DNA from: Elusimicrobia bacterium GWC2_64_44 | GTDB lineage: Bacteria > Elusimicrobiota > Elusimicrobia > Elusimicrobiales > UBA9959 | Direction: 5' to 3' | DNA length: 64,000 bases | NCBI GenBank assembly: GCA_001799845.1 | Contig: MGUG01000031.1 | Location: 1-64,000 of the forward strand | Shown here: piece by piece, positions 1 to 64,000 of the stretch | Position numbering within the stretch: position 1 is the first letter of the stretch | How the letters are laid out: every line of letters starts with the position of its first letter | Made by a program: the position numbers and the translations under genes | Notes under the pieces: model-generated | Database searches by the model: none | The model's input: only the letters and a program-made list of their open reading frames with translations | Told to the model about the DNA's origin: nothing

Positions 1-759
1 ACCGACATCGTCATGCAGAACGCCTGCCTGCAGCAGATGGCCGAAGTGCTCTACGAGATGAAAGACTACGCCGGCCTGTTCGTGGGCTCCGAAGAGACCA
101 TGCTGGCCCAGGGCTTCGACTATACCGGCCTGCTCAACTTCATGAACGCCAACCCGGCCTTCACGCATGAGCAGCTGGGCGAGTACCTGGTCACCTGGTA
201 CAAGGCTTTCTACGCCGGCGGCATGAACATCGGCCCCATCTCCATGCCCCTCGACGACATGGGCGCCACCCTCTCGCTGGTCCGCCCCGCGGCCCTCAGC
301 GAGCTGCCCGGCTACCTGAACGCCTTCGCCGGCGCGGCCATGCGCAACAACGAGACCGAGGCCGCCAAGGCCGCCGTGGACCGCGTGATCCGCTTCACCA
401 GCCTCGACCCCGCCAACGACAAGAAGAAACTGATCGCCGCCTACGCCGACCTCGCGGACTTCGCCACCATCCTCGGCGCCAATGCCGGCAGCCAGGAGAC
501 CAAGCAGGCCGCCCAGAACCTGGTGGCCTTCATAAAGACCGGCCTGGTGCTGCGCAACGTGGGCATCAACGGCGACAAAGCCAACGGCTACGACTACACC
601 AAGGTGGGCGGCATCGCCATCAACACCACCATGAAGATCAAGACCGTGCCCCCGCAGCTGGCGAACCTCTACGAGACCAAGTACGGCGACCTGTCGCTCT
701 CCAAGGCCTCGCAGTGGGACGAGTTCGTGACCTGGACCGACGGCGTCTGGCGCAACTAA
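1..759 (+). CDS. Clostripain-like (family C11) cysteine peptidase, C-terminal part
   Basis: The reading frame is open at the window edge, so the N-terminus lies upstream and only about 252 residues are visible. The opening stretch (QNACLQQMAEVLYEMKDYA, then a VGSEET block about 10 residues on) matches the region of C11 peptidases that carries the catalytic Cys (usual form DACLM...E.AYE...YA..hVGSEE). The Cys of NAC is the predicted nucleophile; the His of the dyad would lie upstream. The rest is a helical C-terminal region typical of the family, with no further domain recognised. C11 enzymes are usually secreted Arg/Lys-specific endopeptidases, but specificity and export cannot be judged without the N-terminus. 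A hairpin terminator follows the stop. Family assignment is fairly secure from the Cys block; the exact substrate is unknown. Confidence 0.75.
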   Translation, partial: TDIVMQNACLQQMAEVLYEMKDYAGLFVGSEETMLAQGFDYTGLLNFMNANPAFTHEQLGEYLVTWYKAFYAGGMNIGPISMPLDDMGATLSLVRPAALSELPGYLNAFAGAAMRNNETEAAKAAVDRVIRFTSLDPANDKKKLIAAYADLADFATILGANAGSQETKQAAQNLVAFIKTGLVLRNVGINGDKANGYDYTKVGGIAINTTMKIKTVPPQLANLYETKYGDLSLSKASQWDEFVTWTDGVWRN

Positions 760-776
760 GAGCTTAAGGAAGCAAT

Positions 777-807
777 AAAAAACCCGGGCGCCTTGCCCGG
801 GTTTTTT
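777..807. terminator. Bidirectional intrinsic terminator
   Basis: A perfect 7-bp stem (CCCGGGC at 783-789, GCCCGGG at 795-801) with a 5-nt loop is flanked by six A on the left and six T on the right. It can therefore terminate both the peptidase gene on the plus strand and the convergent uridine kinase gene on the minus strand. Confidence 0.9.
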
Positions 808-822
808 ATTCGCCGCTTGCGC

Positions 823-1464
823 CTAGCGGAAGTGGTCGCGCATCATGCGCACCAGGCCTTCGGTGGCCTTGCCGGGTATCTCCTCGCCTTCCCAGTTGAT
901 GGAGAAGTGGGCGTTTTTCTGCGTCGGCTTCACATAGGTCTCGTACATGGGCAGCACGGTGGCGAGGATCTGGTGCTTGATGCCCTCGATGTCGCGGCCG
1001 CGCTCGCTGATGTCGCGCTGCACGCGGCGCAGCACGGCGGTCACCATGCCGGTGGAGACGAAGATCTTGTAGTCGCAGAGGCTCAGCAGCTTCGGGAAAT
1101 GCAGGGTGTAGAGCCCCTCCAGCACGATGAGCTGGGTGGGCTTGCAGGGCGTGCACTCTTTCTCGCGGGTATGCTGCTTGAAGTCGTAGACGGGCTGCTG
1201 GATGGTCTTGCCGGAGCAGAGGTCGTGCAGCTGCTTGACGGCCAGGGCGGCGTCTATGGCGTCGGGATGGTCGAAATTGTAGGTCTTGCGCTCCTCGAAG
1301 TCCAGGTGGTCGAGGGGCTGATAGTAGTTGTCGAGGGAGAAGATCTGGCCGCTGATGCCTATCTTCTCGCACTGGCTCACCAGCTTGCCGGCAAGCGTGG
1401 TTTTGCCGGAGCCCGAGCCGCCTGCGATGCCGATGATGAAGCGCGATTTCTTGGTGTTGTCCAT
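823..1464 (-). CDS. udk: Uridine kinase
   Basis: Phosphorylates uridine and cytidine to UMP/CMP in pyrimidine salvage; cytosolic. The 213-aa product has the usual length. A P-loop (GGSGSGKTT) lies at about residues 15-23, followed by the LDNYYQ segment (about 44-49) that binds nucleoside in this family, a YNFDHPDA block (about 62-69) and the VLEGLY strand (about 114-119). These are the hallmark segments of Udk. It is transcribed towards the C11 peptidase gene and shares its terminator. No clear Shine-Dalgarno sequence precedes the ATG; the upstream minus strand has A/T-rich patches but no convincing promoter pair. Nothing unusual is seen in the coding sequence. Confidence 0.93.
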   Translation of the reverse strand: MDNTKKSRFIIGIAGGSGSGKTTLAGKLVSQCEKIGISGQIFSLDNYYQPLDHLDFEERKTYNFDHPDAIDAALAVKQLHDLCSGKTIQQPVYDFKQHTREKECTPCKPTQLIVLEGLYTLHFPKLLSLCDYKIFVSTGMVTAVLRRVQRDISERGRDIEGIKHQILATVLPMYETYVKPTQKNAHFSINWEGEEIPGKATEGLVRMMRDHFR

Positions 1465-1603
1465 TTTTTTGTCTCGGGCGCACCGGCCCGGCCCACTTCA
1501 ATCATACAAAAATAAAAACGCGCGCGTGCGCGAGGGCCCCCAAGAGGGCTTCGAATTTTGTAAAATGTAAGTGATGTCCTTTAAGACCCCCCAGGAGACC
1601 TGC

Positions 1604-2794
1604 ATGGAAAACGAAGAGAATTTCGCTGAATTATTCGAGAAGAGCTATAAAGAGCCTTCCCGCATGGAGCCCGGCCACAAAGTCGAGGCCCCGATAGTGA
1701 AGATCACCCCCGAGTGGGCCCTGATCGAAGTCGGCGGCAAAGGCGAGGGCTACATCGCCATCGAGGAGCTGAAAGACGCCGACGGCAACCTGATCGCCAA
1801 GGAAGGCGACGTGGTGCGCGCCTGGTTCCTGCGCTCCGAGGAAGGCGAGATGCGCTTCACCACGCGCATCGGCACCGGCCCCGCGGCCCGCGCCCAGCTG
1901 GAAGACGCTTTCAAGAACCACATCCCCGTCGAGGGCAAGGTCGTCCGCGAAGTGAAGGGCGGCTTCGAAGTTTCCATCTCCGGCGGCACCCGCGCGTTCT
2001 GCCCTTTCTCGCAGATGGGCATCCGCCGCGACGAGAACAAAGACGTCTACATGAACGTGGACATGGTTTTCTACGTGCTCGAGATCGACCGCCGCAACGT
2101 CGTGCTGACCCGCAAGGAGATCGTGGAGAAGGAGCGCCAGGTTAAAGTGGCCGCCCTCAAGGAAACCCTGCAGGAAGGCCACAAGGTGCGCGGCGTCGTG
2201 ACCTCCATCCAGAAATTCGGCGCCTTCGTCGACATCGGCGGCGTGGAAGGCCTGCTGCCCGTGTCCGAAATGGCCTGGGGCCGCACCGAGAAGGTCAGCG
2301 ACCTGCTCTCCGCCGGCCAGCCGGTGGAAGTCATCATCAAGAACCTGGACTGGGAGAACCGCAGGATCTCGCTGAGCCTCAAAGACACCCTCCCCAACCC
2401 GTGGGACACGGCCGCCCAGACCTGGCCCGCCGGCTCCTACCAGAAAGGCAAGGTTTCCCGCCTCGCGCCGTTCGGCGCCTTCGTCACGCTCGGCGAGGGC
2501 GTGGACGGCCTGATACACGTCTCCCGCCTCGGCGGCGGCGAGAAGCGCATCAACCACCCCGAGGACGTCCTGACCGTGGGCCAGGAGATCGAGGTGCTGG
2601 TGGAGAACGTGGACACCCAGAACAAGCGCATAGCGCTGGTGCCCGCCGAGCTCAGCCGCGAAGAGGCGGAGAACGCGGCCACCATGCAGAAATACCAGCG
2701 GCCTGAGAAGCACACCGAGGCCGAGCCCATGATGGGTTCCCTGGGCGAGCAGCTCAAGCAGCAGCTCGAGAAGAAGAACGGCAACCCCAAGTAA
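1604..2794 (+). CDS. S1 RNA-binding domain protein (ribosomal protein S1-like)
   Basis: A 396-aa protein with four consecutive S1 (OB-fold) domains at about residues 17-85, 100-165, 182-252 and 268-340, followed by a charged tail. The third and fourth show the classic pattern (GVVTSIQKFGAFVDIG..EGLLPVSEM; GKVSRLAPFGAFVTL..GVDGLIHVS). In ribosomal S1 such domains hold mRNA on the 30S subunit. Four domains is shorter than the six-domain E. coli S1 but common elsewhere, so it may be the sole S1 or an auxiliary RNA-binding protein. The frame extends upstream to GTG 1571, but the ATG at 1604 has AGGAG six bases before it and is preferred. A terminator follows. Confidence 0.88.
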   Translation: MENEENFAELFEKSYKEPSRMEPGHKVEAPIVKITPEWALIEVGGKGEGYIAIEELKDADGNLIAKEGDVVRAWFLRSEEGEMRFTTRIGTGPAARAQLEDAFKNHIPVEGKVVREVKGGFEVSISGGTRAFCPFSQMGIRRDENKDVYMNVDMVFYVLEIDRRNVVLTRKEIVEKERQVKVAALKETLQEGHKVRGVVTSIQKFGAFVDIGGVEGLLPVSEMAWGRTEKVSDLLSAGQPVEVIIKNLDWENRRISLSLKDTLPNPWDTAAQTWPAGSYQKGKVSRLAPFGAFVTLGEGVDGLIHVSRLGGGEKRINHPEDVLTVGQEIEVLVENVDTQNKRIALVPAELSREEAENAATMQKYQRPEKHTEAEPMMGSLGEQLKQQLEKKNGNPK

Positions 2795-2815
2795 ACCCGG
2801 GCGGCCGCCAACGAA

Positions 2816-2847
2816 CAGCCCTCCGGGACCCGGGGGGCTGTTTTTTT
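2816..2847 (+). terminator. Intrinsic terminator after the S1 gene
   Basis: Stem CAGCCCTCC (2816-2824) pairs with GGGGGGCTG (2832-2840), with one T-G wobble and a GC-rich 7-nt loop, followed by seven T (2841-2847). It sits 22 bp after the stop codon. Confidence 0.88.
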
Positions 2848-2866
2848 ACACTCTCCGGAGGAAAAC

Positions 2867-4306
2867 ATGGACCATCTCGACTGGATAAAAGGCGCGGTCA
2901 TCTACCAGATCTTCCCGGACCGCTTCGCGCGCGCCGACGACAAGAATATAGACGGCGCCTTCGAGAAATGGGAGACCCCCGAGACGCAGGACGGCTTCAA
3001 GGGCGGCAATTTGAAGGGCGCGGAAGCCAGGCTGGACTACCTGCGGGACCTCGGCGTCACGGCCGTCTACTTCAACCCTATTTTCAGCTCCGCGGCCAAC
3101 CACCGCTACCACACTTTCGATTACTATTCCGTGGACCCGGTGCTGGGCGGCAATCCCGCGCTGGACTCCTTCCTGAAGGCCGCTCACGCGCGCGGCATCA
3201 AGGTCATCCTCGACGGCGTCTTCAACCACGCGAGCCGCGGCTTCTTCCAGTTCAACCACCTGCTCGAGAACGGCGCGGCCTCGCCGTACCGCAAGTGGTT
3301 CCACCCGCACGGCTGGCCGCTCAAAGCCTATAACCTGGCCGCGGGCGAAAAGCCAAACTACGCCTGCTGGTGGAATTTGCCGGCCCTGCCCAAGTTCAAC
3401 ACCAGGAATCCCGAGGTGCGCCGCTTCATCCTCGGAGTGGCCAAGTACTGGCTGGAGCGCGGCATAGACGGCTGGCGCCTGGACGTCCCCCACGAGATAA
3501 ACGACGACGCCTTCTGGCGCGAGTTCAGGAAGGTCTGCAAAGGCGTTAACCCCGCCTGCTATATCACCGGCGAAATCTGGGGCGAGGCCAAGCGCTGGCT
3601 CGCGGGCGACCAGTTCGACGCGGTGATGAACTACCAGTTGAGCGCCGCCTGCATCTCCTATTTCGGCGGCAAGAAGCTGAAGCTCACGCACGCCTACGAC
3701 GGGCGCCGGCTGGAGCCGGGCGACCAGAAGAAATTCCTGGCGGACATCAAGGAGCTGCTGGGGCACTACAAGTACGCCACCACTTTGGTGCAGATGAACA
3801 TGATGTCCAGCCACGACACCGACCGCATGCTCAACACCTACGGCGGCGACGAGGCGCTGATGCGCCTGGCCATAGTTTTCTCCTACCTGTTCCCCGGCGC
3901 CATCAACGTCTATTACGGCGAGGAGCTGGGCATGGAGGGCGCCCTGAACGCGGGCACCCGCGACGCCCTGCCGTGGGGCAACCGCCGCGCGTGGAACACG
4001 GGCCTGCTGAAATTCTACAGAGAGCTCGGCGCCCTGCGCCGCGGCAACCCGGTGCTGGCCCGCGGCAGCTTCGAGTTCTTAAAGGAATTTTGCGACGGCG
4101 ACGTGCTGGCTTTCAGGCGCGCCCTGCCCGGCCGGGCGCTCACCTGCCTGCTCAACAATTCCCCGGCGCGCAAAGAGCTCCGTATAAAGAAAAGCGCGCT
4201 GGGCCGTAACCCTCGCGCGCTTCTGAATTCCGGCGTAACGCTTAAGCCCGCCGGCAAAGACCTACTGGTTACCCTCGCCCCCCGCGCCTACGCCGTAATC
4301 GGTTAG
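2867..4306 (+). CDS. Glycoside hydrolase family 13 alpha-glucanase (neopullulanase/cyclomaltodextrinase type)
   Basis: A 479-aa alpha-amylase superfamily enzyme with all four conserved regions: DGVFNH (about 116-121), GWRLDVPHE with nucleophile Asp206, TGEIWG with acid/base Glu236, and SSHD with His316/Asp317. The N-terminal stretch WIKGAVIYQIFPDRF and the region-II wording (LDVPHE) resemble neopullulanase or cyclomaltodextrinase (GH13_20-like), but the separate N-terminal starch-binding domain of those enzymes is absent. No signal peptide is seen, so it probably acts on maltodextrins or glycogen fragments in the cytosol. A GGAGG lies 6 bp before the ATG. The 3' end overlaps the convergent L,D-transpeptidase gene by 45 bp. 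The exact bond specificity cannot be read from sequence. Confidence 0.9.
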   Translation: MDHLDWIKGAVIYQIFPDRFARADDKNIDGAFEKWETPETQDGFKGGNLKGAEARLDYLRDLGVTAVYFNPIFSSAANHRYHTFDYYSVDPVLGGNPALDSFLKAAHARGIKVILDGVFNHASRGFFQFNHLLENGAASPYRKWFHPHGWPLKAYNLAAGEKPNYACWWNLPALPKFNTRNPEVRRFILGVAKYWLERGIDGWRLDVPHEINDDAFWREFRKVCKGVNPACYITGEIWGEAKRWLAGDQFDAVMNYQLSAACISYFGGKKLKLTHAYDGRRLEPGDQKKFLADIKELLGHYKYATTLVQMNMMSSHDTDRMLNTYGGDEALMRLAIVFSYLFPGAINVYYGEELGMEGALNAGTRDALPWGNRRAWNTGLLKFYRELGALRRGNPVLARGSFEFLKEFCDGDVLAFRRALPGRALTCLLNNSPARKELRIKKSALGRNPRALLNSGVTLKPAGKDLLVTLAPRAYAVIG

Positions 4307-5305
4307 TTTCGGGGCGGCGGGGTCCTCAATGGGCAGCCCGTCGAGCGCCGGGGTTTCGTAAACCTCCAGCTGCACTCGGCGGCCCAGCCCGGCCTGCTCG
4401 GCAATGAAAGCGTTCAGCAGCTCCAGGCAGCCGCGGCGCAGCTTCACGCAGCCGTCGGTATCCCTCCAGCGGAAATCGGAGATCTCGGGCCGCCCGGCGT
4501 ATTTCGGGTCGGAGAGCTTCTCCGGGTCCTCCCAGCGGTCGGTGTGCAGCGCAAAGCCGTTGCGCCCGTAAGGGCCCACATAATACTTGGGATTGGCGGC
4601 CAGCTGCTTCGCGCGGCGCGCCAGGCTCTCTACGCGCTCGTCGAGCGGCGGCATCTCGAAGGCGGGAACGCCCGCGCCCTGCGTGCCGGCCTGGGAATCG
4701 GCGGCCCACAGCATGTCCACCGGCATTCCCGGCGAGCCCGGCGGGTACCAGTGGCTGTACACCGCGGAGAACAGCCGGCGGCCCTTGCCCTGCTTGACGG
4801 GCCTGGCGGTGCGCCCGGCCAGATCGCCGTCGGGCTTGTCCAAAAACTCTATGTCGTAGCGGCTTGGCTCAATGTTCAGCAGGTCGTAAACGCCGGGCAC
4901 GGTGGCGCCGCTGCTCATGTCCTTGGGCTTGAAATAAACAGTGGCGCCATTGAACAGAGTTTCGCGCCAGCGCGGCTTGGGCTCGGTGCCGGTGGCGCCG
5001 CGGCCCAGCGCCTCGCACTGGTAAAGGCCGGCCTGCGCGCCTTTCTCCAGCTCGAAGGTCAGCACGCCGGGGTTCATCCGGTCGGAGGGCAGCAGCAGCA
5101 GGGCGCGCGAGACCTTGCCGGCGGGGCCGGGCAGGTTGTTAAGGCCCAGGGTCTTCACCTTGGCGCGGACCTGCGCTGTCAGTTCGTCCAGGGCGGGCCG
5201 GCCGGGCGGGATATAGGCGGGGGCCAGCGTGGCGTAGTTCAGCGGCTCGGCCGCGGCCGCCGGCAGGGCCGGGACCAGCAGCAGGAAAAATAAGTTCTTT
5301 ATCAT
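4262..5305 (-). CDS. Secreted YkuD-like L,D-transpeptidase
   Basis: A 347-aa protein with an N-terminal signal peptide (cleavage probably after about residue 19, ending AAAA). The C-terminal half carries a His (about 254, in FALHTD) and a distal DTDGCVKLRRG block with Cys about 286. This matches the H...[S/T]xGC[VI]x[LR] active-site signature of YkuD enzymes, which make 3-3 peptidoglycan crosslinks or attach proteins to peptidoglycan in the periplasm. The His-Cys spacing (32 residues) is longer than usual and the SHGC motif is replaced by TDGC, so it is a divergent member. Residues 20-190 match nothing I recognise. Its 3' end overlaps the GH13 gene. EamA lies just upstream (19-bp gap) and the two are probably co-transcribed. 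Confidence 0.68.
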   Translation of the reverse strand: MIKNLFFLLLVPALPAAAAEPLNYATLAPAYIPPGRPALDELTAQVRAKVKTLGLNNLPGPAGKVSRALLLLPSDRMNPGVLTFELEKGAQAGLYQCEALGRGATGTEPKPRWRETLFNGATVYFKPKDMSSGATVPGVYDLLNIEPSRYDIEFLDKPDGDLAGRTARPVKQGKGRRLFSAVYSHWYPPGSPGMPVDMLWAADSQAGTQGAGVPAFEMPPLDERVESLARRAKQLAANPKYYVGPYGRNGFALHTDRWEDPEKLSDPKYAGRPEISDFRWRDTDGCVKLRRGCLELLNAFIAEQAGLGRRVQLEVYETPALDGLPIEDPAAPKLTDYGVGAGGEGNQ

Positions 5306-5324
5306 AGGTTCACCTGCACTTATT

Positions 5325-6200
5325 CTAGAATAAAAACGCCATCCCGGCGAGGAAGAAGGCGAAAGAAGCCAGCAGGTAGCGCGACGGCAGTTTCCGCTCC
5401 GCCAGGCATTCGAAGGCCGAGGCGAAGATGGTGCCGGTGATGGCTATGCCCGACACCGCCGCCAGCGCGCCCGAGTAGCGTATGGCGCTGAGATAGAACA
5501 TCAGCGACAGGTAAGTGCCCGCCACCGACCCCAGCGTTATCCACAGCAGGCTCCTGCCGCCCAGCTCTTTGATCTTTGCGAAGAAATGGAAAGGCTTCAC
5601 CCGCGACAGCGCGGCGAAGAGCAGCAGCGCCCCGAGCGCCCGGTAGAAATTCCCCTCCACCGTGTTCAGGCCGGGGCTAGCATTGAAGGCGTAGCGCGTC
5701 ACCAGCACGCCCAGGCCGTCCAGCGCCACGCCGCCCAGCGCGTAAAGGCTCGCGCGCGCGTTCCAATGCCCCTGTTTTTTGAAGGACTCCAGCGAAAAGA
5801 TAAAGAGGCAGACTATGAAGAACAGCACGGCGTAAACCTTGCCGGCCTCGAGCGCCTGGCCGAAAGCGAAATAACTGACCGCGCCTATGATCAGCGGCTG
5901 AAAGCCGAACAGCATCATGGTGCGCCCCGGCCCCATCAGGGAGAAGGCTTTGATCAGGAAGATATCGGCCAGCCCGAGCCCCATCATGCCCGAGGCGAAG
6001 AACAGCGCCGCGGCCCCGGGGCTGACGGCGTGAAAGCCGCCTTGGGCCAGCAGGGTCAGCGCGAACAGCGCCGCCGCCACCGCCCCCTTGAAGCAGTTGA
6101 CCCACAGCGAGGAGACCCGCCGCGCGTAATGCGTAAAGAACTGCACCCCCACGGCGAAGGAGAGGTTGGCGGCTAAGGCGTAGACGTAGACTTGTTCCAT
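5325..6200 (-). CDS. EamA-type (DMT superfamily) transporter
   Basis: A 291-aa integral membrane protein with about ten hydrophobic segments arranged as two halves of five, typical of EamA/RhaT-like drug/metabolite transporters in the inner membrane. The first EamA half spans about residues 1-136; the second begins with ARASLYALGGVALDGLG and contains the conserved small-residue helix with YSGALAAVSGIAITGTIFAS. The substrate cannot be inferred. A TATAAT on the minus strand (6227-6232) is a plausible -10, without a recognisable -35. No clear Shine-Dalgarno sequence precedes the ATG. It is 19 bp upstream of the L,D-transpeptidase gene, so the pair is probably an operon. Confidence 0.85.
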   Translation of the reverse strand: MEQVYVYALAANLSFAVGVQFFTHYARRVSSLWVNCFKGAVAAALFALTLLAQGGFHAVSPGAAALFFASGMMGLGLADIFLIKAFSLMGPGRTMMLFGFQPLIIGAVSYFAFGQALEAGKVYAVLFFIVCLFIFSLESFKKQGHWNARASLYALGGVALDGLGVLVTRYAFNASPGLNTVEGNFYRALGALLLFAALSRVKPFHFFAKIKELGGRSLLWITLGSVAGTYLSLMFYLSAIRYSGALAAVSGIAITGTIFASAFECLAERKLPSRYLLASFAFFLAGMAFLF

Positions 6201-6282
6201 GGAGAATTTGCGGGAAGCTTCCTAATATTATAGAAATAAGGGGCGGTCATTCCCGAATTATTAAGATTTTAAGGAAAATCGT

Positions 6283-6317
6283 CCCGACACTACGCTGTCG
6301 GGAGCGTCTGCTACACT
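6283..6317 (+). promoter_or_regulatory. Extended -10 promoter with dyad operator-like repeat
   Basis: TGC followed by TACACT (6309-6317) forms an extended -10 element whose expected start point, 7 bp on, is the A of the ATG at 6324. The -35 region has no TTGACA. Instead it is occupied by a perfect dyad, CCCGACA (6283-6289) and TGTCGGG (6296-6302), separated by 6 bp. This is a candidate binding site for a dimeric regulator, or a stem-loop if transcribed from further upstream. Confidence 0.5.
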
Positions 6318-6323
6318 TTTTAT

Positions 6324-7601
6324 ATGGACCTGCAGGAAAAACTTGAGATACTGGCCGATTCCGCCAAGTACGACGCGTCCTGCGCCTCCAGCGGCTCAAA
6401 CCGCGCAGGGCGCGGCACGGGCGCGGCCCACCAGAGCGGCGTCTGCCACAGCTGGACGGCCGACGGCCGCTGCGTGTCGCTCTTGAAGATCCTGATGACC
6501 AACGAGTGCGTCTACGACTGCGCCTACTGCGTCAACCGCCGCACCAGCGATTCCCGCAAAGCCATACTGACCCCGGACGAGATAGCCGGCCTCACCTTCG
6601 AGTTCTACAAAAGGAATTATATAGAAGGGCTGTTCCTTAGCTCCGGCATAGTGGTCTCCCCGGACCATACCATGGAGCTGATGCTCGCGGCCGTGCGCAA
6701 ACTGCGCGAGAATTACCATTTCAACGGCTATGTGCACATGAAGGTCATCCCGGGCGCGGACCAAGCCCTGATAGACCAGGCCGGCCTCTGGGCCGACCGC
6801 GTAAGCGTCAACATTGAGCTGCCCAGCGACAAGAGCCTGCAGCTGCTCGCCCCCGGCAAGACCAAAGAGACCGTGCTGCGCCCCATGCACCGCCTGGCGC
6901 AGCGCATAGCCGCCCACAAAGACGAGCGGCGCTCCATAAAAAGCTCCCCCGCCTACGCCCCGGCCGGCCAGAGCACCCAGCTTATCATAGGCGCCACGCC
7001 CGAGACCGACCGCGAGATAATAAAACTTAGCGAGGCGCTGTACGCCAAAATGGCCTTGAAGCGCGTCTACTATTCCGCCTTCGTGCCCATCATGAAGGAC
7101 AGCCGCCTGCCCGCCCTGCGCGAGCCGCCGCTGCTGCGCGAGCACCGCCTTTACCAGGCCGACTGGCTGCTGCGCTTCTACGGCTTCACCGCCGACGAAC
7201 TGCTGGACGAAAAACACCCGGGCCTGGACCTCAACTTCGACCCCAAGACCGTCTGGGCGCTCAATAACCTGGATAAATTCCCGCTAGAGGTGAACAAAGC
7301 TTCCTACGAGGAGATACTGCGGGTGCCGGGCATAGGCGTGACCTCGGCCCAGCGCATCCTGCGCGCCCGGCGCGCCGGCGCGCTCAAGCTGGACGATTTG
7401 AAGAAGCTCGGCGTGGTGATGAAGCGGGCCGTCTACTTTGTCACGGCTGGCGGCAAATACGGCGGCGTCCAAAAAGACAGCGGGGACGCCATCAAGGTGA
7501 AACTGCTCGAGCACAAGAACCCTAACGGCCAGCTGGACCTGTTCGGCCAGGCGCAGCCGGTCAGCGAGGGACTGGAGGGCGCGGTCACCGGCCAGCTATG
7601 A
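6324..7601 (+). CDS. Putative DNA modification/repair radical SAM protein
   Basis: A 425-aa protein that matches the family annotated as putative DNA modification/repair radical SAM protein (TIGR03916-like, distantly SplB-related). The opening LQEKLEILADSAKYDASCASSG is characteristic. The radical-SAM cluster motif is CVYDCAYC at about residues 62-69. A helix-hairpin-helix-like segment (EEILRVPGIGVTSAQRILRARR, about residues 330-351) lies near the C-terminus and suggests nucleic-acid contact. The reaction is not established for the family. There is no Shine-Dalgarno sequence, and the -10 placement predicts a leaderless mRNA. The stop overlaps the ATG of the next gene as ATGA, so the two are translationally coupled, as is usual for this pair. 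Confidence 0.86.
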   Translation: MDLQEKLEILADSAKYDASCASSGSNRAGRGTGAAHQSGVCHSWTADGRCVSLLKILMTNECVYDCAYCVNRRTSDSRKAILTPDEIAGLTFEFYKRNYIEGLFLSSGIVVSPDHTMELMLAAVRKLRENYHFNGYVHMKVIPGADQALIDQAGLWADRVSVNIELPSDKSLQLLAPGKTKETVLRPMHRLAQRIAAHKDERRSIKSSPAYAPAGQSTQLIIGATPETDREIIKLSEALYAKMALKRVYYSAFVPIMKDSRLPALREPPLLREHRLYQADWLLRFYGFTADELLDEKHPGLDLNFDPKTVWALNNLDKFPLEVNKASYEEILRVPGIGVTSAQRILRARRAGALKLDDLKKLGVVMKRAVYFVTAGGKYGGVQKDSGDAIKVKLLEHKNPNGQLDLFGQAQPVSEGLEGAVTGQL

Positions 7602-8329
7602 GGACTTATCTTTACGACGGGAGTTTTGAAAGCTTTTTGACGGCGCTCTCGCTGGCCCTTGAGCGCACGGAGGAGTGCGCCATAGCGCGCGAAGCGGGGG
7701 CCGAGGCCGGGCTGTTCACCGAGTTCATCAACGCCGGTTCGGACCCGTCGCGGGCCGCCGCCGCCCGCGCCCTGTTCGAAGGCCGCGGCTCGCCTGAGAG
7801 CTGGCACCACGCCCGCTACGCCTTTCTTTCCGAGTCGCCCGGCGCGGAGGACGCGGTGCTGGCCTACGCGCGACTCATCAAGGAGAAGGGCCGCGCCGCC
7901 GACGATATGCTGGCCGACGACCGCGTGAAGAGTGTCCACGCCCTGTCCGCCGCGGTGGGCGGCGAGGCGCATATGTTCAAGGGCTTCGTCCGCTTTACCG
8001 AGCTGGCCGACAAGGCCCTTTATGCCCGCATAGAGCCCGACCACAATATCCTGCCGCTGCTCACCGGGCATTTCCGCGCCCGGCTGGGCGAGCTCAACTG
8101 GGTCATCCACGACGCCCGCCGCAACAGCGCGGCGCTCTACTTCGGCGGCCGCCTGGTCTACGCCCCGCTGGAAGCCGCGCGCCTGACCCCGGACGCCAAA
8201 GAAGAAGAAGTGCGCGCCCTCTGGCGGCACTTCTTTAAAACCGCGGCTATCAAGGAAAGGGTGAACCCCAAACTGCAGCGCCAGAACGTCCCCCTCAAAT
8301 ACCGCAAAAACCTCACCGAGTTCGGATAA
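7598..8329 (+). CDS. DUF4130 probable DNA metabolism protein
   Basis: A 243-aa protein of the family that habitually accompanies the radical SAM protein encoded just upstream (TIGR03915/DUF4130 type). Recognisable pieces are the start YLYDGSFESFLTALS (about 4-18), the HMFKGFVRF segment (about 125-133), the DHNILPLLTGHFRARL block (about 147-162) and the C-terminal NVPLKYRKNLTEF. In many genomes this domain is fused to a UdgX/family-4-type uracil-DNA glycosylase domain; that domain is absent here and no glycosylase gene follows. Its biochemical role is unknown; pairing with a radical SAM partner suggests base modification or repair. It starts inside the stop codon of the preceding gene (ATGA). 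Confidence 0.85.
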   Translation: MRTYLYDGSFESFLTALSLALERTEECAIAREAGAEAGLFTEFINAGSDPSRAAAARALFEGRGSPESWHHARYAFLSESPGAEDAVLAYARLIKEKGRAADDMLADDRVKSVHALSAAVGGEAHMFKGFVRFTELADKALYARIEPDHNILPLLTGHFRARLGELNWVIHDARRNSAALYFGGRLVYAPLEAARLTPDAKEEEVRALWRHFFKTAAIKERVNPKLQRQNVPLKYRKNLTEFG

Positions 8330-8513
8330 CCCCAGCAGAAAACTTTGAAAGCCCGGCGGAGACCGCAGGGGGCAGGGTTAGCAAAACCTTCCGAAGGCCG
8401 AGGCTTGCGTAAGCGCCGAGGCCTGAGGCAGAGTGAGCGCACGGTGTGCGCGAACGCGTTTTGCGTTCCTGCCCACTGCGGTAGGCCGCCACCATGGCTT
8501 AGACCTTGCCGTT
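8330..8513. other. Convergent gap with hairpin-dense element (candidate structured RNA or intergenic repeat)
   Basis: The region holds a chain of short perfect stems. GCGG/CCGC is at 8356-8366, CCTT/AAGG at 8387-8397 and GCTT/AAGC at 8403-8414. A three-way junction is closed by GGCAG (8427-8431) with CTGCC (8469-8473). It encloses GCGCAC/GTGCGC (8437-8451, 3-nt loop) and GAACGC/GCGTTC (8452-8468, 5-nt loop) with no unpaired base between the two arms. No U-tract follows on either strand and no tRNA, RNase P, tmRNA or SRP signature was recognised. It may be a 3' processing or stability element shared by the two convergent transcripts, or a dispersed repeat. Confidence 0.4.
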
Positions 8514-10427
8514 CTAGAACGAGTAGTTGTAGCGCGTCAGCAGGTTCAGCTCGTTGCCCTCTATCGCCGGGTTGTACTTGTCGGTCTTGGAGAGCATGCC
8601 CACGCCGAAGGTCAGCTTGGAGGCCCTGCTTTTCAGCCAGATGGTCTCGAAGTTCACCGACATGGTGCCGGTCTCCGACGGGAAGGTCGGGGAATCGTTC
8701 TTGCCCGAGGACAGCGAGGTCCAGAGCTGGAAAGCGAGCGACCGCCCCGGCAGGGCGTAGGCCACGTTGCCGTTGACGGTGTTGTTGCTGGCCGTAGACG
8801 AGTCGAACTTGTCCTTGGTGCCGGAGGTCACGAAGCCGGCCGAGGCCGACAGGCGCGGCGACATCCTAAACGAGCCCGACAGCGAGATCAGCGAAGTGTC
8901 CAGGTCGTGCGAGAAGCCGGTATTGTCCACGAAAGCGCTGCTCTGCACCGAGGCGTTGAGGTTATGCGCGCCCACGGGCTGCAGCACCGAGAAGCTCAGC
9001 GTGGTGGTCTTGTTGTCCTGCGCCGCGGCCGGCTTGCCCAGCGCGGTGTTCATCATATAGGACACCGAGAGCATGGTGGCGCCGAACACCTTGGTGGTGT
9101 TGGACACGTTGGTCTGGGTCTGCGTCGTGGTGGTCTTGGCCGGGTCGTTCTGCAGATTGTCCGTGTAGGTATTGTAGGAGACCGCCACGCTGCTCCAGCT
9201 GGCCAGCGGGATGCCCAGCTCGGCGTCCAGGGTGTTGCGGTCGGGGATCACCGACGGGGCCGCGAAAGAGACGAACTTGGTGCCCACACTGGAATAGGCG
9301 GCCCGCGCGGTCAGCAGCTCGCCGCGCCACTTCAGCTCCTGCTTCCAGGCCGTGCCGCTCGTTGAGGCTGCAGCGTTCAGGTCGGCCTTGTAGGCGCTCG
9401 CCTGCACGTCGGCCAGGTAGGTCAGGCGCGGGTGGGCCTTCCACTCGGCCATGGCGCCGTAGACCAGGCTCGACTGCGGCACCAGCACGACGGCGCGGGT
9501 GTCCTGCGTGATAGAGAATTCGTCGTCGCGGCTCAGCACCGCGTCGGCCGAGAGCTTGAGGGTCGGCTTTACCTGGTAGGAAGCCTTGAACCCGCCGGCG
9601 TAGCGCGCGAAGCGGCCGGCCGTGGTCAGCGTCGGCTCTTCCGGCGAGACTATGCGGCCCATCAGCGCGGTCCAGTAGAACTTGCCGCGCGTGCGCTCGA
9701 ACAGCACACCGCGCATGCCCTGGCCCTCCATGGACAGCGAGGTCAGCGTGGGCGACACGTCGCCCAGGCTCAGCGTGCCCCACGGCGCGTAATAGTTCAG
9801 CAGCACCAAGTTGGGCGTGATCGGCCGGTGATAGGTGTGCACCAGGTAGGTGTTGAACAGGAACGAGGACTGCTTGATCTTGCCCACGATATTGGCAGAG
9901 GTGATGCCCTGGTGATGGCCCCAGCCGTCGGGGCTGGCGTTCTTGTAGGTGAACGAGACGTCGCCGCCGAACTTCACTTCCTGCTCGGGCGGCGGCTTGA
10001 ACTGGCGCTCTACCACCTGGAAGCCGCGGTAGTCGGTCTCCAGCAGGCGCTTGCCGCTCACCACCAGGAAAGCGCGGTACAGCAGGCGGCGCCCGGCGAA
10101 CATCTCGGGCACCAGGAAGGGGATCTGCACGCCGTGCGCCATGCCGGGCGCGACGTTCTCGGCGGGTGTGACGGGGTCGGTCTTGGCGACGAACTTCTTT
10201 TCCTCGCCCTCCATGGTGTAGACCTCGGCCTCCCAGTAATAGGTGCCGGGCGCCCAGGCGGAAGCGCCGGTATTGACCACCAGCGTCTGGAACATGATCT
10301 CGTCGCCGGCCATCACCGGGTCGGGCGCGGCCACCGTGAATTGCAGGCTGGCGGCCCCGTTAGCGCGCGCCGTCAGCGGGCAGGCGGCCAGCAGCAGCAG
10401 CGCGGCGATAGTTTTAGTAAAGCTCAT
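8514..10427 (-). CDS. Predicted outer-membrane beta-barrel protein
   Basis: A 637-aa protein with a signal peptide (residues 1-22, ending ARA). Residues about 28-140 form a CARDB/Ig-like domain with hydrophobic-polar alternation (LQFTVAAPDPVMAGDEIMFQTLVVNTG). The remainder is a long series of amphipathic beta strands rich in Ser, Thr, Tyr and Ala, ending in an aromatic terminal strand (LNLLTRYNYSF) as expected for a BAM-inserted barrel. No specific porin or receptor family was recognised. It is the last gene of the minus-strand surface cluster, 54 bp after the PorV-like gene, with AAGGAT before the ATG. A role in export or anchoring of the cluster's large proteins is inference from position only. 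Confidence 0.72.
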   Translation of the reverse strand: MSFTKTIAALLLLAACPLTARANGAASLQFTVAAPDPVMAGDEIMFQTLVVNTGASAWAPGTYYWEAEVYTMEGEEKKFVAKTDPVTPAENVAPGMAHGVQIPFLVPEMFAGRRLLYRAFLVVSGKRLLETDYRGFQVVERQFKPPPEQEVKFGGDVSFTYKNASPDGWGHHQGITSANIVGKIKQSSFLFNTYLVHTYHRPITPNLVLLNYYAPWGTLSLGDVSPTLTSLSMEGQGMRGVLFERTRGKFYWTALMGRIVSPEEPTLTTAGRFARYAGGFKASYQVKPTLKLSADAVLSRDDEFSITQDTRAVVLVPQSSLVYGAMAEWKAHPRLTYLADVQASAYKADLNAAASTSGTAWKQELKWRGELLTARAAYSSVGTKFVSFAAPSVIPDRNTLDAELGIPLASWSSVAVSYNTYTDNLQNDPAKTTTTQTQTNVSNTTKVFGATMLSVSYMMNTALGKPAAAQDNKTTTLSFSVLQPVGAHNLNASVQSSAFVDNTGFSHDLDTSLISLSGSFRMSPRLSASAGFVTSGTKDKFDSSTASNNTVNGNVAYALPGRSLAFQLWTSLSSGKNDSPTFPSETGTMSVNFETIWLKSRASKLTFGVGMLSKTDKYNPAIEGNELNLLTRYNYSF

Positions 10428-10481
10428 CTGTTGTATCCTTAAGCGCCATCAATTCTTCCAAATTTCACACGCACCCGCAAA

Positions 10482-11426
10482 TCAGAACTTCATCGCGAGC
10501 GACACGCGGTGCGCGCTGCCCAGCTCGCCGTAGGGCGCGAGCGCGTAGTCCATGGAGAACTCCCCCAGGTTGAGCCCGATGCCCGCGAAGAAGCCGAAGA
10601 GGCTCGAGACCCCGCCGGCGCCGCCGCCCAGCTCAGTGCCCAAAATGGCGTCCCGGTCCTCGGACGAGGAGGTTTTGTAGCCGGCGCGCAGGCGGAAGTT
10701 CTCGGCCGCGCGGTACTCGGCTCCCAGGCGCAGCGAGGGGCCGTCGTCGTTGGGGAAGTCCGCCTGCGCGGCCAGCAGCAGCGGCGCGCCCGACAGCTCC
10801 GCCGAAGCCCCGGCCCTGAAGGTGAGCGGCAGCGGGAAGGCGTCGCTGCGGAACTTTATCTTGGTGCCGAAGTTGGTCAGCGCGGCACCGTACTTTACGC
10901 GCGAACCTTCGGGCTTATAGAGCGCGCCCAGGTCTGCCGCGGCCGCGTGAGCGGACACCCCGCCTATCTTCTGCCCTACGTATTTCACGGCGGCGCCGAG
11001 GCTTAGCTCGCCGTAGTCGAATCCGCGCCCGACCGTAAGAGCCAGGTCCCGCGCGGTGAAGTCGCCTGTGGCGGCGCCCAGGTCGTCGCGCCCTTCCATC
11101 TGGCCGGCCGAGAAATAGGTGACGCCGAAAGCCCAGGGGCGCGCCATCAGCGCCGCCTGCGAGACGCCCATATCCTGGATATGCCAGGCGTGAGAGAACA
11201 TCGCTATCTTTGGCTCGGGGATGCCGCTCCAGGCGAGGCCCGCGGGGTTATAGTGCAGCGCCGAGGCGTCGTCGGCCACCGCGGTGAAGGCCTCGCCCAT
11301 GCCCAGCGCCCGGGCCCCGAAACCCAGCCGCAGGAACTGCGCGGCCGAGCTCTCCGCCGCCCCGGCCGGGGCCGCCGCGAAGGCCGCCGCCAGCGCCGCC
11401 GTGATGAATGTTATGCGCGTTTTCAT
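10482..11426 (-). CDS. PorV/PorQ-family outer-membrane protein
   Basis: A 314-aa protein with a signal peptide (to about residue 23). The block FLRLGFGARALGMGEAFTAVADDASALHYNPAGLA directly after it is the diagnostic N-terminus of PorV/PorQ family (UPF0164-like) outer-membrane beta-barrels of the FadL type; the C-terminus (HRVSLAMKF) is an aromatic-ended strand. In Bacteroidota, PorV is the type IX secretion shuttle that binds C-terminal sorting domains of cargo. Relatives occur in other phyla without a proven role. AGGGA precedes the ATG. Here it sits in the same run as two proteins with FlgD/type-A-like C-terminal domains, which makes a cargo-handling job plausible but unproven. Confidence 0.82.
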   Translation of the reverse strand: MKTRITFITAALAAAFAAAPAGAAESSAAQFLRLGFGARALGMGEAFTAVADDASALHYNPAGLAWSGIPEPKIAMFSHAWHIQDMGVSQAALMARPWAFGVTYFSAGQMEGRDDLGAATGDFTARDLALTVGRGFDYGELSLGAAVKYVGQKIGGVSAHAAAADLGALYKPEGSRVKYGAALTNFGTKIKFRSDAFPLPLTFRAGASAELSGAPLLLAAQADFPNDDGPSLRLGAEYRAAENFRLRAGYKTSSSEDRDAILGTELGGGAGGVSSLFGFFAGIGLNLGEFSMDYALAPYGELGSAHRVSLAMKF

Positions 11427-11448
11427 ATAGGTTCCCTAAATAAGCCGC

Positions 11449-13173
11449 TTACTTGCCTCCGACGTCTATGCGGTTGAACTCCGCCTTGCCTTCCACCAGG
11501 TCGTAGGTCTTGAAGACATAGGGCACGGCCGGCGTGGGGCCCGTGGCCTCGGTCATGTAATAGTCGAACACCGTCACCTCGCCCAACTGCCGCCGCGCTA
11601 TGATGCGCACGCTGTCGGCCTTGTTGTCGGCGCCGGCTATGATGCCGACGATGGTCTTCTCGCCGAAGTCCACCTTGGGCGCTTCCTCGCTGGACAGCGT
11701 CTCCCAGACCTTCTGCCAGGCGCGCTTGCCCTTTACGGTATAGAAGAAAGGCGTAGCGGATTTCACCGCCGTGGTGAAGCCGCTCCACTCCTGGTCCTTG
11801 CCCTTCTCAGCGGGCGCGAGCTCCAGATCCAGCTCCTTCTCCTCGTCGGGCAGCGCGGCGCTGCCCTCGGCGGAGGCCGCGAGCGCCGCCGCGGTGCCCT
11901 GCACCGGGTCAGCGATGGCGGCCCCGGAGAGCGAGGCCTCGCCGTTGATCAGCGCCAGCATCACGGCGTTCAGCTCGCCCTCGGTGCAGTTGGTGCACTC
12001 TATGCTGTCGAAAGTGTAGCCGTCGAGCGCGCGGGCCGCGTCGGGACCGAGGCGCCTGATGATCTCCTCCCACATCTCCTGGTAGCTCAGCTTGCGCGTC
12101 TCTTTCGTTCCTTCCACCGCGCCCTGGCCGGCGCCGCGCGAGATCAGCTTGGTCTTGCAGTTGTCCGGGATATTGTCGTCGAACACGTCCACGCAGGCCA
12201 CCGCAAGGCCCTCTTCCTGCCCGGGCGGCATGAAAGCCTTGAAAGAGCGGTTCTCTTTGGCCCCGGCCATCAGCATGGTGATGTCCTTGGGGGATTCCGG
12301 CGAGGGCAGGCCGCCCAGCGTCATCTTTAGCGCCACGTTGGTGACGCTTTGCCCGCCGGTGTTCTGCACCACCACCATGAACTGCATCTCCTGCGTGAGA
12401 TCGGTGCCGCCGCCTATGAGCTCCAGCGAGGTCACGGCCACGTTCTTGGACTGCGACGCGGACTCCGACTTCAGCGAGAAGCTGTAGGCGTTGCTCTCGG
12501 CTATCTTGGTGCCGGCCGCGTCGAGGCCTTCAACCTTCCAGTAATAGAGCGACGGGTCCATGGACAGCTTCTCCGTCTCGTCGAGATTTTCGGGATAGGA
12601 GTACATGCCGGAGGCCGAGTTGCCCTGGTGCTTGAGCGGGTACAGGCCGGGGCCCTCGCCCACGGTAACCTTGTAGGTGCTGGCGCCGCTGGCCACCCAG
12701 CGGAAGGTGAGCGGCTTGTCGGTCAGGCCGCGCGCGCCGTTGGGCGGGTAGATCAGATTGATGTTGGGGCTGGAGATCTGGAACGACGCCTCCTGGATGA
12801 CGGTATCCACGCCCAGGCGGGCCTCGGCGCGGAACTTGTAGACGCCGGGCACGCTGTAGAAGCGCGCTATCGCCACCCCGGAGAGCTGGCTGTTGGAGTT
12901 GCCGAGCGTAGCGCGGGCCGAGTTGCCCTCGTGCCGCAGCACCGCCCCGCCGGAGGGGTTATAGACGGTGAAGATGAACTGGATCATGCTGTCGCTGGCC
13001 ACGGAGTTGGAGACGATCTGCCGCAGCGCGATGGTCTCCGTGTTAGTGAAGGTGGTGCGCGAGTTGCCGGAGCCGTCCAGCGCGGCCACCCCCGCCGCCG
13101 TCAGCGCCGCCCGGGCCGGGACCGCCGCCAGCCCGGCCGCCGCAGCGAGAACGAAAATTTTCATAAGCTTCAT
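11449..13173 (-). CDS. Secreted protein with CARDB-like and PrcB-like C-terminal domains
   Basis: A 574-aa protein with a signal peptide (about 1-22). Residues about 25-230 hold Ig-like segments, including one with the pattern INLIYPPNGARGLTDKPLTFRW. Residues about 237-330 look like a CARDB domain (VAVTSLELIGGGTD...VVVQNTGGQSVTNVALKM). Residues about 468-565 resemble the C-terminal domain of PrcB protease-complex subunits: a WQKVWETL helix, then PKVDFGEKTIVGIIAG and a final PYVFKTYDL strand. Between them lies an Ala/Glu-rich linker. The function is unknown; PrcB-like domains occur in secreted accessory proteins of cell-surface proteases. The start has GAGAGGT 7 bp upstream. Gaps are 22 bp to the PorV gene and 20 bp from the preceding gene, which implies one operon. 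Confidence 0.62.
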   Translation of the reverse strand: MKLMKIFVLAAAAGLAAVPARAALTAAGVAALDGSGNSRTTFTNTETIALRQIVSNSVASDSMIQFIFTVYNPSGGAVLRHEGNSARATLGNSNSQLSGVAIARFYSVPGVYKFRAEARLGVDTVIQEASFQISSPNINLIYPPNGARGLTDKPLTFRWVASGASTYKVTVGEGPGLYPLKHQGNSASGMYSYPENLDETEKLSMDPSLYYWKVEGLDAAGTKIAESNAYSFSLKSESASQSKNVAVTSLELIGGGTDLTQEMQFMVVVQNTGGQSVTNVALKMTLGGLPSPESPKDITMLMAGAKENRSFKAFMPPGQEEGLAVACVDVFDDNIPDNCKTKLISRGAGQGAVEGTKETRKLSYQEMWEEIIRRLGPDAARALDGYTFDSIECTNCTEGELNAVMLALINGEASLSGAAIADPVQGTAAALAASAEGSAALPDEEKELDLELAPAEKGKDQEWSGFTTAVKSATPFFYTVKGKRAWQKVWETLSSEEAPKVDFGEKTIVGIIAGADNKADSVRIIARRQLGEVTVFDYYMTEATGPTPAVPYVFKTYDLVEGKAEFNRIDVGGK

Positions 13174-13193
13174 AAAAGTTACCTCTCAATTTC

Positions 13194-16100
13194 CTACCTT
13201 ACTATCGCGAACTTCTTCACCGTCTTCCGGTATTCGCCGGTGGGCTCGTACTTCACCCGCGCCGCGTACATATAGACTCCCGAGGCCACGCCCGACGGGA
13301 TGTTCCAGGTGGCCTCGGCGACGCCCCCGGTCACGGTGAAATCCGCGTCGCTGAATTCCTTTATGGCCCGCCCGGCCAGGTCGAACACGGTCAGCTGCTT
13401 GAGCACCGGGAACTGGTCGCTCTCCAGGTGGAAGGTCACCACGCGGCGCGCCGGGTTGGGGTAGGCGTAGACCTTATCGGAGCGCAGCAGCTCGCCCAGC
13501 GGGCTCAGGCGCAGGTCCTGGCCGGGGGCCAGCGTTACCTGCAGCAGCTTGGAGCCGCCGGCGCCGTCGGGCACCTTCAGGGAATACCGGCCCGGCAGCA
13601 AATTGCTTATCAGGAAGCGCCCGCCGGCGCCCACCGGGGCCACCGCCACCAGGCGGCTGCCCTGGTAGAGCTCAACGGCCGCGCTTGCCGCCGCGAGGGG
13701 CCGGGCGCCCAGCGCGCTCAGCCGGTAGGCGGACAGCTCACCGCCTACGCTCGCCAGCTCGAAATCCACGGACAGGGTGAACAATACCTCGGCGTAGCCC
13801 GTAGGTATCTGGTCGGACGCCACCGAGCTGGTGAAGCCGTCGGAGAGCCAGGTGGCCTCCACCCGGTAAATGCCCTCGCCGAGTGCCGGCAGCGTGAAGC
13901 TGCCGCTGCCGTCGTCCACCGTATAGGCGGTCTTCACCACGGCCAGGTTGCGGTCTATGGCCTCTATCATCACGCCCGTCACCCCGGCGCCGGCCGCGGT
14001 GTAGACGTTGCCGGCTATGGAATCGGCCAGGCTGGGCGCGGCGCGCCCGGAGGCCAGCGGCGATGCCGAAGACCAGTTGCCGGCCTCGTCCATGGCCCAC
14101 ACCTTAAGGTAATAGGTAACCCCGGGAGTGAGCCCGGAGAGCAGATGATACTGCGTAACCCCGGGGATCACGCCCGAGGTGGAGATGGCAACCTGGTTCA
14201 TGGCGGAAGTTGTGCTGAAGGCCGCGCCGGCCCACGTAGAGTAATTGATGGCGAACCAGCTGTTGTCCGACAGGTTCCCCAGCGCCCCGTCGTCGCCGGG
14301 GGCTGACCAGGTGGCCAGCAGCCGGCCCGGCAGTACGCCCGTTGCGGCAGAAGAGAAGGCGATAGCGCCGGGAGACACGGTGTCGCGCACGGTGAAGGTG
14401 GTGGCGTAGATGCCGGCCGCGGCCTCGTTGGCCGGCACCGCGCCGTCCCGCGGGACGGCGTAGACATAATAGGTAGCGTTGTGCTGCAGCGCGCCGCGCA
14501 GCGCGCCGTCGGGGTAGAAGTTCCAGTTAGCCCCGCCGGCCGTCATGGTGGAGACAGCGGAATTGACCCAGGCCCCGGTGAAGAAGTTCCACCATTTCAG
14601 GTCCGCGGCCCGGCGCAGGGTCAGGCCGACATAGGGCACGCCGGAGTTGGGCCCCGCATCGGCCGCCGTGCCCGAGATCACCGCCGGGGTTTCCAAGGTG
14701 GCGTTAGCCGCCGGCGCGGTGATGAAGGCCGTGGGGACGCTGGCGTCGTAGGTGAAGGTGGCCGTGGCGTATGGCACCGAGAAGTTCTGCGCGGTGTCGC
14801 TCGAGCGGGCCACCACCTGGTAGGCTGTGCCTGCCGCCCACGCTATACCCGAGGTGTCGTAAGTCCACGCGTTGGTGCCCGCGGCCTGCAGCCACACCGG
14901 CGTGGCGGAGAGGAAATCCACGCCGTTCCAGTAATTATTATTACCCAGGTGCCGTATCGTTATCTCGCTGCCGGCTATGGGGTATTCCAGGTTGGGCGCG
15001 GCGGTGCCGGCCACGGCGGAGAGCGAGGAATGGAAGCCGGCCGAGGGCGCGGTCAGCCGCACCTCGGGCCCGCTGGTGTTCTTGAGCACCAGGAAGGCGT
15101 CGGTGATGGCGACGGAGTTGCCGGCCCCGTCGAGCGCCCGCACGGAGATATAGTTGGTAACGCCGCTCGCGAGCGCGCCGAAGCTCAGCGCCCACGGCCC
15201 GTTATAGAAGGTGGCGCCGGGGGTGAGCCCTGGCAGCTGGGTCCAGGGCAGCAAGTCGGCACCGGCGGTGCCCGCGGCGGAAGCGGCGCTGTACTCGGCG
15301 GCGTAAAGCCCGGAGCCGCCGGCCGCGTCGTAGAAATTCACGGCGTAGACGGCGCCCGGGTCGGTCTTGCGCCAGACCGTCTCGCCGCCCTGCAGGTCCG
15401 TTATCGTCGGGGCCGCGGTGTCCTTGAGCACGTAGAAGGCGTCGGGCGCGTCCGTGAAGTTGCCCACCCCGTCGTAGGCCCGCACCGAGATATAGCTGGT
15501 GCCGGAGGGCAGCAGAGCCCACTGCGCGGAGGTGAACCCCCAGTTGGTCGTGTAGGAATTGGCGTTTATATTGGTGACGGCGTCGCTCCAGTCGAAGCCC
15601 AGCGTACCGGTGCCCGCCGTGCCGGTAGTCGCGCGCACCTGCAGGCGCTCCAGATAGGAGCCGCCCGTGTCGGTCAGGTCGACGTTATATACCGCGGTAT
15701 TGGCGCTGCGCCAGTTCATGTCTCCGGCCTGGCCGTTGGTGATGACCGGCGCAAAAGTATCCGCGCCGGCCAGCGTGACCGTGGAACCGAGCGGCGTCCA
15801 GACGGTTTCGGCGCCGGCGGCGTTGCGGGCCTTGGCGCGGAAGTAATACGTCGTCTCAGGCTCCAGGCCGGCGGCGGTTATGGCCACGAGCGGCGACCAG
15901 CCCGGCCCCGCCGTGAACGCGCCTCCGAAAGCGGGGGCGGTGGAGGCCTGGGCGAAGTACTCCGTGACTGGCGGGTTGCCGTTGGCCAGCCACTGCACGC
16001 CGACCGAGAAGGCCCCGAGGGCGGAGAAGGTTTCCGGCGCCGCAAGCGGGGCCGCGGCGGGAGTCATGGCGGCGGGCAGCGCGGCGGCCAAGCCGGCCGT

Positions 16101-17138
16101 GCCGGCCGCGTTCAGCGCGGCGACGCGCAGGTAATGGGTCACGTTCGGCGTCAGTCCGGAGAAGGCCGCTGTGACGTCCACCGTCAGCGAAGAGCCCTGC
16201 ACAGTGGCGAAGCTGTCGGTTGAGTACTGCAGCAGGTAGCGGGTCCCTGCCGGGTTGCCGCTGGTACCCCAGCAGGCCGCCAGCGTGACCGAGCTGATAC
16301 CGCAGAGCGAAACGGGTGAAGGCGTGACCGCCGTGGTGACGGTGGAGCCGAACAGCGAGTAGGGAGTCTCGTCGCCGTAGTCGCCGATGGCCTTGAGCCT
16401 CACGTAATAGGTGGAGTTGGGCGAGAGGCCGGTGAAGGTGTGGCTGGAGCCGGTCACGTTGGCGAAGCCGCCGGTGAGGAAGCCCGGATCGGCGCCGAGC
16501 TGCACGAAGTGCAGCGTGCCGGGCGCGTTGGCCCCCGCGGCCCAGGCGACGGTGAGGCTGGAAGAGAACACGGCGGTGAAGCCCTGCGGCGTGGGCGTGG
16601 CCGGCAGCGTCTGGAACGAGGCGGCCGGCGAGTAGGCGGTATAGTCCTCACCCAGGTACGAGGCGCGCAGGCGCGTATAATAAGTGGTATTGCCAGTCAG
16701 CCCGGCCAACGGCGCCGGCCAGCCGACGGAGGAAACAGCTATGACGGCCCCGCTGGCAAAGCCCATCACGGTGGAGGTCTGTATCTCGTAGAGCGTCGCG
16801 GAAGGATTCGGATCGCCGCCGAGGCCGCTTACCGCGGCTGAGGCGGAGAAGACCTGACTGTGCGAGATGGAGAAAGGATTCGACGGAACTTTAGAAAAAT
16901 AACCGCTCTCCACTTCCGTCCCGCCGGAGCCTGCCGTAGAGACCGCCACCTGCCCCAGCGACCCGGACAGCACAAAATTCCCGCCGGCCAGTTCCACGGA
17001 GCCCGCGCCCCCCGTCGCCAGGTCGTCGGATATCTCTAAGGTCCCTCCGGTCTTGGGCACCCCGCCCCAGCTGAAAGCGGCCAAGGCAAAGCCCAGCGGC
17101 GCGCTCAACAGCGCCCGCCGCAGGACTTTGAAATTCAT
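13194..17138 (-). CDS. Large secreted FN3/Ig-like protein with FlgD-type C-terminal sorting-like domain
   Basis: The protein has 1314 aa from the preferred ATG at 17138, which has AAGG 5 bp upstream and starts a normal signal peptide; an in-frame ATG at 17156 adds six residues. After the leader comes a short repeat-like segment (GSVELAGGNFVLSGSLGQVAVS), then at least four FN3-like domains (about residues 90-460) recognisable by the LTPNTTYYLR-type turn. Ig-like domains with DTAAPTI starts follow, then another FN3 unit, a CnaB/carboxypeptidase-regulatory-like domain (about 1045-1105), a small beta domain, and finally a FlgD-Ig/type-A-sorting-like domain. The last begins at VYAYPNPARR (about 1222) and ends KKFAIVR. 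It is probably exported and surface-attached. The last 250 or so residues closely parallel the end of the 8434-aa protein. No catalytic domain was recognised. Confidence 0.8.
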   Translation of the reverse strand: MNFKVLRRALLSAPLGFALAAFSWGGVPKTGGTLEISDDLATGGAGSVELAGGNFVLSGSLGQVAVSTAGSGGTEVESGYFSKVPSNPFSISHSQVFSASAAVSGLGGDPNPSATLYEIQTSTVMGFASGAVIAVSSVGWPAPLAGLTGNTTYYTRLRASYLGEDYTAYSPAASFQTLPATPTPQGFTAVFSSSLTVAWAAGANAPGTLHFVQLGADPGFLTGGFANVTGSSHTFTGLSPNSTYYVRLKAIGDYGDETPYSLFGSTVTTAVTPSPVSLCGISSVTLAACWGTSGNPAGTRYLLQYSTDSFATVQGSSLTVDVTAAFSGLTPNVTHYLRVAALNAAGTAGLAAALPAAMTPAAAPLAAPETFSALGAFSVGVQWLANGNPPVTEYFAQASTAPAFGGAFTAGPGWSPLVAITAAGLEPETTYYFRAKARNAAGAETVWTPLGSTVTLAGADTFAPVITNGQAGDMNWRSANTAVYNVDLTDTGGSYLERLQVRATTGTAGTGTLGFDWSDAVTNINANSYTTNWGFTSAQWALLPSGTSYISVRAYDGVGNFTDAPDAFYVLKDTAAPTITDLQGGETVWRKTDPGAVYAVNFYDAAGGSGLYAAEYSAASAAGTAGADLLPWTQLPGLTPGATFYNGPWALSFGALASGVTNYISVRALDGAGNSVAITDAFLVLKNTSGPEVRLTAPSAGFHSSLSAVAGTAAPNLEYPIAGSEITIRHLGNNNYWNGVDFLSATPVWLQAAGTNAWTYDTSGIAWAAGTAYQVVARSSDTAQNFSVPYATATFTYDASVPTAFITAPAANATLETPAVISGTAADAGPNSGVPYVGLTLRRAADLKWWNFFTGAWVNSAVSTMTAGGANWNFYPDGALRGALQHNATYYVYAVPRDGAVPANEAAAGIYATTFTVRDTVSPGAIAFSSAATGVLPGRLLATWSAPGDDGALGNLSDNSWFAINYSTWAGAAFSTTSAMNQVAISTSGVIPGVTQYHLLSGLTPGVTYYLKVWAMDEAGNWSSASPLASGRAAPSLADSIAGNVYTAAGAGVTGVMIEAIDRNLAVVKTAYTVDDGSGSFTLPALGEGIYRVEATWLSDGFTSSVASDQIPTGYAEVLFTLSVDFELASVGGELSAYRLSALGARPLAAASAAVELYQGSRLVAVAPVGAGGRFLISNLLPGRYSLKVPDGAGGSKLLQVTLAPGQDLRLSPLGELLRSDKVYAYPNPARRVVTFHLESDQFPVLKQLTVFDLAGRAIKEFSDADFTVTGGVAEATWNIPSGVASGVYMYAARVKYEPTGEYRKTVKKFAIVR

Positions 17139-17195
17139 GGCCGCCTTAAGGTTCATGACGAAGTTTTACCAGTTCCCCTCACGCCGTGACCGTTT

Positions 17196-20100
17196 TTACG
17201 TAGTGCTCCAGGTACCGGTACTGTTTATAACCACCCATTTATCCAGACTGACTATCCGCAGCGTGATCGTGGCTGAGGTTTCTCCGACCACGCCGTTGGC
17301 TATCGTCCCGCCCACCGTGGAGCCGGCGATAGCGTCGAAAGTGTAGGCCTGGATGGTGACGCCGCCCGTGCCAAGTTTGACCACGGTTATTTCCGCTCCG
17401 ATGTTCTCCGCGCTGATAGCCGGAAGTGTAATGATCTGGGGTGTTCCGGCGGTAACCGTTATGGTCTTGCCGAAATCAGCGGTGGCAATGGTCATGCCGG
17501 TATCCGCAGCCTGCACCGGGTGCAGCGCTATCCTGCCGGTGCCGGTCACCGTCATCGAGCCCACGCTCAATAGGCCGGCGGAATTAAGCGAGGAGACGAC
17601 CACGCCGCTTGAATTGCGCCAGATCTGGGCGTAGACGTTCGAGACCGTGCCGGTAGACTTCACGTCCAGCGCGGCTTTGGGATCGCTGGTGCCTATCCCC
17701 ATGACGCCAGGCTGCAGAATGATCGCCATGGAGGCGCCGCCTCCCTTTATTTCAAGAAAGGCGTTGTTCTGGTCGCTATTGGCGTCTATGCTGAGGGACA
17801 GCGAGTCGTCCGACTTTATCTCTCCGTGGACCAGTCCGGTTTTGCCCAGGTAGAGCACGTCCCCCCACACGTCCAGCAAGCTGCGCGGAGCCAAGGTCCC
17901 TATGCCCACCCGGCCGGTGGCTGTTATTGAACTGACGCTCAACAGGCCAGTGGAGCTCAGCGAGGAGACGATCACGCCCGAAGAGTTGCGCCAGATCTGG
18001 GCCTGGATATTCGCGGCCGTCCCGGCGGAAACCACGTCCAGCGCCGCGCCGGGCGTTCCGGTGGAGACGCCCAGCAGACCGTCTCCGGTGACGAAGACGC
18101 CGCGGTTGCGCGTCCCGTAAAGCGCGGTATCGGTGGAATTGACCACCATGAAGCCGCCTACTGCCTTGAAAACGGCGCGGTCCTCCACGGTGTTCTCCAG
18201 GTAATAACCGCTGTCGGCCTCCGTCTTGGAATCCGCCCAGGTGAACGAACCGCTGGCGGTAGAAGAAGAGCCTTTGCCGGCCGCGAAAGAGTAACTGGCC
18301 ACGGCGCTGTTCTTCCAGCCGCCGGGCACCATGGAGGCCGTACCGCCGGCGGTGTTATAGACGCCGCCGCCCACGAAGGCCCGCTGGCCGCTGGCCGTAT
18401 TGTAGTTGCCGCCGGCCACTACCGACCAGGACTGCGTGACCGAGTTGCCCTGGCCGCCCCCGATGAAGGCTTCCGGCTGTGTGACGCTATTGTCCAGGCC
18501 TCCGGCGATGGAGGAGTAGTCCCCGCTCACCGCGTTATTATCGCCGCCGCCGATCGAGGCGAAACGCCCTTCCGCCGCGTTATTGCGCCCTCCCGCGACT
18601 CCGGACCACATCCCGGCGGCCGAGTTGTTCTCTCCGCCGGGAATTACCGCCGAGGTGCCCGTCACCGTATTGTAAATACCGCCGCCTACGGCGGAGTTGG
18701 AAGCGCTGGCCACGTTAAACTGACCGCCGGTCACCGCCGCCCCTGTCTGATGGGCCTTGTTGGAGCCGCCGCCGCCTACGAACGCCCAGGCCTCTATCGC
18801 CGCGTTAGAACTGCCGCCGCCCACGGTGGCGTACGTCATCAGCGCCGAATTTCCCGTACCTCCGGATACGGTCGCGTAGGAATTGATCCCGGCGTAATTG
18901 TTCTGCCCGCCAGCGACCACCGAGCCCGGGGTCGAGGCCTTGTTGTTGTAACCGCCTCCTATCACGGAATAGATCCCGGAGGCCACCTGGTCCGCGGCGG
19001 TCCTCTTTGTCTGCAGGTCCACGGCCCCGATACCGCGCGGGCCGGGCGCGGCCGAGCCGTTGCCTAAGCCCAGCGTCTGCAGCGAGCCGGCGGTGGAGAT
19101 GAAAATGCCGTTGCCGGAAGAGGTCAGGTCAGTGGCTATCTGAAGACCGGCACCATACATAGTCAGCGAGGACACCGCGAGCAGGCTATGCTGCGCCAGA
19201 TCCAGGTTCTGCGTGGCGGTATGGTCGCCCAGGTTGTCTATGTTGGCCCAGGAAGATTTGCAGGTGTCGGCTATGCACAAGGCTCCTGAAGCGTTGATAT
19301 CCCCCCCCTGCACGTCCAGCTTATGGCCAGGCGCGATCGTGCCGATCCCGACATTGCCGCTGCCCAGCATAGTCAGCAGGTTCGCGCCGCCGTAATTGCG
19401 CACGCCGAAGACTGTTTCAAGCGCGCCCACGGCCTGCGCCGCGACGCCGTTCTTCTTGGCTCCCTCCAACTGTACCGCGGCCACTGAATCCGTGGGATCC
19501 GCGCTGCCGATGATGCCGCCGAGGTACATGCCGGCGGCCCCCGCCGCGCTGGAAAAACCCTGGAGATGCAGGCCGCCGGTCGGACTAGCGGCGGTTATAA
19601 GGCCGAAAGTATCCGTGGTCGGGGCAACACCGGTCACCCCGTGAGCTATATCCCCGTCACCGAGTATGATCATGCCATTGGCGCCGGACGGAGAATAAGC
19701 GCGGATGGTGTAATTCACGTCCAGCGCATAGGAAGGCGTCGTGTCTCCGATCCCCACCTTGCCGGCGAAGTAATTGTCGCCGGAGCCGCTGGAGATGAGC
19801 ACGCCCGTCTGGCTAATATTGCCGGCCACGGTCAGTTGCTGGTCCGGAGTTGCTGCACCTATCGCGACTCTCGACGCGGGTACCGAGAGGTTCTGATTGA
19901 CGTAAATGGCCGCGGTGCCGGGGCCGGTTATGGTGCTGACGGTCAGCTGCGCCGCCGCGTCTATGTTCTGCCCGTTCATATTGAGGCCCTGCGTGGCGGC
20001 ATGGTTGCCCAGGTTGTCGCCGGCGCCGGGCGGCAGGGCGGCGAAGAGAGTGCCCTGCGAGGTCATGGAGGCCACTATCGTACCGCCCCCGTTGCGCCAG

Positions 20101-21710
20101 ATCTGCGCGTAGATGTTTGCGGCGGTCCCGGTAGAGACCAGGTCCAGCGCGGCCTGCGGCACGCGGGTACTGATGCCGATGGTCCGGGCGGAGAGGCTGC
20201 CGTAAAGCACGCCGCCGATGTTCAGTTCGCTGTTAGCGTCAGGAGCGGAGGCGGCCTGGCCGCTGCCCAGTACGATATTCCCTGCGCCGGAGGTGACCGC
20301 CGCCCCGGCGCTCGCGCCGACGAACACGTTATCGGACCCCGTCGTCAGGCCCAGGCCGGCGGAATGGCCCAGGGCCACGACATTGGAAAAAGAGTTGCCG
20401 GAGACGCCCTTGGCCGCCGAAACGCCTACGGCCACGTTGGAGACCCCGCTCTCGTTATAGCGCCCTGCTTCCACCCCGAAGTAAGAATTCTCGTTGCCGG
20501 TATTATTGTTGTAACCCGACGACAGGCCATAAAAACTGTTGGAGGTGCCGCCGCTATTGTCATGGCCGGAATACGCGCCGAAGAACGCGTTGTTGCCGCC
20601 GGCACCGTTGACTTCTCCGGCCAGCGCGCCGAAGAAGGAATTCGAGCCGCCTGAGGTGGTGTTATTGCCGGCGTTATAACCGACCAAAGTGTTCTCGTTG
20701 GCCTGGCTCAGCCGGCCGGCGCCCTCGCCCGCCGCGAGGCTCTTAAGGCCCGGCAGCACGGCCAGCACGGTGCTGCCGTTTATCTGGTAGCGTGCCGCGG
20801 TGATATCGCTTGAGGTGTTCACGCCGAACACTCCGGCCTGCAGCGCCTGCGTGGCTGTATGGTTACCCAGGTTGTCGCCGGCGCCGGGCGGCAAGGCAGC
20901 GAAGAGAGTGCCCTGCGAGGTCATGGAGGCCACTATCGTACCGCCCCCGTTGCGCCAGATCTGCGCGTAGATATCGGACGCCGTACCCGTTGAGACTATA
21001 TCCAGCGGAGCCTGCGGGTCGCTGGTGCCGACACCGACCCTGCCGTACTTTGTCGCCAGGGTGGACCCGCCTACCGAGAAGTCGCTGCCGGCCGCCGCGA
21101 GGCTGCCGGCTATCGCAAGGTTCCCGCCAGTCAGCACCAGGCTCTCGTTGCTGGCCTGAATCACTTTAAAGTAACCGGGGCCGCGGCTCATGGTCAGATA
21201 GCTGTCGTTAGGTTCCCCATCGGGCATCCAGGCGAGCCTTGCGTCGTTGTCGAGGCGGATGTCGCCGCCCCTGACGGTAAGAGAAGAAGCGTCCAGCGTC
21301 AACTGCCCGGTCATGTTATCGCCGGCCTTGGCTACCGAGCCGCTTACATAACCGGCGGTAGCGGCGAACAGCGCGTAGGCGCCGCTGGTCAGGCGCTCGC
21401 GCGGCGTCAGCGTCGTGCCCTCCACCCTTATCTCCAGCCACCAGGCGCCCGTGGCCAGGTCTACGGTGCCCGGCACGGCGAAGGTACTGCGGAACAGGCC
21501 GTTGACGACGGCCACCGGCTGGGGATCGCTGGTGGTGCAGATACCCGCGGTCTCAGCGCTGCAGAGGGAGATCTCCACCGTGCGGTTACCGGTCACGGCC
21601 AGGCCGCTCTCTTTGAGCCGGCCCTGGTAGGTCAGCAGGTTGGGCGCCTCCGCGGCGGCGCAGAACGCCGGCGCGAGCAGGAATAAGGCAGCGAAAATAT
21701 TTTTTTTCAT
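17196..21710 (-). CDS. 1504-aa secreted protein with YadA-head-like and tail-fibre-like repeats
   Basis: A signal peptide (about 1-20) is followed by a domain starting PNLLTYQGRLKESG that is common in secreted repeat proteins. Several units of the form VGIGT..P..ALDVVSTGTA..YAQIWRNGGG follow; these are a low-complexity beta structure found in predicted fibre proteins. Residues about 335-480 repeat the pattern NTLVGYNAGNNTTSGGSNSFFG, and residues about 910-1160 repeat 14-16-residue units of the form (V/I)GGG.NN.A....A, both like left-handed beta-roll heads of YadA/Hia trimeric adhesins. There is no membrane anchor of YadA type and no FlgD-like C-terminal domain, so how it is attached is unclear. 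GGTGA lies 6 bp before the ATG. An adhesin or fibre role is inferred from the repeats. Confidence 0.75.
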   Translation of the reverse strand: MKKNIFAALFLLAPAFCAAAEAPNLLTYQGRLKESGLAVTGNRTVEISLCSAETAGICTTSDPQPVAVVNGLFRSTFAVPGTVDLATGAWWLEIRVEGTTLTPRERLTSGAYALFAATAGYVSGSVAKAGDNMTGQLTLDASSLTVRGGDIRLDNDARLAWMPDGEPNDSYLTMSRGPGYFKVIQASNESLVLTGGNLAIAGSLAAAGSDFSVGGSTLATKYGRVGVGTSDPQAPLDIVSTGTASDIYAQIWRNGGGTIVASMTSQGTLFAALPPGAGDNLGNHTATQALQAGVFGVNTSSDITAARYQINGSTVLAVLPGLKSLAAGEGAGRLSQANENTLVGYNAGNNTTSGGSNSFFGALAGEVNGAGGNNAFFGAYSGHDNSGGTSNSFYGLSSGYNNNTGNENSYFGVEAGRYNESGVSNVAVGVSAAKGVSGNSFSNVVALGHSAGLGLTTGSDNVFVGASAGAAVTSGAGNIVLGSGQAASAPDANSELNIGGVLYGSLSARTIGISTRVPQAALDLVSTGTAANIYAQIWRNGGGTIVASMTSQGTLFAALPPGAGDNLGNHAATQGLNMNGQNIDAAAQLTVSTITGPGTAAIYVNQNLSVPASRVAIGAATPDQQLTVAGNISQTGVLISSGSGDNYFAGKVGIGDTTPSYALDVNYTIRAYSPSGANGMIILGDGDIAHGVTGVAPTTDTFGLITAASPTGGLHLQGFSSAAGAAGMYLGGIIGSADPTDSVAAVQLEGAKKNGVAAQAVGALETVFGVRNYGGANLLTMLGSGNVGIGTIAPGHKLDVQGGDINASGALCIADTCKSSWANIDNLGDHTATQNLDLAQHSLLAVSSLTMYGAGLQIATDLTSSGNGIFISTAGSLQTLGLGNGSAAPGPRGIGAVDLQTKRTAADQVASGIYSVIGGGYNNKASTPGSVVAGGQNNYAGINSYATVSGGTGNSALMTYATVGGGSSNAAIEAWAFVGGGGSNKAHQTGAAVTGGQFNVASASNSAVGGGIYNTVTGTSAVIPGGENNSAAGMWSGVAGGRNNAAEGRFASIGGGDNNAVSGDYSSIAGGLDNSVTQPEAFIGGGQGNSVTQSWSVVAGGNYNTASGQRAFVGGGVYNTAGGTASMVPGGWKNSAVASYSFAAGKGSSSTASGSFTWADSKTEADSGYYLENTVEDRAVFKAVGGFMVVNSTDTALYGTRNRGVFVTGDGLLGVSTGTPGAALDVVSAGTAANIQAQIWRNSSGVIVSSLSSTGLLSVSSITATGRVGIGTLAPRSLLDVWGDVLYLGKTGLVHGEIKSDDSLSLSIDANSDQNNAFLEIKGGGASMAIILQPGVMGIGTSDPKAALDVKSTGTVSNVYAQIWRNSSGVVVSSLNSAGLLSVGSMTVTGTGRIALHPVQAADTGMTIATADFGKTITVTAGTPQIITLPAISAENIGAEITVVKLGTGGVTIQAYTFDAIAGSTVGGTIANGVVGETSATITLRIVSLDKWVVINSTGTWSTT
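20001..20114. repeat. 114-bp direct repeat, copy 1
   Basis: Near-identical to 20859-20972 (about three mismatches seen). It codes for the same peptide unit in the same frame of the 1504-aa protein. This indicates recent internal duplication or gene conversion. Confidence 0.85.
20859..20972. repeat. 114-bp direct repeat, copy 2
   Basis: Second copy of the unit at 20001-20114, offset by 858 bp (286 codons), so the frame is kept. Confidence 0.85.
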
Positions 21711-21780
21711 AAATGATCACCGTGCCCGCCCCGGCCAACGCCGAGGAAGGGCTTAATTTTGCGCGCGGCACTCTCCGCCG

Positions 21781-21827
21781 GGCCTGACCGCAAGGCCTGG
21801 CAGGCCGGGGGCGCGCGCCGCCCCCGG
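21781..21827 (-). terminator. GC-rich hairpin after the giant gene (weak or factor-dependent terminator, or 3' protector)
   Basis: Immediately after the stop of the 8434-aa gene lies a perfect 9-bp stem (CCGGGGGCG 21805-21813, CGCCCCCGG 21819-21827, 5-nt loop). A second hairpin GGCCT/AGGCC (21794-21806) lies directly beside it. No U-tract follows on the minus strand, so it may slow or stabilise transcripts rather than terminate fully. Confidence 0.5.
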
Positions 21828-21834
21828 TGCTTTA

Positions 21835-24800
21835 TTACTTCACTACCGCGAACTTGCGTATCACTTTCTTGTACTCTCCGGTCGCCTCGAATTTAACGCG
21901 CACCGAGTAAACATACACGCCCGAAGCCACCTTGGACGGTATGTTCCAGACGGTCTCGTAGACTCCCGCCGACGGCGAACTGAAATCGCCGTCCTTGAAT
22001 TCCTTTACGGCCCGCCCGGTCACGTCGAAGACCGTCACCTGCTTGAGCAGGGGGCTCTGGTCGCTCTCTATGTGGAAAGTGGCCGTGCGCCGCGCCGGGT
22101 TGGGGTAGACATAGACGCGCGCCGCCTTAAGCAGCTCGCCCAGCGGGCTGACCTGCAGGGCCTCGCCGGCCTTCACGCGCAGCGACAGTTCTTTGAAGCC
22201 GCCCTTCGGGTCGGGCACGCGCAGCACGTACTTGCCGGGGAGCAGGTTCGCTATGAGGAACTTGCCGGCCGCGTCCACGGGCGCGTCGGCCACCTGCCGG
22301 CCGCGCTGGAACAGCTGCACCCGCGGGGCAGAACCGGCGGCGCTGGCGCGGCGGCCCAGCGCGCTCAGGCGGTAGCCCGCCAGCTCGCCGCCTATGCTCG
22401 CAAGCTCGTAATTCACTGCCAGGGTAAAGTCCGCGTCCAGGCGGCCCAGCGCCAGGCCGTCCGAGCCTACGCTGCTGATGATGTCCTCCGCTTCCCATGT
22501 GGCCTGCACGCGGTAGCTGCCCGCGGCCAGGCCGGTCAGCGCGTAGCTGCCGCTGCCGTCGCCCACCGTGTAGGCGGAGGCCTGCAGGAGGCCCGCGGCG
22601 TCGTAGGCCTCCAGCAGCACGCCGGTGATGCCGGCGCTCGAGATGGTGGTCACGCGGCCGCTGATGCGGTCGGGCGGCACGGCGGCCTGCGCGGTGGCGG
22701 CATTGGAGAGCGCGCTCCAGTTGCCGGCGTCGTCGCGCGTCCAGGCGCGCAGGTAATAGGTCTCGCCCGGGACCAGCCCGGTCAGCTCAACACTGCGCGC
22801 GGAGCCGGCGCTCACGGCGGTGAAGGCCGAGCCGGTCTGCGCGGCCGCAGTGCCGAACTCCGCGGCGTAGGTGGAATGCTGTATCTTGTACTGCCCGTAG
22901 AGGATCATGCCGGAGCCGCCGTCGTCGCCGGGGGCCGTCCACGCCACGCTGAGATTGCCGGGCGCGCTGCCGCTGGAGGCGGAGAGGTCGGAGATGGCCG
23001 CCGGCGCGGTATTGTCCGCGAACCCGAAGGTGGAGCCGTAGACCCCGAAGCCGATGGACTGCACGGGCTGCGTGTTATCCGCGGCGTACAGCGTATAGTA
23101 GTAGCTGGCCCCGTTCTCGAGCGACGCGCGCAGCAGTTCGCCGGGAGCGTAGCTCCAGCTGGCGGCGGGGGCCACCGCGGCGCTGGAGCCCGCAACGGTC
23201 CAGGTACCGGCGGCGAAGTCCCACCATTTCCCGTCGGTGAGGCGCTTGAGCATCAGGGTCAGGGCGGACACGCCGGAGACGTCGGAGACCGTGCCGCTGA
23301 CGGCGGCGGCCGAGTCCACCACCGCGCCGTCGGCTGGCGCTCCGGGAGCGATGACCGGCGGCGCCGAATCCAGAGTGAAGGCGCGCGTGGCGTTGGCCAG
23401 GGAATAATTGCCGGCCGTGTCGCTCGAGCGGGCCAGGAACTCGTAGGCAACACCTTCCTGCCAGACTATGCCGAAGTTATGCGACCACGTCCCGGTGCCG
23501 GTCGCTAAGAACCAGACCGGGGAGGAAGCCAGGAAGGCCGCGCCGTCCCAGTACCTGGCGGCCGCGACTTCTTTCACCGCCACCTCTACGGCGGCGGCGT
23601 CGTGCGACCTGGCGTCGGAAGCCGTGCCGGCTACGTAGGCCAGCGCTGCCTGGAAGGGCGCGGCGGGAGTAGAGAACCAGACCTCGGGGCCGGCCACGTA
23701 CTTGAGGATCTTGAAGGCGTCTATCCCGGTTACAACCTCGGTGTTGCCGGCCAGGTCCCGCGCCCTTACCGAGACATAGCTGGTGGCGTCGTTGGGCAGG
23801 CCGGCGAAATCCACACCCCACGCCCCGGCGTAGACGGCCGGGCCGGTGCTGAGCGCGGCCACCGCGGTCCACGGGTAGGCCGCTGCGTCGCCGCTGCCCT
23901 GGTTGGGGCTGGCGCTGTATTCTATGGCCGCCAGGCCCGACAGCGCGTCGGCGAAGTCCACGTCGTAGACGGCCCCGCCGTCGTCCATGCGCCAGAAGTT
24001 CTCTCCGGCCTGGTTGCGGGCGATGGACGGAGCCACTGTGTCCTTGAGGATATAGAAGGCGTCCACGGTGGTGGTGGAATTGCCGTTATTGTCGAAGGCC
24101 CGCACGCTTATATAGTTGGTGCCCGGTGTGAGCAGCTCGAACATGCCGGCCGGCAGCGACCAGTCCTGCGCGTAGGCCTGGGAATTAAGCGAGGCCGCCA
24201 CGGTGGTCCAGCCGGGATCGGCGTCGGGCGCGCTGGCCGGCGCCGGGGCGGCCAGCACCTGGAAGTAGGCCAAATACGCGCCGCCAGCGTCGGCGAAGTC
24301 CATGTCGTAGAGCGCGCCGGGCGCGCTGCGCCAGGCGGGGTCGCCGGGCGCGCCGCTCATCGTCGGGCTGGAGAGGTCCAGCGCCGGGTCGGTGCGCGTC
24401 ATCGTGGAGCCCAGGGCCGTCCAGGCCGTGGCCGTGCCCGCCGCGTTGACGGCGCGGGCGCGGGCGTAATACCGGAGGTCGTCCTCGAGCCCGGTGAAGT
24501 AACGGCTGCCGCCGGCCAGCGTGAACGAGGAGGCCAGCAGCGTGTGAGCCTCGTCGCTAGAGAGCTGCACGTCGTAGAGCGTGCCGCCGGGGTTATCGTT
24601 GACGAGCCAGTTGACCTGCAGCGAGGAGATATAGACCCCGCTGAAAGCCGCCGAGGACGGCTGCGCCGCATAGGTGGTGGTGGTCAGCGCCGCGCTCCAG
24701 GGCGTCTCCACCCCGGCGTGGCTGCGGGCCTTCACGCGGAAGGTGTGGGACGCGTCGGGCGCCAGCCCGCCCAGCTGCAGGTAACCAGCCGCCGCCCAGG

Positions 24801-27800
24801 GGGTGGACGAGAAGGACGCGCCGGCCACTTCCAGGGAATACTCGGTGCCCAGGACGGCCGCGGAATAGACCTCGCTCCTGGCCTGGGCGCCGTCATAGCC
24901 GCCGAAGACCAGCAGGCGGCCGTTGCGCTCGCCGAAGGCGTGCGCCTGCAGGGGCCGCGGCAGGGCCGGCTGCTCTTCCCAGGGGCCCAGCGTGCCTTCA
25001 TAAGTGACGGCCGCGCGGTAAACCGTATCTTTGGCCGCGGTGCCGTTATTGCCGCCCGCCGTGAACAGGCCGTGCGGGGAAGCGGTCAGGCCATGGCTGA
25101 ACCTCGGGCCGGGCAGCGCCGTCACGGCCGTCCAGCCGGCCAGCGTGCCGTCGGGGTTGAAGCCGGACAGCCAGACCTCGGCGCGCGCGGCTGCGCCGTC
25201 GCTGCCGCCGGCGACGCAGAGGCGGGCCGGCCCGCTGGAGATGGCGACGGCCGCGGCCAGGCCGTAGCGGGCCTCGTCCAGGCTGCCGGCCAGGGTCCAG
25301 GCGGACAGCGTACCGTCTTCGGAGACGGAGGCCTTGTAAATTTCAGAGCGCGCGCCGCCGTTGTAGCCGCCCACCACATAGAGGCGGTCGTCTACGGCGG
25401 CCAGGCCGTGAGCATAAACCGGCAGCAGCAGGGAGGTCTCGGCCTTCCACTCCCCCAGCGCGCCGGCGGAGCTGACCGGGGCGCTCCAGACCTCGCCGCG
25501 CGGGGACGACCCGTCGTAGCCGCCTATCACGTAGACCCGGCCCTTCAGGGAGACCGAGGCGTGGCCGTAGCGCGCCGCCGGCAGCGCTCGGGCCTGCGTC
25601 CAGGCGCCCACGCGGCCGGTCACCGACAGCGGCGCGGCCCAGACGTCGGACCGGTAAAGGGTGCCGTCGCTGCCGCCGGAAACCAGCAGCAGGTCGCCCG
25701 CCAGCGCCAGCGCGTGGCCGTAGCGGGCGGCGTAAAGGTTATCGGTGCCGCCCCAGTCGCCGGCGCCCTGCCCGCCGGGGTTCTGCCCGGCGTCCCAGTA
25801 GAGGCCCGCGCTGTTAGGTCCCAGGGTATAAAGCCCCAGGGTAAGCGGCGGCATGGCCCGGCTCGGGCCGGCGGCGGTCACGTAAGAGCTGCTCCGGCCC
25901 GACGAGGGAGAGATCGCGCGCAGCCGCAGGTAATAGGTGGTGTTGGGCCGCAGGATATCGAGCGTGGCCCACAGGTTAGCCGTCTGCGACGAGACCTCTA
26001 CCGGCGAGAAGTTAACGGCCGTGGACAGGTCGGCCTGGTAGAGCGTGCCGGCGGGGTTGAAATTTGCCGACCAGGCGACTTCGGAGGTGGACTGCCACAG
26101 TGTATAGCCGGCGAGAGCCGGGGGAGCCGGCAGGGTGATGGTGGAGCCCAGCGCCAGCCACGGCGAGAGTTCGTTGTGGTTGCCCAGGGCCGCAACCTGG
26201 AACCAGTAGGTGGTATTGGGCTGCAGGCCGGAGAAAGCCTGGGCGTAAGGGCCTTCGCCGGGCGCGGCGAGGAGCGTGGCGCTCGAAGTCACGAACTCGT
26301 CGCTGGAGGCCGCCACCGCGTAGCGCGTGCCGGGGCCGTTGCCCTCCGGCAGCCACTCCACGGTTACCGCCCCGCTGGAGACCGCGGCATAGACGGCGGC
26401 TGAGCCGGGCGCCGTGACATAGGTGGAATACTCGCTGGTCCCGCCGTAGTTAGGGGCGCCGGCCCAGTTGAGCGCGCCGGTCCTGAAGTAATACGTGGTG
26501 TTGGGAGACAGCTCCGTGACCTTCAGCGAAACGGCCAGGCCGTCGGCCGTGCGCGAGGACTTCGCGGTCCCGCCGAAGCCGGCGGAGGTGGAGGCCTCCA
26601 GACTGTAGCCGGCGGAGAAGACGGCGGTCCAGCCGAAGCCGGCCGAGGAAACATACACCGAGGGGGCGCCCGCGGTAACGGGGGCCTCGGCCAGCGTGAC
26701 CGGCTCAGCGCCGTTGGAGTCGGCGGACCAGTTGCCGGCCTGGTCGCGCGCCCAGGCGCGGAAATAGTAAGTGGTGTTGGCCCCGAGGTCGGGCACCGGC
26801 ACGGCCTGCGGCGCGCCGGCCGCGACGCCCGACGTGGAGACGTAGACGTGCGTGCTGTGGAACACCGCCCCGGTGCTCCAGGCCACGGTGTAGGACGAGT
26901 ACTGAAGCGCGTACTCCGCTATGCCGCTCGGGAATTCAGCCGGCGCGGAGAAGGAGATCAGCGCGGCGTAAGTGGACCCGGTCACCGCGGAGAGGGTATT
27001 GATAGCGGCGGGCGCGGCCGTATCCTTGAGGATGACGAAGGCGTCCTGCCAGAGGTTGGTGTTGACCGGCGCCGAGTAGTCCCAGGCGCGCACCGAGTAG
27101 TAATTGGTGCCGCTCTGCAGCAGGTTCCAGAGCGGTTCGCTCATCGGCAGCGATACGTCGCGCCAATTCGTGCCGTCGCCGGAGAAAATACTGTTCCACG
27201 CCGATATTTCCGTACCCGTACGGCCGGGGGCGCTCCAGATAGCGCCCTGAGCCGTATCCAGGCGGCTGTGCGCGTCTATAAAGGTCAGGTCCATGTTAAA
27301 GCCGTACGTGCTGCGCCAGACCGCGTCGGCATAACTTGAGAGGATGACGGGCGGCGTGGTGTCTTTGAACACCGCGAAGACCGGGGTCTCAACGGAGACA
27401 TTGCCTGAGCCGTCGGAAGCGCGCACATAGATGTAGTTGGTGCCGTCCTCGAGCAGGGCCCAGGTCGGATCGTCGAAAGTCCAGTCAGAGGCGTAATCGT
27501 TCACCTCCATGCCGCTCAGCAGGGGGCGCCACTCCACGGTGACGCGGCCGGTCTGCAGCGGGCCGGTGGTGGCGCGCACCTCGAAGCTCTCCAGGCCGGA
27601 GCCGCCGAGGTCGTGGAAGTACACGGAGTAGGCGCGGGTAGGGGCGGCATACCAGGTATAGTCGTCGATCGCTTCCAGGTCTTCTATGGTCGGGACCAGG
27701 TTTTCGGTCGGGGTGCAGGTGCTGCCGGCCGCGGCATAGTTGGCCACGCCGTTCCAGTTCAGCGGGCCGACGCGCAGGTAATAGGTGGTATTTGCCAGCA

Positions 27801-30800
27801 GGCCTTCCACGCTGAGCGCGGAGACCGGCTGCAGCGCGGTGACAGAAGAGCGCACCAGACCGCTGAAGTCGGCCACGCTGGAGGCATCCACCCGGTAGCC
27901 GGCGCATTGATTCGGGCCCAGCGCGCTCCAGGAGACGGTCACGCTGGTCGGGAACACCGCGGGCACCGACAGGCCGGAGGCCTGGCTGGTCAGCGTGGCG
28001 GTGGAGCCGAACGGCAGCCAGTCGTAGTCGCTGGCCGCGATATTATTGAAGGCGATAGCGCGGGCGAAGTACGTGGTGTTGGGGGCGAGCCCGACGAAAG
28101 GCTGGAACAGGGCGCTGGTAGTCACCGCGCTGACGCCGCCGAGGAAATTCTCGTCGGCGGAAACCTGCATGAGGTAGGCCGCGCCGGCCCCGTTGAAGCC
28201 GTACTGCGCCGTGCCGGATGACCAGTTGACCGTCAGCGCGGACGAAGCGATGTCCTCGAACTTGGGCCGGCCGTCCTGCGGCAGCGAGACCGCGGCCAGC
28301 GTGAAGGTGGACACCTGCGGCGATTCCGCGGACTCGACGCCGTACTGGTTGCGGGCTTTGGCCTTGAAGAGGTACTCGGTGTTAGGCGCGAGCCCTGAAT
28401 AGAAAGCGTTAGGCGACACCGCCCAGGCGCCGTAGCTGCCGCCCAGCGAGATGGCGACGCCGGAACCGGGCTTGTCGAGGTTGGTGAAGCTGCCGGCGAC
28501 ATAGGCCTGCGCGTCGATGGCTTTGCTCGACACCGTCGGGAAGATAAAGCCGGTGGGCGCCTCTATGGCCGTCACAGTGGCGCCGATGACGTAGTAGTCT
28601 GTATAGATGCCGCTGTAGCTGATGGCGGCTACCCTTGCGTGATAGGTAGTGTTGGCCAGCAGGCCCGAGAAAGAGATGGGCGAAGAGTAGACGGGCGCAT
28701 AGGCGCGGTCTATAGTGGAGAAATCATCGTTTACCGACAGCTGGATGCCGTAGGCCGTGCCGGGAGAATTGCCGTTAAACGACCAGGCCGCGTTCAGCGT
28801 GCCGCCGGGGCCGATGGAGGTGAAGGGCTCGGCCACGCCGGCCGGGACTATGGCGAGCGTCACGGTGGAGCCCAGCTGCAGCCACGACCCGTCGGTCATG
28901 TTCCCTGCGTTATAGGCCTGCGCGCGGAAATAGTAGGTGGCGTTGCTGCCCAGGAGTTCCAGCGTGTGCGAGCTGCCGGTAACGCCGTCCGCGGAGACCA
29001 CCCCGGCGGTGAAACCGATGGTCGTGGAGGCCTGCACCCTGAACCAGGCGCCGGGCCCGTTGAAGCCGCCGAGCGCGCTGCCGGAGGACCAGGCCACGGT
29101 AGCGCTGGTCTGGAACACCCCGGGGAAGACGTTGCCGTCCTGCGCCGGGGTCAGGGCCGCCAGCGTGTAGGTGGATACCTCGGGGCTTTCCGCCGTCTGC
29201 ACGGCGTTGCCGTTGCGCGCGCGGGCCTTGAAAGTGTACTGGTAGTTCGGCGCCAGCGCGGTGAAGGCGGCCGAGGAATACTGCACCCAGCCGGCGTAGA
29301 CGCCGCCGCTGGCTATGTCCACGCCGGAGAAACCCTCGTCCAGGCGGCTGAACCCGCCGGGCGTGAAGGCGGTAGCCCGGAGCGAGAAGGTTGTGACCTC
29401 GTCCACATAGACGTCCGCAGGGGTCTCTATGCGGGTGCGCAGGTAACCGTTGTCCAGGTACGCCGTGCGCCTTGCGGCCCCGTTCACTGCGGAGACGCGC
29501 ATATAGTAAGTGGTATTGGCCAGCACGCCGGAGACCACGGCCTGCGTGTCGAAAGTGACCGAAGAGGCGTCCACGGTCGTAAAGCCGGAGTCCAGCGAAA
29601 CCTCGGCGTAATAGGTAGTGCCGGGCGGGTTGCCGTTCGCGGCCCAGTCCACGCCGAAAGAGCCGGCGCCCTCGCCGAAAACAGCAGGGTCCGAAATGGC
29701 CGGGACCATGGCCAGCGTGTAGGTGGAGCGCGAGATCTCCGGGGTCATGCGGCCTTCCAGGTTGCGCGCCCTGGCCGCAAACAGGTACGCCGTATTAGGG
29801 CTCAGCCCGCTGAAGGCAGCGTCGGTGGTATTAGTCCACGCCCTGGGGACGCCATTGACGGTCTGCTGCAGGCCCGAGTCGCCGATTGCCAGCCGCGAGA
29901 AACCTCCCGCGACCGTAGCCAGCGTGTCCACGCTGTCGGGCGTCACGGCGGTGAACTGTATATCTTCAGGCGTCTGTATTTCGGTGGCCGTGGAGCCCAG
30001 CACCAGCCACTCGCCGGGCAGGTTGGCCGAGTTGTAAGGCAGGACGCGGAAGTAATACGAAGTATTGACCGCCAGGTCCATCCCGGCGCCGAGATTATAG
30101 GTAACGGAAGCCGTATAGGACGAGAAGTTCTCCAGCTCCGAAGCTTCCGCCAGGAAGTAAGCGCCCGGGCCGTTATAGCCCCAAGCCACGGTGCCAGAGG
30201 ACCAGGCCAGCGTAACGCTGGAGAGATACGCGGCGGGGATGGAGTCGCCGTCCTGGCTGAGCGCCACGGCCGCCAGAGTGAAGGTGGAGAACTCCGTAGT
30301 CTCGGCTGTCTCCACGCCCAACCGGTTGCGGGCCTTGGCCTTGAACGGGTAAGAGGAGTTGGGCCGCAGCCCGGTGTAGGCGACGGAATCCAGCTGGGTC
30401 CAGGCCCCGTAGAAGCCTGCCGAAGCGATGTTGACCGCGGATAGTTCCTGGTCGAGGTCGCTGAACCCGCCGTCGACCTGCGCCTGCGCCGTTATGGCTT
30501 GGGTGGAAACAAAGGTAAAGCCCATGCCTGTCGGCGCCTGTATGGCGGTGACCGTGGAGGGCAGCGTCACCCAGGCGGTGGGCGAGCCGGCGCGGTTTAT
30601 GGCGTTGACGCGCAGGAAGTAATAAGTGTTCGCCAGCGGCAGGCTGCCCAGCACGGCGCTGGTATTCCGGGTAAGGCTGGAGGCGATCACCGGCTCGAAC
30701 CCGGAGACCAGCGAGACCTGCGCGGCATACCAGGTTTCCGGGTTGTTGCCGTTGGCGTCCCAAGCGGCGGTTATGGAATAAGTCGTGATAGCCAGGGCGT

Positions 30801-33800
30801 CGGCCGGCAGCGGCGGGTTCACCAGCGTCACCGTGGAACCGAGCTCCAGCCAGGCGTTATCCGTCATGCCGCCGCTATTATAAGGCAGGATGCGGAAATA
30901 ATAACTGGTGTTCGCGGCCAGCGTCAGCGTGGCCGCGCCGATGGCGTAAGTGACCGACGAGACCGGCGTGCCGAGGAAGTCCGCCGAAGTCGCGGCCTGC
31001 ACCTCGTAATGCGCGCCCGGGCCGTTGTAGCCCCACAGCGCCGTGCCGGACGACCACTGTACCGCGGCGCTGGTGGCATACACGCCGGTAAAGACCTCGC
31101 CGGCCGGCAGCGCGGCGGCGGCCAGGGTATAGGTAGAGAACGACAGAGTTTCGGCCGTGACGGCGCCCTCGAGGTTGCGGGCACGGGCCTTCAGGCCGTA
31201 CTGGGTATTGGGCTTCAGGCCGCTGATAGTGCGGGAGGCCACATGCAGGAAGCCCATGTAGAGCCCGTCCTTGGCCATATCCACGCCAGCCCCGGTCTTC
31301 TCGAGCCCGCTGAAGCCGCCCGGCGCGGCGGCCTGGGCGCGCAGCGAGAGGGTGCTCACTTCGTCCACATAGACGGTCTCCGGGGCCTGGATAAGGGTCA
31401 CGGCGTAGTCATCCCCGGAAATGCCGCCGGTGTTGCCGCTGTCGTCGGTGGTCCACAGCCGCGCGTAATAAGTAGTGTTGGCCGCCAGGTTCTCCAGGAA
31501 GTAGCGCTGCGGTGAGCCGGCGTCCACGCCGCCGGTGGAGATCTCCACCTGGGCGTCGCCGATCTGCCAGACCACCTCGGTGAAGGTAGAGAACTGCACG
31601 GTAAAGGTGGAGTTGTCCAGGCGGCCGCCATCCCCGTCGTTGCCCGGCGCGGTCCAGAGCAATTCCACAGACCCGGTAGAGACCGTGGCGGCCGCCAGGT
31701 CACCGACGGAGAAGGGCGGCACCACGTCGACATAGCCGGGGCCCAGCACCACGGCCGCGTTATGGACATAGCGCAGATGATAATTAGGCCCGTAGGAGGC
31801 GGACCACGCGGCGCCCAGGCCGCCGCCGTTATTGCGCCAGCCGGCCCAGCGCGCGAGGGCGTAGGACTGGTCGTAGGTGCCCGTGGTCAGGTTCACCCAC
31901 GGGCTCCAGGAGCCGGCGGCGTATTTGCTGTGCTTCACGTTCAGGACCGGGCTGAGCGTGTCGGAGCCGGTCCAGACCGCGTGCAGGTCGTCGGCGGCGT
32001 CGACCGTGATGGAGGGAACGCCCTGCGGGGCCGACGGGATAGCGGCTATATTCGTCCAGCCGGACCAGGAAGCGGCTCCGGCGGCCATATAGGCGTACTT
32101 GACCTGGGAGTTCGCCTGGTAAGTGTCGTCAGTGCCGGACCAGACGGCGTGCAGGTTATTGCCGGGGTCGGCCGCCAGCGAAGGCGCCTGCTGTCCCCTG
32201 CCGTCGCTGCCGTAGAGGCCGCTGGGCGCGCTCCAGACGCCCCCGTAAACAGACTTGGACGAGTAGTACACACCGTAAGGCGGGCAAGGGGAGGAGCCGC
32301 AGCGCAGCGAGACCACATGCAGCACGTTGCGCCCGTCGATGGCCAGGGCCGGGGAGGCCATGCCGGTGTCCGCGTCGCCTAAAGCGTCCGGCACCACCGA
32401 GTAAGCGCTCCAGGCCGCTCCGGCGGCGCCGCGCGAGGAATACTTGACCACCCAGCCGTAGCCGCCGACCCCCGAGAAATCCTGGTCGGCCCACACCAGG
32501 TGGACGCTGTCGTCGCGCGCCACGGCCAGCTGGCCGGGGCCCTGGTAGCCGTTATAGGGGTAGGCGCCGGGCACGCCGAGCCAGGGCGACCAGGCCGCAC
32601 CCGGGGCAGCGGCGGAAGAAACGCCCATGCGTCCCACCGAGCAGAGCGGCGACAGGGGGCTTTTATAGGACAGGTGCAGGCCGTCTTTCGAGTCTACGGC
32701 CAGGGCCGGGTAGCCGAGGTCGTTGACGCAGCCGGTGTTGTCTACGGGGGCGGCGGTGGTGTCGGCCCAGGTCGCGCCCTCGTCCTGCGAGCGCGCCACG
32801 AAGAGCCGCAGGTTGCCGTCATAAGTCTTCAGGTAGGCGAGGTACAGGTCCCCGGCGGCGGTGCGCGCAAGGGCACGGCGGGCGTCGAGCCCCATGTACT
32901 GGTAGACGTAGGTGGACACAGCCACGCCCCCGGGCGGCTCGGCCCATTCCACCGCCCAGGCGGGGTCGTTGTCGTAGGCCGGGCCGGCCTTGGCGCCGGA
33001 GTAGCCGCGCAGGGTCAGCAGCGACGGCAGGTCCAGCAGCGCGGTGTCCGCGTTATAGAGCAGGTTCGGGCTGTTGAAAGCCACGCCGGTGAAGGTGGAT
33101 GATAACTTGCCGCCCTGGAAATACAAGCCGACGCCGTTGTAGGCCACAGAGCTGATAGTCATGCTGTCTACGGATATCTCCGCGGCCCCCTGCCCGGTTA
33201 TGTGCAGGCCGTGCAGGCCGCCGGCTATGGTCAGGGAGGAGATAGCGAGCAGGCCGTGATTGCCGGGCGCCAGGTACAGCGCGGCGCCCAGGGGACCGCC
33301 GGTCAGCGTGGTGCTCGCCAACGCCAGGCCCTGGCTGGCGTTGACCGCCAGGGCGTTGCCGCTGACCTGCGTGCTGACCAGCACGCTGCCGCCGAAGGCG
33401 GCGCCGGTAGAGACCGTGATATAGGCCGCGGTGGAACCCTGCACGTAGGAGTCCATCACCGAGTTGGAGGAGACGCCGGTCATGTACACGCCGTAGTAGC
33501 CGACGGCGCCGCTGGTCACCGTGCTGCGTATTATCGTGTTGCCCACGGCATTATTGGTGAAAGAGACCGCGGAGCCGGTCAGGTTGGAGATAAAACTTTC
33601 GGCCACGGTGCTGGAGGATGCGTCCATCAGCTTCAGCGCCAGGTAACCGGCGTTATTGTTAACCAGCGTGCTGCGCCGTATCGTGTTGCCTATGGAGCCC
33701 GTCTGGAATTGCGCGGCTACGCCGGCGGGGCTTGAGAGCAGCGAGCCGGAAACGGTATTAGAGACGGCGCTCGCAAAATAGGCGGCGATGCCGCCCGCTG

Positions 33801-36800
33801 AACTGGCGGCGATGGTGCTGCCGCTGATCTCGTTGCCCCAGGCGCCGCCGACGAACTGGGCGACGTAGCCGCCGGAGCTGTAAAGATAGCTGTCTGAAAC
33901 CGTGTTGGAAGAGGCCCCGGAGATCGTGCAGGCCGTCCCCGGCGACGTCACCGTGCTTTGCGCTATGCGATTATAGGCCGCGCCGGACCCGGCATACAGG
34001 GCGGCGCCTACCGTATTCCGGATGTGCGACGAGGTCACGGTGTTGCTGCTGGCCCCGGTGAAAGCCAGGGCGTTCCCGGCCCCGGTGAAACTGGTCACGC
34101 TGGAGAGATGCAGTTTGTTGAACTCCGCGCCCGAGTCGAACTGCACGGAGACTCCGGACGGGTTCAGGAAAACGGAGGAGGTGAAGGTGTTGCTGTCGGA
34201 AAGGACGAGCAGGGCCTGGGACGAAACGCCGCCGACCGCGGTGGAGAAGGATACGCCGTTAGAATCCGCACCGGCCGTAAGATAAACGGCGCGGCCGGCC
34301 GGGTTCGCTATGTACGAGGCGGTTACGGTGTTGGAGTCGGCTGAGATCAGGAGGGCCTGGTCCGAGGAGCCTCCGGCAGCTATCGTCGAGAACTCAACAA
34401 GGTTGAATTCCGAACCGCTATCCAGCCGCAGGCCGCCCCCGGCAGGGCCGCCGATGTAAGAACCCGTGACGGTATTGGTGCTGGCGTTAGAAAGCTGGAG
34501 GCCGCTGTAGCCGGACCCGCCGCCGGTGGTTACGGTCGAGTTCTCCAGGCGGTTGCCGGCCGCGCCGGAATCGAACCGCCCGCCGTGCGCGGCGTAGCTG
34601 TGGAACCAGGACCGTCTCACGGTCGTGCTGTCTGCGCCCTGCAGATACAGAGCGTAGCTGGAGAGCCCCGCGGCCGTGACGGAGCTGAAGTCTACCGAGG
34701 CGCCGGTCCCGGTGAGCAGCAGGCCGTAGGCCGCCCCGGCGGACACCGTGGAATAAGCCACGGCGCCGTAGCTGGAGATCTTTACCGCGGCGAAATTTAT
34801 AAACCCGGCCCCGGTCACGCCTACGCTGGATAGGACCGCGTGAGCCGAGGAGGCCAGCACGCCGTAGGGCAGCGTGGAATCGGGGCGGATGGTCAGGCCC
34901 TGCACGGTCACGCTGTCGCTGAGGATGTGGAACGCGGCGGTGGAGAAAGCCGGCGGCGCCAGCGCGGGGGCGGAACTTACGAAAGTCGGGTCGCCCATGA
35001 TGAACAGCCGGTAGCCGTTCGTGTTGAGGTTCCTGACGATTATCTCCTCGTGATAGGTCTGCGTGTCGCGCACCACTACGCAGGTGGTGGTGCTGAGGTT
35101 CAAGCCCACGCCGTCCACCGCCGCCTGTATGGAAGTGTGCGTTTCGCTGCCGTCCTGCGCCACGTTGGCGCCGGAGTAACAGCCGGCCGGCAGCGGGTCC
35201 CAGCCCACGTGCGTGTCGCCGGGGTCGTTCTCGTAGGCGGCCCCCGCGCGCGGGCCGGAAGCCCGGCGCATGACCAGAGTACCGGTATAGGCCGAGGCGT
35301 CCACGTTCACGTCTATGTCTTCGTCGCCGAAGTAGGCGTCGTAGACCGTGCCGTTCCACCCGTTCTGCAGCTTGATGGCGGTGGCGCCGGGCGACAGGTC
35401 CTGGAAAGTTACGCTGTCGAAATAAACCGAGAAGAAATTGTCCGAGAAGAAGACGCCGTGCCCGCCGCCGGCCACCGTTACGGAGGTTACCGACAGGACG
35501 GTGGAGCCCAGGGCCGGTGAGAAGTTAAGGGCTATGCCGGAAGGGCCGCCGCTCAGGGTAGTCCCGGCCAGAGACAGGTTGCTCACCCAAGAGCCCGCGG
35601 CCAGCCCGGACCCGGAGGCGGCCACGCCGGCCACCGTGCTGGTGCCGATATAGACGGTGTTGCCGCCGCTGACGTAGGCGCCCGTAGACCCCTGCACGTA
35701 GGAGCCATAGACGTTCAACGGGCCGTAGATCTGCAGGCCGAAGGAGCCGGAGCCGGTGACGGTGCTGGCGCGCACATAGTTTCCTGCGCCGTTATAGAAA
35801 TAAGCGGCGCCGCCGGCGATGTTGGATAGGACGCTGTCTTCGACCCCGCTGAACTGGGCGCCGTCCGAATACAGCGCTTGAGCCGCGAGCTTCTCGGCGG
35901 CCACGGTACTGCGCAGAACCCGGCCATAGCTGCTGGCGCTTCCGAAGATAACCGCGGTGCCGGCGCTATTGGTTACGTAGCAATCCTCTACGGTATTGTT
36001 GGCGTTCTTGAAGTAGACGGCGTACTCGGCTGAGGCGGCGGCGGTGACGGTGCTGCGCCGCACCAGGCCGTTATTGGCCAACAGCACCGCGGTGCCGGCG
36101 GGGCTGTGTATATAACTATCCTCCACCCTGTTCAGGGTGCCGGACTCGTCGTCGTAAGCGACCAGCGCGGAGAGGCCGGTGCCGCCGCCGGTGATAGTAC
36201 TGAAGCTCACGGCGTTATTGCCGCCGCCCTTGAAATGAGCGCCGTAGGCGGCCGGGTTAAGAATGGCCGCCCGCGTAACCGTGTTGCTGGAGGCGTACTC
36301 GAAGTAGAGCGCCGACTTGCCGGTCCCGTTCGCCCGCAGCGTGACGGAGCTGATATGGTTCCAGTTGGAGGCGGCGAGCAGGACGGCGGCGTCGCCGGCG
36401 GCGTTATCGATATACAGTTCCGAAACCGTATTGCTGGACGCGGAGGCGAAATACAGGCCGGAGTTGCCGGCCGAGTTCAGCGTGACCGTGCTGCGCAGGA
36501 TGACATTGAGGTCGCCCTGCAGCCGGTAGCCGTCGGCCCCGCCAAGGTTATTGACGTCGACGCCCTCTATCGTCACGCTGTCGTTGAGGATGGAGAAGGC
36601 AAAGGCGCTGCCGCTGACGCCCGGCGGGGAGGCAAGGGCCGGGTCCGCCACTATCTTCAGGCGGTAGCCGTTGGTGTCGAAGCCCGTGACCTGGACGTCC
36701 TCGGCATAAACGGCGGAGTCGCGGATCACCACGCAGGTATCGGTGCTGAGAGTGACGGGCAGGGCGTCCAGCGCGGAGCCGATGCCGGCGAAGTTGCCGC

Positions 36801-39800
36801 TGCCGTCCTGCGCCACGCTGAGCCCGGCCCGGCAGCCGGGCGGCAGGTCCCAGTCCACGCGGCCGGCCGGGTCGACCTCGAAGAACGTGCCGGACTTCAG
36901 GCCGGCGGCCCGCAGCATAGTAACGCGCGAGCCGCCCAGGAGCGCGGTACCGTCGACGTTAGTGAATATGTTCGGGCTTACGAAGGACGCCGCGGCGACG
37001 GTGGAGACGAACTGCCCCCCCAGGAAGGCTATGGCCGTGGCACCCGGAGCCAATGCCGAGAAGGTTATGCTGGAGATCTCCAGCGACGCGCCGCCCGCCT
37101 GCGCGCTTATGCTGAAACCGAAGGCGCCGCCGGTGACTGTATTTGAGGAGAACTCGAGCCGGCCGGTATTGTTGGCGTCCAGGACTACCGCGGAACCGAG
37201 CGCGCCGCCAGCCAGGGTGCTGGTGGCCAGGGTAAGGTTCACACTGGCCCCGCCCAGCCTGAGGCCGGCGCCGGTGGAGACCGGCGTGCCCAATACGCTG
37301 CCGCCTATCACGATGCCCGCGGAAGCGTCTATGTACACGCCCGTGCCGCCGCGGGCGTAAGTGTCCAGGATGGTGTTGGACGAGGCCGCGCTTATATAGA
37401 AAGCCGATTTACCGGAGGCCGTGGTGGTCACCGTGCTCTGCATGACCGTGTTGAACTTGGCTCCGGCGAAAACCAGGGCGTCGCCGGGCGGGTTACTTAT
37501 ATAGCTCCCTGTCACGGTATTGGAGGAGCCGTTCGTGAACTTGAGGGCGTAGCCGCTGGCCGAGCTGGCCGTTATCCTGGTCCTGATGATCTGGTTAAAG
37601 CTGGCCCCCGACTCGGCGTGAAAACCGATCCCCGAAGCGTTGGTGATAACGCTGGCGCTCACCGTGTTGGTGCTGGAATCCCAGAAATCGAAAGCCGGGA
37701 ACGAGCCGGTGTTGTTGGTTATGGTGCTGCGCTCCACAGTATTATAGGCGCCGCCGGCCACCATCATACCCACGCTGGTAGGAGCAGAGACCCTGGTGTC
37801 CAGCACCCGGTTCCACCAGGCGTTATCCATCTCGATGCCGCGATGGGCGCCGCCGCCGGAGGTAAGCGTGCTGCGGCTGATCTCGTTGAACGCCGAGCCC
37901 GACCGCAGCGACAGCGCGGTGCCCGCGGTATTGACGATATCGCTGCCGGTCAGCGTCTTTGAAGAGGCCGCGTCGCCGTAAACGGCGTATTTGGCGCTGG
38001 CGACGTTGGCTGCATACACGTTCGCCGCGCCGCCGTAATCACCCTGCAGCCAGAGGCCGTGGGCGTCCTGCACGCTGATGGTGGAATACTCCACCGCGCC
38101 GTGGCTGGAGATCCGCACGCCGGCGTCGGTGATGAACCCGTTGGATTGGACGCTGACGCTGGAGATCCTGACGGCTGCCGAGGAAGCCAGGATACCATAT
38201 GCCAGCGACTGCGCGGGGCTGACGTTTATCCCCTCTATGGACACGCTGTCGCTAAGTACGAGGAAAGCGGCCGTGGCGCCGGGCAGCGGGCTGACCGAAG
38301 GCACGGCGGGCAGCAGCGCAGGATCGGCCAGCAGGCGCAGGCGGTAGCCGTTGGTCTCGAAATTCCTCAGTTCCACCTGCTCGGCGTAGGTCCCGGCGTC
38401 GCGTATCAGCACGCAGGCGTTGCCGGTCAGGCTGCGGTCCAGCGAGTCCACGGCGTCCTGGATAGTATCGTAATAGCCGGTGCCGTCCTTGCGCACGGTG
38501 ACCCCGGTGGCGCAGCCCGCCGTAGGCGGGAAATCGTCGGACCAGACCACCACGGAGTCAATGTCGTGTTCGAAACCGCTTCCCCAAAGGGATCCGAGTG
38601 ACTGCCGGGCCTTGCGCATGACCAGGTTCAGGCCGACCGCGGGCTCCACCACCCAGATATTATACGGGGAATAGACGCCGGCCGGGCGGGACATCCCGAA
38701 CTCTACATTGTGGAAAACCAGGTCTCCAGTCAGGTCCTTAATGGTCAGGTAGGAGTTGGATCCCGAAGAGAAGCCGAGATAGTCGAAGGTGACGGTGGAC
38801 AGCGCCACGAGCGCGCCGCCGCTGAGCCGCAGGCCGTCCTGGTCCAGGTTGGTGAACGAGGAATGGCCAGCGGAGAAAGACCCTGAGGAGACGAGGCTGT
38901 AATAGGTGGCCGAGGCGTTCAGCCAGTCCACCATGGTATAGGCCGTGCCGTCGTTCTTGCCGCGCAGCACCAGCCCGCCGTCGGGCGCGATCTCCAGCTT
39001 GGAGCGGCCGTGGTTGAAAGCGGCGGCCGACGGGCCGAACAGAAGTTTCTTTTGCGTGTTGGCGTCGCCGGAAGCCGCCAGCGTGACCAGGTCCAGGCGG
39101 TCGCCGACGGCCGGGGCCGGGCCCGCCGTCAGGCCGAAGGTCACCTTGTCGTGCGAGAAACCGACGGTGGTGTTGGCGGAGCAGGAGAAGGAGGCGTCCA
39201 GCACGCCGGAGCTGGACCCTTCTATGCGCCACTGGGAACCGCCCTGGTAGATCACCGTTATAAGTTCGTTGAGGGTATAGGCGTCGTTGGTAGTAGTGAC
39301 GCCTATCTTATGGCCTGCGCCCCGCAGCAGGTGCGGCGCGGTCGCGGTAGAGGTGTAAACCTGCTGGGCGTAATCCAGTACTATGCTGTGGCCGGCCGCG
39401 CGATAGTTGCCCCACAGCCGCACGGTACCGGTGTCATAGTCCTGGTTGAAAGAAGACAGGTAGGCGCCGGACAGGTCCATACCGGCGACGTCCACGCCGT
39501 TGGCGGGGTTCACCCTGGCGCCCTTCAGTTCCAGCGTCTCGGCGGCGCCGCCGGGGGCATAGAAAACCTCGGCAGCGCTGTTGGGCAAGTTCGCGCCGTT
39601 GCGGGCATAGCCCAGAGCGCCGCCCGTGAAGTTGTTGCCAGTGGCCCCTTGGGCGAAATAGCCGTAGGAGTTCGAGTAGACGTAATTGTCCAGCAGTATA
39701 TTATTCGATACCGCGCCCAGGTCAAGGCCGTAGCCGGCGCTGTAGATATCGTTGCCGGCCACGAAGTTGCCGGCGGCGGTGCCGATCAGGGCTATGCCGT

Positions 39801-42800
39801 TGGCCCCGCTGGCGTAAGTGAAGTTGCCCGCCAGGGTATTATCGGAGCCGTTCTCTACGCCGAGGCCGCCGCCGGTGTTGGCGTAGAAGCGGTTGCTCCT
39901 GACAATATTGCTGGAGGAGTTTTCCAGGCGGGCGCCCTGGGCGCCGTTGGAGAAAGCGTGGTTGCCGCGCAGGTCGTTGCCGGCGGCGAAGACCAGTTTG
40001 AGGCCGTGCGCGGCGCCGCCGAAGACGGCGTTGCCGGCCACGTCGCTGTCTAGCGCCAGGTTGAGGTAGATACCGGTATCCGCGCCGTAACAGACGCTGT
40101 TGCCGGCTATACCGATGCCGGAGGAATTATCCAGCAAAATACCGCGATAGCCATTGCGCACGGTGGAACTGGAGACCGCGCCCTTGGCAAAAGCGCCGTC
40201 GAACGTGATGCCGTACTTCCCGGCTCCGGAGTTGGCGCCGATGTAGGCGAACTCTCCGTATTCCAGCAGGAAACTGGTGGCGTTGCGGGCGAGGCTGCGG
40301 ATATACGCCGTGTCGGCGGCCGTGTCGGTGCCGGAGGAGCGCACCAACACATTGCGCGTCAGGTTGGATACCAGGATGGGCGTTTCAGCCGTAAGCGTCC
40401 TGGCGGTTTCCAACGGTTCCGTGGCCGACCAGCTGATCACATAGGGAGCGCCGCCAATGATGCCGGTAACTGTACGGGTGGAAACTGAAGCGGGGCCGGT
40501 GCCCCCAGTGGGCCCGATAGCTATAACGTCGCCGGGCTGCCAGCCCGCCACCGAGGTGGAGCCGTGGACGGCAAGGGAGGTGTCCAGCGCCGCTATGCTG
40601 GCGCTGGCGTAGGAGTAAGGCGTCTTGGTGGAGCCGCGCACCGTGAAGTCGCCGCCGTCGTTAACTATAAGGCCGTGCTGGCCGGCGTAGTCGCCGCGGG
40701 CCAGCACCAGTTCGGCCGTAACGGCCGTGGGAATAGTGTAGGCCGGGCTGCCGTAATCCAGCCAGCCGCCGGGCATCACTTCCACGTTGCCGCCCATCAG
40801 CGTCCACTTAGAGCTGAAGTCGCGGCTCGCCCGCAGCGTGCCGAAGATAGTCGCCGTAGAGGAGACCGCGCCGGAGAAGTCTATGAGGACCGTATGCCCG
40901 GCAGCGATGCTGATCTCGTTGCAGGCCGACGGCAGATGCTCGCCGTCCCAGGTCAGCGAGCTGGACCAGCCGCCGGACTGCGCGCTGGTAAGCAGCCCGC
41001 AGCTGACCCAGCCCACTTTGCTGTTGAGGTCGCGGTCGTAGGCCTCGCCCCAGAGCGAGCCGGTGGAACTGGTGAAGGTCCAATTCAGGCCGGCGTCGGG
41101 GCTCTCCACCCATACGTTATAGGCCGGCCCGTAGATGCCGGCCGGGCGGGACAGGTCGAAGCGCACATTGTCGAGCGTGGCCGCGGAGGCCAGGTCCCGG
41201 GCGGTGATGAAAGCGCTGGTGCCGGCGGCGAAGCCCAGGTAGTCGAACGTCGAGGAAGAGATAGAGACGCCCGCCGCGCCGGACAGCTGTATGCCGGCCT
41301 GGTCCATATTGGTGAACGAGGAGAACTGCGCCGTGAAGGCGCCAGAAGAGACCAGCGTGTAATAAGTGGCCGCGGGGCTCAGCCAGTTCACCAGAGTATT
41401 GGCGGTCCCGTCGCTCTTGCCGCGCAGGTCCAGCCCGCCGTCCGCCTTTATCTCCAGTTTTGAGCGGCCGCTGTTAAAGGCCGCGTCCGCAGGGCCGAAC
41501 AGCAGCTGCTTCTGCCGGTTGGCGTCGTTCGAGCCGGCTATGGTGGCGAAATCCAGGTAATCCCCCGTGGCCGTGGCGCCGCCTATTTCCAAAGTCAGGT
41601 CCACCCTGGCCGTATCGAAGGCGCAGGGGCCCGCCGGGCAGTTGACCACCCCAAGCACGCCTGAACTGGAGCCGGACAGCGTCCAATTGTCAGCGCCGGA
41701 ATTGGCGAGGGTAATAATTTCCGACAGGGCCCCCGCTTCCGCGAGCAGGCCGGAAACTCCGAAGTTGGCGCCGTGCATTATTTTGGGCGCGGTATGGGTG
41801 GAAGTATAAAGCGGCTCGCCGTAAGCCAGCGTAAGAGTGGAGGCCGACACCCTGTAGTTACCCCACACCTTTACCGTGCCGGTGGCGTAGGCCTGGTTAT
41901 AGGAGATAAGCGAGCCGCCAGGCACGTTCAGGCCGATAGTAGCGATAGCCCCCGCCGGGTTCACCCGCACGCCCTTCAGCGTCAGGGTCTCGGAATCGGC
42001 GCCCAGATCGAAGTTGACCTCGGCGGTGGCGTCTTTGAGGTCCGCTCCGGAGGCGCTATAGCCCAGGCTGCCGTCGGCCAGCAGATTGTCATAGGAGTTC
42101 TGAACGCCGATCCCGTAGGCGTTGGCATAGACGCTGTTGCCGAGGAAGCTGTTGCCGTCCGAGTCCGACTCAAGCGTGATGGCGTAACTGGCATTTGAGC
42201 GGAAGTCGTTGCCGGAGACCAGACTGCGTGACGTGCCATATAAACGCAGGCCCGCACCGGCGTTGGAGTAGGAATTGTTCCCGGAGAGAGTGCTGTCATG
42301 GGCGAACTGCAGGTCGAACCCGCTGGAGCCGTTGGCGTAAGCGCTGTTGCCCCATAGCACGTTAAAAGGGCTCTGCACCGACACCCCGCTGGAGGCGTTG
42401 GAATAGATATTATTGCCGGTCATGATATTGAAGCCGGAGATCCACAGGCCCATGTCGTTAGCGGATATGCAGTTGCCCGTGAAAGTATTACCCGAAGAGA
42501 AATAGGTGCGGACGCCGTTGGCCAGGTTGGCGTAAATGTTATTCCCTGTGAACACGCTGCCTATGGAATTGTTCAGGTAAAGCCCGGAGTAGCCGTTGCG
42601 CACGGTGGAACTTGAAACAAAGCCCCTGACCCCCGGGCCGAAGTTTATGCCGTATTTGACGCCGCCGCTGAAGGCGCCGAGGTAGGCGAACTCGCCGTAA
42701 GTCAGAGAAAAGCTGGTAGTATTCAAGGCCAGATTGCTTATGTAGGCGCTGTTGCCGTTGGCGGCGGTTACCACCGTGCCCGAAGAGCGCACCAGCACAT

Positions 42801-45800
42801 TGCGGGTGAGGTTGGCCACTACGACCTGCCCGGCGGACAGCGTCCTGGCGGTACCCAGCGGCCCGCCGTTCCAGTAAACGATATAGCCGGCCCCGTCGTC
42901 GAGTATGGTGTCTATCGTACGGCTGGAGAGGCTGACATTGCCGGTGCCTGAGGTGGGGCCTATCGTGATGACGTCTCCGGACGCCCAGCCCGCCACGGAG
43001 GTGGAACCGTAAACCCTCAGCTCCGTCTGCACCGCGGTGATATCCTGCGTGGCGTAAGCGTAGGGCGTCTTCTCCGCGCCGCGCACGGTGAAGTCGCCGC
43101 CGTCGTTAACGATAAGACCGTACTGCCCGGCGTAGGTGCCGCTGGCCAGCACCAGGTGCGCTATATAGGCCGGGAAGACATAGTCGGCGTCGGCACCGTA
43201 ATCCAGCCAGCCGCCGGGATTAACCTTAACGTCTCCGCCAACCACGGTCCAACTGGAGTTGGCCGTCCTGTGCGCCATCAGCCGGCCGTTGATGGTGGCG
43301 GTGGAAGAGACCGCCGCGGTGGTATCGAGGGTGACCGTATGGGCCGCTTCTATCACCACTTCGCTGCAGGCGGCTGGCGGCTCGCCTATGTCCCAGGTGG
43401 CGTGGTCGGACCAGTTGCCGCTGCCCCGGCTGTGCCGGGTTTCGCAGGCGTGCTCCGGCCAGCTCACCCGGCCCGACGGGTCGTTCTCCAGCAGCGGGCC
43501 GGCCTTGGCGCCGGAGTCGTAGCGCATCAGCACGCTGGAGCCTGCGGCCAGCCCGGAGCCGTTCACGTTGACCGCGATGGCAGAACTGTCGAACGCCGCC
43601 GAAGTGATACTGGTTTGAAAATACCCGGACAGAAAGTTTATGGCCGTGGCGCCCGGGGTGAGCGTCCGGAAGGTGAGGCTGGAGATAGAGAGGCTGGCCC
43701 CAGCGCCCTGCGTGGTTATGTAAAGGCCGTAGGCGCCGCCGGTTATAGTATTGCTGGTCAGCGCCAGGGAGCCGAAGTTGGAGGTGGACAGGTACACGGC
43801 CGCGCCCTGCACGCCGCCGGAGAGGGTGCTGCTGGAGAGGGTGAAATTCAGGCCGCTGCCTAAAGCCAGCCCAACGCCGTTAGGCCAGGTGCTCACAAAC
43901 ACGCTGCCGCCGATGGCGGTGGCCGTGGACTCGTTAACGTAGGCCGCGGTAGAACCCTGGAGATAGGAATCCACCACCGTGTTGGAAGAACCGTTGCTGA
44001 AGAACAGGGCGAACCTTCCGTTCGTGCTGCTGGTGACGGTGCTGCGCGCCACCAGGTTCAGGTTCGACGCGCCGTCGAACCGCACGCCATGACCGACAGG
44101 GGCTGAAATAAAGTTATCGCGGAAAGTGTTGGACGAGGACGCGGTCAGGTAGAGAGCGCCCTGTCCGGCGGCGCTGGTTATAGAGCTCCCGGAGATAAGG
44201 TTATTCCGTGAATTGCTGAAGAACCGTGCAGCGTAACCGCCCTGGTTGTAGATCAGGCTGCCGGAAACGGTATTGGACGAAGAAAGGGTGAACAGCAGGG
44301 CGAAGAAACTTGACGAGTTATTGGTTACCGTGCTTTGCGCGACGGTGTTATTTCCGCCCCCCATGACATTGATGCCGTAGCCGCCGGGGTTGGAGACGAA
44401 GCAGTTCTCCACCTTGTTGCCCAGCGAAGACTGCAGGTCGACAGCGAACTCTCCGCTCGAGGCGCTGGTGAGGGTGGAGTGGGAGATAGTGTTCCAGTTC
44501 GCGTCGTACCCGACCAGGGCCGCCGCGTCCAGCGCGCTGTGGATATAGGACGCGGTGACGGTGTTGGAATCCGCGGCCTGCAGATATAGGCCGCGCGCCG
44601 CCGCGCCGTCGCTGGTGAGATAACTCTCCGCCACGTGGTTGTCGCGCCCGGTCAGTTTGACGGCGTGGGCGGCCTGCGCCGTGACCGTAGAGCGCCACAC
44701 CCAGCTGAAGCTCGAGAGCGCGATGGCGGAATCGGTTATGCTGCCGCCCGAGATAACGCTGACGCTGGCGATCTCTATCGAGGGAGAGGACGAGAAGATG
44801 CCGAAAGGCACGGTGTTGGTGGAAACGACATTCACGCCGATCACGCTGACGCTGTCGTTATAGATGGCGAAAGCCGCGGCGGAGCCCAGCGGAGGATTGA
44901 CCGCGGGGGCGGAACTGATGAACGTCGGGTCCGCCATGATCCTGACCCGGTAGGCCCCGAAGCTGTTTATATTCCGCACCGTCACCTGTTCCGAGTAGGT
45001 GGCGGTGTCGCGGATGACCACGCAGGCGTTGGTCGCTATGCTGCCCGGCAGCGCGCCCACTGCCGCCTGGATGGTGTCGGCTTCGCCGGAACCGTCCTTG
45101 GCCACGTTAAAGCCTATGCTGCAGCCGGCCGGCAATACCGGCGCGGGCAGCCAGGTCAGGCGGCTGCCGGGATCGTAATCGTAAACAGGACCGTGGCGGC
45201 GGCCGGAAGAGTCTCTCATGGTCACGCTGCCGGAAGTCGGCGAGGCGTCAACGTTGACGGCGATATTCGGGCTGAGGAAAGCGGCCGAGGAGATGGTGTA
45301 TGGATAGCTGCCGCCGGTGATATAGATGGCCGTGGCGCCCGGGCTCAGCTCGCGGAAAGTGAAGCTGCTGAAGGAAACGCTGCCGGGATAATAAGAGGGT
45401 ATGGTCAGGCCGACGGCGCCGCCAGTGAAAGTATTTGAATCTATGTATAAGTTGCCGCCGCTCAGGTTGCCCAGGTTCAGCGCTATGCCTGCCGGGCCGC
45501 CCTGCAGCGTATTGCTGGAAACGTAGTCGTTGCCGAAGCTGCCCCTGATATCGAGGGCCACGCCGTTAACCCCGTTACCGGCCAGCGTGTTATACCGGAA
45601 CATAACCGGGTCCGCATCGCTCTGCACGTACGCGGCCGTAGAGCCGCTGATATAATTGCCGGCCACGGTCACGTTATTGGACTGATAAATATGCAGGGCC
45701 GGCAGCGCGCCGCCGGCGGTAATGGTGCTGTAGCTTATATTCTTGAACCCGCCGCCCCAGCCGTCGAACTTGACGCTGGTGCCGTAAGGATTGTGCAGGT

Positions 45801-47139
45801 AGCAGCTGCTGATGGTAGTGTCATAGGCGGCGGTATTATAGAGCGCCAGCGAAGCGGCCTCGCCGGCTATGGCCGTGCTGCGCAGGACGGAGTTGCCTGT
45901 CACGCTGCCGGCTATCCGGATAGCTGTGCCGCCCGCGCTGACATAGCTGTCGGCCAGCGTGTTCCCGGGCGCCTGCAGATCTACAGCGTAATAACCCGGA
46001 GTGTTGGCGATAACCGTGCTGAACTCCACCCGGTGACCGCTGCCGCTTTCGGCCAGCACCGCGGTGCCCATGCTGTTGCGCACCGTGGCGCCGGTCACCA
46101 GGCCGCCGTTGCTGGCGGCGAAACGCACGGCATAGTACCCGCCGACCCCCGCATAGATCTCGCCGCCGCTCACCACCGCCGATGTGCTGAAGAGGACGGC
46201 GGTGCCGGAATAGTTGGCCAGATAGCTGCTTTCCGCCCGGTTGCCCAGGCCGGAGGCGGCGCTGAAGTTCACGGCGAAACCGGAGCTGTGACCGGAGGTT
46301 ACCGTGCTCAGGGTTACGGCGTTATAAGAAGCGCCGGAGGCGTAATTCATGGCATTGCCGAAGGCGTTATGCAGGTAGCTGGCGGTGAAAGTGTTGGAAG
46401 AAGAATTTTCAAGGTAAACCGCGGACCAGCCGGTATTGTTGCCGCGCAGCGTGGAGGAGCTGACGCGGTTATGGTTGGAGCCGCCGAGAAAGCGGGCCGC
46501 GTCGCCGTTGGAATTGTAGGCGTAGACATTTGAAACGGTATTGCTGGAGGCCCCTGTGAAGTAAATGGCCGCGTAGGAGATATTCGCCGCCGTGACGGTG
46601 CTGTCCAGTATCTCGTTGTTATCGCCGGACAGCCTCAGCGCGTTGGCTGCCATAGGCTGGCTGATGTTTATGCCCTGCAGGGTAACGCTGTCGGCATTTA
46701 CAGAGAACAGGTCCGCGGCCACGCCTATCGTCAACGTCGGCGCCCCGGCTACGGAAGGGTCTTTCAGTATCCGCAGGCGGTAGCCGTTGGTATTCAGGGA
46801 GACATCGACCTGCCCCGCGTAGGAGACGGCGTCCAGCACCACCACGCAGGTATTGGTGCTCAGGCTGGCGCCCAGTCCGGTAACGGCTGCGGAGATGCTC
46901 ATGTAGTCAGAACCCACGCCGTCCGCCTTTACGGTCTTCATCACGCCGCACTGGGCCAGCAGCTGCGGGTTGGGGAGATACAGGAAGGGGCTCATGGCGC
47001 TCATGGCCGCGCCGTTGCCGGGGTAGAGGTCGGCGGCCCCAACAGCGGCCGGGGCGGCGAGCAGCGCGGCGGCCAGCAGCCGCCTTACAGCCTCTTTTTT
47101 AAAGAGGCGCGCAAAAATATCATGCCCGCGCGTTTTCAT
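21835..47139 (-). CDS. 8434-aa giant secreted mosaic protein (beta-helix, G8-like, BNR-like, FN3, Kelch, FlgD-type C-terminus)
   Basis: One uninterrupted frame of 25.3 kb. A signal peptide (about 1-36) is followed by five right-handed beta-helix modules whose heads (C..G..V..DGSG....IQ.AV..L...T..CVVIRD) start near residues 62, 666, 2871, 3431 and 3981. Two G8-like modules (near 1228 and 2046; W....TWD...P..C.EV.I..GHTV.LD), each with its own NosD-like beta-helix, sit between heads 2 and 3. Residues about 4740-5135 are BNR/sialidase-propeller-like (RSQDEGATW, ALAVDSKDGLHLSY). Residues about 5137-7080 are FN3 and related domains, including five copies of a paired unit. Residues about 7130-7430 are six or so Kelch repeats inserted in an FN3 domain. 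Then come Ig/FN3 domains, a CnaB-like domain (about 8160-8240) and a FlgD-Ig/type-A-like terminal domain (about 8340-8434). No Shine-Dalgarno sequence is seen. It is probably a cell-surface adhesin or polysaccharide-binding giant; no catalytic residues could be assigned. Confidence 0.9.
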   Translation of the reverse strand: MKTRGHDIFARLFKKEAVRRLLAAALLAAPAAVGAADLYPGNGAAMSAMSPFLYLPNPQLLAQCGVMKTVKADGVGSDYMSISAAVTGLGASLSTNTCVVVLDAVSYAGQVDVSLNTNGYRLRILKDPSVAGAPTLTIGVAADLFSVNADSVTLQGINISQPMAANALRLSGDNNEILDSTVTAANISYAAIYFTGASSNTVSNVYAYNSNGDAARFLGGSNHNRVSSSTLRGNNTGWSAVYLENSSSNTFTASYLHNAFGNAMNYASGASYNAVTLSTVTSGHSSGFAVNFSAASGLGNRAESSYLANYSGTAVLFSTSAVVSGGEIYAGVGGYYAVRFAASNGGLVTGATVRNSMGTAVLAESGSGHRVEFSTVIANTPGYYAVDLQAPGNTLADSYVSAGGTAIRIAGSVTGNSVLRSTAIAGEAASLALYNTAAYDTTISSCYLHNPYGTSVKFDGWGGGFKNISYSTITAGGALPALHIYQSNNVTVAGNYISGSTAAYVQSDADPVMFRYNTLAGNGVNGVALDIRGSFGNDYVSSNTLQGGPAGIALNLGNLSGGNLYIDSNTFTGGAVGLTIPSYYPGSVSFSSFTFRELSPGATAIYITGGSYPYTISSAAFLSPNIAVNVDASPTSGSVTMRDSSGRRHGPVYDYDPGSRLTWLPAPVLPAGCSIGFNVAKDGSGEADTIQAAVGALPGSIATNACVVIRDTATYSEQVTVRNINSFGAYRVRIMADPTFISSAPAVNPPLGSAAAFAIYNDSVSVIGVNVVSTNTVPFGIFSSSPSIEIASVSVISGGSITDSAIALSSFSWVWRSTVTAQAAHAVKLTGRDNHVAESYLTSDGAAARGLYLQAADSNTVTASYIHSALDAAALVGYDANWNTISHSTLTSASSGEFAVDLQSSLGNKVENCFVSNPGGYGINVMGGGNNTVAQSTVTNNSSSFFALLFTLSSSNTVSGSLIYNQGGYAARFFSNSRNNLISGSSITSAAGQGALYLTASSSNTFRDNFISAPVGHGVRFDGASNLNLVARSTVTSSTNGRFALFFSNGSSNTVVDSYLQGSTAAYVNESTATAIGGSVFVSTWPNGVGLALGSGLNFTLSSSTLSGGVQGAAVYLSTSNFGSLALTSNTITGGAYGLYITTQGAGASLSISSLTFRTLTPGATAINFLSGYFQTSITSAAFDSSAIAVNVNGSGLAAGSSVLMRYDSGAKAGPLLENDPSGRVSWPEHACETRHSRGSGNWSDHATWDIGEPPAACSEVVIEAAHTVTLDTTAAVSSTATINGRLMAHRTANSSWTVVGGDVKVNPGGWLDYGADADYVFPAYIAHLVLASGTYAGQYGLIVNDGGDFTVRGAEKTPYAYATQDITAVQTELRVYGSTSVAGWASGDVITIGPTSGTGNVSLSSRTIDTILDDGAGYIVYWNGGPLGTARTLSAGQVVVANLTRNVLVRSSGTVVTAANGNSAYISNLALNTTSFSLTYGEFAYLGAFSGGVKYGINFGPGVRGFVSSSTVRNGYSGLYLNNSIGSVFTGNNIYANLANGVRTYFSSGNTFTGNCISANDMGLWISGFNIMTGNNIYSNASSGVSVQSPFNVLWGNSAYANGSSGFDLQFAHDSTLSGNNSYSNAGAGLRLYGTSRSLVSGNDFRSNASYAITLESDSDGNSFLGNSVYANAYGIGVQNSYDNLLADGSLGYSASGADLKDATAEVNFDLGADSETLTLKGVRVNPAGAIATIGLNVPGGSLISYNQAYATGTVKVWGNYRVSASTLTLAYGEPLYTSTHTAPKIMHGANFGVSGLLAEAGALSEIITLANSGADNWTLSGSSSGVLGVVNCPAGPCAFDTARVDLTLEIGGATATGDYLDFATIAGSNDANRQKQLLFGPADAAFNSGRSKLEIKADGGLDLRGKSDGTANTLVNWLSPAATYYTLVSSGAFTAQFSSFTNMDQAGIQLSGAAGVSISSSTFDYLGFAAGTSAFITARDLASAATLDNVRFDLSRPAGIYGPAYNVWVESPDAGLNWTFTSSTGSLWGEAYDRDLNSKVGWVSCGLLTSAQSGGWSSSLTWDGEHLPSACNEISIAAGHTVLIDFSGAVSSTATIFGTLRASRDFSSKWTLMGGNVEVMPGGWLDYGSPAYTIPTAVTAELVLARGDYAGQHGLIVNDGGDFTVRGSTKTPYSYASASIAALDTSLAVHGSTSVAGWQPGDVIAIGPTGGTGPASVSTRTVTGIIGGAPYVISWSATEPLETARTLTAETPILVSNLTRNVLVRSSGTDTAADTAYIRSLARNATSFLLEYGEFAYIGANSGAGKYGITFDGAFAKGAVSSSTVRNGYRGILLDNSSGIGIAGNSVCYGADTGIYLNLALDSDVAGNAVFGGAAHGLKLVFAAGNDLRGNHAFSNGAQGARLENSSSNIVRSNRFYANTGGGLGVENGSDNTLAGNFTYASGANGIALIGTAAGNFVAGNDIYSAGYGLDLGAVSNNILLDNYVYSNSYGYFAQGATGNNFTGGALGYARNGANLPNSAAEVFYAPGGAAETLELKGARVNPANGVDVAGMDLSGAYLSSFNQDYDTGTVRLWGNYRAAGHSIVLDYAQQVYTSTATAPHLLRGAGHKIGVTTTNDAYTLNELITVIYQGGSQWRIEGSSSGVLDASFSCSANTTVGFSHDKVTFGLTAGPAPAVGDRLDLVTLAASGDANTQKKLLFGPSAAAFNHGRSKLEIAPDGGLVLRGKNDGTAYTMVDWLNASATYYSLVSSGSFSAGHSSFTNLDQDGLRLSGGALVALSTVTFDYLGFSSGSNSYLTIKDLTGDLVFHNVEFGMSRPAGVYSPYNIWVVEPAVGLNLVMRKARQSLGSLWGSGFEHDIDSVVVWSDDFPPTAGCATGVTVRKDGTGYYDTIQDAVDSLDRSLTGNACVLIRDAGTYAEQVELRNFETNGYRLRLLADPALLPAVPSVSPLPGATAAFLVLSDSVSIEGINVSPAQSLAYGILASSAAVRISSVSVQSNGFITDAGVRISSHGAVEYSTISVQDAHGLWLQGDYGGAANVYAANVASAKYAVYGDAASSKTLTGSDIVNTAGTALSLRSGSAFNEISRSTLTSGGGAHRGIEMDNAWWNRVLDTRVSAPTSVGMMVAGGAYNTVERSTITNNTGSFPAFDFWDSSTNTVSASVITNASGIGFHAESGASFNQIIRTRITASSASGYALKFTNGSSNTVTGSYISNPPGDALVFAGAKFNTVMQSTVTTTASGKSAFYISAASSNTILDTYARGGTGVYIDASAGIVIGGSVLGTPVSTGAGLRLGGASVNLTLATSTLAGGALGSAVVLDANNTGRLEFSSNTVTGGAFGFSISAQAGGASLEISSITFSALAPGATAIAFLGGQFVSTVAAASFVSPNIFTNVDGTALLGGSRVTMLRAAGLKSGTFFEVDPAGRVDWDLPPGCRAGLSVAQDGSGNFAGIGSALDALPVTLSTDTCVVIRDSAVYAEDVQVTGFDTNGYRLKIVADPALASPPGVSGSAFAFSILNDSVTIEGVDVNNLGGADGYRLQGDLNVILRSTVTLNSAGNSGLYFASASSNTVSELYIDNAAGDAAVLLAASNWNHISSVTLRANGTGKSALYFEYASSNTVTRAAILNPAAYGAHFKGGGNNAVSFSTITGGGTGLSALVAYDDESGTLNRVEDSYIHSPAGTAVLLANNGLVRRSTVTAAASAEYAVYFKNANNTVEDCYVTNSAGTAVIFGSASSYGRVLRSTVAAEKLAAQALYSDGAQFSGVEDSVLSNIAGGAAYFYNGAGNYVRASTVTGSGSFGLQIYGPLNVYGSYVQGSTGAYVSGGNTVYIGTSTVAGVAASGSGLAAGSWVSNLSLAGTTLSGGPSGIALNFSPALGSTVLSVTSVTVAGGGHGVFFSDNFFSVYFDSVTFQDLSPGATAIKLQNGWNGTVYDAYFGDEDIDVNVDASAYTGTLVMRRASGPRAGAAYENDPGDTHVGWDPLPAGCYSGANVAQDGSETHTSIQAAVDGVGLNLSTTTCVVVRDTQTYHEEIIVRNLNTNGYRLFIMGDPTFVSSAPALAPPAFSTAAFHILSDSVTVQGLTIRPDSTLPYGVLASSAHAVLSSVGVTGAGFINFAAVKISSYGAVAYSTVSAGAAYGLLLTGTGASVDFSSVTAAGLSSYALYLQGADSTTVRRSWFHSYAAHGGRFDSGAAGNRLENSTVTTGGGSGYSGLQLSNASTNTVTGSYIGGPAGGGLRLDSGSEFNLVEFSTIAAGGSSDQALLISADSNTVTASYIANPAGRAVYLTAGADSNGVSFSTAVGGVSSQALLVLSDSNTFTSSVFLNPSGVSVQFDSGAEFNKLHLSSVTSFTGAGNALAFTGASSNTVTSSHIRNTVGAALYAGSGAAYNRIAQSTVTSPGTACTISGASSNTVSDSYLYSSGGYVAQFVGGAWGNEISGSTIAASSAGGIAAYFASAVSNTVSGSLLSSPAGVAAQFQTGSIGNTIRRSTLVNNNAGYLALKLMDASSSTVAESFISNLTGSAVSFTNNAVGNTIIRSTVTSGAVGYYGVYMTGVSSNSVMDSYVQGSTAAYITVSTGAAFGGSVLVSTQVSGNALAVNASQGLALASTTLTGGPLGAALYLAPGNHGLLAISSLTIAGGLHGLHITGQGAAEISVDSMTISSVAYNGVGLYFQGGKLSSTFTGVAFNSPNLLYNADTALLDLPSLLTLRGYSGAKAGPAYDNDPAWAVEWAEPPGGVAVSTYVYQYMGLDARRALARTAAGDLYLAYLKTYDGNLRLFVARSQDEGATWADTTAAPVDNTGCVNDLGYPALAVDSKDGLHLSYKSPLSPLCSVGRMGVSSAAAPGAAWSPWLGVPGAYPYNGYQGPGQLAVARDDSVHLVWADQDFSGVGGYGWVVKYSSRGAAGAAWSAYSVVPDALGDADTGMASPALAIDGRNVLHVVSLRCGSSPCPPYGVYYSSKSVYGGVWSAPSGLYGSDGRGQQAPSLAADPGNNLHAVWSGTDDTYQANSQVKYAYMAAGAASWSGWTNIAAIPSAPQGVPSITVDAADDLHAVWTGSDTLSPVLNVKHSKYAAGSWSPWVNLTTGTYDQSYALARWAGWRNNGGGLGAAWSASYGPNYHLRYVHNAAVVLGPGYVDVVPPFSVGDLAAATVSTGSVELLWTAPGNDGDGGRLDNSTFTVQFSTFTEVVWQIGDAQVEISTGGVDAGSPQRYFLENLAANTTYYARLWTTDDSGNTGGISGDDYAVTLIQAPETVYVDEVSTLSLRAQAAAPGGFSGLEKTGAGVDMAKDGLYMGFLHVASRTISGLKPNTQYGLKARARNLEGAVTAETLSFSTYTLAAAALPAGEVFTGVYATSAAVQWSSGTALWGYNGPGAHYEVQAATSADFLGTPVSSVTYAIGAATLTLAANTSYYFRILPYNSGGMTDNAWLELGSTVTLVNPPLPADALAITTYSITAAWDANGNNPETWYAAQVSLVSGFEPVIASSLTRNTSAVLGSLPLANTYYFLRVNAINRAGSPTAWVTLPSTVTAIQAPTGMGFTFVSTQAITAQAQVDGGFSDLDQELSAVNIASAGFYGAWTQLDSVAYTGLRPNSSYPFKAKARNRLGVETAETTEFSTFTLAAVALSQDGDSIPAAYLSSVTLAWSSGTVAWGYNGPGAYFLAEASELENFSSYTASVTYNLGAGMDLAVNTSYYFRVLPYNSANLPGEWLVLGSTATEIQTPEDIQFTAVTPDSVDTLATVAGGFSRLAIGDSGLQQTVNGVPRAWTNTTDAAFSGLSPNTAYLFAARARNLEGRMTPEISRSTYTLAMVPAISDPAVFGEGAGSFGVDWAANGNPPGTTYYAEVSLDSGFTTVDASSVTFDTQAVVSGVLANTTYYMRVSAVNGAARRTAYLDNGYLRTRIETPADVYVDEVTTFSLRATAFTPGGFSRLDEGFSGVDIASGGVYAGWVQYSSAAFTALAPNYQYTFKARARNGNAVQTAESPEVSTYTLAALTPAQDGNVFPGVFQTSATVAWSSGSALGGFNGPGAWFRVQASTTIGFTAGVVSADGVTGSSHTLELLGSNATYYFRAQAYNAGNMTDGSWLQLGSTVTLAIVPAGVAEPFTSIGPGGTLNAAWSFNGNSPGTAYGIQLSVNDDFSTIDRAYAPVYSSPISFSGLLANTTYHARVAAISYSGIYTDYYVIGATVTAIEAPTGFIFPTVSSKAIDAQAYVAGSFTNLDKPGSGVAISLGGSYGAWAVSPNAFYSGLAPNTEYLFKAKARNQYGVESAESPQVSTFTLAAVSLPQDGRPKFEDIASSALTVNWSSGTAQYGFNGAGAAYLMQVSADENFLGGVSAVTTSALFQPFVGLAPNTTYFARAIAFNNIAASDYDWLPFGSTATLTSQASGLSVPAVFPTSVTVSWSALGPNQCAGYRVDASSVADFSGLVRSSVTALQPVSALSVEGLLANTTYYLRVGPLNWNGVANYAAAGSTCTPTENLVPTIEDLEAIDDYTWYAAPTRAYSVYFHDLGGSGLESFEVRATTGPLQTGRVTVEWRPLLSGMEVNDYASDWTFDDPTWALLEDGTNYIYVRASDGSGNVSVETPVFAVFKDTTPPVILSSYADAVWRSTYGFNMDLTFIDAHSRLDTAQGAIWSAPGRTGTEISAWNSIFSGDGTNWRDVSLPMSEPLWNLLQSGTNYYSVRAWDYSAPVNTNLWQDAFVILKDTAAPAAINTLSAVTGSTYAALISFSAPAEFPSGIAEYALQYSSYTVAWSTGAVFHSTHVYVSTSGVAAGAPQAVPVPDLGANTTYYFRAWARDQAGNWSADSNGAEPVTLAEAPVTAGAPSVYVSSAGFGWTAVFSAGYSLEASTSAGFGGTAKSSRTADGLAVSLKVTELSPNTTYYFRTGALNWAGAPNYGGTSEYSTYVTAPGSAAVYAAVSSGAVTVEWLPEGNGPGTRYAVAASSDEFVTSSATLLAAPGEGPYAQAFSGLQPNTTYWFQVAALGNHNELSPWLALGSTITLPAPPALAGYTLWQSTSEVAWSANFNPAGTLYQADLSTAVNFSPVEVSSQTANLWATLDILRPNTTYYLRLRAISPSSGRSSSYVTAAGPSRAMPPLTLGLYTLGPNSAGLYWDAGQNPGGQGAGDWGGTDNLYAARYGHALALAGDLLLVSGGSDGTLYRSDVWAAPLSVTGRVGAWTQARALPAARYGHASVSLKGRVYVIGGYDGSSPRGEVWSAPVSSAGALGEWKAETSLLLPVYAHGLAAVDDRLYVVGGYNGGARSEIYKASVSEDGTLSAWTLAGSLDEARYGLAAAVAISSGPARLCVAGGSDGAAARAEVWLSGFNPDGTLAGWTAVTALPGPRFSHGLTASPHGLFTAGGNNGTAAKDTVYRAAVTYEGTLGPWEEQPALPRPLQAHAFGERNGRLLVFGGYDGAQARSEVYSAAVLGTEYSLEVAGASFSSTPWAAAGYLQLGGLAPDASHTFRVKARSHAGVETPWSAALTTTTYAAQPSSAAFSGVYISSLQVNWLVNDNPGGTLYDVQLSSDEAHTLLASSFTLAGGSRYFTGLEDDLRYYARARAVNAAGTATAWTALGSTMTRTDPALDLSSPTMSGAPGDPAWRSAPGALYDMDFADAGGAYLAYFQVLAAPAPASAPDADPGWTTVAASLNSQAYAQDWSLPAGMFELLTPGTNYISVRAFDNNGNSTTTVDAFYILKDTVAPSIARNQAGENFWRMDDGGAVYDVDFADALSGLAAIEYSASPNQGSGDAAAYPWTAVAALSTGPAVYAGAWGVDFAGLPNDATSYVSVRARDLAGNTEVVTGIDAFKILKYVAGPEVWFSTPAAPFQAALAYVAGTASDARSHDAAAVEVAVKEVAAARYWDGAAFLASSPVWFLATGTGTWSHNFGIVWQEGVAYEFLARSSDTAGNYSLANATRAFTLDSAPPVIAPGAPADGAVVDSAAAVSGTVSDVSGVSALTLMLKRLTDGKWWDFAAGTWTVAGSSAAVAPAASWSYAPGELLRASLENGASYYYTLYAADNTQPVQSIGFGVYGSTFGFADNTAPAAISDLSASSGSAPGNLSVAWTAPGDDGGSGMILYGQYKIQHSTYAAEFGTAAAQTGSAFTAVSAGSARSVELTGLVPGETYYLRAWTRDDAGNWSALSNAATAQAAVPPDRISGRVTTISSAGITGVLLEAYDAAGLLQASAYTVGDGSGSYALTGLAAGSYRVQATWEAEDIISSVGSDGLALGRLDADFTLAVNYELASIGGELAGYRLSALGRRASAAGSAPRVQLFQRGRQVADAPVDAAGKFLIANLLPGKYVLRVPDPKGGFKELSLRVKAGEALQVSPLGELLKAARVYVYPNPARRTATFHIESDQSPLLKQVTVFDVTGRAVKEFKDGDFSSPSAGVYETVWNIPSKVASGVYVYSVRVKFEATGEYKKVIRKFAVVK

Positions 47140-47219
47140 AGTTGAACCGCGCCCGCACTAACTTACCGCTTAACCGCCGCCTGCCTTACTCGTTTAAACG
47201 ACCAAAAAGCTGCCGCCCG

Positions 47220-50200
47220 CTACGGGGCCGTCCTGGCGCCGCGCCCGCCATAGCGGCTGTCGCGCGAGTCGGTCGGGGCGCTGATTATCGTGCGGTCGGA
47301 AACCTTGGCGTACTGCGAATAATCGCCAAAGCTTCCACCGCGCAGCCCTTTCCCGGCCGCGTCCGCGGCCGGCCAGCTGGACGGCCAGATCAGGGTGCCG
47401 TTGCCCTCGCCGGGCACTACGAGATGCGAACAGTTGATGACATACTCGAATACATTGCCGGCCAGGTCGGCCAGGCCGTAGGGGCTGGCTCCGGTCTGGG
47501 CAGGCGTGCGGTAGGCGTCGCCGCTCATATAGCGCCCGCTGTCCAGTACTTTCCGCGGCGGATCCGGGGTGTAGTAATTCATGTAATGCTTAAAGTGCGT
47601 CCCGCCTTCGTTCGGAGGCGCATACAAGGCGGCGTCGGGCGCGTCCCCGCCCCAGGGATAAACGCGCGCGTCGGCGTTCAGGTCGCGGGCGGCTTTCTCG
47701 AATTCCATTTCCGTGGGCGGCCGCAGGCCTGCCCAGCTCAGAAAGCTCCACGTATCCGTAGTGGAAAGGTAATTCTTGGCCGCGAAGCGGTCCGCGGCCT
47801 CGTACATGCCGGAGTTGGTCATATAGTGGCCGCTGTCGTTATTGTTGGAATACAGCACCGTGGCGTCGGCCGAGGGGATGTTATTGAGGAAATCGGCGTA
47901 CTGACCCTGGGTGATCTCGTAGCGCATCAGGTAGAACGGGTTATAGCCGTTAGGCCAGCCGGCCGAGGCGCCGGAAGGCAGGTCGCCCGCCCCCACTGTA
48001 GCCGGCCCGGCGATATTATTTACCCCGGTTCCCCCCAGGTTGTCGACGTTATACTGGAATCCCCCCATGGGCACCCGCACCATGGAGACGGCGAACACCT
48101 TAACCACTGCGTTGCCGCCCGTCACGCCATCGTCTGCGTATTTCCAGGTCACGGTGGCCGCGGCGGTCCAGTAGGCGGCGGTATTAGTATGGTTCAAGAA
48201 CACGCCCTTCTTGTCGCTCACGGCCGCTAGCGTGGCGCCGGCGCCCACCTGGCCGCCGGTCAGGGTGGCGTGGTTCCAGGTGCCATCGGCCCCGGCCTGA
48301 GTGGAGAACTTCACGAAGACCCAGTCGGCGGTATTATAGATGGCGCCACCGGCTGTTGAGCCCTGGAACAGGTTGTTTTCCTTTATCCTGAACCCGATAT
48401 TCACGCCGTCCACGGTGGGGCTGGAAAGCGTCACCTGCGTCACCGCCAGGTTATTTACCGGCATGCCGGAGGCCAGCTCCCCGGTAGTGAACGACTGCGT
48501 AGCCGACCACTGGCCGTAGGCGCCGCTTTCCGGCGTCCTTACCCTGACGCTCCAGTAGTAGGTCGTATTGGATATTAAGGACGTCGCCGTGCTGTAGAAC
48601 ACGAAGGTTGCGGTGCTGTTGTAGAGGAAAGAGTCGCCCGCGGCCGCAAGCGTTGCGTCCTGTCCGGAGAAAGCGCCATAAGACAGGAAGGACTGCGCGG
48701 CTGTCTGGTCGAAGCCGTCCATCCCCCAGATCGGCGCCGCTATATACTGGTCATAGCCCACCTTATAGGCGTACTGCGCCACGCTGGAGCCCCATTCCGG
48801 CATGGCGCGCAGGGCTGGCGCCATCGAAACGCCGGTGGCCCCGTTGGCGGGCCAAAGCGGCAAGGCCCTGGTGGTAGGCCAGTTCACGAAACTGTACGGG
48901 TCGTTCTCATGCAGCGCGCCCCATTTGCCCTCCGGGTGCGACACAAAGAGGTAGGAACCTGGCTCCAGCCGGCTGGCGTTCACGTTCACGTCAGTGCCGC
49001 CGAGGTCGAAGTAGACTTCGTTAAATTCCGAGTTGCCCATCGAATAATAGCCGCCGCCGAACTCTATGGCGGTGGCGCCCGGGGTCAGGGACCGGAAGGT
49101 GACGCTGGAGAAATTGATCCTGCCCTCCGCGCCGGGGGTGGACAGGTATATGCCGAACTTACCGCCCGCGAAAGTTGTGGAGGCCACCTCCAGCTTTCCC
49201 CCGTTATACGCGTCGTAGCGGACGCCGTAACCATCGGCCCCGGTAACAAGGGTAGTGGTGGCGAGGAGCACGCCGGAGCTGCCGCCGGTCGCCCAGAACG
49301 CTATGCCGGAAGGGTTAAGGGCGGCCAGCACGCTGCCGCGCAGCAGCGTGACCGTGGAGCCCCTGACCTCCAGCCCTGCGGCGGGGCCCTGCAGGTAGCA
49401 ATCGTAGATGGTGTTAGTTGAGGAATAGTTCACTATCATGCCGGCGTAGGCCCCGCCGGTCATGGTGCTCCGGGTAAAACTATTGTTGTCGGACCGGGTA
49501 TCAAGCCTGACGCCGACGTCCCCGGCTGCCGCCGACAGCAGGGAATGGTCCACTTTGTTCAGCGAAGATTCAAAGAGCCTGAGGGCCGTAAAACCGGCCG
49601 CCCCGGTGGTGATGGTGGAATACGAAACGGTGAGGCTGCTGATGTTGGTGGCCTCCAGGCCGTCTCCTTCGTCGCTGTAGAGGTCGCTGGCCGTAAAGCT
49701 GATATTGTGAGAGGTATCCAGCTTCACTGCGGCCAGGCCGGCGCCCGCCGCCTGGATCCGGCTCTGCGTGACCGTGTTATAGTTACCCGCGCCCATGACC
49801 TTCAGGCCGTAACCGCCGCCGGTGCCGGGCGCGTGCAGCAGGCTCTGCGAGATGGTATTGGTGGAGGAGCCGCCCAGGTAAAGACCGCCAAGGCCGCCGC
49901 CGCCAGCTATGGTGCTCTTATACACGCTGTTGCCATAGCCGTAGAACAGCGCACCATAGGTGTTCGGGGCGGCCAGGTAGGAGTTGTCTACGGCCGTAAA
50001 GTGGCCCTGGTTCTTAAGAGCGGCGGAGAATGCCCCGTTCCAGTTGGTGGTGACCGTGCTGTACTCCACGCGGGTGCTGTCCCCAGACCAGTCCACCAGG
50101 ATCCCCTGGCCGGAATCGGCGTGGATACAGCTGCCGCTTATGGTATTACTGGAGGAGGCTGAATAAACGCCGACGGCGCTCAGGAAGTCGGCGGTTACGC

Positions 50201-53200
50201 TGGAGAGCGTCAGCCTGCTCCAGCCCCCGTCCATCTTAACACCGTACTGCGCTCCGGGCACCGAAATTGTGGAATACTCCACCACGCTGCGGCTGGAAAG
50301 AGAAATGCCGGCGGTCATAATCCGGGAGGCTGGGTCCAGGACGTTCACCCGGGAAATAAGCGCCGAGGAGGAAGAAGACAGCACGCCGTATGGAACGTAG
50401 ACTTGCGGCGTAATAGTGAACCCCTGCACGGTCACGCTGTCCACCACAAGGCGGAACGCGGGGAAAGTCGCCGGGGGATTTATGACCGGCGCGGAGCTCA
50501 GGAAAGTCGGGTCAGACATGAGGATGAGGCGGGCGGTGGGGCTGTCCCAGCCGCGGATCCTGAAGCCTTCTACACTTATCTGTTCGTTGTAGGTCTGGGT
50601 GTCGCGCACCACCACGCAGGCGGCGGTGGAAACGTCGGTAGGCATGGCCGAGAGGGCCTGCTGGATGCCGATGAAATCGCCGGTGCCGTCCTGCCTGACG
50701 TTGAGGGCGTAGGCGCACTGGGCCGGCAGCGGCCACTCCACGGCGCTCCAGCCGGGCGACATGTAGACGTCCGCGCCCGGCATGTGGCGCAGCACGGCGG
50801 TGGACGCCGAAACGCCGTCGTAGCCGGTCCAGAGCACGTCTATGCCGCCGGCGTTATTGTGCCAGCCGGACCAGCGCAGCTGCGGGTAGCGCTGCTCTCC
50901 GTCGGGCTCGTCGGTAAGTTCGTCGATGGTATCCCAGGCGCCCATGGAATGAGTATAGACGCTGCCCTTCAGGTTCACGGCGGAGTTCAGGGTGTCCGAG
51001 CCCGACCAGAGCACGTAGACGTTGCCCAGGGCGTCCGCCGCGGCGGAAGGGTATTTCTGCGGCTGCGTCGGCTCCGCCTGCAGGTAATTGGCCGCGGTCC
51101 AATTGCCGCCGTGGGGCCGCACGGCGTACTTTATCCGGCTGTTGCCGCTGTTGGAGGCGTCGGCAGCGTACCAGGCGGCGAAGAGGTTCTTGCCGGAGTC
51201 TATGGTCAGCGTCGGCTCACCCTGGTGGAAGATGCCGCCGTCGGTGATGACGGTCCACGGGCCCCAGCCGGTAGAGAGGGTGCGCGAGGAGTAGACTATG
51301 TCTTCGGTTACGTTGCTGAGGGCGTTATGAGCGTGCCTGGCCACCACATGCAGGCCATCGTGGTCGTCTATGGCCAGCGCCGGGTAATCCGCCTGCTTGC
51401 CGTCGTCGTTGACGGAGACATAGGGCGTCCAGACCACGTCCGTGGCGGTGCGCGAGGAATAGCGGATGCTGCTGCTGCCTGGCCCTCCGGGAGAATCCTC
51501 TCCGGACCAGAGCACGTGCACACCGTCATTAGAGTCCAAAGCCACGGAGAAGGTTCCCTCTATACCCTCGAAAGAGGCGGCCGGGATCTTTACCGGCAAG
51601 GTCCAGCCGGTCAGCGTGGAAGAGGAGTAAACGCACTTGGGCTCATCACCGCCCGAGCCGTCCAACGAATTATTGAGGCCGCCCCAGACCAGGTGCAGGC
51701 CGTCTTTGGAGTCAACGGCCAGCGCGGGCGAATATTGGTCGTAAGAATTTGGCGCGCCCTCGTCGCCCAGCGTTTCAACCGGGGTCTGGGTGGTATCCGC
51801 CCAGGTCAGGCCGTTATCGAGCGATTTGGACACAAAGACGCGGGCCTTGCCGAAATACATTTTGAGGTAGGCCGCGTACAGGGCGCCCTGCGAATCGCGG
51901 ACCACGGTGCGGCCCCAGTTATAGTTCGCTGCGCTCCAGGTTACGCTGGAGATAATGGCCCCGCCCAGCGGGCGCCGCAGGGTGAGAGTGGAGCCCAGCA
52001 GGGTCCAGGCGTAGTCGCTCTCCATGACGCCGTTCTTGGCCAGCACCCGCACGAAGTAGGTGGTCTTGGGCTGCAGGTCGTTGAAGCTATAATAGTCTTC
52101 CCAGATGCTGTTCCACCTGACATCGCCCCTGAAGTCCGCGGAGGTAGCGGCCTGCACTTCGAACTTTGCCCCGTTGCCGCTGTAGCCGCCGGCCACGGAG
52201 CCTGAGGACCAGCGGACGGTCAGGCTGCCGTCTCCCACATAGCTGAAGGGAGACGCCCCGCCTTCCGGCACGGTAGAGTAAGCCAGGGTATAAGTTTGCG
52301 GGCCGCCGCGCTCGGCGCTTTCCATGCCGTTCTGGTTGCGGACCTTGCCCTTCAGCGAGTACTGCCTGTTGGGCTGCAGCCCGGTGAAAACTTTGGTCAC
52401 GCCGGGATTATAGACGGTTGCGGAGGCCAGCTCTACGATGTTGAAGCCGCCCAGCAGGTAGATCTTGCCGCCCAGCGTCACCGCCGCAGCGTTCTCCCTG
52501 GCGGCAGGCAGCGGCGCAGCCGAGGCCCAGGTGTTGGAGCCGGGCTCATAGACGTCCGCGCGCGCCTGGGGGTTCACCCCGTCATGGCCGCCGATGGCGT
52601 AAACTTTGCCGCCGGCAACGGCCCCCGAAAGGTTGCGGCGCGCCGCGGGCAGGCGGGCGCGCGGCGTCCACACTTTGGAATCCGGATCATATTCCTCGTT
52701 ATCGTCGCTGTACCCGACCAGGTTTTTGTAGCCGCCCAAAGCATACAGCCTGCCGTTCACCGCCGCCAGCGCCAGGCCCCAGCGCGGGGTGAGCAGGGCC
52801 GTCTCCGTCTTCCAGGAGTTGGAAGCAGGGTCGTACACCTCGGTCTTGTTGTAAACGGCCCCGTCGTCGCCGCCCACGGCGTACAGCTTGCCGCGCAGCG
52901 CGGCCAGGCCGAAGGCGGCGCGCGGAGTTGGCATAGGGGCCATGACGCTCCAGCTGTTGGTCGCCGGGTCATAGGCTTCGTTCACCGTCTGAAGTGCGGA
53001 GCCTACATCAAGGCCGCCCACGGCGTAGATCTTGCCGCCTACTACGGCCGCGGACAGGCCGTATCGGTAGACGTTCAGGTCGCCCCTGAAGGTCCAGCCC
53101 GGGGGTTGCGGGGTATACTGGTAGTTGCTCTGGTTCGCGTTCACGGGGCTGCCTGCGGACAGACCGCCTATCAGGTAGAGCTGGCCGTTGAGGGCCGCGG

Positions 53201-54410
53201 CGGCGGCCTGCGCGCGCCTGACCCATGGTATGGGCGAAAGTTCGGCCCAGCTGCCGCTGTTGGTGGTCCACGCGTTGGTGTAGGCGTTATCCAGGGCCAG
53301 GTCCGCTCCGGACAACCCCAGGCCCAGGTTGGTGAAAGTGGAGCCATAGACCGACGCCGTAATGGACCAGCTGGAGACCTCGTCGATAAAAATTTCTCCC
53401 GGGGGTTCGATATGGGTCAGGACGGGAAGGACGGAAGCGTAATAGGTGGTGATAGCCCAGAGCGAGCCCACGCGTATGTAGTAAGTGGTGTTAGGCGTGA
53501 GGCCGGAGAGGTTGAACGCGGTGCCGCCGGTCTGTCCGCCCAGAAGTTCGCCGGTGAGATCCTGGGCTGTGGACGCCTCCACCAGGTAGCCGCGCAGGTT
53601 GCCGGTGGATGTCCAGGTGAGGTCCATGCCATACTGCTGGACATTGTTGGGCATCAGGTTCTCGGGTACCGGGTAGAAGGGGGTTATCACCACCTGCCCG
53701 TCCCGCCCCATGCCGCCCTGAAAGCCTGCGGTTTTATAGGCGCCGCCGCCGCCGCCGCCTGGCGTGCCCCCGTTATCCCCGGACGCCGTACCGCTGCCAT
53801 TGCCGCCCGCGCCGGCGTTGATAGGCGGCGTTCCGCCTATTATTCCGCTGCCGGGACTCCCTGGCGAATAGTTTCCGGCCGAAGAACCGGCCCCGCCGCC
53901 GTACGCGGTGGCGCCGATGGCGCCGCTGCCGCCCATGTAAGTTATATCTCCGGGCCCGCCCGTGCCCCCGGTGCCGGGCCCCGTGCCGTTAGTCCCGCCG
54001 CCGCCGCCGCCCATGGCGGCCAATGTCGGGCCGTCTATAAAAAAGCTCTGGCCGCCGGAGGTGCCGGGGGCGCTGGACATTCCCGTACCGCCCAGGCCGA
54101 CGGTCACGTTATAGCTGTTGCCTGGCACTACAGGGAGGCTGTTCCTTCTGGCGTAACCGCCGCCGCCGCCGCCGGAGCCGCCCTGCCCGCCGCCGGTCCC
54201 GCCGCCGCCGCCGCCGCCGCCGCCCCAGACTTCGGCCTTGACCAAAGTAACGCCTTCAGGAGCGGTCCAGCTGCCGCTGGCCGTGAAAGTGGAGGTCACT
54301 GCCAGCGCCGGCCGCGCCGAGCCCCCGAAAACAATCAGGCCCAAAAGCAGCCACAAAAGGCTCCTGCTGCCTTTTGTGGGAATTATGGTAATGAACGCTT
54401 TAAGGAACAT
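47220..54410 (-). CDS. 2396-aa secreted mosaic protein (Gly-rich, Kelch, BNR-like, beta-helix, SUMF1-fold C-terminus)
   Basis: A leader peptide (hydrophobic SLLWLLLGLIVFGG, cleavage near residue 37) is followed by a Gly-rich domain (about 40-230) opening with TFTASGSWTAPEGVTLVKAEVWG, as in glycine-rich surface proteins. Then come FN3-like segments, six or so Kelch repeats (about 380-660), another FN3, a BNR-propeller-like region (about 815-1225; SLDNGLTWAD, ALAVDSKDGLHLVW), one beta-helix module (head at about 1227) and an Ig/FN3 stretch. The C-terminus is a SUMF1/formylglycine-generating-enzyme-fold domain (about 2107-2396; MRYEITQGQYADFLN, RPPTEMEFEKAAR, GLADLAGNVFEYV, GLRGGSF). The Cys pair of active FGE is absent after RGGSF, so this domain is probably structural or binding. 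The ATG has no Shine-Dalgarno sequence but follows a six-codon leader ORF by one base. No FlgD-like domain is present. Confidence 0.88.
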   Translation of the reverse strand: MFLKAFITIIPTKGSRSLLWLLLGLIVFGGSARPALAVTSTFTASGSWTAPEGVTLVKAEVWGGGGGGGGGTGGGQGGSGGGGGGYARRNSLPVVPGNSYNVTVGLGGTGMSSAPGTSGGQSFFIDGPTLAAMGGGGGGTNGTGPGTGGTGGPGDITYMGGSGAIGATAYGGGAGSSAGNYSPGSPGSGIIGGTPPINAGAGGNGSGTASGDNGGTPGGGGGGAYKTAGFQGGMGRDGQVVITPFYPVPENLMPNNVQQYGMDLTWTSTGNLRGYLVEASTAQDLTGELLGGQTGGTAFNLSGLTPNTTYYIRVGSLWAITTYYASVLPVLTHIEPPGEIFIDEVSSWSITASVYGSTFTNLGLGLSGADLALDNAYTNAWTTNSGSWAELSPIPWVRRAQAAAAALNGQLYLIGGLSAGSPVNANQSNYQYTPQPPGWTFRGDLNVYRYGLSAAVVGGKIYAVGGLDVGSALQTVNEAYDPATNSWSVMAPMPTPRAAFGLAALRGKLYAVGGDDGAVYNKTEVYDPASNSWKTETALLTPRWGLALAAVNGRLYALGGYKNLVGYSDDNEEYDPDSKVWTPRARLPAARRNLSGAVAGGKVYAIGGHDGVNPQARADVYEPGSNTWASAAPLPAARENAAAVTLGGKIYLLGGFNIVELASATVYNPGVTKVFTGLQPNRQYSLKGKVRNQNGMESAERGGPQTYTLAYSTVPEGGASPFSYVGDGSLTVRWSSGSVAGGYSGNGAKFEVQAATSADFRGDVRWNSIWEDYYSFNDLQPKTTYFVRVLAKNGVMESDYAWTLLGSTLTLRRPLGGAIISSVTWSAANYNWGRTVVRDSQGALYAAYLKMYFGKARVFVSKSLDNGLTWADTTQTPVETLGDEGAPNSYDQYSPALAVDSKDGLHLVWGGLNNSLDGSGGDEPKCVYSSSTLTGWTLPVKIPAASFEGIEGTFSVALDSNDGVHVLWSGEDSPGGPGSSSIRYSSRTATDVVWTPYVSVNDDGKQADYPALAIDDHDGLHVVARHAHNALSNVTEDIVYSSRTLSTGWGPWTVITDGGIFHQGEPTLTIDSGKNLFAAWYAADASNSGNSRIKYAVRPHGGNWTAANYLQAEPTQPQKYPSAAADALGNVYVLWSGSDTLNSAVNLKGSVYTHSMGAWDTIDELTDEPDGEQRYPQLRWSGWHNNAGGIDVLWTGYDGVSASTAVLRHMPGADVYMSPGWSAVEWPLPAQCAYALNVRQDGTGDFIGIQQALSAMPTDVSTAACVVVRDTQTYNEQISVEGFRIRGWDSPTARLILMSDPTFLSSAPVINPPATFPAFRLVVDSVTVQGFTITPQVYVPYGVLSSSSSALISRVNVLDPASRIMTAGISLSSRSVVEYSTISVPGAQYGVKMDGGWSRLTLSSVTADFLSAVGVYSASSSNTISGSCIHADSGQGILVDWSGDSTRVEYSTVTTNWNGAFSAALKNQGHFTAVDNSYLAAPNTYGALFYGYGNSVYKSTIAGGGGLGGLYLGGSSTNTISQSLLHAPGTGGGYGLKVMGAGNYNTVTQSRIQAAGAGLAAVKLDTSHNISFTASDLYSDEGDGLEATNISSLTVSYSTITTGAAGFTALRLFESSLNKVDHSLLSAAAGDVGVRLDTRSDNNSFTRSTMTGGAYAGMIVNYSSTNTIYDCYLQGPAAGLEVRGSTVTLLRGSVLAALNPSGIAFWATGGSSGVLLATTTLVTGADGYGVRYDAYNGGKLEVASTTFAGGKFGIYLSTPGAEGRINFSSVTFRSLTPGATAIEFGGGYYSMGNSEFNEVYFDLGGTDVNVNASRLEPGSYLFVSHPEGKWGALHENDPYSFVNWPTTRALPLWPANGATGVSMAPALRAMPEWGSSVAQYAYKVGYDQYIAAPIWGMDGFDQTAAQSFLSYGAFSGQDATLAAAGDSFLYNSTATFVFYSTATSLISNTTYYWSVRVRTPESGAYGQWSATQSFTTGELASGMPVNNLAVTQVTLSSPTVDGVNIGFRIKENNLFQGSTAGGAIYNTADWVFVKFSTQAGADGTWNHATLTGGQVGAGATLAAVSDKKGVFLNHTNTAAYWTAAATVTWKYADDGVTGGNAVVKVFAVSMVRVPMGGFQYNVDNLGGTGVNNIAGPATVGAGDLPSGASAGWPNGYNPFYLMRYEITQGQYADFLNNIPSADATVLYSNNNDSGHYMTNSGMYEAADRFAAKNYLSTTDTWSFLSWAGLRPPTEMEFEKAARDLNADARVYPWGGDAPDAALYAPPNEGGTHFKHYMNYYTPDPPRKVLDSGRYMSGDAYRTPAQTGASPYGLADLAGNVFEYVINCSHLVVPGEGNGTLIWPSSWPAADAAGKGLRGGSFGDYSQYAKVSDRTIISAPTDSRDSRYGGRGARTAP

Positions 54411-54454
54411 GTCAATTTACCGCTGCCGACATCAAAAGGCTCCTGCTGCCTTTT
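54351..54454 (-). promoter_or_regulatory. Twin hairpins with identical AGCAGGA loops flanking the start of the 2396-aa gene
   Basis: Hairpin A (54434-54454) has stem AAAAGGC/GCCTTTT. Hairpin B (54351-54379) has the same 7-bp core extended by four pairs (CCACAAAAGGC/GCCTTTTGTGG). Both show the 7-nt loop AGCAGGA in the minus-strand RNA. A lies before the leader ORF, B within codons 11-21 of the gene. GGA in hairpin loops is the pattern bound by CsrA-type regulators (established for CsrA; its use here is inference). A could also serve as a weak terminator of the upstream gene. Confidence 0.5.
54412..54432 (-). CDS. Six-codon leader ORF (MSAAVN) coupled to the 2396-aa gene
   Basis: On the minus strand an AGGAG is followed after 7 bases by ATG (54432-54430), five more codons and TGA (54414-54412). 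One base later comes the ATG of the 2396-aa protein, which has no Shine-Dalgarno sequence of its own. This is the layout of termination-reinitiation coupling. The AGGAG overlaps the loop of the hairpin at 54434-54454, so access could be regulated. The product is unlikely to have a function itself. Confidence 0.5.
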   Translation of the reverse strand: MSAAVN

Positions 54455-54460
54455 TACAAA

Positions 54461-55348
54461 CTACGGCGCTATTTCCGCAGGGGCCAGCAGCGGGTTGCCC
54501 TTTATGGCGGCAACCCACTCCCGCAATTCCCTGTCGTTTATCCGCACGGGCAGTTTCTTAACGCTCTTGAGGTAGTCTTCAGTGGTGAGTTTAGCAACGG
54601 CCAAGGTCTCGAAATAGTATTTTTCGCCTTCTGTCTTTATCAGCCGGACGAACTTTATGGCGGTCTCGTCCTCTATGGGCTCAGGCTTAACCTCGCCGGG
54701 TTTTAAAACCTTCAAATGCTCTTCGATGAACGCCGCCTCCAGGGGAGACCAGAGCCGCCGGGGCTCCGCCCCCTTGGGAGCGGAAGTGTCCTCTTCCGCG
54801 GTATAGGCCGCCGTGGACCAGGCCAGGCCGCGCGCAACGCCTATCTCTTTAAAAGCCTTCTTCTTGGCTATATCCGCCAGCGCGCCGTCGCGCAGGGCGA
54901 AGGCTGCCGCCTGCACCGCCGGGTCATTCCTCACATATTCCCGGATAAACCGCTGCGCCAGTATGGGCCGCACGAAGACCCGCTCATAGCGAGGTCCGCC
55001 GCCGCCGAGGCGCTTCTTGACGCAGGCCAGGATGTCCGGGGCGCGCGTCTCGGCGTCTATGCGCGCGCTCTCCCTGTCGTAATCCGCCCTGGTGATGGGG
55101 CGGGCGGCCCGGCGCGCCAGTATTTCTTCCAGTATAGCGGCCTCCAGCAGGCGCATGAAACCGGCCCGGCGGGAGGTAATGGCGTCCGGGCCGTAGCAGG
55201 CCTGCGCCGCCTGCCAGTCGCCTATATCCTGTTCAAAGATTCCGCCGCCGCCCGCCGTGGCCACGGGCGCGGCGGCTCCCGCCGTCGGAAAAAAGGCAAA
55301 AAGCGCCCCAACGGCGAAAAGGCGACCCATTAATAGGACTCTTCCCAT
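54461..55348 (-). CDS. Periplasmic parvulin/SurA-like protein (divergent)
   Basis: A 295-aa protein with a signal peptide; either the ATG at 55348 or the in-frame ATG at 55330 could start it. The body is helical, with a SurA-N-like stretch (about 60-150; LLEAAILEEILARRAA, FVRPILAQRFIREYVRND). It is followed by a segment resembling the end of a PpiC-type rotamase domain (HLKVLKPGEVKPEPIEDETAIKFVRLI). The core parvulin active-site residues are not recognisable, so it may act as a chaperone rather than an isomerase. It is the first gene of the surface cluster and would be transcribed ahead of the giant proteins, fitting a role in their periplasmic folding. The family call is tentative. Confidence 0.45.
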   Translation of the reverse strand: MGRVLLMGRLFAVGALFAFFPTAGAAAPVATAGGGGIFEQDIGDWQAAQACYGPDAITSRRAGFMRLLEAAILEEILARRAARPITRADYDRESARIDAETRAPDILACVKKRLGGGGPRYERVFVRPILAQRFIREYVRNDPAVQAAAFALRDGALADIAKKKAFKEIGVARGLAWSTAAYTAEEDTSAPKGAEPRRLWSPLEAAFIEEHLKVLKPGEVKPEPIEDETAIKFVRLIKTEGEKYYFETLAVAKLTTEDYLKSVKKLPVRINDRELREWVAAIKGNPLLAPAEIAP

Positions 55349-55387
55349 CTGTGTTGACTAAACTCAAATTTTACCAAACCACATAAT

Positions 55388-55416
55388 ATAATAATAGATA
55401 AAGGTTTTTTTGGCAA
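55388..55416 (-). promoter_or_regulatory. Sigma-70 promoter for the surface cluster
   Basis: On the minus strand TTGCCA (55416-55411), a 17-bp spacer and TATTAT (55393-55388) lie about 40 bp before the parvulin-like gene, in an A/T-rich patch of otherwise GC-rich DNA. The predicted start is near 55381. It is the only good promoter seen for the eight-gene run. Confidence 0.65.
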
Positions 55417-55448
55417 TGACACCTTGGTCACACGTAACCAGAAGCACA

Positions 55449-55477
55449 TTGCCAAGCCATGCATTCTGGGGTATAAT
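55449..55477 (+). promoter_or_regulatory. Sigma-70 promoter of the FecR-domain gene
   Basis: TTGCCA (55449-55454), a 17-bp spacer and a perfect TATAAT (55472-55477). The predicted start is near 55484, giving a leader of about 49 nt. It is divergent from the surface-cluster promoter, with the two -35 elements 32 bp apart. Confidence 0.8.
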
Positions 55478-55496
55478 TTTAAAGATGGGTTAGTCA

Positions 55497-55524
55497 TGCC
55501 CCGCCGCGCGGGGCAAAGGCGAGG
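55497..55524 (+). promoter_or_regulatory. Leader hairpin next to the FecR-gene ribosome-binding site
   Basis: TGCCCCGC (55497-55504) pairs perfectly with GCGGGGCA (55508-55515) around a 3-nt loop. The Shine-Dalgarno GAGG (55521-55524) follows six bases later and the ATG is at 55533. It could stabilise the 5' end of the mRNA or modulate initiation. Confidence 0.6.
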
Positions 55525-55532
55525 ATATACAT

Positions 55533-56258
55533 ATGAAAACTTTTGACAAAATAGCGCTCGCGCTGGCGGCGGCTTTCGCCGTTTCGGCGCTGCTGCCGGC
55601 CGGTTACGCGGCCGCCGCCGAAAAGATGGCCGCCGTGGTGGTCTTCGTGGAAGGCGACGCCAAGCTGGTCCGCTCCGGCTCCCCCGAGCCGGTGGAGCTG
55701 AAGCTCAACGAGGCGCTGCAGGAAGGCGACGCCATTAAGACCGGCCCGGGCGCCAAGGCCTCGCTGGTCACCAAGGGCGGCGCCGAGATCCGCATCAACG
55801 AGAATTCCGACTTCAGCATCCCGGTCAAGAAGCGCAACTTCTTCAACCTGGGCGGCGGCCAGGTCTGGAGCCGCATGCTCAGCAAGATGGCCAAGCTCAA
55901 CGTGCGCACCCCTTCCGCCGTCTGCGCCGTGCGCGGCACCGAGGCCGACATCGAGCAGAAAGAGATCCTCACCGTGAAGGTGTACGAGGGCCACGTGGAC
56001 CTGACGGGCAACCAGGGCAAGACCCAGTCGCTGCGCGCGGGCCAGATCAGCACCGTGGCGGGCGCGGGTTCCGCCCCGGCCGCCCCCCGCCAGATGACCG
56101 CCGGCGAGCAGGGCAAATGGCAGGACGGCATCGACGTGAAGGACATCGGCAAGTACCTCAACCAGTTGGGCCTGGAACCCGCCGACAAAAAGGTCAGGAT
56201 GAAGATCAACAAGGACGGGCAGGCCAAGGACGTGGAGATAAAGCTTAAGAAGAAATAA
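55533..56258 (+). CDS. FecR-domain periplasmic protein
   Basis: A 241-aa protein with a signal peptide (about 1-29, ending AAAA). Residues about 33-165 form a FecR domain: a beta-rich start (AVVVFVEGDAKLVRSGS), LNEALQEGDAIKTGPGAKASLVTKGGAEIRINENS, and TPSAVCAVRGTEADI....VKVYEGHVDL. Here FecR is the secreted beta-solenoid-like domain found in many envelope proteins, not necessarily the iron-sensing anti-sigma factor, since no membrane segment or sigma-factor gene is nearby. The last 70 residues are charged with no domain recognised. It has its own promoter and a strong terminator, so it is monocistronic. Its function is unknown; such proteins often bind peptidoglycan or act in envelope complexes. 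Confidence 0.85.
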   Translation: MKTFDKIALALAAAFAVSALLPAGYAAAAEKMAAVVVFVEGDAKLVRSGSPEPVELKLNEALQEGDAIKTGPGAKASLVTKGGAEIRINENSDFSIPVKKRNFFNLGGGQVWSRMLSKMAKLNVRTPSAVCAVRGTEADIEQKEILTVKVYEGHVDLTGNQGKTQSLRAGQISTVAGAGSAPAAPRQMTAGEQGKWQDGIDVKDIGKYLNQLGLEPADKKVRMKINKDGQAKDVEIKLKKK

Positions 56259-56264
56259 GAGGCG

Positions 56265-56313
56265 CCCCGCAATAAAAAAACCCCGGTTTGCGCCGGGGTT
56301 TTTTATTGCGGGG
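56265..56313. terminator. Bidirectional intrinsic terminator within a long inverted repeat
   Basis: The core stem CCCCGG (56281-56286)/CCGGGG (56293-56298) has a 6-nt loop, with seven A before and six T after. The pairing continues outwards through the A/T tracts to CCCCGC and GCGGGG, so the arms 56265-56286 and 56293-56313 match except for one extra A. It serves the FecR gene and the convergent coaD gene. Confidence 0.92.
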
Positions 56314-56319
56314 ACGCCG

Positions 56320-56802
56320 CTATTTTTTCCGCGCGGCTATGGCCTTGGCCACGTGCGGCGGCACCAGCTTGGAAACGTCGCCTTTGAAATGGGCGATGTC
56401 GCGTACTATGCTCGACGACAGATAGGTGTAGCGCTGGCGCGGCATAAAGAAGACGGTCTCTATCCCCGGGTACAGCGTGCGGTTAGTGGCCGCGATCTGG
56501 AACTCGTACTCCAGGTCCGAGATAGCGCGCAGGCCCCTGATAACCACGCTGGTCTTCTTCTTCTTGACGAAATCTACCAGCAGCCCCTCGAAGCTTTCCA
56601 CCGATATGTTCCGCTTGCCCTTCAGGGCCGCCTTCAGCATGGCCACGCGCTCTTCCAGCGAGAACATGTGCTTCTTGGCGCTGTGCACGAACACGCTGAC
56701 GATGATCTTGTCGAAGATCTTGGAGGCCCGGTCGATGATGTCGAGGTGCCCGAAGGTGACCGGGTCGAAACTGCCGGGGTAAACCGCGATGCGTTTTTTC
56801 AT
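56320..56802 (-). CDS. coaD: Phosphopantetheine adenylyltransferase
   Basis: Transfers AMP from ATP to 4'-phosphopantetheine, the penultimate step of coenzyme A synthesis; cytosolic. The 160-aa length is standard. The nucleotidyltransferase signature YPGSFDPVTFGHLDII (about 8-23) contains the (T/H)xGH motif as TFGH. The second signature IRGLR.ISD.EYE.QIA.TNR (about 88-107) and the ISSS-type motif (YLSSSIVRDI, about 126-135) are present. It is transcribed convergently with the FecR gene and divergently from the CsgG-like gene. Its probable -10 (TATAAT, minus strand 56827-56822) directly abuts the -10 of the divergent gene. Confidence 0.97.
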   Translation of the reverse strand: MKKRIAVYPGSFDPVTFGHLDIIDRASKIFDKIIVSVFVHSAKKHMFSLEERVAMLKAALKGKRNISVESFEGLLVDFVKKKKTSVVIRGLRAISDLEYEFQIAATNRTLYPGIETVFFMPRQRYTYLSSSIVRDIAHFKGDVSKLVPPHVAKAIAARKK

Positions 56803-56821
56803 TTTTTAGCTCCCGAAAATT

Positions 56822-56833
56822 ATTATATATAAT
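56822..56833. promoter_or_regulatory. Abutting divergent -10 elements
   Basis: ATTATA (56822-56827) reads TATAAT on the minus strand towards coaD. TATAAT (56828-56833) reads towards the CsgG-like gene. Neither has a convincing -35, so strength is uncertain; the two polymerases could not bind at once. Confidence 0.45.
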
Positions 56834-56856
56834 CCGTAGGTAGGGGGAATTTGTCT

Positions 56857-58002
56857 ATGCGAAATATTTTTCTGCTTTCCGCTTTGCTGCTGGGCGCCGC
56901 GCCCGCCATGGCCGGAGAACTGGATCCCAAGTTCGATTCTATCGTAAAACAGTTCGTCCGCGACGCCGGCGCCAGGAACATTTCCGCCCCGACGGCCGCG
57001 GTGTTTCCCTACAGCTGCGACGAGGCGCTGGCCAGGAAGCGCGTCGACCTGGCGGTTGGAGAACTGCTGACCGCGCGCCTCATGAAGGACGGCACCTTCA
57101 AACTGGCGGAGCGGACCCAGCTGGAAAGCATCCTCAAAGAGCAGGCGCTGGGCCTCTCCGGCGCCCTCGACAGCGCCGCCGCCGCCAAGGTGGGAAGGCT
57201 GGCCGGGGCCAGGTTCTCCGCGCTGGGCACCGTGGCCCGCGTCGGCAATTCCTACCAGATCAGCTCCAAGCTGGTGGACACCGAGACCGCCGAGATAATT
57301 TCCGCCTCCATCGTGGAAGTGCCGCTGGAGACCTTCGACTCCGAGGCCGCCCGCTACCTGGTGCTGGTACCCGAGCGCGAGGCGCTGGGCCTTTACCTGG
57401 GCTTTCTTTTCGCCCCGGTCAAGACCAACTCCCTGCCGGCCACTACGGTAAGCGGCAAGGTCGTCACCCCGAAACCGGAAAGCACCGCCCTCTGGGGCAT
57501 CAGCGTAGGCTTGCGCTACCAGGTGGTTAAAAACTGGGTAGCTGACCTCGCTGTTTTTCCCGCGTTGACCCTGGGAACCGCAGCCAAGTTCTCCTACCAA
57601 GACCAGGTTTACAGCCCGCCCGCAGGCACCCTGGACGGTATGGGCGCAAGGCTTTCGGTGAACCGCACGGCCAATCTCTCTAAAAAGTGGCGCGGGATCT
57701 ACGGCCTCGGCTACCAGATCTACGATTTCCAGGCCTACGACTCCGGGGTCCAGCAGCTGCAGATAGGCTCCACTTACCTGGATAAACCCACCGGAGGCTC
57801 GACGGTCTATGGGGTTTTCGCCCGCGGCGGCCTTGAGTTCAGGCCAAAGGAGCGCTTCGCCATCAGCGTCTTCGGCCAGCTCAACCAGCCTTCCGATCTC
57901 TCCGTGGAGTGGACCAGGCGTGATACCGGGGCGAAAGTCAAGATCATGGAGCTGGATATGCCCGCCTTCACGCTGGACAGCGCTTTCACCTTTTACTTCT
58001 GA
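56857..58002 (+). CDS. CsgG/FlgO-like N-terminal domain fused to a predicted outer-membrane barrel
   Basis: The protein has 381 aa from ATG 56857, which has AGGGGG 9 bp upstream; a TTG two codons earlier is less likely. The signal peptide ends near residue 19 (AMAG). Residues about 25-150 match the CsgG/FlgO/TolB-N-like fold used in curli and flagellar outer-membrane assembly: AVFPYSCDEA, the helix GELLTARLMKDGTFKLAERTQLESILKEQ, then VGRLAGARFSALGTV and a strand pair. The signal peptide lacks a clear lipobox, unlike true CsgG. Residues about 170-381 are barrel-like strands ending DSAFTFYF. It is followed after 17 bp by the WG-repeat gene. A role in surface assembly is possible but unproven. 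Confidence 0.7.
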   Translation: MRNIFLLSALLLGAAPAMAGELDPKFDSIVKQFVRDAGARNISAPTAAVFPYSCDEALARKRVDLAVGELLTARLMKDGTFKLAERTQLESILKEQALGLSGALDSAAAAKVGRLAGARFSALGTVARVGNSYQISSKLVDTETAEIISASIVEVPLETFDSEAARYLVLVPEREALGLYLGFLFAPVKTNSLPATTVSGKVVTPKPESTALWGISVGLRYQVVKNWVADLAVFPALTLGTAAKFSYQDQVYSPPAGTLDGMGARLSVNRTANLSKKWRGIYGLGYQIYDFQAYDSGVQQLQIGSTYLDKPTGGSTVYGVFARGGLEFRPKERFAISVFGQLNQPSDLSVEWTRRDTGAKVKIMELDMPAFTLDSAFTFYF

Positions 58003-58019
58003 AGTTGTATCATTGAACC

Positions 58020-59057
58020 GTGAAGAAGACGATTTTACTGCTGCTGTTGGCCTGCGCCCCCCTCGGGGCGCAAGAGCTGATTCCCTATAACGCCGGCAAG
58101 AAATGGGGCTACGCCGCGCCCGGCGGCCGCCTTGCGATAGCGGCCCGCTACGACTACGCCGAGCCCTTCAGCGAGGGACTGGCCCTGGTCCGCTCCGGCG
58201 CAAAATACGGTTTTATCGACAGGGCCGGCAAAAAGGTCATCGCTCCGCAATACCAGTCGGCCGGCTCCTTCAGCGAGGGTTGCGCGCCGGTCAAGTCACG
58301 GGGGCTGTGGGGCTGCGTGGACAAGGCCGGCAAGACAGCGGTCCCCTTCGAATACGAGGCCCTGCTGCCTTTCCGCGAAGGCGCCGCCCCGGCCAGGAAG
58401 GGCGGCCGCTGGGGCCTGCTGCTGAAAGACGCCCGCGAGTTCCGCGGCGGCATCTACGACGAGATCTACCCGGTCAGCGAGGGCCTCGCCCGCGTGAAGA
58501 CCGGGGGCAAGTACGGCTACATCGGTCTCGACGGACGGGAGCTGGTGCCGCCGGTCTACGCCGAGGCTTTCCCCTTCAGCCGCGGCTACGCGGCCGCACG
58601 CCTCGGCGACAGGTACGGCTTCATAAACCGCGGCACGCTCGCCTTCAAGGAGCGCGCCTTCGTCTCCATAGGCCCGTACAGCGAAGGCCTGGCCCACGCC
58701 CAGGCGCTGGACTGGGAGGGCCGCTGCGGTTATATCGACGAGGATGGCCGCCAGGTCATCCTGGCCCTGTTCGCGATGTGCGGCTCTTTCGACGGGGGGC
58801 TCGCGCCCGCGCTCAAGGACTTCGAGGGCGGCTGGGGCTACATCGACAGGACCGGCAAGGCGGTCACCGATTTCAAATACGCCCGGGCCGCCGGTTTCCG
58901 CGGCGGGGTGGCGCGCGTGGAATACGAAGGGCGCGCTTTCTTCATAGACTCAAAAGGCTTCGAATATACCTCCGCCGCAATGAACAAAAAGAAGGCCGGA
59001 CCCAAAAGTCCGGCCCCCGCGAAGGCAAAAAGAAAGGCCCCGCAAGAAACCCACTGA
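58020..59057 (+). CDS. WG-repeat secreted protein
   Basis: A 345-aa protein starting at GTG, with no Shine-Dalgarno sequence and 17 bp after the CsgG-like gene, so translation is probably coupled. A short signal peptide ends at about residue 17 (LGAQ). Residues about 20-315 are eight or nine WG (KWG) repeats of 33-38 residues. Each has the form (K/R)(W/Y)G(Y/F)ID..GK.V....Y..A..FSEG.A.V, a beta-rich fold of unknown binding role. The last 23 residues (KKKAGPKSPAPAKAKRKAPQETH) are basic and unlike the repeats. They are encoded by DNA that forms the antisense small-RNA unit and an extra hairpin, so the tail may be incidental read-through. Confidence 0.85.
   Translation: MKKTILLLLLACAPLGAQELIPYNAGKKWGYAAPGGRLAIAARYDYAEPFSEGLALVRSGAKYGFIDRAGKKVIAPQYQSAGSFSEGCAPVKSRGLWGCVDKAGKTAVPFEYEALLPFREGAAPARKGGRWGLLLKDAREFRGGIYDEIYPVSEGLARVKTGGKYGYIGLDGRELVPPVYAEAFPFSRGYAAARLGDRYGFINRGTLAFKERAFVSIGPYSEGLAHAQALDWEGRCGYIDEDGRQVILALFAMCGSFDGGLAPALKDFEGGWGYIDRTGKAVTDFKYARAAGFRGGVARVEYEGRAFFIDSKGFEYTSAAMNKKKAGPKSPAPAKAKRKAPQETH
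58983..59015 (-). terminator. Third minus-strand hairpin with U-rich tail, inside the WG gene
   Basis: GGCCGGAC (58994-59001) pairs perfectly with GTCCGGCC (59008-59015) around a 6-nt loop. Read on the minus strand it is followed by TTCTTTTTG, nearly the tail of the two small-RNA units. It has no promoter of its own and may be a back-up terminator. Confidence 0.6.
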
Positions 59058-59073
59058 GAGGGGCTGCGGGGCC
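59027..59073 (-). ncRNA. Candidate 47-nt small RNA, unit 1
   Basis: On the minus strand the predicted transcript starts at 59073 and folds as a 9-bp stem, GGCCCCGCA (5' arm, 59073-59065) with TGCGGGGCC (59044-59036). The stem closes a 20-nt interior and is followed by TTTCTTTTT (59035-59027). The interior differs from that of unit 2 at only two positions. Three stem pairs differ between the units, all with compensating changes, which is direct evidence for a selected RNA fold. It overlaps the last codons and stop of the WG gene in antisense. It could instead be one of several tandem terminators of the metH operon, but its own promoter argues against that as the sole role. Confidence 0.7.
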
Positions 59074-59079
59074 AATGAT

Positions 59080-59107
59080 AGTATAGCAGATGTCCTTGAC
59101 TTGTCAA
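59080..59107 (-). promoter_or_regulatory. Promoter of small-RNA unit 1
   Basis: On the minus strand a perfect TTGACA (59107-59102), a 16-bp spacer ending in TGC, and TATACT (59085-59080). The expected start, 7 bp on, is the first base of the stem. The -35 lies in an inverted repeat CCTTGAC/GTCAAGG (59094-59109, 2-bp gap) absent from unit 2, a possible operator. Confidence 0.78.
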
Positions 59108-59150
59108 GGGTCAATTTTCGCCAAAAACGCCGCGCTATTCTTCCTTACAC

Positions 59151-59197
59151 AAAAAGAAAGGGCCCCCGAGAAACCCACTAATAGGGGCCGGGGGCCC
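59151..59197 (-). ncRNA. Candidate 47-nt small RNA, unit 2
   Basis: Same layout and exactly the same length as unit 1, 124 bp upstream of it on the minus strand. A 9-bp stem GGGCCCCCG (59197-59189) with CGGGGGCCC (59168-59160) closes a 20-nt interior (GCCCC...AGTGGGTTTCT). It is followed by TTTCTTTTT (59159-59151), identical to unit 1. It lies wholly between genes. The inner CCC/GGG can pair further, leaving a small apical loop. No known RNA family was recognised. Confidence 0.72.
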
Positions 59198-59203
59198 ATC
59201 CAT

Positions 59204-59231
59204 AGTATAGCAGACCAATTCCGGCTGTCAA
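59204..59231 (-). promoter_or_regulatory. Promoter of small-RNA unit 2
   Basis: On the minus strand a perfect TTGACA (59231-59226), a 16-bp spacer ending in TGC, and TATACT (59209-59204). Spacing to the stem (7 bp) is identical to unit 1. The 13-bp block TCTGCTATACTAT is shared by both promoters. Confidence 0.78.
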
Positions 59232-59235
59232 GGCC

Positions 59236-59283
59236 CAAAAAAGTCCCACGTCAAGCCCCTATCGAGGCTTCGCCTCGATAGGG
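59236..59283 (-). terminator. Hairpin terminating the prfB-tatD-metH operon
   Basis: A perfect 12-bp stem (59257-59268 with 59272-59283) with a 3-nt loop abuts the stop codon of the MetH-activation gene. Six T follow 15 bp after the stem on the minus strand, so termination may be imperfect or the hairpin may protect the 3' end. Confidence 0.7.
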
Positions 59284-60069
59284 TTAGACGCCGAAGTAAA
59301 CGGCTTTGGGGTTGTGAAACACGATGGCGGAAACGGATGCCTCGGGGTCCATCATGAAGCCGTCCGTCAGCTTCACGCCCGCGTCGGGCTCCGGCCGCAG
59401 CAGGTCGAAGAGGCCTTTCTGATTGGCCAGGTCCGGGCAGACAGGGTAACCGAACGAGTAGCGCTTGCCGCGGTACTTGCTGCGCAGCAGCGGCCGCGCC
59501 GGGCTACCCTCGGCTATCCCCCAATCCTTGCGGATGCGGTAATGGATCACGTCGGCGAACGCCTCGGCCAGCGTCAGCGCCAGCGCCTCCATCAGATATG
59601 AGCGCACGTAGTGGCCGGCCTCGCGCTCGCGGCGCGCGAACTGCAGCACGCCCTCGCCGCAGGTGACGGCGAACAGGGCGAGATAATCCTTCTTGCCGGT
59701 CTCGGCCGGCGCGGCGAAGTCGGCCAGGCAGAGCCGGTCGCCGGCGGCCTGGCGCGGGAAATTAAAGACCGCGGCGGCCGCGCCGTCGGGGCCGTAGAGC
59801 CGGAGCTCGTCGCCGTAGGAGTTGGCCGGGAAGAAGCGGTATACGCCGCGCGCCTTGATGAGCTTGCGCTCTATGATCTCGTCGCGCAGCACGGCCAGCA
59901 GCGCGGCGGCCTCGCGGCGCTTCTGCTCCTGGTCCTTCTTCAAGCCCAGGAAGCGCAGGTTGAACAAACCCTCGTCGAGGTTCTCGAACAGCTCCGGCAG
60001 CGGCTGGTCCACGAAATGGCGCTCCAGGTCCGCGGGGACCGGGATATCCGGGGGCAGGAAGTCGGGCAT
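59284..60069 (-). CDS. MetH reactivation-domain protein (stand-alone)
   Basis: A 261-aa protein corresponding to the C-terminal AdoMet-binding activation domain of cobalamin-dependent methionine synthase. In E. coli that domain is part of MetH and reductively remethylates oxidised cob(II)alamin. The C-terminal block RGKRYSFGYPVCPDLANQKGLFDLL and SVSAIVFHNPKAVYF matches the conserved AdoMet-binding region (RxSFGYPxCPD in this form), and the YRFFPANSYGDELRLY segment (about 76-91) matches the domain start. Its ATG overlaps the stop of metH (TAATG), so the two are made together and presumably assemble as a split enzyme. Separate activation proteins of this kind occur in several deep-branching bacteria. 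Confidence 0.87.
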   Translation of the reverse strand: MPDFLPPDIPVPADLERHFVDQPLPELFENLDEGLFNLRFLGLKKDQEQKRREAAALLAVLRDEIIERKLIKARGVYRFFPANSYGDELRLYGPDGAAAAVFNFPRQAAGDRLCLADFAAPAETGKKDYLALFAVTCGEGVLQFARREREAGHYVRSYLMEALALTLAEAFADVIHYRIRKDWGIAEGSPARPLLRSKYRGKRYSFGYPVCPDLANQKGLFDLLRPEPDAGVKLTDGFMMDPEASVSAIVFHNPKAVYFGV

Positions 60070-62585
60070 TATTTCGCGGCTCCCAGCTTCAGGGCGTAGT
60101 TCAGGCCCTCCATGGCGTCCTTCGCGTAGAAGACCGGCCCGCCGTAATTGGGGACGATGTTAGCCTCGGTGAACCTGGGCGTCAGCGCGGCGCCGCCAAC
60201 GAGCAGCGGGCAGCTCACGCCGGCCTTCGCCAATTCGCGCGCGGTAATCGTCATCTGCTCGCAGGAGCGCACGAGCAGGCCGGAGAGGCCTATGAAGTCC
60301 GGGCGCGACTTCGCGGCCGCGGCGGCGATCTCTTCCGGCGGCACTTTCACGCCCAGGTCCTCCACCTCGAAGCCGTTGCTCTCGAAGATGATGTTGACCA
60401 AATTCTTGCCGATGTCGTGCACGTCGCCCTTCACGGTGGCCAGCAGCAGGCGGCCGCGCTTGGGGGCTTTCTGCTCTTTGAGCGCGGGTTCCAGCGCGGT
60501 CACGGCCGCCTTGGCGGCCTCGGCGCTCTGCAGCACTTCGGTCACTATCAGGTCGCCGCACGCGAATTGCTTGCCGACCTCGGCCATGGCCTGCATGACA
60601 GGACCGTTGATGATCTCCAGCGGGCCCTGCGTCTTCAGCAGCTCAGCCACGGCCTCGGGCACGCCGGCGCGGAGGCCGCCCAATACGGCCAGGCGCAGCA
60701 GCTCCGCCGGGGGCGCGTCTACGGGCGCGGCGGCGGACGCCGGCCCCTTTTTGGCGTCGCGGTAGCGCGCGGCGAAAGCCGCGGCGGCGTCGGGCTTGCG
60801 GGCGAAGACCAGGTCCTCGGCCAGCTCCCTCTCGTCGGCGGGAATGGCCGACCAGCGCTTGAGTTTCTCGATATTCACGATGGCCAGGTCCAGCCCGGCC
60901 TTCACGGCGTGATGCAGGAACACGGAGTTAAGCACCTCGCGGCTGGCCGGCGGCAGGCCGAACGAGACGTTGCTGACGCCCAGCACGGTCTTCACTCCGG
61001 GGAATTCCTTCTTGATGGTCTCTATGGCCTTGATGGTCTCGTGCGCGGTCTTGGCGTGCTCGCCGCCCACCGCCACCGGGAACACCAGCGTGTCGAAAAC
61101 GATGTCGCCTGGCTCCAGGCCGCACTCCTGGGTGAGGAAAGCGTAGGCGCGCCGGGCGATAGCGAGCTTGCGCTCCGCGTCCAACGGCAGCCCGTGCTCC
61201 TTGTCGGCGTCGATGCAGCCGAACACGAGCTTCGCGCCGTAAGTCCTGGCCAGCGCGGCCGCCGCGCGCGGCTTCTCGAGGCCGAACTCGAAATTGACGG
61301 AGTTCAGCAGGGCCTTGCCGGGCACCAGCTTCAGCACCTCTTCCATGACCTCCACGCTGGTCGTGTCGGTCATCACCGGCAGGCGCACGGCGCGGGCCAG
61401 CTTCGGCACGAAGGTCTTCACGTCGGCCAGCTCGTCGCGCTCCGGGTTGGCCAGGCAGACGTCCAGGATATGCGCGCCGGCCGCGGCCTGCGCCTTGGCC
61501 AGCGTCACCGCGCCGTCCCAGTCGCCGGCGGCCACCATGTCGCGGAATTTCTTGGAGCCGATGGAATTGTTGCGCTCGCCCACCATGGCGGGCGGCTCTA
61601 TCTCGTCGAAGAACAGGGCCTCCACGCCCGAGACCACCCACGGCGCGGCGGCGCGCGGCGCGCGCGGCTTCACGCCTTTCACGGCTTCGGCCAGCGCCTT
61701 GATGTGGGCGGGGGCGGTGCCGCAGCAGCCGCCGGCGGCGTTCAGCAGGCCCTGTTTCGCGTAGCCGGCCATGACGGCCGAGAAGGTCTCCGGGGTCTGC
61801 AGGTAGCGGCCGTTCTCGTCGGGCAGGCCGGCGTTGGGCATGGCGAAGACCGGGAACTGCGCGCGCGCGGCCAGGCGCTCGAGGCGCAGGCCCAGGCCTT
61901 CGGGCCCGGTGGAACAGTTGAAGCCTATGGCCGCGAGCGGGAAATGCTCCACGGCGGCGAAGAAGGCCTCGGCGTCGTGGCCGGAGAGCATCTTGTTGCG
62001 CTCGTCCATGGTGGCCGAGACTATCACCGGCAGCTCTTTGCCGGCTTTCTTGAAGGCCAGGCGGGCGGCGGCCAGTCCGGCCTTGAGGTTCAGGATGTCG
62101 TGGGCCGTTTCCAGCAGCAGCAGGTCGGCCCCGCCGTCCACCAGGGCGGAAAGCTGCTCGAGGTAAATATCCCGCAGCTCGTCGAAGGAGAGCCCGCCCG
62201 TGACGAACAGGGCCTTGTTGGTGGGCCCCACGGAGCCGGCCACATAGCGGCGGCCGGCGCCGGCATACTTGTCCGCGGCGGTGCGGGCCAGTTTCATGGC
62301 GGCCAGGTTGAACTCGCGCACGCGGGCCTGCAGGCCGTACTCGGCCAGCACGGCGGCGTTGGCGCTGAAGGTATTGGTTTCTATGAAGTCGGCCCCGGCT
62401 GCGAGGTAATCCTCGTGGACCTTCAGTATCGCGTCGGGCCGCGTCAGGCACAGCATCTCGCCCAGCCCGTCGTGCCCGGCGTAATCCGAGTCCTTCAGGC
62501 CGAAGCCCTGCAGGTAGGTGCCGGTGGCCCCGTCGAAGATCGGGATGCGCTCCGCGAACATTTTCTTTATCTCGTTTGAGCTCAT
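60069..62585 (-). CDS. metH: Cobalamin-dependent methionine synthase lacking the activation domain
   Basis: An 838-aa protein that transfers methyl from 5-methyltetrahydrofolate to homocysteine through cobalamin. An N-terminal homocysteine-binding barrel (about 10-300) holds the zinc ligands Cys224 (FNCSTG) and Cys287/Cys288 (GGCCGT). A pterin-binding barrel (about 320-590; GERNNSIGSKKF, VLGVSNVSFGLP) follows. Then come the B12-binding cap and Rossmann module (about 630-838), with the DVHDIG motif whose His723 is the lower axial ligand. The fourth (activation) domain is encoded separately just downstream. There is no cobalamin riboswitch before it, since only 7 bp separate it from tatD. Confidence 0.95.
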   Translation of the reverse strand: MSSNEIKKMFAERIPIFDGATGTYLQGFGLKDSDYAGHDGLGEMLCLTRPDAILKVHEDYLAAGADFIETNTFSANAAVLAEYGLQARVREFNLAAMKLARTAADKYAGAGRRYVAGSVGPTNKALFVTGGLSFDELRDIYLEQLSALVDGGADLLLLETAHDILNLKAGLAAARLAFKKAGKELPVIVSATMDERNKMLSGHDAEAFFAAVEHFPLAAIGFNCSTGPEGLGLRLERLAARAQFPVFAMPNAGLPDENGRYLQTPETFSAVMAGYAKQGLLNAAGGCCGTAPAHIKALAEAVKGVKPRAPRAAAPWVVSGVEALFFDEIEPPAMVGERNNSIGSKKFRDMVAAGDWDGAVTLAKAQAAAGAHILDVCLANPERDELADVKTFVPKLARAVRLPVMTDTTSVEVMEEVLKLVPGKALLNSVNFEFGLEKPRAAAALARTYGAKLVFGCIDADKEHGLPLDAERKLAIARRAYAFLTQECGLEPGDIVFDTLVFPVAVGGEHAKTAHETIKAIETIKKEFPGVKTVLGVSNVSFGLPPASREVLNSVFLHHAVKAGLDLAIVNIEKLKRWSAIPADERELAEDLVFARKPDAAAAFAARYRDAKKGPASAAAPVDAPPAELLRLAVLGGLRAGVPEAVAELLKTQGPLEIINGPVMQAMAEVGKQFACGDLIVTEVLQSAEAAKAAVTALEPALKEQKAPKRGRLLLATVKGDVHDIGKNLVNIIFESNGFEVEDLGVKVPPEEIAAAAAKSRPDFIGLSGLLVRSCEQMTITARELAKAGVSCPLLVGGAALTPRFTEANIVPNYGGPVFYAKDAMEGLNYALKLGAAK

Positions 62586-62592
62586 GGTTTCC

Positions 62593-63393
62593 TTAAAATT
62601 CCCCGAACAGGCCGTAGGCGTTGGCCGTGGTCTTCTCGGCGACGGCGCCGTTGCTTAAGCCCAGGTGGGCGGCCACCATGGCCGCTATTTCAGGGATGAA
62701 CGACGGGTCGTTGCGCTTGCCGCGCGAGCCTTCCGGCGGCAGGTACGGGCAGTCGGTCTCCAGCACGATATTCTCTATGCCGGCCCTTTTCGCCGCCTCG
62801 CGCACGGCCCCGTTCTTTTTATAGGTGAAAGCCCCGTTCACGCCGAGGCACAGGCCCAGGTCCAGGCCCGCCTTCGCGTCCTCCCAGGTGCCGGAGAAGC
62901 AGTGCAGCACGCCACGGAAGCGGCGCGCAGGTTTGTAATCCCACTTCTTCAGGTCCGCCAGCAGGTCGGCGTAGGCGTTCAGCTCCGGCGTCCGGCCGTT
63001 GCGGGCGTGGAAGACCGCGGGCTTGTCGAATTTGGCGCAGAGGGGCAGCTGCAGGCCCAGCAGCGCGAGCTGCGACTCTTTGGGACCGATGTCCCACCAG
63101 TGATCCACGCCGACCTCGCCCAGCGCTATAGCGCAGGGCTTGGCCAGGTAACCCTCCAGCTGCGCCAGCACCTCCGGCGCCAGCGTCCTGGTGTATTCCG
63201 GGTGCGCGCCGAAGGCGCAGCGGGCGCGGCCTGGCCAGGCGGCGCAGAAGGCCTCGCCCTGCGCCCATTCCGAGGGCTGGCAGGCGATCTCCACTATTTT
63301 CCCCACCCCGGCGGCGAAGGCGCGCTCCACCGTTTCGCGGCGGTCGGCGTCAAAAGCCTTATCGTTGAGATGCGAGTGCGTTTCGATGAGCAA
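62593..63393 (-). CDS. TatD-family metal-dependent hydrolase
   Basis: A 266-aa TIM-barrel hydrolase of the TatD/YcfH family. The metal-binding and signature segments are all present: ETHSHLND at the N-terminus, GEVGVDHWW (about 92-100; usual form GEIGLDY), FHARNG (about 128-133), VLHCFSG (about 162-168) and ETDCPYLPPEG (about 213-223). Members are deoxyribonucleases or exonucleases, or act on D-aminoacyl-tRNA; the physiological substrate here is not known. The C-terminal TTANAYGLFGEF is typical. The gene lies between prfB (18-bp gap) and metH (7-bp gap) in one operon. Confidence 0.93.
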   Translation of the reverse strand: MLIETHSHLNDKAFDADRRETVERAFAAGVGKIVEIACQPSEWAQGEAFCAAWPGRARCAFGAHPEYTRTLAPEVLAQLEGYLAKPCAIALGEVGVDHWWDIGPKESQLALLGLQLPLCAKFDKPAVFHARNGRTPELNAYADLLADLKKWDYKPARRFRGVLHCFSGTWEDAKAGLDLGLCLGVNGAFTYKKNGAVREAAKRAGIENIVLETDCPYLPPEGSRGKRNDPSFIPEIAAMVAAHLGLSNGAVAEKTTANAYGLFGEF

Positions 63394-63411
63394 GCTGTCC
63401 CCTTCGCCGGG

Positions 63412-64000
63412 CTAGTCGGCGCTCACGTTGCGTTTCTTTCTGCCCCCGGCGACCCAGGAAAGGTAGGAGTGCATGAAGGGGTCCAGGGCGCCGTCCATCA
63501 CGGAGTCTATCTGGGAGGTTTCCTCGCCGGTGCGCAGGTCCTTCACCATCTGGTAGGGCATGAAGACGTAGGAGCGGATCTGGTGCCCCCAGCCGATGTC
63601 GCCCTTGGCGTCGTAGTGGCGCTCCATCTCGGAGCGCTTCTTGTCCATCTCTATCTCGTAGAGCTTGGCCTTGAGCATCTTCATCGCGGTCTCGCGGTTC
63701 TGGTGCTGGCTGCGCTCTATCTGGCAGGCCACCACCACGCCCGACGGGGCGTGCGTGATGCGGACGGCCGTCTCCACCTTGTTGACGTTCTGGCCGCCGG
63801 CGCCGCCGGAGCGGAAGGTGTCCACGGAGATGTCCTTGTCCTCCACCACGATCTTGATCTCGTCGTCGATGTCGGCCAGCACGTCGATGGAGGCGAAGGA
63901 GGTATGGCGCCGCTTATTGGCGTCGAAAGGTGAAATGCGCACCAGGCGGTGCACGCCGATCTCGCTCTTGAGGTAGCCGAAGGCGTAGCGGCCGCGCACG
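63412..64000 (-). CDS. prfB: Peptide chain release factor 2, N-terminus beyond the window
   Basis: The C-terminal 196 or so residues are visible. RF2 recognises UAA and UGA codons and triggers peptidyl-tRNA hydrolysis. The anticodon-like tripeptide SPF (63925-63933, in [20 protein letters not shown]) identifies RF2 rather than RF1. The catalytic GGQ (63790-63798, in [18 protein letters not shown]) is intact. The frame is open to the window end, so the region where many prfB genes have a programmed frameshift cannot be examined. It is the most upstream visible gene of the prfB-tatD-metH operon. Confidence 0.95.

Follow-up and report, generated by a model that had tools for sequence, protein, structure and literature searches.

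The analyzed window, a 64,000-nucleotide stretch of the genome of Elusimicrobia bacterium GWC2_64_44, carries on its minus strand two 47-nt units, here called unit A (at 59151-59197) and unit B (at 59027-59073). Direct reading and alignment confirmed that they lie 124 bp apart, as the initial annotation had described. A convergent gene for a WG-repeat protein (58020..59057, plus strand; PF14903, E 5.6e-70) overlaps unit B in antisense with its final codons. On the other side, unit A comes after a split metH gene: the methionine synthase activation domain (PF02965) is encoded upstream and co-directionally at 59284..60069 (minus strand), with its end 87 nt upstream of the hairpin of unit A, and the methyltransferase and B12-binding part is encoded at 60069-62585. 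A perfect palindrome, CCCTATCGAGGCGAAGCCTCGATAGGG, follows the metH-side gene at 59257-59283; similar palindromes were seen at three other loci (L018, L084, L156), which would fit a dispersed repeat.

Both units have the same layout, in which TTGACA, a 16-bp spacer ending in TGC, TATACT, and 6 bp are followed by a hairpin and the tail TTTCTTTTT. The promoter layout, the hairpin placed with its first base at the expected +1, and the identical tails that had been claimed for these units were all recovered. In unit A, direct reading and the promoter scan placed the -35 hexamer at 59226..59231 and the extended -10, (TGC)TATACT, at 59204..59209 (both minus strand). Upstream of the -35 lies a T-tract, GGGACTTTTTTGGG (59234..59247, minus strand), which may be an UP-like element and which occurs in varied forms at many, not all, other copies. 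The unit A hairpin (59160..59197, minus strand) has a 9-bp outer stem, a 3'-side bulge, an inner CCC/GGG stem, and the apical loop CUAUUAGU; its tail occupies 59151..59159 (minus strand; direct reading and terminator scan). By the same evidence, unit B has its -35 hexamer TTGACA at 59102..59107, its extended -10 (TGC)TATACT at 59080..59085, and its tail at 59027..59035 (all minus strand), and folding and covariation define its hairpin at 59036..59073 (minus strand), with the apical loop CUCUCAGU. The unit B -35 is overlapped by a dyad, TTGACAAGTCAA (59096..59107, minus strand), that would be operator-like in function.

The promoters of units A and B each scored 11/12 in the promoter scan. Four promoter-like sites were found in 500 bp, compared with a mean of 0.2 in shuffled sequence, two of the four being shifted registers of the units' promoters; terminator-like sites in the 500-bp scan numbered three against 1.0 in shuffled sequence. 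Two interior matches occurred in none of 100 shuffled windows. Between the two aligned units, stem pairs 3, 7, and 9 (of 9) are different, with every change compensated, and the interiors are identical at 18 of 20 positions, both as previously noted. A third, diverged copy is present elsewhere in the same genome (G000:C7:61405-61450).

Distribution of the hairpin family

The interior pattern CCCCTNTNAGTGGGTTTCT, with at most one mismatch, was searched in 101 genomes and matched at 22 places in 15 of them; each of these 15 belongs to the genus of the window, which counts 32 genomes. A tighter pattern run against a species-genome collection returned 15 stretches, each corresponding to a contig of an already matched genus genome, and in viral contigs the interior pattern was nowhere matched exactly. 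Two covariance models, R1 (22 hairpins, promoter excluded) and the wider R2 (63 hairpins), matched 42 of 340 genomes of the phylum at E ≤ 1e-4. By genus, matches at this cutoff were found in 32/32 genomes of the window's genus, 3/3 of g11, 4/4 of g12, 1/2 of g3, and 1/4 of g8; the unit in the second g3 genome (G033) was found via its promoter. The initial annotation had named a lack of further copies in related genomes as one refuting outcome, and a model of the hairpin alone found such copies in every genome of the genus and in four further genera of the same Elusimicrobiota family. Most genomes carry 1-3 copies, these counts being minima, as at least one more unit (G002:C78, L184) was missed by the models. 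The sole match outside the family at E ≤ 1e-4 (G060) is a plain terminator, and it was rejected together with four other weak model matches of 29-34 nt, likewise plain terminators with neither promoter nor interior. These units form a well-supported small-RNA family that appears to be new for Elusimicrobiota.

The earlier statement that the units belong to no described family agrees with Rfam 15, in which none of the matches in the window reaches its gathering score. The best sub-threshold match is ctRNA_p42d (RF00489), the countertranscribed RNA of repABC plasmids, which scored 20.3 bits where the family's gathering score is 50; its model represents an antisense RNA class and, with 46 positions, is close to the units in length. 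6S RNA (RF00013) is small and structured like the units and acts in trans, but its model spans 187 positions against their 47, and it had no match in the window and none in 59 genomes, in a search of limited candidates in partly incomplete genomes. Terminator-hairpin sRNAs bound by Hfq or ProQ end in a 3' hairpin and U-tail, a feature that the units share, though neither protein was found in the searched genomes (see below). In size and shape the nearest RNA is RNAII of plasmid pMV158, in which a single 8-bp stem with a 1-nt bulge carries a small apical loop and is joined by a 3' stretch rich in U. RNAII is plasmid-borne and pairs with its target through a 17-nt single-stranded 5' tail, whereas the units have no 5' tail and lie at several loci. 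As to the target relationship typical of RNAII or ctRNA, no 13-nt site other than the units is shared at one gene among 16 genomes, and many genomes have the 3' end of the WG-repeat gene across from the units or next to them.

The hairpin RNA family is apparently undescribed before. Small RNAs of Elusimicrobiota seem hardly described in general, and the titles and abstract openings of the literature on Elusimicrobia or Elusimicrobiota RNAs, most of whose subscription papers lay outside the scope, contained no description of this hairpin RNA; nor did the accessible parts of PMC4485353, PMC10117718, and PMC12456014.

Conservation of the promoter and the RNA fold

A promoter of the form TTGACA-N16-TCTGC-TATAMT is recognizable upstream of every full-length copy examined, and it was no part of the model with which the copies were found. 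In a set of 60 units, which like alignment A6 leaves out four weak matches (E from 0.00096 to 0.0043), TTGACA was present at fixed spacing in 58, CTGC in 57, and TANAMT in 59, the exceptions being recognizable variants. All 15 further full-length units have the promoter as well, abutting the hairpin in 13 and separated from it in two (g3 and g8) by an extra 5' hairpin. Such an extra hairpin of ~25-30 nt, between promoter and main hairpin, was seen at L149, L177 (g3), and L178 (g8).

Pairwise identity was 0.98-1.0 in the -35, 0.89-0.92 in the extended -10, 0.85 and 0.87 in the two outer stem arms, and 0.94 in the tail, compared with 0.42-0.50 in the discriminator, 0.37-0.38 in the spacer, and 0.27-0.31 in the flanks. 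The identity of 0.94 in the interior comes from 22 units that were chosen by the interior pattern and is in part an effect of that choice; promoter, stems, and tail are outside that pattern. Flanks and spacer are at the level of random sequence, and conservation is confined to the promoter boxes, the hairpin, and the tail.

The 20-nt interior had been described as conserved. Its identity between the units holds, while folding indicated that most of it is base-paired as an inner hairpin, formed by CCC/GGG and two apical pairs with a bulged pyrimidine, with a small 3'-side bulge below and an apical loop of 7-9 nt. Folding of the 47-nt units gave z-scores of -3.2 and -4.7, which fell to only -1.6 and -3.1 with 101-nt context. 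The fold energy is ~ -26 kcal/mol and few bases stay open, namely one apical loop, the small bulge, and the U-tail.

In alignment A6, fitted to the covariance model and comprising 53 distinct sequences, 97.6% of the cells are paired and 9 of the 15 pairs show changes on both sides (83 cells); each of these measures was reached in 0/500 shuffles. Sliding the partners left at most 56.7% paired and at most one doubly changed pair. In the ungapped MAFFT alignment A3, 99.6% of the cells are paired, with six doubly changed pairs (1/500 shuffles). The number of further pair types was less extreme, being matched in 25/500 shuffles for A6 and 40/500 for A3. Covariation is mostly in the outer stem; within the inner helix three of six pairs are invariant, one alternates between U-A (27 rows) and C-G (23 rows) with good support, and at the G-U pair that closes the helix 13 of 53 rows have G-A. 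Departures from Watson-Crick pairing in the outer stem comprise 28 G-U, 1 A-C, and 2 A-A cells, and the excess of G-U over A-C indicates that the folding molecule is the RNA of this strand. Selection on RNA structure, previously read from the conserved interior and the covarying stems, is thus upheld by nine doubly changed pairs and a G-U-biased outer stem.

The apical loop reads exactly YUNUNARY (8 nt) in 51 of 79 units (21 with UUAUAAAC, 25 with CUNUYAGU, and five others). Most of the remaining loops are variants with 7 or 9 nt (UUAUCAAAC and AUUAAAC are examples), and two of the 79 units could not be parsed. The pattern stays constant while the letters vary among CUNUYAGU, UUAUAAAC, and AUAUUAAC, and this persistence looks like recognition by shape. 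Within the subfamily of units A and B the interior is nearly fixed (22 copies, picked by the interior pattern). An IRE-like or anticodon-like loop was considered and dropped, given that the letters of the loop are not constant and that the pair next to it shows covariation.

In general, the promoter is conserved together with the RNA, compensatory changes fall on the strand predicted to be transcribed, and other genomes share the unit. The proposal of an independent small-RNA gene with its own conserved promoter and compensated structure holds up, and its status as an RNA gene is well supported at the level of sequence. A conserved RNA gene may thus need little DNA, with a promoter and a single hairpin that would be both product and terminator.

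Possible roles and the shared promoter class

We tentatively favor, at close to an even call, a self-terminating gene for a structured RNA of ~47 nt that acts in trans and is most likely recognized by an RNA-binding protein. RNA polymerase would start at the first G of the hairpin and stop at the U-tail, giving a blunt stem with a paired 5' end. From usually 1-3 loci per genome, the RNA would act in trans by presenting a conserved shape, a 7-9 nt loop, mostly YUNUNARY, on the CCC/GGG stem with its small 3'-side bulge; a protein may recognize this shape, and the RNA may sequester or guide that protein. Loop letters that vary within a fixed pattern, together with the lack of a shared 13-nt complementary site, favor protein recognition over long base-pairing.

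In searches that scored limited candidates in partly incomplete genomes, Hfq was detected in 0/59 genomes (36 in the family; 5/14 controls were positive) and ProQ in 0/32 (20 in the genus; the E. coli control was found). A KhpA-type KH domain was found in 32/32 genomes. Because Hfq and ProQ were not found, KhpA is a candidate partner, as a lead only; the domain was also found in 10/14 controls (6 over the cutoff) and so says little as evidence for a partnership. In other bacteria KhpA, together with KhpB, is reported to interact with sRNAs (PMC12456014). Very small, with its own promoter and clear covariation, and present in every searched genome of the genus, the family offers a handle on post-transcriptional control where Hfq and ProQ were not found.

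Less probable, and yet the closest competitor to protein recognition, is a base-pairing sRNA whose CCCU/loop region and/or U-rich bulge would pair with short mRNA sites such as Shine-Dalgarno sequences, with no Hfq and perhaps with help of the KhpA/KhpB type. The apical loop is exposed, the near-fixed interior of the A/B subfamily, seen in pattern-selected copies, could also mean base-pairing, and the KhpA-type domain with its reported sRNA interaction elsewhere (PMC12456014) would fit. Against this, few bases are open at this fold energy, a single-stranded 5' tail is absent, and the loop is not the same between paralogs.

The 13-nt complement of the interior, with 11 fixed letters, was searched in 16 genomes and found at 31 places, 24 of which are the units themselves and seven of which lie elsewhere in three genomes. 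In the window's own genome it occurred only at the two units. Six of the seven other places were read (for one of the four G010 copies there was no locus) and represent four distinct contexts: a gene end (G015), an unidentified stretch (G005), and two that cover ribosome-binding sites (G005:C31 and a repeated gene in G010). In the latter two (L217 in G005; L206, L224, and L226 in G010) the complement spans AAAGGAG(G) just before ATG. None of the four contexts was common to two of the 16 genomes, and none recurred at the same gene. The suggestion that the interior is an open antisense seed was therefore not borne out as worded, since it is mostly paired and has no orthologous second site in these genomes; the protein-binding site named as the other option is the mechanism tentatively favored here. 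The proposed check for complementary mRNAs gave a mixed outcome, with no site in the own genome or shared between genomes, and two of four contexts over ribosome-binding sites. These two contexts slightly raise the weight of base-pairing and slightly lower that of protein recognition, although AAAGG is common in ribosome-binding sites anyway.

The gene that recurs next to the units is the convergent one for a WG-repeat protein (PF14903). Tallied by hand, 24 of 29 testable genomes of the genus have a unit that adjoins or overlaps its 3' end (n = 32; G008 and G020, with cut contig ends, and G021, with no WG match, were left out), and the linkage also holds in 4/4 genomes of g12, 2/2 of g3, and 1/1 matched genome of g8. 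This adjacency might mean a role in cis, in which the RNA is antisense to the 3' end of the WG mRNA or its transcription blocks convergent read-through. The linkage persists even where the units have a different gene on their other side, and a transcript in the window would be antisense to the last codons of the WG mRNA. We nevertheless consider such a device unlikely. In five of the 29 genomes no unit lies next to the WG gene (G003, G014, G016, G024, G031), the WG gene was absent among the nearest neighbors of the seven fetched g11 units, and 8/60 units come after a gene with two ABC ATPase domains. Moreover, neither antisense pairing nor blocking needs strand-specific covariation of an inner hairpin. 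The linkage may reflect function or inherited gene order.

The units occur in varied surroundings. For 47/60 of them, ORFs called in this analysis put the end of a co-directional gene no more than 130 nt upstream, and the hairpin can therefore double as the terminator of that transcript. An insulator made of a strong terminator and a promoter, with an RNA that has no function of its own, would fit this proximity and seems very improbable. An ordinary intrinsic terminator is a stem and U-tail alone, and the five fetched plain terminators lack both interior and promoter, whereas the units have both; their inner helix, bulge, and loop pattern are maintained with compensatory changes, and no insulating purpose is evident for a strong promoter that points at a terminator 38 nt from it. 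A DNA hairpin element of the REP-like, attC-like, or mobile-repeat kind, which the presence of multiple copies, partly in tandem, at separate loci might recall, was rejected as scarcely credible given the strand-specific wobble, the conserved promoter, the low copy number, and the lack of an exact interior match in viral contigs.

The exact promoter pattern occurs at seven sites in the own genome. Three belong to the hairpin-RNA family, two precede c-di-GMP-I riboswitches, one precedes a second hairpin RNA, and one a protein gene. The two riboswitches, with the small-RNA promoter pattern upstream, are at L143 and L144 (G000:C35). Among 15 non-duplicate riboswitch loci, 11 have the dyad TTGACNNGTCAA at a distance of 22-25 bp upstream of the -35, in one it overlies the -35, as in unit B, and three are without it. 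The combination of dyad and promoter class suggests transcriptional control in common. More speculatively, the protein-recognized RNA would be a lineage-wide Elusimicrobiota regulator, encoded by a gene of ~80 bp in genomes with no Hfq or ProQ detected and presenting its YUNUNARY loop and bulge to a dedicated protein; its promoter class and operator-like dyad recur at the leaders of c-di-GMP riboswitches and at another, unnamed RNA, and it could thus be part of a c-di-GMP-linked network of non-coding RNAs, a doubtful reading at present.

In many members of the promoter class TTGACNNGTCAA sits at one of two places, on the -35 itself or 22-25 bp farther upstream, which suggests one regulator acting at two positions. 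The second conserved RNA of this class was seen at L120 (the same as L141; G000:C3, minus strand), L116, L126, L139, and L159, loci with no Rfam match. It consists of a hairpin, GGAGCGGAACACCUUAUCGACGGUUGCCUUCCGCUCC in varied form, a linker GAGGGAGACAG, and another hairpin, and TTGACNNGTCAA lies 23 bp upstream of the -35 in 5/5 loci. A third putative RNA with the same promoter, at L125 and L138, has a hairpin like GTGGACGCCGTATATCGGCCTCCA and, after it, a strong terminator. Repeats resembling UAGGCCCNNNGACCUAUUG and GGACNNNAGACC were clear in the leaders at L148 and L154 and weaker in that at L114.
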